Positions 1 through 46,099 of a stretch of DNA of 46,099 nt are shown here, one piece after another. Within the stretch, counting starts at the first letter, position 1; every line of letters starts with the position of its first letter. The notes under the pieces were generated by a model. The model had not been told where the DNA came from. It made no database searches and was given only the letters and a program-made list of their open reading frames with translations. Position numbers and translations under genes: made by a program. Source of the DNA: Methanobrevibacter sp. (lineage in GTDB: Archaea; Methanobacteriota; Methanobacteria; Methanobacteriales; Methanobacteriaceae); assembly GCA_024689425.1 (NCBI GenBank), contig JAILDN010000021.1, positions 1 to 46,099 on the forward strand, given 5' to 3'.

Positions 1-168
1 ACATTTAAAGTAAAATATATATAATAATTTAAAGTAAAATAATAGTGTTAGACCTTAATTAATAGTACCTTACTTCAGCGATTTTTTCAGCTAAAATAGG
101 GTTTTTAATTAATTTAACAATTGATTAAAGGTATTTAGAACTGTATTAATATAATCGTGAGTAGTTAG
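1..168. promoter_or_regulatory. Upstream region of the first operon, with a 14-nt direct repeat
   Basis: Very AT-rich stretch with no convincing gene. The 14-mer ATTTAAAGTAAAAT occurs twice in direct orientation at 3-16 and 27-40 (24 nt centre to centre), which could be a regulator site or chance in AT-rich DNA. On the - strand about 22 codons are open and end at a TAA near 57 with a protein-like ending; no start or further homology supports calling a gene. The promoter for the gene starting at 169 should lie here, but I cannot assign one TATA box with confidence. Confidence 0.3.
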
Positions 169-807
169 ATGATAGAAGATAATATTCGAATACTTAGGCA
201 AGCAGCAAGAATCACATCAGGCAGTCCCGATGAAGACGAGAAAATATGGTGTGTTATTGCAGGCAACGTTGATTTAATCGACGACATGGCATATAAAGCT
301 ATTGCATCTAAGAATATTGTCAAAATTCTATTCAGGGAGCACGTTGTATTAAATGAAGGAAGATTCGACAAGAAATTTGATTTTATCATGCTCTATGGTA
401 ATTCAAGGAAAATTGACGAACTTGAAAGAATTTCAAAGACCAAAGGTGGTGCATTCGTCAAGATAACCCATTATTACTTAAATGAAGAGCCAAATCTGAT
501 GGTAGTTGTCGCTCCGGATGATACAATAAGAGAATCAGTCTCTGTTATTGAAAAGTCAAGAATCCCATTTGCGATTTTAAAGGAATCACAAACAACAGGA
601 TTCATTGATGTGGATATAAGTGCCGATGTTAACGTACCAAGATTTGTTAAATCTGCTCTAAAGCCATTTTATAGGGTAAATGAGGTTGTTTTATCTACAT
701 TACTTATTTCAGTTGAAAAAGACGAAGATGTTGGAAGGGTACAAAGTATTGCTACATCTAATAAAATATTTGTTATAGATTTTAAAGATATTATGACGGA
801 GGATTAA
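169..807 (+). CDS. Conserved hypothetical protein cotranscribed with the MreB-like gene
   Basis: A 212-residue soluble protein that I do not recognise as a named family. No signal peptide or membrane segment is visible; the sequence alternates predicted strands and helices and has a duplicated feel, with residues about 1-100 and 101-200 each ending in hydrophobic strand segments. Start is ATG at 169 preceded by a weak GTGAG. Its last codons carry the GGAGGAT ribosome binding site of the MreB-like gene, whose ATG is only 2 nt after this stop, so the two are almost certainly co-translated. A role with the MreB filament is an inference from context only. Confidence 0.75.
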   Translation: MIEDNIRILRQAARITSGSPDEDEKIWCVIAGNVDLIDDMAYKAIASKNIVKILFREHVVLNEGRFDKKFDFIMLYGNSRKIDELERISKTKGGAFVKITHYYLNEEPNLMVVVAPDDTIRESVSVIEKSRIPFAILKESQTTGFIDVDISADVNVPRFVKSALKPFYRVNEVVLSTLLISVEKDEDVGRVQSIATSNKIFVIDFKDIMTED

Positions 808-809
808 TC

Positions 810-1883
810 ATGAATATTTTCGGAAATGATGGGGAAGAACAAGAAACCGCTGATACTAGAGTTATTAGTAACAGTTTAGGAATAGATTTGGGAACTTTAA
901 ACACGGTTATAGCTAAGCCATCAGGTGACAAATTTGATTTATACCAAATTCCATCTGTAGTGGCAGTCAAAAAAGACGACCCAAGTGAAGTCTTGGCTGT
1001 TGGTGAAGAAGCTAAAAAAATGTTAGGAAGAACTCCTGAAGATATTCTCGCAGTAAGACCACTTAAAAAAGGTGTTATTGAAAACGTTGTACAAGCACAA
1101 GCTTTACTTATTAAAGCAATGCAAATAGGTATTAATGAAGGAGAACGCGTTGGAAGAATAGTCATTGGTATTCCTGGTGACGCATCCGAAGTAGAAAAAA
1201 ATGCTGCTGAAGAAATTGGTAGAAAAGCAGGTGCACAAAACATCCTAGTAATCAGTGAAGGTCTCGCAGCAGCTATTGGTGCAGGACTCCCTATAGCAGA
1301 ACCAAACGGTACTATGGTAGTGGATATCGGAGCAGGTTCCACTGATATTGTAATCATTTCCCTTGGTGGCATCAACGACATTGAAACCGTCAGATGTGGT
1401 GGAGACGATATTGACAATAAAATCGTAGAGCTCGTAGCAGAAAAATACGATGTAGCAATAGGTATTCATGATGCAGAATCTGCTAAAATGGAAGTTGGAA
1501 TGGTTCACTGTTCCGAACAAATCGAAAACTTAAGTGTTGAAGTCATCGGTAAATCCCTCGAAACCAACAGGCCTAAAAAGGTTGTTATCGACTCAATGCT
1601 TGTAGCAGATGCCGTTGAACCGTTCATGCAAAAAATTGTTGATGGTTTAAACATCATTTTAGAAAGATTATCTCCGGAATTAATGATGGGTGTTTATAAC
1701 AATTCTGTAGCAGTCGGAGGAAGTTCAAGACTTCGTGGTGTCAAAGAAAGGATCTTCGACGAAATCGGAATTCCAATTGAAATTTCAGAAGACCCAATGA
1801 CCGTAGTTGCAAAAGGAACCGCTATCGTTGCAGCTGAACCTCTTGCATTAGAACCGGAAGTACGTTTAAGAGCTATGAAATAA
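810..1883 (+). CDS. mreB: MreB-like actin-family protein
   Basis: A 357-residue actin/Hsp70-fold ATPase resembling bacterial MreB. After a short acidic N-terminal extension (about 22 residues) it has the phosphate-1 motif GIDLGTLNT (about residues 24-32), the phosphate-2 region VDIGAGSTDI (about 171-180), and the adenosine motif VGGSSRL near the C-terminus. MreB homologues in archaea are essentially confined to pseudomurein-walled methanogens, where a role in rod or ovoid cell shape is presumed. The preceding gene overlaps its ribosome binding site. An Hsp70-like function is the alternative, but the length lacks a substrate-binding domain. A T-rich tract after the stop (1905-1925) may end the transcript. 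Confidence 0.88.
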   Translation: MNIFGNDGEEQETADTRVISNSLGIDLGTLNTVIAKPSGDKFDLYQIPSVVAVKKDDPSEVLAVGEEAKKMLGRTPEDILAVRPLKKGVIENVVQAQALLIKAMQIGINEGERVGRIVIGIPGDASEVEKNAAEEIGRKAGAQNILVISEGLAAAIGAGLPIAEPNGTMVVDIGAGSTDIVIISLGGINDIETVRCGGDDIDNKIVELVAEKYDVAIGIHDAESAKMEVGMVHCSEQIENLSVEVIGKSLETNRPKKVVIDSMLVADAVEPFMQKIVDGLNIILERLSPELMMGVYNNSVAVGGSSRLRGVKERIFDEIGIPIEISEDPMTVVAKGTAIVAAEPLALEPEVRLRAMK

Positions 1884-1926
1884 TTTTAATTAATTATTTC
1901 ACTTTTTTTTATTTTTATAGATTTTT

Positions 1927-2562
1927 ATGGATATTTTAGGCATTGATGAGGCAGGACGCGGTTCTGTTTTAGGCCCACTAGTTATTGCAGGTGTTGTAAT
2001 TCCTCAAAAGATGGAGAATGTCATAGACAATATGGGAGTTAAGGACTCAAAAAGATTAACCCCCAAAAGAAGGGAAGTCCTTTCACGCAAACTCAAAAAA
2101 ATGTTCGAATGGGACGTTGTGATTTATTCTGCAAAAGACATTGATGACATGAGGGCTCAGGGAATAAACCTAAACGAAATTGAGCGCAGAGGAATGCAGG
2201 AACTTATTTTAAAACTCGACTGCGATAAGGCCATCGTTGATGCGGTTGACGTGAAGCCCAAAAGGTTTCAAGATAAGCTTCAAAGGGCAACATCCAAAGA
2301 TGTGAAAGCCGAACACAAGGCAGATGACAAGTATCTTGAAGTTGGCGCAGCATCAATCATAGCAAAGCAAACCCGGGACGATGCAATAGCCAAAATCAAC
2401 AAGGAATATGAAGATATAGGGGGAATTGGTTCAGGTTATCCGTCTGATCCGATAACAAAAGAGTTCCTTTCAAATTATACTTACAGTCAAATGCCAGATT
2501 TTGTTCGCAAATCATGGTCAACGGTTGCAAAATTAAAGGATGTGCAGACTACTTTATTCTAA
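1927..2562 (+). CDS. rnhB: Ribonuclease HII
   Basis: A 211-residue type 2 RNase H that nicks RNA in RNA-DNA hybrids, removing primers and misincorporated ribonucleotides. The N-terminal motif GIDEAGRGSVLGP supplies the first two acidic metal ligands (D6, E7), and AIVDAVDVKP supplies another near residue 100; the GAASIIAKQTRDDAI block with a nearby Asp is typical of archaeal RNase HII. Length is normal for the family. Start ATG at 1927 has no strong ribosome binding site, only a T-rich leader, so it may be leaderless or weakly translated. T-tracts at 2566-2581 follow the stop. Confidence 0.95.
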   Translation: MDILGIDEAGRGSVLGPLVIAGVVIPQKMENVIDNMGVKDSKRLTPKRREVLSRKLKKMFEWDVVIYSAKDIDDMRAQGINLNEIERRGMQELILKLDCDKAIVDAVDVKPKRFQDKLQRATSKDVKAEHKADDKYLEVGAASIIAKQTRDDAIAKINKEYEDIGGIGSGYPSDPITKEFLSNYTYSQMPDFVRKSWSTVAKLKDVQTTLF

Positions 2563-2674
2563 TCTTTTTTTATTTTTTTTTCAAAAATGCTAATCATAAT
2601 AGCTATTTTTAAGTATATGAATGAATAAAATATTCTTATAAATGATTATTTAATGTAATTTTTAAGAGGATATT

Positions 2675-3514
2675 ATGATAATTGAATATTTTTCGCCAAT
2701 CTTTAATGGAATAATGGACGTCTTTACTCAAGGTGGAGTAATTACTTATATAATTCTCTTCATAGGTATTTACGGTCTCATTATTGCTCTTAGAAAGATT
2801 GCATATCTCAGAAAAATTAGTCGTGTTGACACTACTGAGATTTTTGGTGTAGTAACTGCTTCCATGGAAAGGGGAGGGGCTGTTGAAGCTTTAAAGCAGA
2901 TTAATAAATTCAAGAACCCTGTTTCCAGAATAATTTCTGAAACTCTAAAAATCGGTTATAAGAACAAAACCGAAGTTGAGGAAAGTATGGAACAAATTTT
3001 CATTGTAGAAGTTGCTAAAATGACTAAAGGGTTAAGTACCATTAAGACAATCACCGAATTGGCTCCATTCATTGGGTTAATCGGTACTGTTATTGGTATT
3101 TGGTTAACTTTCAAATCTTTGGGTGTCCATCCGGATACGGCCGCCATGGCTGAAGGTATTTATGTGGCTTTAAACACCACTATCATGGGGCTTTTTGTTG
3201 TAATTATTTTATTACCTATTTATTCTTATATTCAAGGCCTTATTGAAGTGGAAATGGATAAAATTGAGTTGGCCACTAAAATGACTAATTGGGGATTTGC
3301 TGTTGTTAAAGTTAGGGTGGAAGCTAACGTTGAATGTGCTGTTGCAGCGCTTCAGGAAGCAGAGGGTGTTGTTAATACAAGACTTATTTCAGATCCTTAT
3401 GCTAATATCAAAGTTTCCTTTAAACCTAGTATGTTAGATAAAAGTATAGCTAACATTATTTTGGAGAAATGTAATGTTAATGCTGAAATAACTGAAAGTA
3501 AATTGAGACAATAA
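2675..3514 (+). CDS. MotA/TolQ/ExbB family proton-channel protein with extra C-terminal domain
   Basis: A 279-residue membrane protein of the ExbB/TolQ/MotA family, which forms the stator-like pentamer using proton flow to drive a partner. Membrane segments lie at about 22-40, 127-147 and 164-184; the family signature is the APFIGLIGTVIGIW segment (about 130-143) and the ALNTT segment of the third helix. Unusually, residues about 209-275 form an added beta-alpha-beta region of ferredoxin-like or HMA-like character but without a CxxC pair. Start ATG at 2675 follows AGAGGATATT. The ExbD-like partner starts 9 nt after the stop. No TonB or TolA homologue is seen in the window, so what it energises is unknown. 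Confidence 0.88.
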   Translation: MIIEYFSPIFNGIMDVFTQGGVITYIILFIGIYGLIIALRKIAYLRKISRVDTTEIFGVVTASMERGGAVEALKQINKFKNPVSRIISETLKIGYKNKTEVEESMEQIFIVEVAKMTKGLSTIKTITELAPFIGLIGTVIGIWLTFKSLGVHPDTAAMAEGIYVALNTTIMGLFVVIILLPIYSYIQGLIEVEMDKIELATKMTNWGFAVVKVRVEANVECAVAALQEAEGVVNTRLISDPYANIKVSFKPSMLDKSIANIILEKCNVNAEITESKLRQ

Positions 3515-3523
3515 GTGGTTATT

Positions 3524-3937
3524 ATGGCAATTGATGTTAAAGCGTATAAAAAGAGATTTCTTGATGATAAACCAAGTATTAATTTGGTTCCATTCATTGA
3601 TATCTTGTTTACAATAATGATATTTCTAGTAATTACTAGTAATTTTTCAGCTACTGAAGTTCAAACCAATACTTCTGAACCTGCAAGTGCTGGAACTGGA
3701 AAACCGAATGTAACTGATACTTCGGGGAATGCAGAGTATTATATTATGCCGGTTGCTAATTTGCATAAGGTAACGGTTAATGGTGTTGATAGATCGGATG
3801 CCATTTATAATGGGGCTGTTGCAATTCATGCTCAAGTCATTGACAAGGGACAGATTTCAATCAAGCCGGGAGAAATAATTATTACCACTCCTCCGGGAAT
3901 TTCTGTTGAAAAGGCCGTGCACAGTCCGAAAAAATAA
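3524..3937 (+). CDS. ExbD/TolR family biopolymer transport protein
   Basis: Partner of the ExbB-like gene just upstream. A cytoplasmic N-terminus is followed by one membrane segment (about 21-40) with the conserved channel aspartate in NLVPFIDILFT (D26), the residue that carries protons in ExbD/TolR/MotB. The external domain (about 45-137) is short, rich in Thr/Ser at first, and not obviously similar to bacterial ExbD periplasmic domains. A GTG at 3515 is in frame, but I chose ATG at 3524 because the GTGGTT before it can serve as ribosome binding site. 137 residues is normal for the family. Confidence 0.85.
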   Translation: MAIDVKAYKKRFLDDKPSINLVPFIDILFTIMIFLVITSNFSATEVQTNTSEPASAGTGKPNVTDTSGNAEYYIMPVANLHKVTVNGVDRSDAIYNGAVAIHAQVIDKGQISIKPGEIIITTPPGISVEKAVHSPKK

Positions 3938-3957
3938 ACATAAAATAGGGAGATAAA

Positions 3958-4584
3958 ATGTATACTGGGAGAATTTTGTCAATTGGAATGAATAGTGATG
4001 GTAAAGCATTTGCCGCTTATAGGGTGTCTAGCAGGTCATTTCCTAATAGAAAATGCATGAAATTCGACACTAAGGCATCTGTTGTTCCTAAGGAAGGATT
4101 TGAAACAGACATTTATAAGAATGCTTACATTGCATATAACAGTATTCGTATCGTTGGCGATGCAGCAATTGTGTCTAACGGGTCTCAGACTGATGTGATT
4201 GCCGATAAGGTTGCATTGGGAATGAATCTTAAGGATGCAATGGCATATTCATTGCTCACAATGGATTATGAAAAAGATGATTATAACACTCCAAGAATCG
4301 CAGGAGTTGTCACATCTTCAGATAACGAGGATGAGTATGAATGTTATGTCGGAATCGTAAACGACAGCAAGCTGTTGGTTGAAAAGGTACCTTATGGTAA
4401 GGCTGTTTTCATATCCACATATGGTAGTCAGGTTCCTGATTTAGTTGATTTTGATGCTGGAACATCCGCTGAGGCTGCCAAATTTATTTTTGATGAAGGT
4501 ACTTTTGCAGATTATGAAAAACCGGTAACTTCTTGTGCTACTGTGTTTGATGGGGAATGGACTATTGATGTCTTCAATCCCTAA
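3958..4584 (+). CDS. purO: Archaeal IMP cyclohydrolase PurO
   Basis: A 208-residue archaeal-type IMP cyclohydrolase, which closes the ring of FAICAR to give IMP, the last step of de novo purine synthesis. It replaces the C-terminal half of bacterial PurH and is unrelated to it. The N-terminus (GRILSIGMN, then [11 protein letters not shown]) and the later AYNSIRIVG and PRIAGVV segments are characteristic of the family, and the length matches. The ribosome binding site GGGAGATAAA precedes ATG at 3958. It lies 20 nt after exbD and 26 nt before cofE, in one + strand transcription unit. Confidence 0.93.
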
Positions 4585-4610
4585 TTTTATTTTTTTTTTA
4601 AGAGGATATT

Positions 4611-5375
4611 ATGGAAATTAAGTTAATGGGTTTAAAGGGTATTCCTTTAGTCAAGGCTGGAGATAACATCGCCGAAATAATCAGAGACGCTATAAAGACT
4701 CAAAATTATGATTTACGTGATGGAGACATTATTCTAATTGCAGAGACTTTAATTTCAAAGGCTGAAGGCAATATCATTAAATTGGATGAAATCAACCCGT
4801 CTGAAAAGGCAATTGAAGTGGCTGGAATATGCAAAAAAGATCCAAAGCTTGTAGAGGCCATCATTCAAAATTCAAATGAAATAGTTGAAGTCGGTCCCAA
4901 TTTCATTGTAACTGAAACCAAGCACGGGTTTGTCTGTGCAAATGCTGCTATCGATGAGTCTAATGTTGAAGACGGTCTTGCTACGCCAGTTCCTGAAAAT
5001 CCGGATAAATCCGCCAAGGAAATCAGAGAATTCTTAGAAAATGAATTTAAGAAGGATTTGGCCGTTATTGTAACAGACACTCAGGGCAGAGCATTTAGAG
5101 TCGGTGCTATAGGAACTGCAATTGGATGCTCAGGAATCAATCCGTTATGGGTCAGGATTGGCGAGAAAGACTTGTATGGAAGGGAACTTGAAACAACAGA
5201 AATTGCAACCGCCGATGAATTGGCAAGTGCGGCTTCTCTAATCATGGGGCAGGCTGATGAAGGGCTCCCTGTTGTCATTGTTTCAGGGTTCAATGCATTC
5301 AATCAGTTAAGGGACAAGGATTCCAATATTAAGCCGTTACTTAGACCAAAGGAATTCGATGTATTTAGGAAATAG
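4611..5375 (+). CDS. cofE: Coenzyme F420-0:L-glutamate ligase
   Basis: A 254-residue GTP-dependent ligase that adds glutamates to F420-0 (in methanogens mostly two, giving F420-2). Recognisable pieces are the N-terminal [14 protein letters not shown], the central [16 protein letters not shown], and [17 protein letters not shown] followed by [10 protein letters not shown](E)KDLYGREL. Start ATG at 4611 follows AGAGGATATT, nearly identical to the leaders of exbB and cofD. It is directly upstream of cofD (6 nt gap), which makes its substrate, so the two act in succession in F420 synthesis. Confidence 0.95.
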
Positions 5376-5381
5376 GATATT

Positions 5382-6287
5382 ATGATTACTGTTTTATCGG
5401 GGGGTACTGGAACTCCCAAATTATTGCAAGGCATTAAAGAGATTGTCAGGCCTGAAGATTTGAATATCATTGTCAATACTTTGGAAAATGATTATTTTGC
5501 AGGAGTTTACGTTTCTGCAGACATAGATACTGTTCTATACACTATGGCTGACATGATTAACGATGAATTGTGGTATGGCGTTAAGGATGATACGTTTACA
5601 ACCCATGAAAGGCTGGAAGAAATAGGATGTCCTGAATTACTTAGAATTGGAGACATTGACAGGGCAACCAAGATACAGAAGACTCTCTTGATGCAAAAGC
5701 ATTCTCTTCAGGAAAGCGTTGAAATTCAATCCAGAAATATGGGCATCAAATCAAAAGTCATTCCGATGAGCAATGAAAACTCAGAAATTAAAATCGTAAC
5801 TGACATTGGAGAACTCGATTTTCATGATTTTTTAATAAAACATCAATCCGCACCTGAAGTATTGGATGTTGTTTTTTCCAAGGTCCCTCCTGCAGATGGC
5901 ATAATTGATATTATAAAAAATTCCGAAGCAGTAATAATCGGACCATCAAATCCAATCACCTCAATATTGCCGATATTGTCTTTGGAGGGCGTTCGTGAAG
6001 CACTTAAAGAGACTTATGTCGTGGCCGTTTCACCAATAATAGGCAACGATTCTGTTTCAGGCCCTGCTTCAAAGTTTATGAAAGCAATGGGAATTGAAGT
6101 TTCCTCAATTGGAGTTGCAAACTTATACAAAGATTTTTTAGATGTAATTGTCATTGACAATAAAGACAGTAATTTGAAGCAAAGTTTAAGCGAAATTATT
6201 AATAAAGTAATAATTACAAATACTATTATGAATAGTTCAGATACCAAAATAAATTTGGCAAAAAAAATTTTGGATGGTATCGTATAA
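5382..6287 (+). CDS. cofD: 2-phospho-L-lactate transferase (F420 synthesis)
   Basis: A 301-residue transferase that moves the phospholactate (or related) moiety from the guanylyl donor made by CofC onto Fo, giving F420-0. The N-terminal nucleotide-binding loop is [14 protein letters not shown] (about 4-17); [23 protein letters not shown] and the later [13 protein letters not shown] and SPIIG segments are typical of CofD. It follows cofE with its ribosome binding site (AGGATATT) overlapping the cofE stop. The Fo synthase genes and cofC are not in this window. Confidence 0.95.
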
Positions 6288-6303
6288 TATAGGCGGTTAT
6301 GTA

Positions 6304-7065
6304 ATGATACAAATGACGTTGATACAAATTGATAACTATGGTCCTTGGACTGTAACTCCAAGACCACGTACTGAATCCGATTTACAAATGCTACAAGCTA
6401 GTTTATTTGCTGATTTAAATAATCAATTTGGTAATAAGAAAGGTTTAGTGTTCTTTACCAGATTCGATAATTTGTTAGCTATTTCTAATGGTCTTAACGA
6501 AGAAGACCATTTAAGAATTCAAAGATCTATAAGAAACAGATATCCCATCACTATAAGTATGGGTGTTGGAGCTGCTGAAACTCCTCATGAAGCTCAAAAA
6601 TTAGCTACTATAGCCCTTCAGGAAAAAGGTGGAGCACAATCTTCAAAAAGAAAAGAAATTTTGGCTATCGATAGTTTAGTTTCTGAGGAAGACAGTTTTG
6701 TTCAAGCAGCACATATTGATATTAACAGTGTAACTGAAACATTAACTGACATAGAATCTGCTTTTGATACAAGTTTCATGGTCAATAAGGCTCAACATTA
6801 CTTAATGACCAAATTAATCAAAAGGGGAGCATTATTGTTCTTCATCGGTGGAGATAACTTCATGTCTCCATGTAATGGATTGTCTGAAGAAGAAATAAAG
6901 AATATTTTAGTTGAAATTGATGAGGAAATAGGTATTGGCCTTAAAGCAGGTATTGGAAGAGGCAAAAATGCTGAAGATGCTGCATACATGGCTGATATTG
7001 GACTTGAAGAAATTCGTGACCGCAATAATGAACCTTGGACCTGGGTAGTAGAAAAAGAATACTAG
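6304..7065 (+). CDS. arfA: GTP cyclohydrolase III (IIa), archaeal type
   Basis: A 253-residue enzyme that opens GTP to a formylamino-pyrimidine nucleotide (FAPy), the first committed step of archaeal riboflavin and Fo (deazaflavin) synthesis. It has two related halves with a cyclase-like fold; [15 protein letters not shown] and [15 protein letters not shown] are the two matching metal-binding/catalytic segments, about 155 residues apart, each followed by a GVGAAETP or [11 protein letters not shown] glycine-rich turn. An in-frame ATG at 6274 would overlap cofD; I chose 6304 because GGCGGT sits at proper distance. Clustering with cofE and cofD fits its role as supplier for the F420 chromophore. 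Confidence 0.93.
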
Positions 7066-7076
7066 GGGGATTTCAA

Positions 7077-7805
7077 ATAAAGGTAGTTGCACCAATGGCG
7101 GGAATAACTGATGCTGAATTTTTAAATAAAATTATTCCTTATGGATTTGATGCAGTTACTTTAGGTGGATATAGCTTGGATGAAAAAACTATTGAAGCAT
7201 CCGAAAAGATAATTCAAAGAGGAAGAAAAGAATTCCATTTTGAACTTGATGAAGTAATTCCCCATATTGAAAAGGAAGTTAATTTAATTAAAAAAAATCA
7301 TCCGAATGTCCGTGTCAGTGCAAATGTCCGCTCAACAATACCAGAACCGATAATTGAAGCTTCCAAAATTAAAGACTTAGATATCATTGAAATAAATTGT
7401 CATTGCCGCCAAGAAGAAATTATTGCTATCGGTTGTGGTCAGGAGATGTTGAAAAGAGATGATTTCTCATCTTACATTTCTGAAATTGTTGATAATTCAG
7501 AAAGTGATGTGTCCGTTAAGATTCGCGCAAATGTCGATGGCGTAGATACCTTGAAAACCGCAAAAATCATTGAAGATGCGGGTGCCGATTACTTGCATTT
7601 GGATGCCATGGACCCTACTGTTTTTGATGCTGACTGGAAATTACTGGAAAATGTTTGTAAAAATACGAATATTAAAGTCATAGGCAATAATTCAATTGAT
7701 TCAGTCGAAAAAATAAGAAAAATGTATGATTGTGGAGTATATGGATTCTCAATAGCTCGTGCAGTCATTTCAGGATCTTTAAATTTTGATATTTCTAATT
7801 TTTAA
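7077..7805 (+). CDS. NifR3/Dus-like TIM-barrel protein, apparently ATA-initiated
   Basis: About 242 residues of an FMN-type TIM barrel related to the NifR3/dihydrouridine synthase group. The first strand reads KVVAPMAGITDAEF, close to the APMAGvTD motif of that group; INCHCRQEE, SVKIRANV, ADYLHLDAMDP and VIGNNSI follow as successive strands. The usual C-terminal tRNA-binding domain of Dus is absent. The ribosome binding site GGGGGA (7066-7070 region) is 6 nt before an ATA at 7077; the only canonical in-frame alternatives are a TTG at 7035 with no binding site, inside arfA, or an ATG at 7095 that deletes the first strand. In some methanogens this barrel is fused to marker 9, encoded here at 10265. 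Substrate unknown. Confidence 0.82.
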   Translation: MKVVAPMAGITDAEFLNKIIPYGFDAVTLGGYSLDEKTIEASEKIIQRGRKEFHFELDEVIPHIEKEVNLIKKNHPNVRVSANVRSTIPEPIIEASKIKDLDIIEINCHCRQEEIIAIGCGQEMLKRDDFSSYISEIVDNSESDVSVKIRANVDGVDTLKTAKIIEDAGADYLHLDAMDPTVFDADWKLLENVCKNTNIKVIGNNSIDSVEKIRKMYDCGVYGFSIARAVISGSLNFDISNF

Positions 7806-7838
7806 AACACAAGTATTATTAATACTCAAAATCATACT

Positions 7839-7847
7839 TATATATAA
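7839..7847 (+). promoter_or_regulatory. Probable TATA box of atwA
   Basis: TTATATATA lies about 24-32 nt upstream of the atwA start and is followed by more alternating TA. The preceding gene ends at 7805, so the 65-nt gap gives atwA its own promoter and a very short leader that still holds the AGGTGAT ribosome binding site. Confidence 0.5.
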
Positions 7848-7870
7848 TATATATAATTTAAGGTGATTTC

Positions 7871-9472
7871 ATGAATTTTATAACTCTAAAGAACATTACT
7901 AAATCGTTCAATGATGTCAATGTTCTTGAAGATATTAACTTGGAGATAAGTGAGGGAGAAACTTTAGGTATTTTAGGACGTAGTGGAAGCGGAAAATCTG
8001 TTTTAATCAATATGTTAAGAGGTACATTAGATTACAAGCCAGATTCCGGTAAAATTTTAATCAATGTAGCTATCTGTCCGGACTGTTTAACTGTCGAACC
8101 ACCATCCTTTGCAGGTAAAAAATGTGCATGCGGATGTGAATTGAATGTTCAGGAAGTTGATTTCTTCAACTGTGATAGGAAACTGTTCGCAGCTATCAAA
8201 AGAAGAATTTCCATTATGTTACAACGTAACTTTGCTTTATATGACGAAGAAACTGTAATCGAAAACGTCATGAGGGCAATGAGCGATAAATATCAATATG
8301 AAGAAAGAATTTACAGGGCTTTAGAATTATTAGAAATGGTTCAAATGAACCACCGTATTACACATATTGCACGTGATTTAAGTGGTGGGGAAAAACAGAG
8401 GGTAGTGCTTGCAAGACAATTGGCAAAAGACCCAATGCTGTTCTTAGCAGACGAACCGACAGGTACTCTTGACCCACAAACTGCAGTAAAACTTCACAAT
8501 ACCTTGAGGGAAGGTGTTAAAGATGATGGAATCACCATGTTAATTACATCTCACTGGCCTGAAGTAATGACTGAACTTGCAGATAATGTTGTCTGGTTTG
8601 AAGATGGTAAAATTAAAGAAGAAGGAGACCCTCACATCGTTGTGGAAAACTTCATGGCTACTGTGCCGATACCTAAAAAACCGGAAATTCCGGAATTCGG
8701 TGAACCGGAAGTAGTTTTGGAAGATGTTAAAAAACATTACTATTCAATCGAAAGGGGTGTCGTTAAAGCTGTGGACGGCGTTAGCTTAACCATAAACAAG
8801 GAAGAAATCTTCGGTATTGTAGGTTTAAGCGGTTCAGGTAAAACAACTACCACAAGAATGCTAATGGGATTGACAGATCCAAGTAGCGGTAAAATCGAAA
8901 TTAGGCTTGGTGATGAATGGATTGACATGACCAAAGTGGGCCCACTAAACCGTGGCCGTATCATGCCTTATATTGGATTGTTACACCAGGAATACTCATT
9001 ATATCCACACAGAACTATTTTAGGTAACTTAACTGATGCAATTAGTCTTGATTTACCTGCAGAATTTGCTAAAATCCAAGCAATTCATGCATTGACTACC
9101 GTAGGGTTCAGTGATACAACCGCGGAAGGAATATTGGATAAATATCCTGATGAGTTAAGTGTGGGAGAAAAGCATAGGGTAGCTCTTGCACAGGTATTGA
9201 TTAAAGAACCTAAACTCATTGTATTGGACGAACCAACAGGAACAATGGATCCTGTTACCCGTGTAGTTGTTACAGATTCAATCTTAAAAGCACGTACTGA
9301 ATTAGAACAAACATTCATTATCATTTCGCACGACATGGACTTTGTTTTAGATGTTTGTGACAGGGCTGCTTTAATGAGAGGAGGAAAATTATTGGATATC
9401 GGTACTCCTGAAGAAATCGTTAAGCAACTCACACCGGACGAAAAAGAAGACATGCTTAAAAGAGAAGAATAG
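7871..9472 (+). CDS. atwA: Methyl-coenzyme M reductase activation component A2
   Basis: A 533-residue soluble protein with two tandem ABC nucleotide-binding domains. First Walker A GRSGSGKS (36-43), signature LSGGEKQR and Walker [11 protein letters not shown]; second Walker A GLSGSGKT (near 319), with a less usual second signature LSVGEKHR, and Walker [11 protein letters not shown] small cysteine cluster inserted in the first domain (C69, C72, C85, C87, C89) is typical of AtwA and not of transport ATPases. Component A2 acts in the ATP-dependent reductive activation of the nickel cofactor F430 of methyl-coenzyme M reductase. No membrane partner is nearby, which agrees. Start ATG at 7871 follows AGGTGATTTC. 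Confidence 0.95.
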
Positions 9473-9502
9473 TTCTCTTTTATTCATTTAATTTTTTTTT
9501 AA
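9458..9502 (+). terminator. Hairpin terminator after atwA, overlapping the stop region
   Basis: AAAAGAGAA (9458-9466) pairs perfectly with TTCTCTTTT (9473-9481) around a 6-nt loop that contains the atwA stop codon, and T-rich sequence follows on the + strand (9482-9502). The next gene is convergent and ends at 9480, so the right arm also covers its stop. Confidence 0.6.
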
Positions 9503-10145
9503 TTTCAACCCAATCAGGGCAATTTTTATCCATCAACATTTTAAAATTCTTGCTGTGATTAAATTCTATCAGATGGCATAATTCATGAATGAAAACATAC
9601 TCTAGACAAATCTTTGGCTTTTTAGCCAGGTTCGAATTAAGAGTAATCACCTTATTTTTCTTGCAATTGCCCCAATTCTTCATTTTTCTAATTTTAACAT
9701 CAATTGGCTTTGCACCTACCTTATCAACGCACTTATCGTAAATATTATCTATTCCTTTTTTAAGTTCCATTCTATAAAAATCATCTAATGTTTTTTGACG
9801 GTTTTTAATTTTGCTTCGTCGAGAAACCGGTAAATAGAGAATATCATCTTTAACAAAAGCAGTTTTGATGTTATTGGCTATCAATTGCAGTTCATATTCT
9901 TTTCCCCATAAAAAATGCTTTTCACCATTAACATATTTTAGTTCAGGAATGTATTTCTTTTCAGATATTTCTTTTTGCTTTTTTAAAATCCAATCAGTTT
10001 TGGAGTCAATAAACTTAATGATGTCTGCATCACTCACAAAATAAGGTGCGGAAACTTTTACACAACCTTCGGGCGGAATTACCCGAAGGTACATGTTTTT
10101 AATATTTTTCCTCTGAACAGTTACTTCAATTCCATTGACTATCAT
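9480..10145 (-). CDS. YgjP-like (DUF45) metallopeptidase domain protein
   Basis: A 221-residue protein of the YgjP/DUF45 group of zincin-like metallopeptidases. It starts with the usual family opening (a strand, then RKN..NMYLRVIPPEG) and carries the zinc motif HELCH at about 187-191 with a third candidate ligand H197 in EFNHSKNF; NWGNC just upstream is also conserved in the group. Physiological substrate is unknown. A TTG at 10184 extends it by 13 Lys-rich residues; I chose ATG 10145 because AAAAGG precedes it and it matches the family start. It converges on atwA and diverges from marker 9. Confidence 0.85.
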   Translation of the reverse strand: MIVNGIEVTVQRKNIKNMYLRVIPPEGCVKVSAPYFVSDADIIKFIDSKTDWILKKQKEISEKKYIPELKYVNGEKHFLWGKEYELQLIANNIKTAFVKDDILYLPVSRRSKIKNRQKTLDDFYRMELKKGIDNIYDKCVDKVGAKPIDVKIRKMKNWGNCKKNKVITLNSNLAKKPKICLEYVFIHELCHLIEFNHSKNFKMLMDKNCPDWVEIKKKLNE

Positions 10146-10264
10146 TGATTTGCCTTTTGATTTTTTTAATTTATTACGTTTCAACTTATAATATATTCTA
10201 TTTTCACAAAGTATTATATATTGGCATCAAGAAAGATTAAAATATTATATTATGGTGAATTATT

Positions 10265-10747
10265 ATGACTTGGGAAGACGCACCATCTCACATTTGTAGG
10301 GGTGGAGATATAAGAGGACTTGCTTTCTGTTGCCCTCCAATCAAGCCATGCCCGGTTTTAAATGCTTTGCAGGAGGTCAATTTAACTCCTCAAGAATATA
10401 TTGAAATTAAAACGGAATTTGGCAGGCAAACTAGGTTAGGTGAAGGAGCAGGAACTTGTTTTGGATCATTGATTTGGTGTTGTAAACCTTCTAAACCTTG
10501 TCCATTAAGAGATATGACTTTAAGGAACATGGGCATGAGTTATGACGAGTATTTGGATTTAAAAAAACAGCTTGCTGAGAAATTAATAGGTGTTGAAAAA
10601 CCTAAACCTGATGCAAAAGCTGAAGCACTTGCAGAAACATTCAATATAACTAAACTTGAAGCAATGAATGTTTTAACAGAGTGTGACAATGATTTAAGAC
10701 GTGCTGTTAGTGTTCTTAAGACAAAATCACTAGAAAATTCTGATTAA
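10265..10747 (+). CDS. Methanogenesis marker 9 protein with UBA-like tail
   Basis: A 160-residue protein with exactly eight cysteines (11, 22, 23, 29, 65, 72, 73, 79) in two repeats of an aromatic-CC-x4-KPCP motif ([20 protein letters not shown]), the hallmark of methanogenesis marker domain 9, found only in methanogens. Residues about 116-152 look like a UBA-type three-helix domain ([20 protein letters not shown]...), as in archaeal NAC. Metal binding, probably zinc or an iron-sulphur centre, is likely but unproven; it has been suggested to be a metal-binding regulator. Start ATG 10265 follows GGTGAATT. In some species the domain is fused to a NifR3-type barrel like that at 7077. Confidence 0.88.
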
Positions 10748-10748
10748 A

Positions 10749-11378
10749 ATGGATTGGACAGCTCTTTATTTTAAAACTTCTGGATTAAAAGTGTTTATTT
10801 TAGGCACAGGGGAAGTTGCAACCAGAAGGGCCAATAGATTTTTGGACCATGGGGCAGTTGTAAAGCTTGCAGGAAATTCAATTGATGAGGAATTGCTCAA
10901 TAAAGGTGCTGAATTGCACTCAACCGATGAAGTGGATGAATTGGTTGGTTGGTGTGACTTGGCTGTTGTTGCAAGCGGAGATAAAGAGTTATGCGATTAT
11001 GTTTCAAGCATATCTGATGAAAAATTAGTCAACCGTGCAGATAACCCTGATTTGGGGGATATTATCGTTCCAACATCTTTCAACATAGGGGATGTTGAGA
11101 TTTCTATTTTTACCGGGGCAAAAAGTCCCTTAATGGCAAGACAACTAAGAAAGAAAATACAATCCGTCATCACTGAAGAAGATATTTTGGAAATTGAACT
11201 TCAGGATTATTCCCGTTCACTATTAAAAGAAATAATTCCCAATCAAAAAGATAGGCGCGATTATCTTTATAGGATTTTTGAAGATGAGGATATTCAGAAT
11301 CTAATTAAAGCAAGAGAAATCGATAAAGCAAAGGCTGTTATTTGTGAATTAATTAAGGAGGATTTTAATGATACTTAA
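10749..11378 (+). CDS. Precorrin-2 dehydrogenase / siroheme synthase-like protein
   Basis: A 209-residue homologue of the CysG N-terminal part and yeast Met8p: NAD-dependent oxidation of precorrin-2 to sirohydrochlorin, with possible ferrochelatase activity. The Rossmann motif is FILGTGEVATRRANRFLDHGA (about 16-36), then ...VNRADNPDLGDIIVPTSFNIGD and IFTGAKSPLMARQLRKKI, all typical of the family. The methyltransferase half of CysG is absent, as usual in archaea. It starts 1 nt after marker 9 and overlaps hemA by 11 nt, so the tetrapyrrole genes are translationally coupled. It feeds siroheme, heme-like and F430 pathways. Confidence 0.92.
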   Translation: MDWTALYFKTSGLKVFILGTGEVATRRANRFLDHGAVVKLAGNSIDEELLNKGAELHSTDEVDELVGWCDLAVVASGDKELCDYVSSISDEKLVNRADNPDLGDIIVPTSFNIGDVEISIFTGAKSPLMARQLRKKIQSVITEEDILEIELQDYSRSLLKEIIPNQKDRRDYLYRIFEDEDIQNLIKAREIDKAKAVICELIKEDFNDT

Positions 11379-12567
11379 TATAAGAGTGGATCATAAAATT
11401 GCAGATATTCAATCTATGGAGAATATTTCAAAAAGTATTGACGATTTGTTTTGGGAATTGCAGGAAAAGTACTCTATCAACGAATTTATTGAAATTTCCA
11501 CTTGTAACCGTAAAGAATATTATATTCACAATGATAACATTGCTTTTGATGATGAACTTTTATCCCATGATAATCAAAGCATCATAATTGAATATGGTGA
11601 TTCTTCAATAATGCATTTACTTCGTATGACTTCTGGTTTAGAATCAATGATAGTCGGTGAAGACCAGATTTTAGGCCAAGTTAAGGAGGCTAAAGCTAAA
11701 GCCATTAAAAATCACAATTGCGGTAAAGTTTTAGACACTGTTTTCACTAAAGCTATTCACGTTGGCCAAGTTGTTAGGAATAAAACCAATATCAACAAGG
11801 GCTCAGTTTCTATCGGTTCGGCAGCAGTCGATTTGGCCGAATCCCATTTAGGAGATTTGGACGGTAAATCCGTTTTGGTAATTGGTGCTGGAAAAATGGG
11901 CAGATTAGTTGCTAAAGCATTGGCTGAAAAAGATTTGAATGCAATTTTTGTTGCTAACCGTACCTTTTACGTTGCAGTTGAGCTGGCCAAAGATTTGGGC
12001 GGCACAGCTATTCTATTTACAGAACTTGAAGATTACTTAAAAACCGCCGATTTGGTGATAAGTGCCACCAGTGCGCCACACACTATTATTGATAAAAAAA
12101 GGCTTGAAAGCATTGGTTTGGACAATGAAGAACTTATGATGGTCGATATTGCTAATCCTCGCGATATTTCGGAGGATGTCAGTGAGTTAGGTATCAGATT
12201 ATTCAATATCGATGATTTACGCGAGATTGCGGATTACAATACAAAACTTCGTGAGAAGGAATTCGATGAAGCAGAAATTATCATTGCTGAAGAGTATGAT
12301 TTGCTTAAAGAATCCTTTAAAATAATGGAAGTTGAAACCATACTATCTAATTTAAGGATATCTATGGAAGAGATAAGACAACGTGAAACTCAAAAAGCAT
12401 CATCAAAGATGAGTAATGTAGATGGCAGTAGCAAAATATTAAATAATTTAACAAATTCCATAGTCAATAAGATATTCTTTGATATTTCCAAAAATTTAAA
12501 GGATGCCGCAAAAGATGATAAGCAGGAAATTTTAGACTCTGCAGAATATATATTTAATTTCGATTAA
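11368..12567 (+). CDS. hemA: Glutamyl-tRNA reductase
   Basis: A 399-residue NADPH-dependent reductase converting glutamyl-tRNA to glutamate-1-semialdehyde, the entry to tetrapyrroles and hence F430, corrinoids and siroheme. The catalytic cysteine is in EISTCNRKEYY (C46); SGLESMIVGEDQILGQVKEA is the catalytic-domain signature; VLVIGAGKMGRLVAKAL (about 170-186) is the Rossmann loop; and a helical dimerisation region forms the C-terminus. A strong GGAGGATTTTA precedes ATG 11368 inside the end of the siroheme gene. The stop is 8 nt from that of the convergent AAA gene. Confidence 0.95.
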   Translation: MILNIRVDHKIADIQSMENISKSIDDLFWELQEKYSINEFIEISTCNRKEYYIHNDNIAFDDELLSHDNQSIIIEYGDSSIMHLLRMTSGLESMIVGEDQILGQVKEAKAKAIKNHNCGKVLDTVFTKAIHVGQVVRNKTNINKGSVSIGSAAVDLAESHLGDLDGKSVLVIGAGKMGRLVAKALAEKDLNAIFVANRTFYVAVELAKDLGGTAILFTELEDYLKTADLVISATSAPHTIIDKKRLESIGLDNEELMMVDIANPRDISEDVSELGIRLFNIDDLREIADYNTKLREKEFDEAEIIIAEEYDLLKESFKIMEVETILSNLRISMEEIRQRETQKASSKMSNVDGSSKILNNLTNSIVNKIFFDISKNLKDAAKDDKQEILDSAEYIFNFD

Positions 12568-12575
12568 AAATGAGT

Positions 12576-13700
12576 TTATTCAAACATTCCTTTAACGGAA
12601 TTGATTTTAATTTTGCTTGCATTTAAAGCATAGTCTATATCTGCCATATCAACGATATTTTTATCTCTAGCTATTGCATGGTGAAGTGCAGTCTTGAGTA
12701 TTTTTTCTTTAATGTCCCTTCCAGACATATTTTTAGATACTTTAACAAGCTTTTCAATATCCAAATCACAATCCAAAGGCATTGTTTCAATATTTCTTTC
12801 AAAAATTTCATATCTTTCCTCTTCATTTGGAAGTACAAATTCAATTTCCTCTTCAAAACGGCTTCTAACTGCATTATCTAAAAATGAAGGGTTATTTGTA
12901 GCACAGATTGTAATGACTGATTCGTTTTCATCAATTCCGTCCATTTCAGTTAAAAGAGCATTCACAATTTCAGAAACATCTCCTCTGAGTGATTGAAAAG
13001 ATCTGTGGAGTGCTATGGCATCAATTTCATCAATGAAAATAATTGATGGGGAGTTTTTGGATGCTTTTTCAAACAAATCATGTATTTTGGATGCTGCATC
13101 ACCGACATGCTCACCTATCAAAGATGTGGCTTTAATCAAGTGCAAGTCAACATCCACTTCGTTTGCAAGCCCTTTAACAAGCATGGTTTTACCAGTACCC
13201 GGATGACCGTAAAATAAAATGTTCTTTGGAGCCCACTGGCCGAATTTTTTAGGGTCTACAAGATACTTTTCAATAACCTTAATCTTATTTTTGGCATTGA
13301 CCTGACCAACAACATCTGAAAGTTTAATGTTGCTTTTAGATACAGAATCTTCTTTATTTTTATTGATGTCATCAATAATAATCTTGATTTTTGTCTTTTC
13401 AGAAATTATTGAATTTTCAGGCTCAACGGAAATCACCTGAAAAGCATAATCCGGTATGATTTTTTGATCAAATAGATAAGTGTTTAGGTTAACTTCCATT
13501 CCCAACCATTGATCACGAGCATATTGTTCGAATAAAGCTTTATCAGTAATCTCTAAATTGCTTTCCATCAATTCAAAGTCAAAAGGATATCCTGCCGGCT
13601 TTAAAATTACGCAATCAGCATTTGTGGGATTATCTTTAGGGATAATCGTTGTTTTTTGGCTTTGATTTTTAAGCTCGCTTTTTTTGGAATTATTTTTCAA
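12576..13700 (-). CDS. Methanogen AAA ATPase with N-terminal substrate domain
   Basis: A 374-residue single-ring AAA ATPase resembling the short methanogen proteins long annotated as 26S-protease-subunit or Cdc48 homologues. Residues about 28-115 form a beta-rich N-domain; the AAA module has Walker A GHPGTGKT (165-172), Walker B IIFIDEID (220-227), sensor-1 ATNN (267-270) and arginine finger region SRFEEEI near 280-286. A substrate-remodelling role is likely but the client is unknown; it lacks a clear coiled coil like that of PAN. The start is TTG at 13700, supported by GGTGATTTT directly before it and a TATATAAAAG box upstream. It diverges from the metallophosphoesterase gene. Confidence 0.85.
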   Translation of the reverse strand: MKNNSKKSELKNQSQKTTIIPKDNPTNADCVILKPAGYPFDFELMESNLEITDKALFEQYARDQWLGMEVNLNTYLFDQKIIPDYAFQVISVEPENSIISEKTKIKIIIDDINKNKEDSVSKSNIKLSDVVGQVNAKNKIKVIEKYLVDPKKFGQWAPKNILFYGHPGTGKTMLVKGLANEVDVDLHLIKATSLIGEHVGDAASKIHDLFEKASKNSPSIIFIDEIDAIALHRSFQSLRGDVSEIVNALLTEMDGIDENESVITICATNNPSFLDNAVRSRFEEEIEFVLPNEEERYEIFERNIETMPLDCDLDIEKLVKVSKNMSGRDIKEKILKTALHHAIARDKNIVDMADIDYALNASKIKINSVKGMFE

Positions 13701-13772
13701 AAAATCACCATACTTTTATATAGATTTTTTAATATATTAATGTTATATTATTTAAAATTATGGAGTAATTTG
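13701..13772. promoter_or_regulatory. Divergent promoter between the AAA and metallophosphoesterase genes
   Basis: Short AT-rich gap holding a TATATAAAAG-like box on the - strand (around 13713-13722) for the AAA gene and TATA-like TTAATATATT / GTTATATTATTT on the + strand for the phosphoesterase gene. Confidence 0.4.
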
Positions 13773-14837
13773 ATGTCATTCAGGTCAAGAAGAGTAATTT
13801 TTAGCACGCCATTTTATATGATTTTTCAGTTTTTCTTGTTAAAATATACATTTTTATTATTGGGTGGAATCAATGATACATATGTAATGATTTTGGCCTT
13901 TTTGATTGGATTACTGCATTTAATCCCAATGTTTTTTGAAACTAAAAAATCCACAATTGTGGGCAGGTTTCTAACCACGATAGATGGTGTTTGGATGTGG
14001 GCATCACTGATGTTTTTAATTGATGTTTTGGTTATTTATATAATCTGCTTATTCATGCCACTTTCTTTTGAGATTAAAGTGATATTGTTGGCTATCGTAC
14101 CAATTTTAGGTGTTTATAATTATTATAATGCTCATAAATTAGTCATCAATGAAAAAACCATAAAACTAGATAATTTACCTCAGGAGATTAATATCGTTCA
14201 TTTGTCTGATGTTCATTTCGGATCCGTACGCCACAAAAAGCTCATTCGCCAAATTGCAGATAAGTTAAAAGAGCTTGAAAATATATGTGAAATAGCTATT
14301 ATTTCAGGTGATTTGGCCGATGGCTCTTCAGTTGTTGGGGATGATGACTTTTTGGCACTGAAAGATGTTAACATGCCAATTGTATTCACCCCAGGAAACC
14401 ATGATTTCTATCCGGGTCTTGAAAATGTAATTAAAGCATGCAGAAAAGCAGGAATTATTATTTTAGATAATGAATCAATGGAATTTGAATGCTTGAACAT
14501 TTTTGGCTTGACGTTCAGTTTTGGAGATAGGGCAGTTCCCAAAATTGATGAATCCTTAATTAAGGGAGGATTTGTAAATATTATCAATTACCATGTTCCC
14601 TATTATTGGCAGGAATTTTCAAAAATAGGCTTTGATATTCAGCTATCAGGCCACACTCATGGAGGACAGTTCTATCCTGCAGTAAACTTTGCAGAAATAC
14701 TCTTTGAATATAATAGGGGATTGTTTAAAAATAGTTTGGGCAAATATTTGCATGTAACGACTGGTGTGGGGTCAATGGACACTCCAATGAGATGGGGTAC
14801 TGATTCCGAATTGGTTATTTTAAAGTTAAAAAAATAA
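13773..14837 (+). CDS. Membrane-anchored calcineurin-like metallophosphoesterase
   Basis: A 354-residue protein of the YkuE/YaeI type. Four hydrophobic segments fill the first 125 residues, then a metallophosphoesterase domain carries the metal motifs HLSDVHFG (DxH), ISGDLADGS (GD), TPGNHDFYPG (GNHD) and SGHTHGGQFYP (GHTH). Both metals of the di-metal centre should therefore be bound. Substrate unknown; bacterial relatives act on lipid or nucleotide phosphoesters. An upstream TTG at 13656 is in frame, but GGAGTAATTTG before ATG 13773 and the divergent promoter set the start there. Its stop lies in the left arm of a shared terminator hairpin. Confidence 0.88.
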   Translation: MSFRSRRVIFSTPFYMIFQFFLLKYTFLLLGGINDTYVMILAFLIGLLHLIPMFFETKKSTIVGRFLTTIDGVWMWASLMFLIDVLVIYIICLFMPLSFEIKVILLAIVPILGVYNYYNAHKLVINEKTIKLDNLPQEINIVHLSDVHFGSVRHKKLIRQIADKLKELENICEIAIISGDLADGSSVVGDDDFLALKDVNMPIVFTPGNHDFYPGLENVIKACRKAGIIILDNESMEFECLNIFGLTFSFGDRAVPKIDESLIKGGFVNIINYHVPYYWQEFSKIGFDIQLSGHTHGGQFYPAVNFAEILFEYNRGLFKNSLGKYLHVTTGVGSMDTPMRWGTDSELVILKLKK

Positions 14838-14859
14838 AGGATAAGTAAAATTATCCTTT
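14836..14859. terminator. Shared hairpin terminator between convergent genes
   Basis: AAAGGATAA (14836-14844) pairs perfectly with TTATCCTTT (14851-14859) around a 6-nt loop. The left arm includes the last bases of the phosphoesterase stop and the right arm includes the stop of the DHA2 transporter. T-rich sequence lies beyond it on both strands, better on the - strand. Confidence 0.65.
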
Positions 14860-16374
14860 TATTTTCCGGTCTTCCAGGGTCAGTGTCAAAACACCGCCTA
14901 TGGCCAGCAACAATGCAGTTACCTGCATTATCAAAGCCATTGCATCTTGGATAATTTTACTGACAATTTTTTCTTTCAAGCTGGTTTCGCCTTTAAGTTC
15001 GGTCGTATTAACGTGACCTAATTTTTCAAAGTAAACATGTATATTGTCATGGAACTGTTGATCGCTTACCTTATTTGGCGCATAAGTGTTAATGGCATCA
15101 TGCATTCCTCCAACTGCACCAATAATTAATATTGCACCGATTATTGCTGTTCCCATGGACATTCCCAAACTTTGGCCAGTAGTTACAAATCCTGATGAAC
15201 TGTTTTGGCTTTCGGAAGGTATGTTTGAAATTGTAATGTCAATACCCAAAGCCATTGGGAATCCCAGGCCTGCTCCAGATATTAACATTCCTGGAAGTAT
15301 GTCTGTGAATCTTGTAGTTAATGTAAACTGATGGCTTAAAAGTAAACATCCGGCTATTGCTATTGCAAAACCTATTAACATGATTATTTTGTGGTTTAAT
15401 TTTATGGCCAATTTCGGTGCAATCACAGCAAATAGCAACAATCCTATGGTAAATGGAAGTAATACCAGACCTGTCATGAATGCGGATAACCCCAATACGG
15501 TCTGTAAATAGATTGACACGGAAAATAATGAACCGGCTATAGTTATTGCGGTGATTAATCTGATTACTGTTCCAACGGATAGATTCCTATCTTTTAGCAA
15601 TGTAATGTCAAATAATGGAATTTTGCCTTTTTTCTTTCTTTTAATTTCAAATTTTCCAAATCCGATTAAAACAAAAATGCTTACAACAATCAATCCGATA
15701 CTTAAAGTAAAGTTTTTGGATAATGATAAAATTCCTAAAACAAACAGGATTAACCCTAAAATTGATAAGATAGAACCTGTTTTATCTAAATCTTTCATGC
15801 TTGCTGTAGACTCAAATGTTGGGATTTTATTTCTAAATACAAATATGACAGCAATAATGAGCAGTTCAAACACGAAACCATATCTCCAGCTTAAGAATGT
15901 CGTAACTACTCCACCGAATAGTGGCCCGATTGCAGCGGCAATACCAATAATTGCACTACAGATTGCAAGGGCGGTTGTACGCATCTCTCCATCGTAGGTT
16001 CCACTAATAATTGAGATGGTGGCAGGTGTCATTAATGCTCCACCGATACCTTCCAGTAATGACCATCCAAAGAATAGCATCAGTGCGTTCTGACTTAAAG
16101 ATGCAATTAATGCTCCTGTTCCATAAGTAAGGGCTCCAATTAAAAATATCTTCTTTTTACCAGAAATATCTTGCATTTTTGAGCTTATTAACATTAATGA
16201 TGCTGTAATCAATGTATAAAAACTGATAATTGTCTGAACGGTTCCAACATCAGTATTCAAATCAATGACGAGTTGTGAGATTGAAACGTTCATGAATGTG
16301 GCGTCCAGTGCAATGATAAATGATGCAAAGGCAACCAGTATCAAAGGTATCCATGATGTTTTATTTTCGTTCAT
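14851..16374 (-). CDS. MFS drug efflux transporter, DHA2 (14-helix) type
   Basis: A 507-residue major facilitator protein with about 14 membrane helices, as in EmrB/QacA proton antiporters. The first helix has the LDATFMNVS motif typical of DHA2 members (D and N after the first segment), with SKMQDISGKKKIF as loop 2-3 motif A and GGVVTTFLSWRYGF as motif C-like segment. Substrate is unknown. It starts 9 nt after the endonuclease IV-like gene on the same strand and likely shares its transcript. It ends in a hairpin shared with the convergent phosphoesterase. Confidence 0.88.
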   Translation of the reverse strand: MNENKTSWIPLILVAFASFIIALDATFMNVSISQLVIDLNTDVGTVQTIISFYTLITASLMLISSKMQDISGKKKIFLIGALTYGTGALIASLSQNALMLFFGWSLLEGIGGALMTPATISIISGTYDGEMRTTALAICSAIIGIAAAIGPLFGGVVTTFLSWRYGFVFELLIIAVIFVFRNKIPTFESTASMKDLDKTGSILSILGLILFVLGILSLSKNFTLSIGLIVVSIFVLIGFGKFEIKRKKKGKIPLFDITLLKDRNLSVGTVIRLITAITIAGSLFSVSIYLQTVLGLSAFMTGLVLLPFTIGLLLFAVIAPKLAIKLNHKIIMLIGFAIAIAGCLLLSHQFTLTTRFTDILPGMLISGAGLGFPMALGIDITISNIPSESQNSSSGFVTTGQSLGMSMGTAIIGAILIIGAVGGMHDAINTYAPNKVSDQQFHDNIHVYFEKLGHVNTTELKGETSLKEKIVSKIIQDAMALIMQVTALLLAIGGVLTLTLEDRKIKG

Positions 16375-16383
16375 TAGATCGCC

Positions 16384-17220
16384 TTAAATCATGCTTTCAT
16401 ATAATTCTTTCATTTTAAGTGCATCAATATCTCTTAGAGGAGTTTCACAAATGATGTTGGCATTCCAACCGTTATCGATTAGATTGGCCAGCAAATCTCC
16501 AATTTGGGGACCGTATTCATCACTTTCATCTAAGGTGTGATGTTTGACTTCTCCGCCTTTGCCATATTCAATCGTCGTAAAATGACAGTGCAGACGGTCA
16601 ACATCCAACTTGTCCTCAATTGTTGAAAAGATGCAGTTATAATCGTCTTTTTTAGTTAGATATCCTCGTCCGCGAGCATGAATGTGGGCAAAATCAATTG
16701 TTGGTTCAAAATGATCAAAGCTTGAGCATAATTCCACAATTTCTTCAATGTTTCCCTGTTGAGTACGTTTTCCTGTCGTTTCCGGAGCGAAAGTAAATTC
16801 TTCAATCCCTTCTTTTTCAAGCTCTTCAAATAAACGATTGATTGTTTGTTTGGATATTTCCATTGCTTTTTCAGGTTTTCGATTTGTATAAAATCCGGGA
16901 TGGAAAACTAAACGGTAAGCGCCCATCCATTCGCCGGCACGTGCAGTAGCTATTAAATGACCTATGCTTTTTTCTATTTTTTCTTCTTCTTTTGCACATA
17001 AGTTAATATAATATGGACCATGCATTGAAATTAATATATCAAATTTCTCGGATTCCTCTTTTAAGATTTTAGCAGCTTTTTCACCAATCCTAACTCCATA
17101 AGGAGACTGGTATTCATAGGAATCAAGGCCAATTCTCTGTATGTATTTTGGAGCTTTATATGCTGCGCCTTTGTAGTTAACGGGGCTTCCGGCAGGTCCA
17201 AAAAATACCTTGTTTTTCAT
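16384..17220 (-). CDS. Endonuclease IV-like TIM-barrel protein
   Basis: A 278-residue AP-endonuclease-2 superfamily (xylose isomerase-like) barrel resembling endonuclease IV (Nfo). Zinc-ligand candidates occur in order: SMHGPYYINL (H), VFHPGFY (H), FAPETTGKR (E), TIDFAHIHARG (D, H, H), HCHFTTIEYG (H), ICETPL (E). This matches the tri-zinc pattern of Nfo, although the protein is shorter and diverged, so abasic-site cleavage is likely but not certain. No ribosome binding site precedes ATG 17220. It sits between gap and the MFS gene on one strand. Confidence 0.82.
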   Translation of the reverse strand: MKNKVFFGPAGSPVNYKGAAYKAPKYIQRIGLDSYEYQSPYGVRIGEKAAKILKEESEKFDILISMHGPYYINLCAKEEEKIEKSIGHLIATARAGEWMGAYRLVFHPGFYTNRKPEKAMEISKQTINRLFEELEKEGIEEFTFAPETTGKRTQQGNIEEIVELCSSFDHFEPTIDFAHIHARGRGYLTKKDDYNCIFSTIEDKLDVDRLHCHFTTIEYGKGGEVKHHTLDESDEYGPQIGDLLANLIDNGWNANIICETPLRDIDALKMKELYESMI

Positions 17221-17270
17221 AGTATCGATAAAATAAGTAAAATGGTGGTTAAAAAAGTAAATTAAGGGAA

Positions 17271-18287
17271 TTAGAAAATTCCCATTGCTTTGTTGGTTTT
17301 AGCTATTGATTTTTCGTTGTCACTTTCCATTTCGAGAAGTGAACGAATAGCATCAATGTTTTCTGGAATGACATCAGATTCTTGGTGTACTGCTTGCATA
17401 TAGAATAATTCATTTCCAACTACGTTAATGGATTCTTTCCATACTGGAATTTCATATAAATCATTTCTATTTCTTCCTAATTCTTTAGCATATTCCATTA
17501 ATTCAGCAGTAGAACCTAATCCTTCTTCAGCTGAAACAACAATTACTCTTGAACGTTTTTCTAATGCTTCAACAATTTCATCGGTTTCAACTTCATTGTT
17601 AATTTCAACCATGATGTTGTGTTGGTGCATTAATGTTGTAGGCACGAGCAATGCCATTGTTGTTACGTCAATTCCATTCATTACGGTTTTTACATCAGGG
17701 CCGTGGTGAGATGGCACTTTTGGAGGATTTGGCACAATAGCGTTGATTGGACCTTTTTTAATTTCAGATGGGTCTGATCCTCTCCTGACCATTACGGCTC
17801 TAACTTTTTTAATGTCTGCGATTGGATCGATAGTACTTAATGTACGGGTTAATCCGGTAGTGTTACAGGATACAACTCTAGTGTAATCTGCACCATAGGA
17901 GTCATCATAATTTGAAAAGGCGTTAAATGAAAGTCCGGTCAAATCGTGGTCTTCACCACCTTGATAAATGGCTTTCACGCCAGCCTTTTTATACATTTCA
18001 AGGTTTTGCGGTCCGATACTTCCTGGAGTACAGTCAACAACAACATCAGCTTCTTGTATCATGTCTTCAACTGTACCTGCGATTTCAATTCCAGCCTCTT
18101 TAAACATTCCTTCTCTTTCAGGAATTCCAATATATAAAGGATAGCCTTTTTCTTCAACTGCAGTTCTTGCTTCGTAGTTTGGTCTTGTTTTACTAACACC
18201 AATTACTTTCATATCATCTTGAGCTGAAACAGCATCAGCAACTCTTTTCCCTATGGTTCCATAACCATTAATTGCAACAGTTTTCAT
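17271..18287 (-). CDS. gap: Archaeal type II glyceraldehyde-3-phosphate dehydrogenase
   Basis: A 338-residue archaeal GAPDH interconverting glyceraldehyde-3-phosphate and 1,3-bisphosphoglycerate; in an autotrophic methanogen it runs mainly in the gluconeogenic direction. The Rossmann opening is [16 protein letters not shown], and the catalytic cysteine is C141 in [34 protein letters not shown] is the archaeal phosphate-binding region. Ribosome binding site AGGGATT precedes ATG 18287. In the related Methanothermobacter chromosome (from memory) gap is next to top6A; here a roughly 5-kb accessory block separates them. Confidence 0.96.
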
Positions 18288-18424
18288 TTTAATCCCTTTA
18301 ATTATTTAGAATTTAATCTATGGTTAAAATTTTATCTTTTTAATTATATATAATTTGATATTTGAAATCGGTTTTTAATGGTGAGTATTGGTTCAATTTA
18401 AAATAAAAAAGAAAAGAAATAGGA
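18288..18424. promoter_or_regulatory. gap promoter region and end of the metal operon
   Basis: AT-rich gap with TTATATATAATT-like sequence on the - strand about 50-65 nt before gap, a likely TATA element, and A-rich + strand sequence (18402-18418) that gives a T-tract just after copZ on the - strand, a probable terminator. Confidence 0.4.
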
Positions 18425-18637
18425 CTATTCTACTTTAAATCCTGCTTCTTCTACAGCTTCACTTAAGTCAGCATCACTAACTTTATCAGTATCTAATTTA
18501 ATTTTAGTAATTCCTGAGTCTAAATCTGCTTTTGCTTCTTCAACTCCATCAACATCTGTCAATGATAATTGTACCGCATTAACGCAGGAAGGACAGTGCA
18601 TTCCTACAACTTTAATTTCTTTTTCTTCAATTGCCAT
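18425..18637 (-). CDS. CopZ-like heavy-metal chaperone
   Basis: A 70-residue HMA domain of beta-alpha-beta-beta-alpha-beta form with the metal site GMHCPSC (about 13-19), a CxxC that normally binds Cu(I). Such stand-alone domains carry copper to P1B ATPases; here the ATPase gene immediately upstream lacks its own HMA domain, so the two are probably a split pair. The GGAGGATTTTAAT ribosome binding site lies inside the last codons of the ATPase gene, so translation is coupled. Regulation by the CsoR-like protein of the same cassette is likely. Confidence 0.92.
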   Translation of the reverse strand: MAIEEKEIKVVGMHCPSCVNAVQLSLTDVDGVEEAKADLDSGITKIKLDTDKVSDADLSEAVEEAGFKVE

Positions 18638-18638
18638 A

Positions 18639-20543
18639 TTAAAATCCTCCAGGTTTTTTATAATTATATTTTAATTTTGTTTTATTTAAATTTTTTTTAG
18701 CTAATTTTTTATCATTCTTTGAGGATATCTTGTAATTGATTAATGATGAAGAGCATATTATTACAAAAACGGAGCCTATATTGTGGATTAACGCTCCTTC
18801 AATAGGATTTAAATAGCCTAAAATAGCCAATCCCATAGCTATTAAATTTAGGGATAATGCAAATCCTATGCCAATATTTATTATTTGGACAGTTTTTCTT
18901 GCAATTCTAATCAAATGAGGAATATCCTTGATGTTATCGTTAATTAATGTTATATTTGCCGTTTCAACACTTATGTCACTTCCAATGTCTCCCATAGCTA
19001 TTCCCACATCTGCTTTTCTTAAGGATGGTGCATCGTTTATCCCATCCCCAATCATTGCGACTTTATGCCCTAATGTCTGTTCTCTTTCAATATATTCTAG
19101 CTTATCTTCGGGTAAGCAATTGAATTTGACATTTCTGATTTTCGTTTCGCGTGCGATGGATTTCGCCGTTTCTTCATTGTCTCCAGTAAGCAGTGCTGTT
19201 TTGATTCTTAGCCCTTTCAGTTTCCAGATTGTTTCTTTTGAAGTTGTCCGCAATGTATCTCTAAGCAATATTTTTCCAATAATTTCTGAGTTTTTAGCTA
19301 CATATATTACAATTTCGCCGTTTTTAGTTTCATCATCAGATTTTAAAGCTATATTTTCTAATTCTAATAGTTTCTTATTTCCGACAACAATTCTTGAACC
19401 GTTTATGATTCCGCTGACTCCTTTGCCGATATGCATCTTAAAGTTAGTTACTTCTGCTAATTCGCCTTCATCATAATATTTCACTATGGATTTAGCTATT
19501 GGATGTTCGGATTTTGAATCTAGGGATGCAGCCAAATACATCATTTCTTTAGGTTCATCTGAAATGACTTTTACAACTTTTGGGGTTCCGTATGTTAGCG
19601 TTCCAGTTTTATCGAAAACCAATTCATCAACATGTGCTAATTCTTCTATTGATTGCCCATCTTTTACTAAAATACCATGTCTTGTTAGATTTCCAATTGC
19701 TGCCATGATTGCAGTCGGTGTTGCAAGAACTAATGCGCATGGGCAGAAAACTACTAAAATGGTAACTGCCCTAATGATTTCAAAAGTATATAAGTAGGTC
19801 AGTACTGAAGATATAAACGCAATCACAACAATCATTGTTGCCCATTTGTCGGCTTGGCGAACAATCTTTGCATTGTCTGGTTTAGCGGTTTCAATCAATT
19901 CAATTAACTTTTGAAGAGAACTCTCTTGGCTGATTTTAGTTGCTTTCATTGTAAATGATCCGTAAAGATTGATTGTTCCACTATATACCTCATCATTTTC
20001 TTTTTTATCTGCTGGAAATGATTCTCCAGTTAATGTCTTTTGATCTATTGAGCTTTCTCCATTAATTATAATTCCGTCTGTTGGAATGCTTTCGCCGGGA
20101 AATATTTTTATTATATCCCCAACATTTATGTCCCCAACAGGTATTCTTTCTTCAGTTCCGTTTTTAATTCTTGTTGCAAATTGGGGAGTCATTTTTATGA
20201 GTTCTTCTATTCTTCCTCGAGTTTTTTTCACTGTGTATTCTTCCATGAATCCCCCAATAGCCATAATTGTAGCAATTTCAGCTGCTGCGAATAATTCTCC
20301 AATTATTATGGAAGCGATTATGGCAATGGATACAAGCAAATCTGCTTTTATATCGAATTTCCTAATCATGCCTCCGATACATCCTTTAAATATAGGTATT
20401 CCGCATAATATAATAGCTATCCATGATAAATACTCTATTGACATAAAAAAACTGGTCAATAGGCTTATCACGGATATAACTATTAATATTATGTCTTTTT
20501 TTTCACGTTTATCAAATGTGAGATTCATATTAAACAGCCCCAT
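18639..20543 (-). CDS. Heavy-metal P1B-type ATPase
   Basis: A 634-residue metal-exporting P-type ATPase. It has TGES (172-175), the membrane CPC motif (267-269), the phosphorylation site DKTGT (D311), the HP motif SEHPIA, and GDGINDAPSL. There is no N-terminal HMA domain; the CopZ-like gene downstream supplies one. Copper export is suggested by context (CsoR, CopZ), but the last helix reads LIHNIGSVFVI rather than the MxxSS of classical CopA, so Zn/Cd or broader specificity cannot be excluded. A CsoR-type palindrome sits 9 nt before ATG 20543. An internal ATG at 20528 is an alternative start. Confidence 0.9.
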   Translation of the reverse strand: MGLFNMNLTFDKREKKDIILIVISVISLLTSFFMSIEYLSWIAIILCGIPIFKGCIGGMIRKFDIKADLLVSIAIIASIIIGELFAAAEIATIMAIGGFMEEYTVKKTRGRIEELIKMTPQFATRIKNGTEERIPVGDINVGDIIKIFPGESIPTDGIIINGESSIDQKTLTGESFPADKKENDEVYSGTINLYGSFTMKATKISQESSLQKLIELIETAKPDNAKIVRQADKWATMIVVIAFISSVLTYLYTFEIIRAVTILVVFCPCALVLATPTAIMAAIGNLTRHGILVKDGQSIEELAHVDELVFDKTGTLTYGTPKVVKVISDEPKEMMYLAASLDSKSEHPIAKSIVKYYDEGELAEVTNFKMHIGKGVSGIINGSRIVVGNKKLLELENIALKSDDETKNGEIVIYVAKNSEIIGKILLRDTLRTTSKETIWKLKGLRIKTALLTGDNEETAKSIARETKIRNVKFNCLPEDKLEYIEREQTLGHKVAMIGDGINDAPSLRKADVGIAMGDIGSDISVETANITLINDNIKDIPHLIRIARKTVQIINIGIGFALSLNLIAMGLAILGYLNPIEGALIHNIGSVFVIICSSSLINYKISSKNDKKLAKKNLNKTKLKYNYKKPGGF

Positions 20544-20551
20544 TAGTATAG

Positions 20552-20571
20552 ATATACCCTATGGGGTATAT
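20552..20571 (-). promoter_or_regulatory. CsoR-type operator upstream of the metal ATPase
   Basis: ATATACCCTATGGGGTATAT is an inverted repeat with 8-nt arms ATATACCC and GGGTATAT around TATG. The TACCC...GGGTA form is the known pattern of CsoR-family operators. It lies between csoR and the ATPase gene, immediately before the ATPase start, so it can shut an internal promoter of the cassette. Confidence 0.7.
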
Positions 20572-20588
20572 GGTTACTTTAAAAAAAA

Positions 20589-20861
20589 TTATAGTCTGGA
20601 GTAGTATTCTAATATTGTTGAGATATCACTTAATGCTTCATCCGCATCACCATCATTAATGGCTTCTTTTACACAATGTTCAAGGTGTCCTTCTACAATA
20701 ATGTATCCAACCTTATGTAAAGCTGATTTTGAAGCGTTAACTTGCATTAAGATTTGTTCACAGGGAATATCTTCATCAATCATGCGGTCAATTGCATTGA
20801 TTTGGCCGATGATTTTTTTTAGTCTTCTGTGTAAATTTTCACTATCCATACATTCTTTCAA
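20589..20861 (-). CDS. csoR: CsoR-family copper-sensing repressor
   Basis: A 90-residue all-helical DUF156 repressor. Counting from TTG 20861 it has C34, H59 and C63 (IPCEQ, GHLEHCV), the same spacing as the C-H-C Cu(I) ligands of CsoR (36, 61, 65 in the mycobacterial protein) and unlike FrmR or RcnR, which have Glu or His at the third place. Apo-CsoR binds operators and Cu(I) releases it. An alternative start is ATG 20849, which loses a fourth cysteine (C4); AGGTTGTG before the TTG favours the longer form. It heads the cassette csoR, ATPase, copZ and is probably autoregulated through the palindrome at 20874. Confidence 0.88.
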   Translation of the reverse strand: MKECMDSENLHRRLKKIIGQINAIDRMIDEDIPCEQILMQVNASKSALHKVGYIIVEGHLEHCVKEAINDGDADEALSDISTILEYYSRL

Positions 20862-20873
20862 AATAACACAACC

Positions 20874-20891
20874 TATACCTACTAGGGTATA
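20874..20891 (-). promoter_or_regulatory. CsoR-type operator upstream of csoR
   Basis: TATACCTACTAGGGTATA is an imperfect palindrome with arms TATACC and GGTATA, closely similar to the one at 20552. It lies 10-20 nt below a TATA box and 12 nt before the csoR start, so the bound repressor would cover the transcription start. Confidence 0.62.
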
Positions 20892-20900
20892 TGAATCTTT

Positions 20901-20912
20901 TAGTATATAAAG
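20901..20912 (-). promoter_or_regulatory. Probable TATA box of csoR
   Basis: On the - strand CTTTATATACTA reads as an archaeal TATA box about 40-50 nt before the csoR start, placing the transcription start inside the palindrome at 20874-20891. Confidence 0.5.
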
Positions 20913-21126
20913 ATTTCTCCATTATTTTTTGTGGAAAGTCTATGATAAAATTCCTAGTCTTGAAATTGAGGAATATTCTAAAATTTCTTAAATATATTTT
21001 AAATTTCATTTTTAAAATTCTTCATTTTCCAAAAACTGGAGAAACTATTCTAATTTTATATTCCCATAGTTAAATTGAGAATAAAATAAGTTATCTGAGG
21101 CTTTAGGGTTAAACAGCATTATAATA
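20913..21126. other. Non-coding gap between csoR and the MFS gene
   Basis: AT-rich sequence with short open frames on both strands but none with a ribosome binding site or recognisable protein features. I see no RNA gene or repeat in it. Confidence 0.4.
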
Positions 21127-21161
21127 ACAATAAAAAAATTAATTGGGAGTTAATCCCAATT
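21127..21161 (-). terminator. Hairpin terminator of the MFS gene
   Basis: AATTGGGA (21141-21148) pairs perfectly with TCCCAATT (21154-21161) around a 5-nt loop; the stem starts right at the MFS stop codon (21162). On the - strand it is followed by a T-tract (21129-21138). Confidence 0.75.
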
Positions 21162-22400
21162 TCAATCCAATTCATTAATGCTTGTTCCTTTAGTTTCAGG
21201 GAATACCCAAATCCAAATACCAACAAGGAATGCAAACATTGCAGCAATTGCTATTCCATAGCTTAAATCGAAGTATGTTGCAATAATAGTTATGATTACA
21301 GGTGTAATGAATTGCGCTCCACGTGCAAGATTGAATACCGTTCCAACAGCAGTATTTCTGATTTTTGTAGGGAACAGCTCTGAGAATAATGCTCCAAATC
21401 CGCCGAAGTATCCTGTTCCGAAACCTGTTAAAAACATGAATACGAATATCAATTCGGGAATTTTATCGATTTGATTCCAGAAAAGGGTTATCATTGCAAT
21501 ACCGATTGCCATGATAAAGCTGTAAATTGTAAATGCGGGACGTCTTCCAAGCTTTTCAGCCACAAAACCGAAAGTCGTATATCCCGTGAAATCTCCGCAT
21601 TGGATTAATATGATTCCAAAAGTAGTACCAATCAATGCCAATCCTCTTTCCTTAGCAAGATAGGTTGGTAACCAGGAATATGTAAACCAATATGCGGACA
21701 TACCAAATATACACAATATCAAAGAAATGAGGAATATTTTTCTGTATTCTTTTGAAACCAATAATTTAAATTCGTTGAGAATACTTTTATTGGCGTATTC
21801 GTCTTTATTTTCAATCCAAACATCAGATTCCTTAAGGTATCTTCTTATGAAAACAACTGTGAGTGCAGGAAGTATTGAAACTAAAAATGTTGCTCTCCAA
21901 CCAATTATAGGGGTCAAAAGGCCTCCGACTATTGAAGCTAAAATCACACCGATTGGCGCTCCAGATTGCATGAATGCTCCAAATTTGGCTCTTAACTCAT
22001 CTGGAAATGTTTCGTTGATGTAGGTTTGGCCAGTAGCCCATTCTCCACCAACGCCCAATCCTGTGATTAATCTGAATAGTACTAATGAATAAAAGGACCA
22101 TGAAAAAGCACATAATAATGTACCTATGGAATAAATAATGATTGTCCATTGCAGTACTTTCTTACGACCATATCGATCGCCTAATGCTCCAAAGATAATT
22201 CCACCTAACCCCGTAGCAAATAAGGAAACGCCCAAACATAAAGAAATCATTTCTGCGCTAATGTTTAAACTGCTTTGAAGTTCTGATATTAAAAAAGTAA
22301 ATAATACTAAATCATAGAAGTCAAATACCCAACCTGCCCAACTCAGGGCAAAAATTCTATAATGGTGTTTATCCAGTTTTGGCTTTTCATTCATTAACAT
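21162..22400 (-). CDS. MFS transporter, sialate/metabolite:H+ symporter-like
   Basis: A 412-residue 12-helix major facilitator. Loop 2-3 motif A is GALGDRYGRKKVL, followed by RLITGLGVGGEWATGQTYINETFPDELRA, the pattern of the organic-acid carriers of the SHS and AAHS families (NanT, aromatic acid or lactate carriers). The substrate cannot be told from sequence; nonulosonic acid genes 14 kb away are not evidence of a link. Start ATG 22400 follows AGGTTTTAAAAG. Upstream there is a TATA-like ATATATTATTCC on the - strand and an inverted repeat ACATATTG...CAATATGT (22413-22452) that could be an operator. Confidence 0.83.
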   Translation of the reverse strand: MLMNEKPKLDKHHYRIFALSWAGWVFDFYDLVLFTFLISELQSSLNISAEMISLCLGVSLFATGLGGIIFGALGDRYGRKKVLQWTIIIYSIGTLLCAFSWSFYSLVLFRLITGLGVGGEWATGQTYINETFPDELRAKFGAFMQSGAPIGVILASIVGGLLTPIIGWRATFLVSILPALTVVFIRRYLKESDVWIENKDEYANKSILNEFKLLVSKEYRKIFLISLILCIFGMSAYWFTYSWLPTYLAKERGLALIGTTFGIILIQCGDFTGYTTFGFVAEKLGRRPAFTIYSFIMAIGIAMITLFWNQIDKIPELIFVFMFLTGFGTGYFGGFGALFSELFPTKIRNTAVGTVFNLARGAQFITPVIITIIATYFDLSYGIAIAAMFAFLVGIWIWVFPETKGTSINELD

Positions 22401-22412
22401 CTTTTAAAACCT

Positions 22413-22483
22413 ACATATTGTTTAATTTTCATAAAATAACTACTCAATATGTAAATTTTTGTGTGGAATAATATATAAGATTT
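22413..22483 (-). promoter_or_regulatory. MFS gene promoter with inverted repeat
   Basis: ACATATTG (22413-22420) and CAATATGT (22445-22452) are perfect inverted arms 24 nt apart, downstream of a TATA-like CTTATATATTATTCC on the - strand (about 22465-22480). The placement over the start and leader would suit a repressor. The remaining sequence to 22582 is AT-rich without features. Confidence 0.35.
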
Positions 22484-22582
22484 TTTAAAAGTTTTTACAA
22501 AAAAGATGACTTAAACTTATTTTTTATATAATTTTTCTTTAGGTATTTTGTTTGTTGTTTGTCCAGTTTCTATATGAGTCAG

Positions 22583-22613
22583 TCTCAAAAAAAAGAAATG
22601 TTTAAACATTTCT
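22583..22613 (-). terminator. Palindromic terminator of the DUF11 protein gene
   Basis: AGAAATGTTTAAACATTTCT (22594-22613) is a perfect 20-nt palindrome. On the - strand it is followed by eight T, as expected for a terminator 15 nt after the stop of the DUF11 gene at 22629. Confidence 0.7.
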
Positions 22614-22628
22614 AAAAAAGTATTTTTT

Positions 22629-23264
22629 TTATTTCTTCGATTTCGCAAAAAATGTAATAAAAATTCCAAATAATGAAAGTAAAATTAATGAGAGAGGATT
22701 TCCTGCTTTATATGTGGATTTTAAAAAATTAACTGGTTTTGCTGGTGGATAGTATTCAACGTCGATTTCTTCTTCTTCATAACTTTCATTTTCATTTAAA
22801 TTAATAGAAGTGCAGGTTAAATTAGCTTTGTTGATTTTTTCTCCAACGGTTATGGCTTTAGTTTTAATGTATAAAAATACTTCGCCATCGTTAACTGACA
22901 AATCTCCGATATCCCAAATCTCGGTTTTTGGATTAAATGTTCCTTTAGTTGTAGTGTGACTAACATAAGATAATCCTTCAGGTAACTGATTATATACGGT
23001 TACACCTTTTGCTGTTTCATTACCTAAGTTTATTACACTAACTTCCCATGTGACTACTTTGCCAATTTTAATGTTTTCTTTATCGGCATCGTTATCCAAT
23101 ACCAAAAAGGATGCTGTGTTTGAAGTATTTTGAGTTACGGGGTTTGTATTTGGGGTTGATTGTAATTCACCTGTTGAATTTCCAATATTTTCCGCGTTAA
23201 CACAAGATAAACTCAAAAGAGCCATAATACATACTAATAGCAGTATCAAAATCTTAGATTTAAT
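22629..23264 (-). CDS. Small DUF11 surface protein, apparently ATT-initiated
   Basis: About 211 residues if started at ATT 23264. A signal peptide (KSK then a long hydrophobic stretch ending in SCVNA) leads to one DUF11 beta-sandwich repeat (about 50-150; VTWEVSVINLGNETAKGVTVYNQLP), a short acidic and Pro linker, and a C-terminal membrane helix with a FAKSKK tail. This is the plan of methanogen adhesin-like proteins but with a single repeat. The first canonical start is TTG 23249, which removes the basic n-region and lies 21 nt from the perfect GGAGGT (23276-23271); ATT 23264 lies 6 nt from it. Function is probably structural or adhesive at the cell surface. Confidence 0.8.
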   Translation of the reverse strand: MKSKILILLLVCIMALLSLSCVNAENIGNSTGELQSTPNTNPVTQNTSNTASFLVLDNDADKENIKIGKVVTWEVSVINLGNETAKGVTVYNQLPEGLSYVSHTTTKGTFNPKTEIWDIGDLSVNDGEVFLYIKTKAITVGEKINKANLTCTSINLNENESYEEEEIDVEYYPPAKPVNFLKSTYKAGNPLSLILLSLFGIFITFFAKSKK

Positions 23265-23414
23265 TAAAAAACCTCCTTAAGTATTTTAATACTATATGCT
23301 ATTATTATTCAAACAATAATATAAACACTATGGAAAAGAGATTCACCTTTGATTCATAAAAAGCACATATATTTGCCCAATGGGCTGATAAAAAATAATT
23401 TTGAGTAGTTCTTA
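23265..23414 (-). promoter_or_regulatory. Promoter and leader of the DUF11 protein gene
   Basis: Holds the GGAGGT at 23271-23276 and TATA-like AATATAGTATTAAA and ATAATATTGTTTG stretches on the - strand (about 23285-23325). The rest, down to the top6A terminator, shows nothing recognisable. Confidence 0.4.
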
Positions 23415-23453
23415 AAAATAAAAAAAGAAGGAAAATTTTAGATTTAATTTTCC
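23415..23453 (-). terminator. Hairpin terminator overlapping the top6A stop
   Basis: GGAAAATT (23430-23437) pairs with AATTTTCC (23446-23453) around an 8-nt loop. The right arm and loop contain the top6A stop (23444-23446), and a T-rich tract follows on the - strand (23415-23427). Confidence 0.65.
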
Positions 23454-24538
23454 AATTGTTCTAATTTTTCAGGGAAGTATGTATCAACAACATACTCAAG
23501 CCCGTATTTTGAGAAAGATTGCTGTTCTGCTTTTTTACCGATTTTAAGCATTTTTTTAATTTCAGTTTGCCAGAAATCGCTTTTATACCTTGGGTCTTTA
23601 GAAAGCTCTTTTAATCTCATAACGTCAACGTCTTTGAGTTTATCGGTAGGTAAATCATAATTGATAATGTCTGATGCAGTTACTCCCATAAATTTAGCAT
23701 TTGGAGTAGCTAAATCGTGATTTACGTGAGCTAATTTTGCACTTCCAGAAATAATAACTTGTGCAATGTGGAATCCCCAAGGGTCTCCGTCGTTACAGAT
23801 ATAAACAGGTAAATCTAACTCTTCATTAACACGTTTGATGAATCTTCTTGTAGCACGAGCTGCTTGTCCTTTAAGTCCAACAATTAATGTGTTAAATCTT
23901 TCGTTAGCATTTTCTTGAACCATCCTGTGGAACATACCCATGGTTTCCACAGCAATAACCCTTTCAACACCGCAATCTAAAAATTCTACTTGGTCAATAG
24001 TAGGAGAAATGGTATAACCGGATTTTCCTGCTTTTGAAGCGTTAATTTCAACATCATCATCTAATAATGTAATGTCTCCGTAAACGGATGCTCCGTCTTC
24101 TTCTGGCATTAATCCTAAATCTTCACGGGTGGTACCTAATGTTACTTCCAAGTCTTCTCCAACAATGTTGGATTCCTGTTGGTTTTTAAAACTAATTCCC
24201 CAACCTTCAGAAACGTAATACATTTCCCTTATGGTTGCGGTTTTTTCTCTTGCAACCAAATCTTTACAGAAGTTAGCAACATAAACCATTTGGCCCAATT
24301 TTCTAATTTGTTTAACATTACCAAGAGATCTTCTACCGTATCTGTCACCTAAAACATAGTATCTTTTTGCATCATCGTATACGATATTACCAGTACCTCT
24401 TGAAGGAACTCTAACTGAAGGGACTTTTTGTTTTTCAATTTCTTCAATGATTTCTTGACCTAAACCTTTTAATTTATTGAAAGTGTATTCTTTTCTGAGT
24501 TCTTTATGTGATTTGCCTTCTTGTTTTATTTCAGCCAT
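23444..24538 (-). CDS. top6A: DNA topoisomerase VI subunit A
   Basis: A 364-residue Spo11-type catalytic subunit of the archaeal type IIB topoisomerase, which passes one duplex through another and resolves catenanes and supercoils. The catalytic tyrosine is in [14 protein letters not shown] (probably Y108). The Toprim domain gives [10 protein letters not shown] (Glu) and ICNDGDPWG (DxD metal site, about 249-257). It is 8 nt downstream of top6B, its partner, so both subunits come from one message. Ribosome binding site AGGTGGTTAT precedes ATG 24538. A hairpin terminator spans the stop. Confidence 0.97.
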
Positions 24539-24546
24539 ATAACCAC

Positions 24547-26250
24547 CTATTCTTCATATTCTCCTTCTTCTTCATCTTCGTCGAAGTTAAGATTACTATG
24601 TTCTTCATCAACTGCATATCCGCGTTCATCAAGCTCTTCCATGATGATTGCATCAAGTTCTTCTTCTTCCTCTTCTTCCTCAACTTTTTCACCGAGCAAT
24701 TCGGCAAGAGCTCTTTTAGTTACCTTCACAAGAACGTCCTGATAGTCAGGAACTCCGGTTTCACCAAGTTTTGCAGCTTCTTCAATAATTACAGGAACGT
24801 ATTCTTCGAATACTTTAGAACGTTTTTCTTTTTCTTTAGCCGCCCTTTTGGCTCTGATATGTTTTTGGAGTTGACGTGCCAATTTCATGGTAGCCTGTCT
24901 GATTTCCTGGACAATTTCAGGTTCTGGTGAAACACTTTGCTTACCTGTTGAAAGGTAAGGAACTTGTGTTGAAATAATATTAACAAATAGAGTTATTGGG
25001 GTGCTGTCAAGGTCTTTTAAACCGTAACGTTTCCAATCAATACTTTTTAAAGCTTCTGTAATAGCACAGCTTCCTGCATCGAATGTTAATGGAACTCTGT
25101 TAGCGAATCTCATGATTTCTGATTTTCTCTGTTCATTAACTACTCTTCCTGCATTTCCACCGTAAGCTAGTCCGGCTTCAATAATGAAACTTACACCTCC
25201 TGCGTATGTAACAGGTTTTCTTGTAATTGTAGTTACAAATTCCGGTTTAAGGATTTGTTTCATACCTTTTTCAACTTGTTCTGATCCAATTGGTATGAGT
25301 CCGTCGGTAGGAGGAGCCATGAATTTCATTTTCTTAAAGCAGTGTACAATAGCCTCTGCTTCAGGGAATGTCATAGCTTTTGGACGTTTGTTCATATCAA
25401 TTCCAGTCATTTCAGCGATTTCATCGACTCTTTTATTTGACATTCTTGACATTGAAGATGTTAGCATACTTTTATATCTTCTTTTGTCCGTATTTTTAGC
25501 CATGGTCATTAAATCGTCAGCACTTACACCTTTAGGGTGAGGCAATACTTCTTTTGGTTGTACTGGAACAACGTCTGCCGCCCTTTTAAAGATATATTTG
25601 TGTCCTGTTGGATCTCTAAATGTAATTTTAGCATGAGGATTTCCAATCATGGTTCTTCTGATGTATTCAAAAGCACCCTGTTCGGCCATGGAGTAGGAAA
25701 CATCTTTAAATTGTAATTCAATACAAACTCCTGTTGATTCAGCAGGATAATCTTCTCTTTCCATTAAAATTCCTGTGTTGTTTTCAACATCCATTTGGAA
25801 TTTCATTTTCACTCCTTTGATTTTTCCTCCTTCTTCATAACAGGAAATTACGCGGGCAGGTTTACCAGTAGTCATTTGTGATAATAATACACAACCACTA
25901 CAACCTAAACCCTGTTGTCCTCTTGATTGGATGTTTCTGAATTTTGATCCTGCAAACATAGTACAGTATACTTGCATTACATAATCTTCAGGAATTCCTG
26001 GTCCGTTATCTTTGTGTCTTAAGATATAGTGTTCTTTGTCAACACGTTTTAATTCGATGTCAATGTCGGGTAATATTCCAGCTTCTTCGGCTGCATCAAA
26101 ACTGTTGGTTATTAATTCGTGAAATACGATAGTTAATGAACGAATTTTACCAGTGAACCCTAACATCTGTTTGTTTTTTCTAAAGAACTGTGATGGTGTT
26201 AATCTTTGAAAGTCTTCATCCCAATCAAGTCCTAATTGTTGCTGTTCCAA
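24547..26250 (-). CDS. top6B: DNA topoisomerase VI subunit B
   Basis: A 567-residue GHKL ATPase subunit that dimerises on ATP binding to gate the A subunits. N-box [16 protein letters not shown] (about 46-61), KDNGPGIP (G1 box) and GQQGLGCSG (G2 box) form the nucleotide pocket; a helix-two-turn-helix region and the transducer domain with its conserved Lys (TGKQS) follow. The last 60 residues are extremely acidic (a run of Glu), a common low-complexity tail. The start is TTG 26250, justified by GGAGGA 7 nt before it. The upstream 316-nt gap carries its own TATA box and an octamer cluster. Confidence 0.96.
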
Positions 26251-26308
26251 AATTTTTTCCTCCTTAAAATTTTATAGAATTTCTATAATTAAAATTATTA
26301 ATTTCATG

Positions 26309-26320
26309 AGTATATAAATA
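26309..26320 (-). promoter_or_regulatory. Probable TATA box of top6BA
   Basis: TTATTTATATAC-like sequence on the - strand, 59-70 nt before the TTG start, gives top6BA a promoter separate from the KH gene upstream. Confidence 0.45.
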
Positions 26321-26347
26321 ACATCCGAGAGCATTTGATAAGTAATA

Positions 26348-26539
26348 TTTTTACAGTACTCTACCTATGTGATTCAAAATATACAATAAACTAATAATAA
26401 AAAATTGTAAAAAATATAGTTTTTACACTATGTTACCTATATATATTGGTTGAAGTATATAATATTTTGCTATTCATAACGATAATTTTCTAATTATATA
26501 TCATTATTTTAATGGTGGTGTAAAAAATCAGTGTAAAAA
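26348..26539. promoter_or_regulatory. Cluster of TGTAAAAA / TTTTTACA octamers upstream of top6BA
   Basis: Five copies of the octamer TGTAAAAA, in either orientation, lie at 26348-26355, 26406-26413, 26420-26427, 26519-26526 and 26532-26539. Copies two and three form a perfect dyad with a 6-nt spacer. Copies one and three are each followed after 6 nt by TACCTAT, making two direct 21-nt elements (26348-26368 and 26420-26440). The group sits just upstream of the top6BA TATA box, so a regulator binding site is the simplest reading. The gap contains no gene. Confidence 0.45.
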
Positions 26540-26571
26540 AAGAAATGTAGTAACATGTAAGAAATGTTACT
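26535..26571 (-). terminator. Hairpin terminator overlapping the KH gene stop
   Basis: AGTAACAT (26549-26556) pairs with ATGTTACT (26564-26571) around a 7-nt loop; the right arm holds the stop codon of the KH gene (26567-26569). On the - strand a T-tract follows (26535-26541). Confidence 0.65.
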
Positions 26572-27187
26572 GCAAAGTTTCTTCATCAAAATCGATACCA
26601 TCTTTAAATTCAATTTTATCATCATGGATACCGACAAGATCTTTAAACTCTTTAAGCTTAAGTGTTTCTTTTTTGTTTTCCAAAAATGCATAAACGGATT
26701 TATGTCTTGATCCATTAAGAATCATCTCAATTGCTTCTTTAGCAACCAAAACATTTTCCATTTCACCAATTAAGGACACAGTTTTACCGTAAACTGCCAT
26801 ATCAACTTCAGCCAACTCAGTAATTAGTTCGCGAGTTTTACCGTTTTTACCGATGATTCTACCTTTGTGTCTGGCTAAAGCTTTTTTGGATTTACCGATA
26901 TAAAGCGGCAATTTCATTATTTCAAGATAAATGTCATCATGAACTAGTTTCATAGCAACTTCCGGATTGAAGCCGCGAGCAATAGCCTTTACGATATGAT
27001 TGGCATTCCAAACACCTAAAGGATCTTCCATGTCTTCACGAGGGGAGATGTAAACTGTCCCGTCCTCACTATCGATATCAAGGATAGTGCCAGTTAATTT
27101 TTCAATGGATTTCTTAACTTCCCCATTTGCACCAATCAATGCACCTACCCTATTTTGTGGTATCTTTAAATAATCAGTTTCAGGCAT
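26567..27187 (-). CDS. KH-domain RNA-binding protein, archaeal Dim2/Pno1 type
   Basis: A 206-residue protein with two KH domains: the first has IPQNRVGALIGANGEVKKSIE (about 8-28) and the second GRIIGKNGKTRELI (GxxG loop, about 110-123). Homologues of yeast Pno1/Dim2 assist 3' end maturation of small-subunit rRNA, and the archaeal form can act with aIF2 alpha and RIO kinases. The gene order aIF1A, RIO1, KH, top6B, top6A is widely kept in archaea; here RIO1 and KH have been separated. A GTG at 27196 is in frame but GGTGATAAG places the start at ATG 27187. Confidence 0.92.
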   Translation of the reverse strand: MPETDYLKIPQNRVGALIGANGEVKKSIEKLTGTILDIDSEDGTVYISPREDMEDPLGVWNANHIVKAIARGFNPEVAMKLVHDDIYLEIMKLPLYIGKSKKALARHKGRIIGKNGKTRELITELAEVDMAVYGKTVSLIGEMENVLVAKEAIEMILNGSRHKSVYAFLENKKETLKLKEFKDLVGIHDDKIEFKDGIDFDEETLQ

Positions 27188-27426
27188 TCTTATCACCTTT
27201 GTAATTAATAATTTGTAAAAAATTCTATTTAATACTTCTTTTTAATTTATAGTGATTAATAAAGTTTTTGCATCAATTGATTTTTTTTTAAAGAAGGGGC
27301 ATAATAGGATAATTATCCATTAATATTGAATAATTTTCATATATTTCTAAAAAAAGATAAAATAACCGGCATACATATATATTTGATTAAATATATTATA
27401 TGACAACTAAAAAGGAGGATAAAGAA
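27188..27426. promoter_or_regulatory. Divergent promoter region between the KH and DUF4013 genes
   Basis: Holds TATA-like CATACATATATATTTGAT (about 27369-27386) for the + strand gene and AT-rich promoter sequence for the KH gene. One further TGTAAAAA octamer lies at 27214-27221. No gene is visible. Confidence 0.35.
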
Positions 27427-28158
27427 ATGGATTTGATGGAAACTATAAAAGATGCTATTGTATATCCGATTAATAATATAAAAGCATTAATAATCTATTT
27501 GCTTTTAGGTTTGCTTATTGGAATAGTAGCGATATTTACCGGTCTTGGAGCGGTTATGTCATTGAATTTTAGTTCATTTTCAATAGGTGCACTAAGTATC
27601 ATTGGAATAATTATAATTCTGTGCCTGTTTTTGTTATTATTAGGATTTTCTCTAGATATTGTAAAATTTGGAATTGAATTGCGTGAAGATGCACCGGGAA
27701 TTGATTTAGCAAGGCAAATAATCAACGGTTTAAAATATATAATTGTTGCTATTGTTTATATGATTATTCCGACGATAATTACTGTAATTTTGATGTATAT
27801 CAGCAAAGATGTTGGAATAATCGTAGGATTAATCCTTAGTATAATATTTGCATTTGTTTTATACATGGGAATATGCAGATTAGCCAAAACAGACAGTTTA
27901 TCTCATGCTTTAGATATTCCTGGAGCTATTGGAGACTTAACAGAAATTGGTGTTTTTAAAGTAATCATAACCATTATAATTGCTGAACTAGTAGGTTTAA
28001 TAATTGTATTCTTATTAACATTAGTACTTTCAATAATTTTCGGAATTATTTCCAAAGATTTATTGCTTACTATTGTACCAATAATTGCAGCTGTTTTGGA
28101 TGCATGGTTATTATTCTACTCAAATAGGGTAATGGGATTATTATATTCAAATAAATAA
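27427..28158 (+). CDS. DUF4013 family membrane protein
   Basis: A 243-residue integral membrane protein with about six hydrophobic segments and the DUF4013 style opening (MDLMETIKDAIVYPINNIKA followed by the first helix). DUF4013 proteins are common and multicopy in Methanobrevibacter and related archaea; function is unknown. An ATG at 27400 is in frame, but the GGAGGAT lies between it and ATG 27427 at ideal distance, so the shorter start is preferred. Alone on its strand, it is inserted between KH and RIO1 together with the KamA-like gene. A T-rich tract follows the stop (28165-28180). Confidence 0.8.
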   Translation: MDLMETIKDAIVYPINNIKALIIYLLLGLLIGIVAIFTGLGAVMSLNFSSFSIGALSIIGIIIILCLFLLLLGFSLDIVKFGIELREDAPGIDLARQIINGLKYIIVAIVYMIIPTIITVILMYISKDVGIIVGLILSIIFAFVLYMGICRLAKTDSLSHALDIPGAIGDLTEIGVFKVIITIIIAELVGLIIVFLLTLVLSIIFGIISKDLLLTIVPIIAAVLDAWLLFYSNRVMGLLYSNK

Positions 28159-28197
28159 TTCCCTTTTTTCTTTTTTTTAAATTCTAAAAATCACATT

Positions 28198-29421
28198 TTA
28201 ATTTCTTTTTTTTTTAATCGTTTTATTTTCCCACGTAGAGAATTTATATCCGTTTTCAGCATATTCAATATTTTCTATTGGCACTAAAGGTACTTTACCA
28301 AGGCCCTGTGGTGCATTATATACATATGTAGGTTTACACATACCGCTTGTTCTGCCTTCTAAGTGTTTCATAATCTCCAAACCTTTAGAAATGTCAACCT
28401 GGAAATGTTGTGTACTTTTAATATCTTTTGGATGGAACAGATAATATGGGATTACACGATACTTTTGCAATTTTTCATTGGTCTTTTGAATACAGTATTT
28501 ATCGTCATTGACATTATGCAATAAAACCATCTGGTTTCTTACAAGTACTCCATGGTCGACTAATGTTTCAATTGCCTTAACAGCTTCTGGAGTAATCTCG
28601 CATGCATGATTAAATTGTGTTGAAACTTGCACTTTATATTTTCTAAGTAACAAAGCAAGTTCATTATCAATTCTAAATGGAAGAGTTGCCAATGTTCTTG
28701 TACCGATTCTTATTATTTCAACATGGCTAATGTTGGATAGCTTATCGAATATGTTTTTTAATTTATCATTGGGTAATAATAATGCATCTCCTCCCGTAAT
28801 TAATACTTCTCTGATTGTCTGATTATTTTTAATAAACTCTATTGATTCATCAATGTCTTTTTTAGAACTATTTTTATCTACATTACCTATTAATCTGCGA
28901 CGTTGGCAGTGTCTACAATACATGGGACAAGCATTAGTAACATTGATAATTAATTTATTGGGATATCTTCTGGTTATTTTTCCTGAAGGATTGGATTGCT
29001 CTTCATTCATCGGATCCAATTGTCCAAATTCATTGAATTCCCTGATGTCCGGAAGGGATTGCAATTTTATCGGACAATTCGGATTGTCAAAATCAATCAA
29101 TGAAAAATAATATGGAGTTATTGCAAACCTATATTTTTCACTAACTTTTTCTATATTCTCATATTCTTCATCTGTAAAGTTAGTGTATTTCGAAAGTTCG
29201 TCTACATTACAAATTCGATTTTTTAATTGCCATTTAGGATTGTTCCAATCTTTTTCACTTGCACCTAATTCTTGTAAAATTTTATTTTTAGTATTGGCAT
29301 ATAATTTTTTAGAAAATTCACTAAATCCTGTCCTAACATTTGATTTATGTGTTATATCATCAATAGCTATTTTATCAAGTTCATTTGAACGTATTAATGA
29401 TTTTTTTCTATTGATATTTAT
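28198..29421 (-). CDS. Lysine 2,3-aminomutase-like radical SAM enzyme, apparently ATA-initiated
   Basis: About 407 residues if started at ATA 29421. The N-terminal part (DWNNPKWQLKNRI, then ITPYYFSLID) matches the usual KamA opening; the radical SAM cluster motif is CPMYCRHC (C165, C169, C172) and the PLP lysine candidate is in APQGLGK near the C-terminus. The first canonical start is TTG 29100, which would delete 107 homologous residues; the frame is open to a TAG at 29440-29442. GGGGT (29429-29433) lies 7 nt before ATA 29421. Reaction is probably alpha-lysine to beta-lysine, known for osmolyte acetyl-beta-lysine, but no AblB acetyltransferase is nearby, and specificity is not certain. A frameshift near the start is the alternative. 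Confidence 0.82.
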   Translation of the reverse strand: MNINRKKSLIRSNELDKIAIDDITHKSNVRTGFSEFSKKLYANTKNKILQELGASEKDWNNPKWQLKNRICNVDELSKYTNFTDEEYENIEKVSEKYRFAITPYYFSLIDFDNPNCPIKLQSLPDIREFNEFGQLDPMNEEQSNPSGKITRRYPNKLIINVTNACPMYCRHCQRRRLIGNVDKNSSKKDIDESIEFIKNNQTIREVLITGGDALLLPNDKLKNIFDKLSNISHVEIIRIGTRTLATLPFRIDNELALLLRKYKVQVSTQFNHACEITPEAVKAIETLVDHGVLVRNQMVLLHNVNDDKYCIQKTNEKLQKYRVIPYYLFHPKDIKSTQHFQVDISKGLEIMKHLEGRTSGMCKPTYVYNAPQGLGKVPLVPIENIEYAENGYKFSTWENKTIKKKRN

Positions 29422-29552
29422 ACTATCTACCCCATTTTCCTAATTTTTTTTAAATATATTTATTAATTGTTCATTTATTGATATATTTTTTTATCTATAT
29501 ATATATCCTTTTGATTCATGAAGTTCAATTACAATCTTGATTTCATAATGCA

Positions 29553-29674
29553 TTATTTGACAATTTAATCATTTTGTTTCTAAGCAGCAACCAGTTTCCG
29601 CCGATAACAAGTCCAACATTGCAAAAATAACTGCTTTTCTGTTACCCAAATATTTGTCGCATATATGTCCTCAG
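29553..29674 (-). pseudogene. Decayed fragment of a membrane transporter (MFS/POT-like)
   Basis: On the - strand a stop is followed by GHICDKYLGNRKAVIFAML, which looks like the cytoplasmic loop motif (G-x3-D-x3-G-x-R) of MFS or POT peptide carriers. After that the likely continuation GLVIGGNWLLLRNKMIKL is in another frame, ending soon after. The fragment therefore has an in-frame stop before the motif and a frameshift within 60 nt of it. Nothing else of the transporter is seen. It lies in the gap between RIO1 and the KamA-like gene, where the conserved cluster is broken, and marks past gene turnover. Confidence 0.42.
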
Positions 29675-29721
29675 ACTATTTGCAGGATAATTAAACCTTT
29701 AATGAAACTGATTTTACACTA

Positions 29722-30504
29722 TTAAAATTTAGGACTCACATATTCCCAAACTTCTTCAAAACTAGTTTTAACACCTAAACGGATGTATTCATTAACGAGA
29801 GTATTAATGTCTCTTTCAAGCAATTCTTTAGAAATAGGGTTATCTAAAACAACTGATTGTGAAACATCAATTATAACTGGAGTTTCATCTTTATTTAATA
29901 TATTATAATTGGATAAGTCGCCATGGACTAGCTTGGCATCATTAACGAATCTTTTCAATTGGACAAGTAATTTATCCCAAAATTCGTCTGGATTTTCAGG
30001 TTTTTGGTTTTTAACCGGTTGGCAGGGATTTCCATTTTCGTCCCCAATAAATTCAATTAATAAGACATTATTGGCACTTGTAATAGGTTCCGGAACATTC
30101 ACTCCAGCATCATATAATCTTTTAAGGTTTTTAAACTCTTTAGTTACCCAGGAGTAAATGATTTTACGTTTATTTTTGGTTTTCACGTTAAATCTTGGAT
30201 CCCCATTTAGATAGTAATTCATCTTTTTAAAATCAGAAGTGGCTATTCTGTAGATTTTAACGGCAACGAATTTTTCATCGTCGGTGATGCCTGTAAGGAC
30301 ATTGGCCTCTTTGCCTGTACTTATGGCTCCGTTTAAAATGTCAATGTATCCTTGATTAGCCAGTTTGTATAGTGTTTCTAAGGTTAATTTATCAAAAATC
30401 TCATTTCCCGTTTTTCTATCGGAACTGTCTTTTTTTCTTTTTTGTGAATGCAGTTTTTGATGTTTGGCATCAGCTTTGGCTACTTTAGGATCCATTAAAA
30501 TCAT
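29722..30504 (-). CDS. rio1: RIO1-family serine protein kinase
   Basis: A 260-residue atypical kinase/ATPase involved in late small-subunit ribosome maturation. It has a basic N-terminal stretch (about 6-30), the RIO flexible P-loop STGKEANVL (62-70), the ATP lysine K83 (VAVKIYR), catalytic loop LVHGDLSNYNIL (D196, N201) and the metal aspartate in IIDVSQSV (D213). A second in-frame ATG is at 30495; neither start has a strong ribosome binding site. It follows aIF1A by 21 nt, the conserved archaeal order. Confidence 0.95.
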   Translation of the reverse strand: MILMDPKVAKADAKHQKLHSQKRKKDSSDRKTGNEIFDKLTLETLYKLANQGYIDILNGAISTGKEANVLTGITDDEKFVAVKIYRIATSDFKKMNYYLNGDPRFNVKTKNKRKIIYSWVTKEFKNLKRLYDAGVNVPEPITSANNVLLIEFIGDENGNPCQPVKNQKPENPDEFWDKLLVQLKRFVNDAKLVHGDLSNYNILNKDETPVIIDVSQSVVLDNPISKELLERDINTLVNEYIRLGVKTSFEEVWEYVSPKF

Positions 30505-30525
30505 TAAAAATAGGAAATGGTGTGG

Positions 30526-30828
30526 TTACATTTTTAAGTAACCTTTTCTTTCGAGCCAGTTTGACTCGGTTTTGGTGTATCTCCAAATCACGTCTCCTTT
30601 TTCGTCAGTTTGGAAATCCCATGGTTTTACAAGGATAACGTCTCCTTCACGAATCCAAATACGTTTTTTCATTTTTCCAGGGATTCTCGTCATTCTGATA
30701 TGTCCGTCTGCACATCTGACTTTTAGTTTTCCATGTCCCATGATTTGTTCAACTACACCAGGTATTTCTCCCTTTTTAGGTGTTCTTACTCTTCTATATT
30801 CTTGTTGATTATTATTATGTTTAGACAA
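30526..30828 (-). CDS. eif1A: Translation initiation factor aIF1A
   Basis: A 100-residue S1/OB-fold factor that binds the A site of the small subunit and helps start selection with aIF1. Core motifs EIPGVVEQIMGHGKLKV, ADGHIRMTRIPGKMKKRIWI and GDVILVKPWDFQ are typical. A strong GGAGAG precedes ATG 30828. It is the first gene of the - strand unit aIF1A-RIO1 and diverges from moeA across a 104-nt TATA-rich gap. Confidence 0.97.
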   Translation of the reverse strand: MSKHNNNQQEYRRVRTPKKGEIPGVVEQIMGHGKLKVRCADGHIRMTRIPGKMKKRIWIREGDVILVKPWDFQTDEKGDVIWRYTKTESNWLERKGYLKM

Positions 30829-30932
30829 ATACTCTCCTCCAATTTATATAACTCTCTCATTTGTATAAATTATTTATATATTTATTAATATACTATATAT
30901 TAATGTATTGATTTTAGAAAAAAGGTGCTTAA
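30829..30932. promoter_or_regulatory. Divergent promoter between aIF1A and moeA
   Basis: TATA-rich gap: AATTATTTATATATTTATTAA (about 30868-30889) reads as TATA sequence on both strands and could serve either gene; AAAGGTGCTTAA before moeA is its ribosome binding site. Confidence 0.4.
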
Positions 30933-32159
30933 ATGGGAACTGAATTTTTAAAAATAAAGGAGTGCGAAGAAGCACACGACATTATTCAAGATTTATTCGA
31001 TAAATACTGTAAGCCTCAAACAGAAGAGATTAATTGTGAAGATGCTTATGGTAGGGTATTATTTAATGATGTTTATAGCAGAATGGATTTTCCACCTTTT
31101 GATAAGGCGTTAAAAGATGGATTTGCAATTTTGTCTGAAGATAGTTTTGGAGCTTCTGAAGAATCACCTAATACTTTAGAGATAATTGATTTTTTAGAAG
31201 CGGGATCCATTACTGACAAGGTGGTTGAGAAAGGTAAGTGTGTTGAAATCAGTACAGGTGCAGCCGTACCTGAAGGTGCGAATGCTGTTGTGATGGTAGA
31301 ATACTCCGAAAAGTTTGATGATAAAGTCAATTTGTTAACAACCGCAACCCCATACCAGGATATTGCAAAGAAAGGCTCCGACATTGAAGAAGGAAAACTA
31401 ATTCTTAAGAAAGGTGACATTTTGACTCCTGGCAGAATTGGGGTTTTGTTGTCTCAAGGATTTAAAACAATCGAAGTTTACAAAAAACCGTCAGTGGGTA
31501 TTATTTCATCAGGTAATGAAATTACAATGCAGGGGGAAGACCTCCCATTTGGAAAAATCTATGATGTAAACGGCAACATGATTAAAAACGATGCAATTTC
31601 CTGCGGTGCGGATGCAAGATTTTTGGGTGTTGTTCGTGATCATTATGGGGAAGTAAAAGAAAAAATCCAAGAATCCATAAATGATGTTGATATTCTTTTA
31701 TGCTCAGGAGGTACTTCCGCAGGACTTGGAGATGTGATGAAGCACGTTTTAGATGAATTGGGAGAAGTTTACATTCACGGAATTTCAGTTCAACCTGGAA
31801 AACCAACAATTGTTGGCATAATTAATGAAAAATTAGTTATCGGACTTCCAGGAAACCCAGTATCTGCATTAATGATATTCAATGCATTTGTAGCACCATC
31901 ATTGGCAAAAATGGCAGGTATCCAAAAAGAATTTGAGCAAAAGGTAGTTAAAGGCGTCATGACAAGGAGGATTCACTCTCCTGTCGGACGTATGCAATAT
32001 CAGCTCGTAAAAGTTGATGGTGAAGAAGTGCAACCTATATTTAAAGATTCTGGTGCAATATTTTCATTGTCTAGTGCTGATGGATACGTTAAAGTAGAAA
32101 AATCCGTCGAATTGCTTGATGAAGGAGAGAAAGTGGAAGTTTATTTATTCAATAAATAA
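30933..32159 (+). CDS. moeA: Molybdopterin molybdenumtransferase MoeA
   Basis: A 408-residue enzyme that inserts molybdate (or tungstate) into adenylylated molybdopterin, required here for formylmethanofuran dehydrogenase. Domain pieces: DFPPFDKALKDGFAI (catalytic domain start), EISTGAAVPEGANAVVMVE, SSGNEI, the MoCF motif ILLCSGGTSAGLGDVMKHVL, and VIGLPGNPVSALM, then a C-terminal beta domain. Length and order are standard. It heads a + strand unit with two small genes. Confidence 0.95.
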   Translation: MGTEFLKIKECEEAHDIIQDLFDKYCKPQTEEINCEDAYGRVLFNDVYSRMDFPPFDKALKDGFAILSEDSFGASEESPNTLEIIDFLEAGSITDKVVEKGKCVEISTGAAVPEGANAVVMVEYSEKFDDKVNLLTTATPYQDIAKKGSDIEEGKLILKKGDILTPGRIGVLLSQGFKTIEVYKKPSVGIISSGNEITMQGEDLPFGKIYDVNGNMIKNDAISCGADARFLGVVRDHYGEVKEKIQESINDVDILLCSGGTSAGLGDVMKHVLDELGEVYIHGISVQPGKPTIVGIINEKLVIGLPGNPVSALMIFNAFVAPSLAKMAGIQKEFEQKVVKGVMTRRIHSPVGRMQYQLVKVDGEEVQPIFKDSGAIFSLSSADGYVKVEKSVELLDEGEKVEVYLFNK

Positions 32160-32207
32160 TAATGTTTTTTAATAATAATTATCAAATTTTATTTTAAGGT
32201 GAAAAGT

Positions 32208-32669
32208 ATGGAACATGAAGTCAAATTAATTCCTGATCAAAAATTGGCAGTTATTAATTATAAAGGGCCTATCGAAGATTTAGGCATATTAATTTCTAAA
32301 ATTATGGGTTGGGTTGAAGCTGAAGAAATTGAGGTTTTAAGCGAACCGTTCGTTATTTATTTCTCACCAAGACATGAAGTTAATGAGGGGGATGCCGTTT
32401 TTGATGTAGGAATCGTCCTTAAAGGTGATGAAGATGAAAAAGATATTATCCGCGTTGTAGATATGGTTGGACATAAAATGTTATGTGGAATACATGAAGG
32501 ACCAACTGATAATATCTTAGATACTTATGCAGAGTTGGTGGATGTTGCTCAAAAGAATAATTATGATATTATCGGTTCACCAAAAGAAGTCTTAATTAAA
32601 AACTTCTATAATTGTGATGATGAAAAAGAATTTGTCACTGAAATACAATTGCCTATTATTGAAATGTAG
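32208..32669 (+). CDS. GyrI-like / AraC effector-binding domain protein
   Basis: A 153-residue stand-alone small-molecule binding domain of the GyrI-like (SHS2, BmrR C-terminal) fold. Typical pieces are LAVINYKGPIEDLGILISKI (strand-helix), EPFVIYFSPRHEVNEGDAVFDVGIVL, MLCGIHEGPTDNILDTYAELV, and a terminal FVTEIQLPI strand that contains the family's usual final glutamate. There is no DNA-binding domain, so it may sequester or act on a ligand. A GTG at 32199 is in frame, but AGGTGAAAAGT fixes ATG 32208. Confidence 0.82.
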   Translation: MEHEVKLIPDQKLAVINYKGPIEDLGILISKIMGWVEAEEIEVLSEPFVIYFSPRHEVNEGDAVFDVGIVLKGDEDEKDIIRVVDMVGHKMLCGIHEGPTDNILDTYAELVDVAQKNNYDIIGSPKEVLIKNFYNCDDEKEFVTEIQLPIIEM

Positions 32670-32678
32670 GGTGATTAA

Positions 32679-32927
32679 ATGTCTAATGATGACTTTGATG
32701 TAGATAAGGAAATTGAAAAAATATCTAGAAAAACCGATGTAAACATTTTAAAAACAGAGATTGCTTTTGAAAATAGAATAAAACAGTTGGAAAATGATAT
32801 TGATAATGCAATTAAAGATAAGGAAAAAATATTTGATGAGTCAAAAGTATTGACATCTAAACATGTCACAAATGATTATAGTCCTTCATCATTAGATAGA
32901 TATAGAAAAAAATTAGAGAAGATTTAA
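32679..32927 (+). CDS. Small charged coiled-coil protein, hypothetical
   Basis: 82 residues, highly charged and predicted helical, with heptad-like spacing over residues about 5-55 (IEKISRKTDVNILKTEIAFE, then NRIKQLENDIDNAIKDKEKI). No known domain. GGGTGATTAA before ATG 32679 and close coupling to the GyrI-like gene (9 nt) support expression. Its last bases overlap the end of the convergent SseB-like gene by 4 nt inside a shared hairpin. Confidence 0.68.
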   Translation: MSNDDFDVDKEIEKISRKTDVNILKTEIAFENRIKQLENDIDNAIKDKEKIFDESKVLTSKHVTNDYSPSSLDRYRKKLEKI

Positions 32928-32936
32928 TAATCTTCT
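32917..32936. terminator. Bidirectional hairpin spanning two convergent stop codons
   Basis: AGAAGATT (32917-32924) pairs perfectly with AATCTTCT (32929-32936) around TAAT. The stop of the coiled-coil gene and the stop of the SseB-like gene both lie within the hairpin. Flanking T-tracts are short (TTTAAATAAA on +, TTTTTTTC on -). Confidence 0.6.
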
Positions 32937-33340
32937 TTAAATAAACCTAAAAAAGAATCCATTGGTAGGGTTACACTAAAGTTACTAAATGGATTTAAAA
33001 CCACGCCAGCAATATTTTCGGGATTGTCATCAATCATCTCAGCCAAATCTTTGGTGTAGATATCAATTGCAGAAGTATGGCCATAAACTTCTGAATCATC
33101 ACTGAATAATGGGATAAATAGATTATTGTCCTCATCGATTATTTTTTGAGGTATAAATCTCAGTCCTCCATCTATTTCAATAATGTCTCCTACTTTAGCA
33201 TCATTAATATCAATCATTGATGTAATTTCAATAGGCATAATCAATTGTGCAGTTTTAATTTCTTCAATTAACTCCTCGTTATCTTCTTTAGTTGCTTCGT
33301 CAGGTGAAATATTGAGCAATTCTTTTAGTCTTTCGTTCAT
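32924..33340 (-). CDS. SseB-like domain protein
   Basis: A 138-residue protein resembling the SseB N-terminal domain: a helical start (MNERLKELLNI), the strand-rich middle FIPQKIIDEDNNLFIPLFSDDSEV, and the closing AGVVLNPFSNFSVTLPMDSF typical of SseB. SseB-type domains are of uncertain function. TTG 33355 is in frame, but GGAT before ATG 33340 and the tight junction with the TldD-like gene favour the shorter form. Last gene of a four-gene - strand operon. Confidence 0.72.
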   Translation of the reverse strand: MNERLKELLNISPDEATKEDNEELIEEIKTAQLIMPIEITSMIDINDAKVGDIIEIDGGLRFIPQKIIDEDNNLFIPLFSDDSEVYGHTSAIDIYTKDLAEMIDDNPENIAGVVLNPFSNFSVTLPMDSFLGLFKEDY

Positions 33341-33344
33341 ATTA

Positions 33345-34652
33345 TTACAATCCAATAACTTTTAAGTCATGTACAAGTAATTTGGGGATAATAAATGATC
33401 CTTTCTGTTTTACTTCAGATTTTAACGCATCACCTTTTTTCATTAAATCATAGATGTTTCCAGAAATCATCGCTTTTTTAACACCTTCAGTAATTTCTCC
33501 GTTTTCAATAGTAAATGCATTATTGGCTTCTACTGAGAAATCACCAGAAATTGGATTTGCCGTGTGTGCTCCTAAAACACTTGTTGTTAAAAATCCATTA
33601 TCAATTTCTTCTAATTTGACTTCATTTTTAAACTTAAATTCAAGATTTGATGGACCAATATCGGGGGTTGTTAAATAGGATCCCCTATATCCATTGGAAG
33701 TGCTTTCACATCCTGCCTTATTTGCAGTATAAATATCATATAAAAATGATTTTAAAACCCCTTCATCAACTAAAACAGTTTCTTTTGAAGCTGTTCCCTC
33801 ACCATCAGCTTTTGTTGTTCCCATTGCACCTTCAAGTAATGGATTGTCAATAATGGAAAGGTTTGAATCAGTTATTTCTTCACCGATTTTATCATGGAGT
33901 ATTGATCTTCCTCTCAAAACATTTTCTCCAATAAATCCTTGGATAAATGTTGAAAGCAGTCCTGATGCGGCATAATAATCCAGGACGACATCGCAATCGT
34001 TAGTTTCAATAGCTTTTGGGTTTAGTGAATCGTGGGCTAACTTACAAACATCATCAGTTAGTCTTTCATATTCAATATCAAGATGCCTTGATGAAGTATA
34101 ATCATAAGCGGTTGCAAATTGCCCGTCCTTTTCAATATTAACGGATAATCCTCCACTAAATCCAGTACCCTTATCATAAATGGATACTCCGTTTGAGTTT
34201 AAAATCAGCTCTTCGCCTTTTGATGCTGAAAACCCGCTGAAAGTGATATCACATTTGTTTTCTTTGCTTCTTTCAATAATATTTTCTATAAATTCGCAGC
34301 ATTCATCAACAGTTAAATTTTCATAATTCTTATCATAAGTTCCCTTAACATCTTTAACTTCACTTGCTTGTGCAAATTCATAATTTTCATCAACTTTATT
34401 TAATTTTGCATTATCTAATGCCTTTTGGGCCGTTTGGGGAATTTTATCTAAATCTGAAGTGTATGCGAAACCCATTTTATTATCTTTAAGGATGCGAATT
34501 CCAACACCACTTTCAATTTCTTCTTTAGCAAAACTCAAAACATCTTTTTTAGATTCGACTTCAATAAGTTCTGTGTTAGCTATGTAAACTTCCCAACTAT
34601 CAGATAGTTTTTCAACTTCATTCATGCATTTATCAGCAATTTCATATATCAT
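33345..34652 (-). CDS. TldD/PmbA-family metalloprotease-like protein
   Basis: A 435-residue member of the TldD/PmbA (U62) family. Typical pieces: the N-terminal YIANTELIEVESKKDVLSFA, then GVGIRILKDNKMGFAYTSD, the mid-protein FSASKGEELILNSNGVSIYDKG, and the C-terminal GAHTANPISGDFSVEANNAF that marks the PmbA side of the family. In bacteria TldD and PmbA (TldE) form a heterodimer with one zinc site on TldD; no second family gene is in the window and I do not see a clear HExxxH motif, so this is the PmbA/TldE-like subunit. Start at ATG 34652 (AGGTGGATGAA), overlapping the phosphatase stop region. Confidence 0.88.
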   Translation of the reverse strand: MIYEIADKCMNEVEKLSDSWEVYIANTELIEVESKKDVLSFAKEEIESGVGIRILKDNKMGFAYTSDLDKIPQTAQKALDNAKLNKVDENYEFAQASEVKDVKGTYDKNYENLTVDECCEFIENIIERSKENKCDITFSGFSASKGEELILNSNGVSIYDKGTGFSGGLSVNIEKDGQFATAYDYTSSRHLDIEYERLTDDVCKLAHDSLNPKAIETNDCDVVLDYYAASGLLSTFIQGFIGENVLRGRSILHDKIGEEITDSNLSIIDNPLLEGAMGTTKADGEGTASKETVLVDEGVLKSFLYDIYTANKAGCESTSNGYRGSYLTTPDIGPSNLEFKFKNEVKLEEIDNGFLTTSVLGAHTANPISGDFSVEANNAFTIENGEITEGVKKAMISGNIYDLMKKGDALKSEVKQKGSFIIPKLLVHDLKVIGL

Positions 34653-34653
34653 T

Positions 34654-35364
34654 TCATCCACCTAATGCAAATTTCTCAATAGCTTCAGCCACACCATCGC
34701 CAAATTTATTCACGCAAGCATATGTGCTTATTTCTTTTAAAGAATCATCTGCATTTCCAACAGCTATTTTAAATCCTGCTTCTTTCAGGAAGTCTTCATC
34801 ATTTTCACTATCTCCAATAGCCATCACATTCTCCATATTGATTCCGTTTTTTTCACATAAACGTCTTAGTGAAGTCCCTTTATTAACTCTTTTGTCAGTG
34901 ATATGCAGTGCAAAGCCACTATCGTAGATTTCTAACTCATCGATATGTTCATAATCTTTCAGAGCATCTTCTATAATTTCTCTTTTGATTGTTTTATAGA
35001 ATACAATCTCTGTAGCGCGGTAATTATTGTCATGTGAAGCATGTTTTATGTAGTTATCTCCTAATTTTTCTTTGAGATGTGTGTCTGCTTGTTCGATATA
35101 TTCTCTGTTAACTAATATTTCAACGGCATTGTTGTTATATCCTTCTTTAAAAATCATCCCACCATTTTCCGCGACAAGTCCTCCGCTGCAGCCGATTAAA
35201 ACTTGAGCGGCATATGCATAGTTAACTACATTTCCAGTCACTATAATTGTTGGAATGCCATTTTCTTCAGCAGCCCTTAAAGCTTCGATTGCTGAAATAC
35301 AGATTTTTCTTGAATCGTCTGTTATGGTTCCATCAATATCAACTGCTATTGCTTCAATTTTCAT
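34654..35364 (-). CDS. pgp: Phosphoglycolate phosphatase, archaeal HAD type
   Basis: A 236-residue HAD superfamily phosphatase of the Cof-like archaeal subgroup. Motif I DIDGTITDD (about 9-17, catalytic Asp), motif II VTGN, motif III with a Lys (KGTSLRRL), and motif IV GDSENDEDF (metal aspartates) are all present, with a C2-type cap between. Members hydrolyse 2-phosphoglycolate. Ends 2 nt before the TldD-like start is read and begins 2 nt after hypD, so the four genes hypD, pgp, tldD/pmbA, sseB-like share one transcript. Confidence 0.9.
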   Translation of the reverse strand: MKIEAIAVDIDGTITDDSRKICISAIEALRAAEENGIPTIIVTGNVVNYAYAAQVLIGCSGGLVAENGGMIFKEGYNNNAVEILVNREYIEQADTHLKEKLGDNYIKHASHDNNYRATEIVFYKTIKREIIEDALKDYEHIDELEIYDSGFALHITDKRVNKGTSLRRLCEKNGINMENVMAIGDSENDEDFLKEAGFKIAVGNADDSLKEISTYACVNKFGDGVAEAIEKFALGG

Positions 35365-35366
35365 GC

Positions 35367-36413
35367 TTAACCTCTAGAATACCTGTGTGCAATGTTACAG
35401 GTTCCTTCTTTACTTACCATACAGGCTCCAATTGGGTGAAGAGGATTACATTCGTTTCTAAATAATTTGCAATCTTCAGGTCTTGCAAGGCCTCTTAAAA
35501 TAGGTCCGCAGATACAGCCTTTTGGTGCTTCCTTAACATCTTTTACTTCAATATCGTATTTTTCACGAGCATTATAGTCAGAAAATTCATCTTTAATTTC
35601 TAGGATGGAGTTAGGTATTTTAGGAAATCCTCTCCATTCTCTGCTTGCAACGTCAAATACTTCATTTATCATTTTGACAGCTATTTCATTTCCTTCTTCT
35701 CTAACGGCTCTTTTGTATTCATTTTCAATTTTTGGTGTTTCATTATGTATTTGTCTTAAAATCATGTAAACAGACATCAAAATGTCTAAAGGGTTAAATC
35801 CGGCAACTGCTTGAGGAATGCCAAAGTCATTTGAGAAGTATTCGAATGGTTTGGTTCCAATAATTGTACAAACATGTCCCGGTTGGATTAATGCATTTAA
35901 ACTTGTTTGCCCGGAATTAATTAAAAAATCAATTGCAGGAGGTATCAATCTATGGCAGGACAATACTGAAAAGTTTTCTGGTGGTGTAGCTAGGAGTTCG
36001 GCAGCTGTTGTTGGTGCTGTTGTCTCAAAACCTGCAGCCATAAATACTACATCATTGTCTTCTTTTTCAGCTATTTCTATTGCTTTGTTAATACCATAGA
36101 CAATTCTCACATCTCCACCTTCGGCTTTTGCATCTGCAAGAGACCCATTTGAACCCGGAACTCTTAACATATCTCCGAAGGTTGTGATTGTCACACCCCT
36201 TTCAACTAACTCCAAACATTCATCTATTTCACGTGATGGAACAACACATACAGGACAGCCAGGACCTGCAACAATTTCCACTTCGTCAGGTAAAAGACTT
36301 CTAATTCCATTTTCCATGATTGTATGCTCGTGTGAACCACAGACGTGCATAATTTTAACCGGGGTAGCTAATTCATTAATCCTATCCAATAATTCTTTTG
36401 ACATATTTTTCAT
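35367..36413 (-). CDS. hypD: Hydrogenase maturation protein HypD
   Basis: A 348-residue iron-sulphur protein that with HypC assembles the Fe(CN)2CO part of [NiFe] hydrogenases, needed for the F420-reducing and other hydrogenases of methanogens. Motifs: HVCGSHEHTI (41-region cysteine), GPGCPVCVVP (about 70-79), TTFGDMLRVPGS, and the C-terminal GCICGPILRG with CKLFRNEC and GACMVSKEGTC for the 4Fe-4S cluster. GGTGTTAAA precedes ATG 36413. First gene of its operon, divergent from the neuA fusion. Other hyp genes are not in the window. Confidence 0.96.
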   Translation of the reverse strand: MKNMSKELLDRINELATPVKIMHVCGSHEHTIMENGIRSLLPDEVEIVAGPGCPVCVVPSREIDECLELVERGVTITTFGDMLRVPGSNGSLADAKAEGGDVRIVYGINKAIEIAEKEDNDVVFMAAGFETTAPTTAAELLATPPENFSVLSCHRLIPPAIDFLINSGQTSLNALIQPGHVCTIIGTKPFEYFSNDFGIPQAVAGFNPLDILMSVYMILRQIHNETPKIENEYKRAVREEGNEIAVKMINEVFDVASREWRGFPKIPNSILEIKDEFSDYNAREKYDIEVKDVKEAPKGCICGPILRGLARPEDCKLFRNECNPLHPIGACMVSKEGTCNIAHRYSRG

Positions 36414-36495
36414 TTTAACACCAAAGATTTAATATTATATTATGTTAATATTAATTATAGATATTAATTTATTTTATTATAATACTTGTGATATT
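36414..36495. promoter_or_regulatory. Divergent promoter between hypD and the nonulosonic acid genes
   Basis: AT-rich 82-nt gap with AATATTATATTATG (36429-36442) and TTTATTATAATAC (36472-36484), both TATA-like, pointing to opposite-strand promoters. No other feature seen. Confidence 0.35.
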
Positions 36496-38166
36496 ATGTT
36501 TAACAATAATAAAATTTTGGTAGTTATTCCAGCAAGGGGAGGTTCAAAAGGAATTCCTCGTAAGAATATTCGTTTACTTGCTGATAAACCATTAATTTCT
36601 TATGCAATCAACATTGCTAAATCTTCTCAGTATGTTGATGATGTTGTTGTATCTACTGAAGATTCAGAAATTGCACTGATAGCCGAAAAATTTGGAGCAA
36701 GTATTATTAGGCGTTCTCCAGATTTGGCAGGGGACAAAATTCCTCTAGATCCAGTCATTTTCGATGCTACAGTCCAAAAAGAAAAACAAGCCTTTGATGA
36801 ATATGATATTGTAATTACATTACAACCTACATCACCACTTTTAAAAACAGAGACTCTCGATAAAGCCATTGAAAAATTCGAAAGTTTTGAAATTGACACT
36901 GTTATTTCTGTTGTTGATGATAGACACTTGAGTTGGGGAGTAAATGAGGAGGATAATAGTTATCATCCATTATACTCTGAAAGACTTAATAGACAATATC
37001 TTCCAAAACAATTTAGAGAAACCGGAGGTTTCTTTGCAACAAGGCGCTCTTTTTTAACACCAAATTCTCGTTTAGGAAATAATGTGGATTTAGTTGAGAT
37101 TTCTCATGAAGAAAGTATTGATATTGGTTCTTATGAGGATTGGTGGGTTGCAGATCATTATCTGAATAAAAAACGAATAGCTATTGTTGTAAATGCCGAT
37201 AATGAAATCGGTACAGGCCATATTTATAGATGTATTTCAATTGCATCAAAATTATTAAGTGATGATGTTTTGTTTTTACTTGATGAAAAACATCAATTAG
37301 GTATAGATATTGTAAATAGTTTTAATTATCCATATAAACTTTATGATGATGAGGATGATTTATTTAAGTTATTGGAGAAATATAATCCTCAAATTGTTGT
37401 AAATGATATATTGGATACTTCTAAGGAATATGTGTCTCATCAAAAAGAATTAGGTTATTTTGTTATTAACTTTGAAGATTTAGGTACTGGCAGTGAAGAA
37501 GCAGATATTGTATTTGACGCATTATATGAACATGATGGGGGTTTTGGAAATATTTTCACAGGACACAAGTATTATATTTTAAAAGATGAATTCTATTTCC
37601 AACCTACAAAAATTGTCACCCCTGAAGTTGATAATGTTCTGTTAACATTCGGCGGTACAGACCCTAATAATCTCACTGAAAAGGTTTTAGAATCTATTTT
37701 AAATAGTGGATATGCTGGAAGAATTAATGTCGTTTTAGGCTTGGGATATCCAAATAAATCCGAATTAATGGAAAAATATGAATTTAATAGTAATGTTCAA
37801 ATTTATGCGAATGTTAATAATATCAGTGATTTCATGTTAAAGGCAGATATAATTTTCACTTCTGCTGGAAGAACAATGTATGAAATTTGCTCTGTTGGAA
37901 CTCCATGTATCTGTATTTGTCAAAATGGAAGGGAACAGACCCACTCATTTGGAACTCATAAATATGGATTCATAAATATGGGTCTTGGAGAAAATATTTC
38001 AAATGAAGATATCACAAATCAATTCAATATTGTGTGGCAAGATCATGAATTAAGACAAAATATGAGTAATATAATGAAAAATGTTGATTTAAAACACGGT
38101 TTTGAAAATATATGGTCGGTCGTTGAAGAAAGATATTGGGCTCGTAGATTTGAAGAGGAACATTAG
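36496..38166 (+). CDS. Nonulosonic acid cytidylyltransferase fused to PseG-like UDP-sugar hydrolase
   Basis: A 556-residue two-domain protein. Residues about 5-230 are a NeuA/PseF/LegF CMP-sugar synthetase (VVIPARGGSKGIPRKNI nucleotide loop, DDVVVSTEDSEI, LQPTSPLL). Residues about 235-550 are a GT-B fold PseG/SpsG-like UDP-sugar hydrolase (VVNADNEIGTGHIYRC with the catalytic-type His, LLTFGGTDPNNLT, SAGRTMYEICSVGTPCI). The two activities are normally separate steps of pseudaminic or legionaminic acid synthesis. Upstream ATG 36442 is in frame; GTGATATT sets ATG 36496. NeuB follows 9 nt downstream. Confidence 0.9.
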   Translation: MFNNNKILVVIPARGGSKGIPRKNIRLLADKPLISYAINIAKSSQYVDDVVVSTEDSEIALIAEKFGASIIRRSPDLAGDKIPLDPVIFDATVQKEKQAFDEYDIVITLQPTSPLLKTETLDKAIEKFESFEIDTVISVVDDRHLSWGVNEEDNSYHPLYSERLNRQYLPKQFRETGGFFATRRSFLTPNSRLGNNVDLVEISHEESIDIGSYEDWWVADHYLNKKRIAIVVNADNEIGTGHIYRCISIASKLLSDDVLFLLDEKHQLGIDIVNSFNYPYKLYDDEDDLFKLLEKYNPQIVVNDILDTSKEYVSHQKELGYFVINFEDLGTGSEEADIVFDALYEHDGGFGNIFTGHKYYILKDEFYFQPTKIVTPEVDNVLLTFGGTDPNNLTEKVLESILNSGYAGRINVVLGLGYPNKSELMEKYEFNSNVQIYANVNNISDFMLKADIIFTSAGRTMYEICSVGTPCICICQNGREQTHSFGTHKYGFINMGLGENISNEDITNQFNIVWQDHELRQNMSNIMKNVDLKHGFENIWSVVEERYWARRFEEEH

Positions 38167-38175
38167 GTGTTAAAA

Positions 38176-39228
38176 ATGAATATTTTTAATAAAAAACCTT
38201 TTTTAATTGGTGAAATTGGTGTTAATTTTTATGACATCGCTAAAGAAGAAGAAATTAGTGACATGGAAGCTGCAAAATTAATGATTCGTGAAGCTAAAAA
38301 GTGCGGCATCGACGCCGTTAAGTTTCAATCTTATAAAGCAGAAAATACTGTATCAAAAAATTCTCCGGCATATTGGGATTTGTCTGAAGAGCCTACAACT
38401 TCACAATTTGAATTATTTAAAAAGTACGATAAGTTTGGGGAAGAGGAATATCGCCAATTAGCAGATTATTGTCGTGAAATAGGGATAATGTTTTTATCAA
38501 CACCGTTCGATTTTGAATCTGTTGATTATCTTGATGAATTTATGGATGTTTATAAAATATCTTCTTCTGATTTAAACAACATACCATTTATTAAATATGT
38601 TGCAAGTAAAAATAAACCCATTATATTATCAACGGGCGGATCTACATTAAATGAAATTAAACAAGCGGTAAGGGCCATTGAAGAGGTGTCTACAGTTGAC
38701 ATTGCAATTATGCATTGCATATTTTCTTATCCAACAAATTATGAGGATGCTAACTTATTAATGATTAAAGATTTGGCCGAAAATTTCCCTGAATATGAAA
38801 TTGGTTATTCTGACCATACTAAACCTGATTTAAATATGTTTGTTTTAACGACTGCATATAGTTATGGTGCTGATATCATAGAAAAGCATTTTACTTTAGA
38901 TAAATCTCTTAAAGGCAATGATCACTATCATTCAATGGATCCAAATGATGTGCTAATTTTTAGAACAAATATCAGTTTTTTATCAAAAATCAGGGGTATG
39001 AAAAATAAACAACCGTTAATATGTGAATCTTCAGCAAGACGTGAAGCAAGACGTTCAATTGTTGTAAATAAAGATGTTAAAAAGGGTGAAGTGATTACTG
39101 AAGAGATAATAACATTTAAAAGGCCTGGAAGTGGAATATCTCCTGCTAGAATAGATGAGGTTTTGGGTAAAAAAGCTGTTGAAGATATTCCTGAAGATAC
39201 TTTGCTTGATTTTGACATGTTGTCTTAA
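38176..39228 (+). CDS. neuB: NeuB-family nonulosonic acid synthase
   Basis: A 350-residue PEP-condensing synthase of sialic, pseudaminic or legionaminic acid. The TIM barrel shows IGEIGVNFYD, GIDAVKFQSYKAENT, FLSTPFDFESVDYL, YKISSSDLNNIPFI, IILSTGGSTLNEI, IGYSDHT and the metal/PEP site IIEKHFTLDKSLKGNDH. A C-terminal SAF antifreeze-like domain (about 285-350, SIVVNKDVKKGEVI) completes the family layout. It starts at ATG 38176 behind GGTGTTAAAA, just after the NeuA-PseG fusion. Which sugar is made cannot be decided here; the PseG-like partner favours a pseudaminic or legionaminic type. Confidence 0.93.
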   Translation: MNIFNKKPFLIGEIGVNFYDIAKEEEISDMEAAKLMIREAKKCGIDAVKFQSYKAENTVSKNSPAYWDLSEEPTTSQFELFKKYDKFGEEEYRQLADYCREIGIMFLSTPFDFESVDYLDEFMDVYKISSSDLNNIPFIKYVASKNKPIILSTGGSTLNEIKQAVRAIEEVSTVDIAIMHCIFSYPTNYEDANLLMIKDLAENFPEYEIGYSDHTKPDLNMFVLTTAYSYGADIIEKHFTLDKSLKGNDHYHSMDPNDVLIFRTNISFLSKIRGMKNKQPLICESSARREARRSIVVNKDVKKGEVITEEIITFKRPGSGISPARIDEVLGKKAVEDIPEDTLLDFDMLS

Positions 39229-39295
39229 TTGCTATTTTTTGCACAATAGTTAAATTTATTAATAAGTTGTGTTTAACTATAAATTGGTGTTGCCT

Positions 39296-39997
39296 ATGAA
39301 ATTCTGTTATGAATGTGGTTATAAATTAGAAGGATTTGAAAAATTCTGTCCTGAATGTGGAAAAGAGTTTAAAAGTCCTGATGACACTGAAGATTTAATC
39401 GATTCAATTTTCTCTCAAGTTTGTGAGGATATTGAAGATTTAAAGAAAGAAACTAAGAATTTTCTTGAGGATTTTGATATTGAAGATACAATTGATGATT
39501 TTTCAAGAAACTCTAAAAGAGCATTAAATAGGGATTATGATTATATCAGGAGAGCCCGTAAAAAAATTGAGCATCCTGGTGAGAATAGAAGAGTTATTGA
39601 ACTTTGTAATAAAGCAATAGCTATAAATGAATTAAATTGGGAAGCATATTTCTTAAAGGGCATAGCTTTATTTAATATTGGGAGATATGATGAAGCTATT
39701 GAGGAATTGATTAACTCTTTAGCATTAAATGAAGAAAATCTTGAAGCTAGAGCTTATATTGCAAAAGCGTATTATTTTAAAGGAAATGCAGATTATGCAA
39801 TTAAAGTATATGATTCTATACTAAACATTGATGAGAAATACTTTGATGCATTTAAATGTAAAGCAATAATCTATTTCCATAAAAGAAATTACGAAAAAGC
39901 CGATGAATTCTTTAAAAAAGCAAATAACATTTCAAAGTTATCTGATGATCTTCAAGATAAATGGGCTATTTGCAAAGAAAAATTGGATGAACAATAA
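39296..39997 (+). CDS. Zinc-ribbon and TPR protein
   Basis: A 233-residue protein. An N-terminal zinc ribbon (CYECGYKLEGFEKFCPECGKEF, two CxxC pairs) is followed by an acidic helical linker (about 25-90) and then about three TPR units (about 95-230: CNKAIAINELNWEAYFLKGI, LINSLALNEENLEARAYIAK, YDSILNIDEKYFDAFKCKAI). Such proteins are abundant in Methanobrevibacter and probably act as interaction scaffolds; partners unknown. A TTG- or ATG-type start at 39269 is in frame but GGTGTTGCCT points to ATG 39296. A hairpin terminator follows directly. Confidence 0.82.
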   Translation: MKFCYECGYKLEGFEKFCPECGKEFKSPDDTEDLIDSIFSQVCEDIEDLKKETKNFLEDFDIEDTIDDFSRNSKRALNRDYDYIRRARKKIEHPGENRRVIELCNKAIAINELNWEAYFLKGIALFNIGRYDEAIEELINSLALNEENLEARAYIAKAYYFKGNADYAIKVYDSILNIDEKYFDAFKCKAIIYFHKRNYEKADEFFKKANNISKLSDDLQDKWAICKEKLDEQ

Positions 39998-40000
39998 TTG

Positions 40001-40029
40001 GTGAAATTCATTTTCACTTTTTAATTTTT
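40001..40029 (+). terminator. Hairpin terminator of the TPR protein gene
   Basis: GTGAAA (40001-40006) pairs with TTTCAC (40012-40017) around a 5-nt loop, followed by a T-rich tract (40018-40030), starting 4 nt after the stop. Confidence 0.65.
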
Positions 40030-40076
40030 TAAATAATCTTATTTTGAAATATTTAATAAAAAAAGAAATAAAAAAA

Positions 40077-41603
40077 TTAAATTTCTGAAGAACAATCTGC
40101 AGAGTATTTACTAAGCAATACTGCACATTTGTCAATGGTTTCAGAATCTAATTTAATTGTAGTGGTTTTAATAGTATTTAATAATTCTTCAATAAATAAG
40201 TCTTCGTCAGTTAAAGGCATATTTATAACGACAACTTCATTATTTATGAATCCTACTAAAGGTTCAACAAAACAATTTCTAATGTTGTTTTCATTAAGGA
40301 AATTAATTAAATCTTCACCTAAAGTCAATGCTTTTTGCTTGATTGCATTGTCTTGAGAGAATTTAGCCTGTTTTGTTGTGTATCTGAATCTTCTTTGGTT
40401 TCCTTCTTGTGTGATAATCACTTTGTCATTATCTGTTTCACCAGAATTGATTAATTCAATATTTTCATTTTCTGAATTTAATCTATTTTTAGGATTATAC
40501 TTTTGGGAAAGGAGTGCGTAGATTCCTGTAGGTCCAACAACAACATGGTTAATTCCTACTGAGGATGTTGGAGTTTTAACATTATAGAATACATAGTTAT
40601 CCTCAGGAAGTGTTAACAAGTGATCTCTGATGATTTTTGTTCTTTTAGTAACTTCTTGAGTATCTTTTGTCCTATAAAGTCCATAAGCCATGATAATGAT
40701 TCCTATTAATAAAACAGCAAGTCCAAATCCACTATTTACTAACATAACTTCTAATACACTTATAATTAATATTACAACACCGACTATGATGATGTATTGA
40801 TCTTTACTTAAATTTTTTAAATCGAAAGTATCATTTTCATCATATAAGTATCCTGTTGAAACTATTCCGTCTCCAGGTTCATTGATTGTGAATATGTTTT
40901 TTATATTTCCAAATCTATCTGATTCTTCTTGTTTTTTAGTAGTTTGATAATATTTTGCCATTCCTTTAAAGAATTCGTCTTTAAGGAAATTTTTCAAAAT
41001 ATTATAATCATTAGTTTTTGGAACAGCAAATTCTTTACCAAATTTTGATAAAACTGGTTCTGGAATTGTAGTTCTAGCAGTTTTATGTGTATTTTCTTCT
41101 ATTAATTCTTCTTCTTCAAGTTCTTCTTCCGCAATTTTTTGCATTTGATCTTCTGAAAAGAAATTTTCAAGTTTATCAGTAATGGATTTTATGGAGTGTG
41201 TGTTATTTTCTGAAGGTGTTTCTTCATTTTCAGGAGCTTCTTGTTGTTCTCTTCTAATTTCTGAGAGCTCTTTTTTTCTCTCGTCAATATATCTATCTAA
41301 TTCCTTGTTCATTTCTGAATCAAGATATCTTAAAGAACCTCCGCAGCTATTGCATTCATAATCTAGTATATTGTCGCTTGATTTAATTTTATATTTTAAT
41401 CCACAATCTTCACATTGGACAATTTGTGAATTATCATATTTTATTGAGCTTAAAATACCAGAATTAGAGGAACCTTGGGCATCAGAATAATCTTCTAGAA
41501 GTTCTAAGCTTCCTGCACATGAAGAACACTCATAAGATGATATATCATCATTATCATCGAGTTGGTACTTAGCACCACAGTTCTTACAACATACAACTTT
41601 CAT
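40077..41603 (-). CDS. Double zinc-ribbon, membrane-anchored NERD-domain protein
   Basis: A 508-residue protein. Two similar zinc ribbons (about 5-32 and 62-92; CKNCGAKYQLDDND...CSSC and CEDCGLKYKI...CNSCGG) are followed by a charged helical linker (about 95-170), a globular part, two membrane helices (about 270-310) and a NERD (nuclease-related) domain (about 330-500; NYVFYNVKTPTSSVGINHVVVGPTGIYAL). The NERD fold is related to PD-(D/E)XK nucleases, but whether catalytic residues survive is not clear. TIM or defence roles are unproven. It converges with the TPR gene. Confidence 0.8.
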   Translation of the reverse strand: MKVVCCKNCGAKYQLDDNDDISSYECSSCAGSLELLEDYSDAQGSSNSGILSSIKYDNSQIVQCEDCGLKYKIKSSDNILDYECNSCGGSLRYLDSEMNKELDRYIDERKKELSEIRREQQEAPENEETPSENNTHSIKSITDKLENFFSEDQMQKIAEEELEEEELIEENTHKTARTTIPEPVLSKFGKEFAVPKTNDYNILKNFLKDEFFKGMAKYYQTTKKQEESDRFGNIKNIFTINEPGDGIVSTGYLYDENDTFDLKNLSKDQYIIIVGVVILIISVLEVMLVNSGFGLAVLLIGIIIMAYGLYRTKDTQEVTKRTKIIRDHLLTLPEDNYVFYNVKTPTSSVGINHVVVGPTGIYALLSQKYNPKNRLNSENENIELINSGETDNDKVIITQEGNQRRFRYTTKQAKFSQDNAIKQKALTLGEDLINFLNENNIRNCFVEPLVGFINNEVVVINMPLTDEDLFIEELLNTIKTTTIKLDSETIDKCAVLLSKYSADCSSEI

Positions 41604-41738
41604 AATATCCTCTTTAAATTGCCTTTATGTTATTAGTTATGAGTAGTTTTAATTATTAAATATATTCATTTAAGTAATTTTTCGATTAAATTTCAAATGA
41701 AAAACTCTTGATAATCCTGGCTAAAAGCTTTGATATCA

Positions 41739-43298
41739 TCAATTTATTTTTTTATATAGATGTATTCCCGAAATATTTTTTATTTCAGTATAATTCGTTA
41801 AATTTAGAGGTCTTTGGGAAATATAATAGTCCAGCGGACTATTCTCAATTATCGAGATTTTGTTTTCAAATATTCCGCTTACATTTGCCCCCAAATACCA
41901 GAAATAAGGTCTTATATTATAAACGCCAATTTTAAGATTAGTCCAATTCTCATTATTTGAAATAATGTAATTTGAAATTTCTTCAGGCCCTCTAAATTGG
42001 TCCGTATCTTCAAAAGTTAGTGTAAATGCAAATCCTTGAATTATAAACAGAACAATTAAAATTATTGGTAGAATATTTTTTCTATTAATTTTTTCATTAA
42101 TCTGTTCAACACTTACCATTAAAAAGTATGTAAATGCAGGAAATGCTGGTATGATGTATCGATTGACTTTAATTACGTAATATGAGAAAAATATGAAGTT
42201 TGCTAAAAGCCAAGCCATCATTAATAGGCCATTTTTATTTTCGCTATTTTTTCCAATTAAGAATAAACCTAAAAATGTTATTATTATTGTAATGAATGAA
42301 CTACAGTGATTGAATGTTCCTAAAGCAACTAGAAGTATAATTGTGCCAATGATTTTTTCCAAATCATATTTAAAGTCATATTTTCTAACCCAAAATATTC
42401 CTCCAATGGCTAAAATTAATAATACTAGTCCGGAAAGTATGGTTGGATTTTCTAGTGTAGGAGTTTTACCAATAAAGACAGTTTTTGAAGAAGAGATGAA
42501 ATTTGCAAAATTAAATATGTAATATGTAAGATCAGTGTTGTATGCACTATCCTTTGCAGATCCAAGTGTTCCACTAGCTCCTCCGGCAAGCAAATCTGTA
42601 AAACCCAAATAACCGTTACCCATTATATGAACTGTAACTAAAACAATTGCGGCAGCTATAATACCCAATATCACTCCAATTATAATATATTTTGAATCTT
42701 CTTTGTTGATTTTAAATGAATGGTTATATAAATAACATAGTATCATGACTGGAAGAACCAAACCTACGGTATAGCGAGTAAAAAATCCAATTACAAGTAA
42801 GACAAATACTCCTAGATAATATTTTGGATTTTTCATAGCCCAAATTGTCAATAATATTATCCAAATGCTGATGCCTGTTGCGGCCACATCCAAACTACCG
42901 TTTGCAAGCCAGGTTAAATTAAGCGCTAATGTAGAATAAATTATTGTCCCAGTTAAACTTAATAGATTATTGAATCTTGTTTTTAAAAGCAAATACATTC
43001 CAATATTTCCAATAATTGCAAAAATTCCCGTGACAATGTAAATGGCTATTCTATCAACAAGCCCTAATCTGAATAGGAGTGATGTTATAAAACAAATTAT
43101 TGGAGATAGATAAATAGCATATGTTGCATGAACATTATTTCCAGTAAAATAAAGTGCATTTACTAGGTATACATATACATCTGAGCAATAAATGCCCAGA
43201 TTCATATTAAAATTAATGTAATGAGTAACTAATATGCTACTAAAAATTATAATAAATATAATTTCTTTTTGGTCTTTTAGATTTAAATTCATCTTCAT
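41739..43298 (-). CDS. Multi-spanning membrane protein, GT-C/PMT-like glycosyltransferase candidate
   Basis: About 519 residues with roughly 11-12 membrane helices and a short C-terminal extracytoplasmic domain. An Asp just after the first helix (IYCSDVYVYLVNAL) matches the position of the catalytic acidic residue of polyprenyl-phosphate glycosyltransferases such as the dolichyl-phosphate-mannose mannosyltransferases (GT39 and relatives). Donor and acceptor unknown; protein or pseudomurein-associated glycan modification is possible. Start is one of ATG 43298 or 43292; no strong binding site. It lies next to other envelope genes. Confidence 0.72.
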   Translation of the reverse strand: MKMNLNLKDQKEIIFIIIFSSILVTHYINFNMNLGIYCSDVYVYLVNALYFTGNNVHATYAIYLSPIICFITSLLFRLGLVDRIAIYIVTGIFAIIGNIGMYLLLKTRFNNLLSLTGTIIYSTLALNLTWLANGSLDVAATGISIWIILLTIWAMKNPKYYLGVFVLLVIGFFTRYTVGLVLPVMILCYLYNHSFKINKEDSKYIIIGVILGIIAAAIVLVTVHIMGNGYLGFTDLLAGGASGTLGSAKDSAYNTDLTYYIFNFANFISSSKTVFIGKTPTLENPTILSGLVLLILAIGGIFWVRKYDFKYDLEKIIGTIILLVALGTFNHCSSFITIIITFLGLFLIGKNSENKNGLLMMAWLLANFIFFSYYVIKVNRYIIPAFPAFTYFLMVSVEQINEKINRKNILPIILIVLFIIQGFAFTLTFEDTDQFRGPEEISNYIISNNENWTNLKIGVYNIRPYFWYLGANVSGIFENKISIIENSPLDYYISQRPLNLTNYTEIKNISGIHLYKKIN

Positions 43299-43367
43299 CA
43301 ATTTTTTTAGTTTTTCAAACTTTAACTATGTATTAATTATGTGGTTCTGTTTTTAATTAATCTTTCT

Positions 43368-44210
43368 CTAAAATGACCCAATTGCAAATGCCACAAATGC
43401 TATTAGCATTCCAATTTTCAGATATTTTGATACTTTGGCTGCAGTTTCAACATCTTGATTTCTAAGTAGTAGAATTCCTGAATAAATAAATATTATTACT
43501 GCAATAGCTATTATACCTAAATAAAACTTGTTAAATATGTGCTGGAAGTATAATAATGGGCATAGCGCACAATCAAGTATTATCAATATGAAAGTAATTG
43601 CTGCAGATATTGTTGTTCCATATAAAATAGGAAAAGTTTTAGCTCCTTCTTTCTTATCTCCTTCCATGTCCTCGATATCTTTTGTTATTTCTCTGGCAGT
43701 TGTCATTACAAATGCAAAAAAGCCTAAAAAGATGGAAGTGAAGATTATTTCTGGAGTTCCAATCGAATAGCCTCCAAAAGCAAAACATAATCCTGTCATG
43801 AATCCAACCGTTAAATTGCCTATTAGGGGTGTTGATTTTAATTTATATGCATAAACATATAAAACAAAGTCTGAAAATAATACAATAACAAAAGGAATCC
43901 AATTTTGAGTTAATATTGATATTAAAGCACCACAAATAGTACCTGATAAAAATAATCCGTATGCATAATTTCTAGCGGTTTTTGGAGTAATTTTACCTGA
44001 AGGTATTGGCCTTGTTGGTTTGTTGATTAAATCAATTTTATAATCAAAATAATCATTAATTACATTTCCCGCACTAATTTCAAATAATACGGTCAACATT
44101 GCGAGTATTATTGGTATGGAAAGTGTATGGCCAACAATTGCGACAAGTACGATGGCTATCATAGCCATCACTACATTTCCCGGTCTTAAAATTTCTATAT
44201 ATGGATTCAT
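43368..44210 (-). CDS. UbiA prenyltransferase, digeranylgeranylglyceryl phosphate synthase
   Basis: A 280-residue membrane prenyltransferase with about nine helices. The two Asp-rich motifs are NDYFDYKIDLINKPTRPIP (about 54-72) and DIEDMEGDKKEGAKT (about 173-187), with TAREITKD before the second, all typical of the archaeal enzyme that adds the second geranylgeranyl group to geranylgeranylglyceryl phosphate in ether-lipid synthesis. GAGGAAAATACA precedes ATG 44210. Other UbiA members (for example for quinones) are unlikely in a methanogen of this group. Confidence 0.92.
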   Translation of the reverse strand: MNPYIEILRPGNVVMAMIAIVLVAIVGHTLSIPIILAMLTVLFEISAGNVINDYFDYKIDLINKPTRPIPSGKITPKTARNYAYGLFLSGTICGALISILTQNWIPFVIVLFSDFVLYVYAYKLKSTPLIGNLTVGFMTGLCFAFGGYSIGTPEIIFTSIFLGFFAFVMTTAREITKDIEDMEGDKKEGAKTFPILYGTTISAAITFILIILDCALCPLLYFQHIFNKFYLGIIAIAVIIFIYSGILLLRNQDVETAAKVSKYLKIGMLIAFVAFAIGSF

Positions 44211-44427
44211 TGTATTTTCCTCATTATTTTAGCAGTATTTTTCCTAGATTATTCTAATTAAATTCATTTCAACTTTATGTCAATTGTATATTAAACCATT
44301 TAAAATACATATATTAAGTATTTTATGTAAGATGCGATTAAAAGTGCTTGAAGGCAATAAGATATATTAAATATTAAATCTAGAGAAAATATTGTAAGTC
44401 GAATTTAATATTGTCAATTGGTGGATT
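44211..44427. promoter_or_regulatory. Divergent promoter region between the UbiA and DUF2142 genes
   Basis: AT-rich 217-nt gap. AATATTAAAT (44370-44379) and ATTTAATATT (44403-44412) are perfect 10-nt inverted arms 23 nt apart just before the DUF2142 ribosome binding site, possibly an operator. GATATATTAAATATT nearby is TATA-like. No gene is evident. Confidence 0.35.
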
Positions 44428-45996
44428 ATGTTTAATGCTTTTTTAAAATCAAAAAATTACTTTTTAATATATTTAATTTTAATTGTACTATTGGGAATAT
44501 CAACCATTACTAGCAGAGGCATTAAACATCCGGAATTTGTAATTTTGATATTTTGTATTGTAGCTATTTTAGGGATTTTCTGTATTTCATTTTATTTTGG
44601 CAATGATAAACAACTGCACAAAGTTGCATTTGTTGTAATTCTTTGTTTTGGTATTGTCACGGCATTTATTGTTCCAATATGTGATATCAGTGATGAAATA
44701 GAGCACTTGACGAGAGCGGAAATTACTTCTGAAGGAGCTATAATTCCTCATTGGACTGGAGATGATATGGGTGTTGATAGGTTATATAATCACACTCCAA
44801 ATGAAAAGATAAGTTCTGAGCGAAATGATGGTGCAGGTTATAATTCCATAGCTTCGATGATGTTTTTCCTGAAGAATTTAAGTAAAACTTTTTTCGACAC
44901 GGCTCATGACACGGATAAAATTAATTATACTCCACAAATAATTGACTCCGCATTTGAGCAAAATCCCTTTTATGGGTATCTTCCACAGGCTATAGGCATT
45001 TTTATTGCTAAACTATTGGATTTGAATGTTATTTGGATATTATGGCTTGCAAGAATTTGTAATCTTATATGTTATGCAGCTATTGTTTCATTTGCTATCA
45101 AAAAGGCACCTGTTTTAAAAATGCCTTTGCTTGCAGTTGCTTGTATTCCAATATCAATCTATCAAGCTGCATCTACAAGTATAGATTCGATGATTTTTGC
45201 TTTAGGAATTCTTTCTATTTCTTATTTCCTTTACATGTATAAAAAGGAAGATAATTCTATAGATATTAAGGATGTTGCTATTTTTAGCATCATTTGTTTG
45301 CTTTTAGGTCTTTGTAAATTACCTTATCTGGCATTTATTTTCTTATTGTTATTTGTCCCTACAAATAAGTTTAAATTTAATAAGAAAAATGCTTACATTA
45401 CTATATTAATTAGTATAGCCATTGTTGGGATAATCGGAGTTTTATGGAGCAGACATTCCGTTCCTGCATTAATGCATTCCTGGAGATCATCTCATAATTT
45501 AATTAATTCAACTTTACAAATGCAGTATTTCTTAAATCATCCCGGCAGTATGGTTAAATTTATTTTTGCCCTATTCACAACAAGATTATATCATATAATT
45601 ATTGGCGTATTCAATTTCTTCGGAGCATCCCGCCCTGACCATTATATCGATAAGTATTATATTGTAACGGCGGCATTAGTAGGTTATTTAGGTTTAACAT
45701 TGCTTGCTTATCCAAATAATGATAAATTTGATTTAAAAACAAAATTGGGGGTCGCTTTAATAATTCTTGTTGTTTTTTTAGGAACTTGTTTTATTCAACT
45801 ATTTACCTGGGCTGATGTGGGTACTACTAGTTTAGGCTTAAGTACGAGATATTTCGTTCCATTATTTGCCCTGCTCCCAATTGCGGTTTGGATTAAAATT
45901 CCTATTGATAAAAATAAATTTGACAAATATGCATTTGTTTTAATGTTAGTATTCATGGCCACATTGGTTTTATCATTTTTAACCAAGTATTATTAG
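44428..45996 (+). CDS. DUF2142 family membrane protein
   Basis: A 522-residue integral membrane protein with about 12 helices. After the first three helices comes the hallmark of DUF2142, an acidic-HxxR segment (SDEIEHLTRAEITSEG, about 90-105) at the outer face, with a large loop (about 105-180) before the next helix; the last helices follow a YFVPLFALLP segment. The DUF2142 family is thought to include lipid-linked glycosyltransferases of the GT-C type, but function is unproven. GGTGGATT precedes ATG 44428. Confidence 0.82.
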   Translation: MFNAFLKSKNYFLIYLILIVLLGISTITSRGIKHPEFVILIFCIVAILGIFCISFYFGNDKQLHKVAFVVILCFGIVTAFIVPICDISDEIEHLTRAEITSEGAIIPHWTGDDMGVDRLYNHTPNEKISSERNDGAGYNSIASMMFFLKNLSKTFFDTAHDTDKINYTPQIIDSAFEQNPFYGYLPQAIGIFIAKLLDLNVIWILWLARICNLICYAAIVSFAIKKAPVLKMPLLAVACIPISIYQAASTSIDSMIFALGILSISYFLYMYKKEDNSIDIKDVAIFSIICLLLGLCKLPYLAFIFLLLFVPTNKFKFNKKNAYITILISIAIVGIIGVLWSRHSVPALMHSWRSSHNLINSTLQMQYFLNHPGSMVKFIFALFTTRLYHIIIGVFNFFGASRPDHYIDKYYIVTAALVGYLGLTLLAYPNNDKFDLKTKLGVALIILVVFLGTCFIQLFTWADVGTTSLGLSTRYFVPLFALLPIAVWIKIPIDKNKFDKYAFVLMLVFMATLVLSFLTKYY

Positions 45997-46008
45997 CTGA
46001 ATTGAAAA

Positions 46009-46098
46009 TTAAAGTGGTTTGATTGCAAATGATATCAAAGTTATCATTTCTATTACTACATTTTTAGGCATTTTCAGAAACATTTTATTAAATTTAAT
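46009..46098 (-). CDS. Possible 3' end of a gene running off the window
   Basis: On the - strand 29 codons are open from the window edge to a TAA at 46009-46011, with a plausible protein end (KNVVIEMITLISFAIKPL). It is convergent with the DUF2142 gene. In sequence this AT-rich an open run of this length is not rare, so I give it low weight; the sequence right of the window would decide. Confidence 0.25.
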   Translation of the reverse strand: MKFNKMFLKMPKNVVIEMITLISFAIKPL

Positions 46099-46099
46099 G

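Follow-up and report, generated by a model that had tools for sequence, protein, structure and literature searches.

The question raised by this locus is where translation of a kamA-like gene begins when the first ATG, GTG or TTG of its frame lies deep inside the part that resembles the enzyme family. In the window, by which we mean the whole analysed stretch of 46,099 nucleotides from Methanobrevibacter sp., the open frame covers 28198-29439 on the minus strand, with its stop codon at 28200-28198. The first of the three canonical codons in the frame is TTG 29100, which lies 113 codons into the frame and 107 codons past an ATA at 29421-29419. The features at issue are the following.

28198..29421, minus strand: kamA-like coding sequence of 407 residues, running from ATA through the stop codon; radical SAM enzyme resembling glutamate 2,3-aminomutase.
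29419..29421, minus strand: probable ATA initiation codon, the same codon in 21/21 orthologues.
29429..29433, minus strand: Shine-Dalgarno (SD)-like GGGGT, followed by the spacer AGATAGT up to the ATA.
29440..29442, minus strand: TAG stop that closes the frame ahead of the ATA, with zero canonical codons from TAG to ATA.

The original prediction, that the frame is open from the TAG at 29442-29440, that no canonical start precedes TTG 29100 and that 107 codons follow the ATA before it, was borne out, and GGGGT with its spacer was located as stated, at 29433-29429. Measured against normal starts in the same genome, this SD-like element is close to the usual register, one base off the commonest one. 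The 5' part of the frame, which had been taken as coding, aligns with 20 orthologues at 78–88% identity, its third codon positions varying and its first and second positions mostly constant, and the glutamate 2,3-aminomutase model aligns from frame residue 10, three codons after the ATA; this claim is thus upheld as well.

The product passes the model for KamA family radical SAM proteins (TIGR00238) with 297.4 bits against a cut-off of 199.2, and the iron-sulfur motif CxxxCxxC is found as CPMYCRHC or a close variant in 21/21 orthologues. Glutamate 2,3-aminomutase (TIGR04368) is still the best family, with nearly the whole model matched, although its 498.7 bits lie under the cut-off of 650, so that the product is not a formal member; the model for lysine 2,3-aminomutase AblA (TIGR03820) gave 357.2 bits, below its cut-off of 525.4. 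Counted along the alignment with 2a5h, a lysine 2,3-aminomutase of solved structure, Asp293 of that enzyme is replaced by Lys and Asp330 by Asn. The motifs carrying these two residues, FHPK and PTYVxN, are each present in 21/21 orthologues. We take the Lys and Asn pair to be typical of glutamate 2,3-aminomutase, and the product is most likely a KamA-type radical SAM enzyme of this kind. Beta-glutamate is a known solute of methanogens.

A family search of 138 genomes, 67 of them from the genus, identified the kamA-like gene in 21, including the source genome. All carriers belong to Methanobrevibacter, and the copies found include those of 14 named MAGs of uncultured members of this genus, of which one bears the label goat jejunum and another water buffalo reticulum. 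In all 21 orthologues, including those of two single-contig genomes (G014 and G029), ATA occupies the equivalent site behind an SD-like sequence, and the initial proposal that ATA initiates is therefore well supported. At 14 of the 21 loci there is no canonical codon within 16 codons upstream or before an in-frame stop, 11 being closed by a stop, and in L005 and L025 a stop is found three codons before the ATA. The other seven loci have a canonical codon in frame 3–5 codons upstream and may therefore use a canonical start; in L022 this codon is a GTG, and in L008, L011, L012, L027, L028 and L029 it is an ATG that falls within the SD-like sequence.

Counted from its right end, the leader is G-rich from −13 to −9, with G at −6 in 20/21 sequences and T at −4, A at −3 and a pyrimidine at −1 in 21/21; farther upstream, conservation is mostly much lower than near the ATA. 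The leader has no Rfam match, and its consensus folding gave no structure, the column-shuffled control being likewise zero. Within flanks of up to 1.5 kb, a KH or RIO1 gene is close to kamA in only 7/21 loci (L001, L002, L003, L005 and L021-L023); the neighbours differ, indicating that the start travels with the gene. On a tree inferred with the first codon left out, parsimony counted 0 changes at the ATA; each of the 16 further columns with isoleucine in every sequence changed 3–9 times (mean 5.4), and none of them keeps a single codon. Considering that 26 of 405 ungapped columns are free of any third-position change, the invariance of the ATA alone is uncommon, not unique, and the case is made by its position, the SD-like sequence and the lack of alternatives together. 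On this evidence, all of it from sequence comparison, the ATA is most likely the start of kamA, and the loss of a start or an indel is the less likely reading.

A sequencing or assembly error, or a recent real indel, in the G run could have pushed an ordinary ATG out of frame. The ATG in question lies at 29435-29433, one base from the place first reported (29436-29434, which reads AAT); a one-base change in the G run would set it in frame, and the source genome is a draft of 113 contigs. The suggestion that the start had been lost by a small indel nevertheless fails, because 20 further orthologues, two of which come from single-contig genomes, carry ATA, because the sequence upstream differs among the relatives and conserves no ATG, and because a stop three codons above the ATA closes the frame in L005 and L025. 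The orthologues refute this explanation at the level of the gene family, and we regard it as extremely improbable.

Initiation at the upstream in-frame ATG or GTG, with ATA as a plain isoleucine codon, might apply to the seven loci that carry such a codon. It is nonetheless very unlikely, since 14/21 orthologues lack one, the ATG falls within the SD-like ATGAGG, and an isoleucine codon should vary in the way seen at 16/16 of the other all-isoleucine columns. The remaining option is a start at the next canonical codon with the stretch upstream untranslated, as gene finders confined to ATG, GTG and TTG would call it, at TTG 29100 or at an ATG at codon 23 that the alignment places in 13/21 orthologues. 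The coding constraint at codons 2–30 speaks against such a start, as does the truncation of the source-genome protein, which would lose 107 residues with a match to the enzyme family, and an SD looked for at TTG 29100 was not found; we give this reading hardly any credence.

Initiation at the ATA is thus the reading that we prefer, and it is very probable that kamA is translated from AUA placed by the SD and decoded by the initiator tRNA, as one case of low-frequency starts at AUH codons (AUA, AUU, AUC) in gut Methanobacteriaceae. In the proposed mechanism, the SD-like GGGGTAGAT would pair with the 3' end of 16S rRNA and position the 30S subunit on the AUA, which the ordinary initiator Met-tRNA (anticodon CAU) would accept in the P site even though the third position is mismatched, so that Met would be the first residue of the 407-residue KamA-type radical SAM enzyme. 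AUH starts behind a good SD also appear in pheA, in the MJ0144-type dus-like gene and in genes for secreted adhesin-like proteins, and the AUA may be retained because a weak start keeps expression low or responsive to the stringency of initiation, which involves aIF1. We considered a changed genetic code in which AUA stands for methionine and rejected it, because AUU and AUC serve as starts too and AUA alternates with them at conserved isoleucine columns. As to a special initiator tRNA, a scan of 800 kb of G014 turned up a single CAU tRNA and none with UAU.

The locus had been presented as an oddity of a single gene, a view that does not hold, since the comparison finds other genes in the family with similar starts. 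The gene pheA is present in 65 of the 67 genus genomes, and its start was read in 63: 31 have AUH only (16 with an in-frame stop), 5 have AUH with a canonical codon farther upstream, 17 have GTG or TTG in reach, and 10 have ATG. In L247, L261 and L275 a stop immediately precedes the ATT or ATA. Outside the genus, 30 genomes were read: by rule, 8 were assigned AUH only, 15 ATG, 2 GTG/TTG or a distant ATG, and 5 neither, the last group having longer N termini; L302, tallied as AUH, is doubtful since it shares the longer N terminus. In most species of the genus (L215-L243, L245-L278), a long T run lies directly upstream of the SD in the pheA leader, possibly an archaeal terminator or attenuator. 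The second family is represented in the window itself.

7077..7805, plus strand: gene resembling dihydrouridine synthases, of the MJ0144 family (TIGR00736); AGGGGG precedes ATA 7077-7079, the probable start.

A TTG in the same frame stands 14 codons before this ATA. In the best 30 of the 64 genus genomes with a match, scored against a G014 query, 13 loci start with AUH and 17 with ATG, a share of AUH that is biased upwards because the query is itself an ATA case. Of the 13 AUH loci among these best 30, 10 have AUH only with a stop, and 3, including the window, have a canonical codon 13–15 codons above the conserved part. The nine loci of other genera comprise 5 with ATT, 2 with ATG and 2 without a reading. 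The position behaves like a start codon, as it shifts among ATA, ATT and ATG at or beside one place; for both pheA and the dus-like gene, many species have ATA or ATT and sister lineages have ATG.

In a wider scan, each gene contributed one site, defined by the SD with the best spacing ahead of its first canonical codon; the sample comprised stretches of four finished genomes (800 kb of G014 and 400 kb from each of G029, G033 and G079) and the window, 1,593 genes with kamA excluded. With rising SD threshold, AUH codons occupied 28/96, 15/37, 10/12 and 6/6 of the sites over a background of 13.6%; in the strongest 12 SD cases, 10 sites fell on ATA, ATT or ATC against a background of about 14% (P about 1e-7). 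Over 12 threshold pairs without kamA, P ranged from 0.12 to 1e-7, the weak values having few sites, and genome by genome, with few sites each, from 0.02 to 0.17. The first run with one site per gene gave 17/39 AUH (P 4e-6), a value that was not pre-planned because this design was picked after earlier scans. A looser scan ranked ATA second, with several control codons scoring alike, a further early scan yielded P values of 0.02 to 0.009 for AUH, and no AUH enrichment was seen when sites downstream of canonical codons were admitted.

Secreted proteins are represented in the window by one further candidate.

22629..23264, minus strand: secreted protein with DUF11-type repeat (frame 22629-23276); AAGGAGG precedes ATT 23264-23262, the probable start.

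Its leader reads AAGGAGGTTTTTTA ATT, and a hydrophobic signal-like stretch begins right after the ATT. AUH codons followed by a signal-like stretch were also found in adhesin-like or secreted genes of G014 (295080 ATC, 1525296 ATA and 277540 ATA), G033 (1093999 ATT and 745596 ATT) and G079 (385559 ATT). At another signal-peptide gene (L080:8659-11082; G014 2068659-2071082, plus strand), the best SD-spaced upstream codon is ACG. The CfbD gene (TIGR03282) was dropped as an ATA case, since an in-frame GTG or TTG lies four codons upstream in 28/30 loci and an ATG in the other two; its start is probably the GTG or TTG.

How strongly such starts are used may depend on aIF1, which is reported to destabilise complexes on non-AUG mRNA (PMC6237735). 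As aIF1 is present, the AUH genes would be expected to be weakly, perhaps conditionally, expressed. The factor was identified in G000, G011 and G014, and its gene starts with ATG in 11 genus loci read (L214 and 10 of 11 stretches, a tally that excludes L313), leaving autoregulation through aIF1 unsupported. A search for aIF1 (SUI1) found none in 15 of the 28 genus genomes searched, several of them at least 90% complete; these absences probably reflect an assembly gap at one locus in drafts. A putative initiation factor 1A frame in the window (30526-30828, minus strand) starts at TTG 30828, with GGAGGAG upstream.

Bacterial infC has an AUU start codon, and other rare AUU and AUA starts exist. 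The likeness to infC lies in an AUH codon kept across species behind a good SD, whereas the archaeal ribosome works with aIF1 and aIF2 and has no IF3, and the genes found here are metabolic or secreted, the initiation factor aIF1 itself having ATG in the loci read. For archaea, one report infers an ATT start for an Asgard tubulin gene (PMC13394414), which concerns a single gene in one lineage, whereas the AUA and AUU starts described here are traced through several gene families in dozens of genomes. A strain mutation that changes the start of Halobacterium nadA from ATG to ATA is described in PMC11834397. The start codons listed in a review of archaeal initiation from 2020 are AUG, GUG and UUG, and the words AUA and AUU do not occur in it (PMC7531240). 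No report of AUA or AUU starts in Methanobrevibacter was found in the literature covered, most subscription papers lying outside this coverage.

Why the codon is kept is a matter on which we are far less confident than on its use. AUA could be the start and yet be conserved as part of an overlapping regulatory element, or simply be tolerated, with weak initiation bringing no benefit. The T at −4 and the A at −3 are as invariant as the ATA, and the drift of pheA and dus-like starts among ATA, ATT and ATG suggests tolerance; the lack of an Rfam match for the kamA leader stands against an element. We consider this explanation plausible, if somewhat short of an even chance. Our tentative proposal, which we place just under even, is that AUH codons in gut Methanobacteriaceae form a standing, selected class of weak starts, at about one gene in 100, that would couple expression to the stringency of start selection; as part of the same proposal, the class would take in metabolic genes, among them pheA and that for glutamate 2,3-aminomutase, and many genes for secreted adhesin-like proteins. 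Conserved AUA and AUU starts in culturable methanogens would provide a natural test of aIF1 discrimination, and gene calls limited to three start codons would trim or drop N termini in well-studied gut archaea, in the present case 107 codons of an enzyme.
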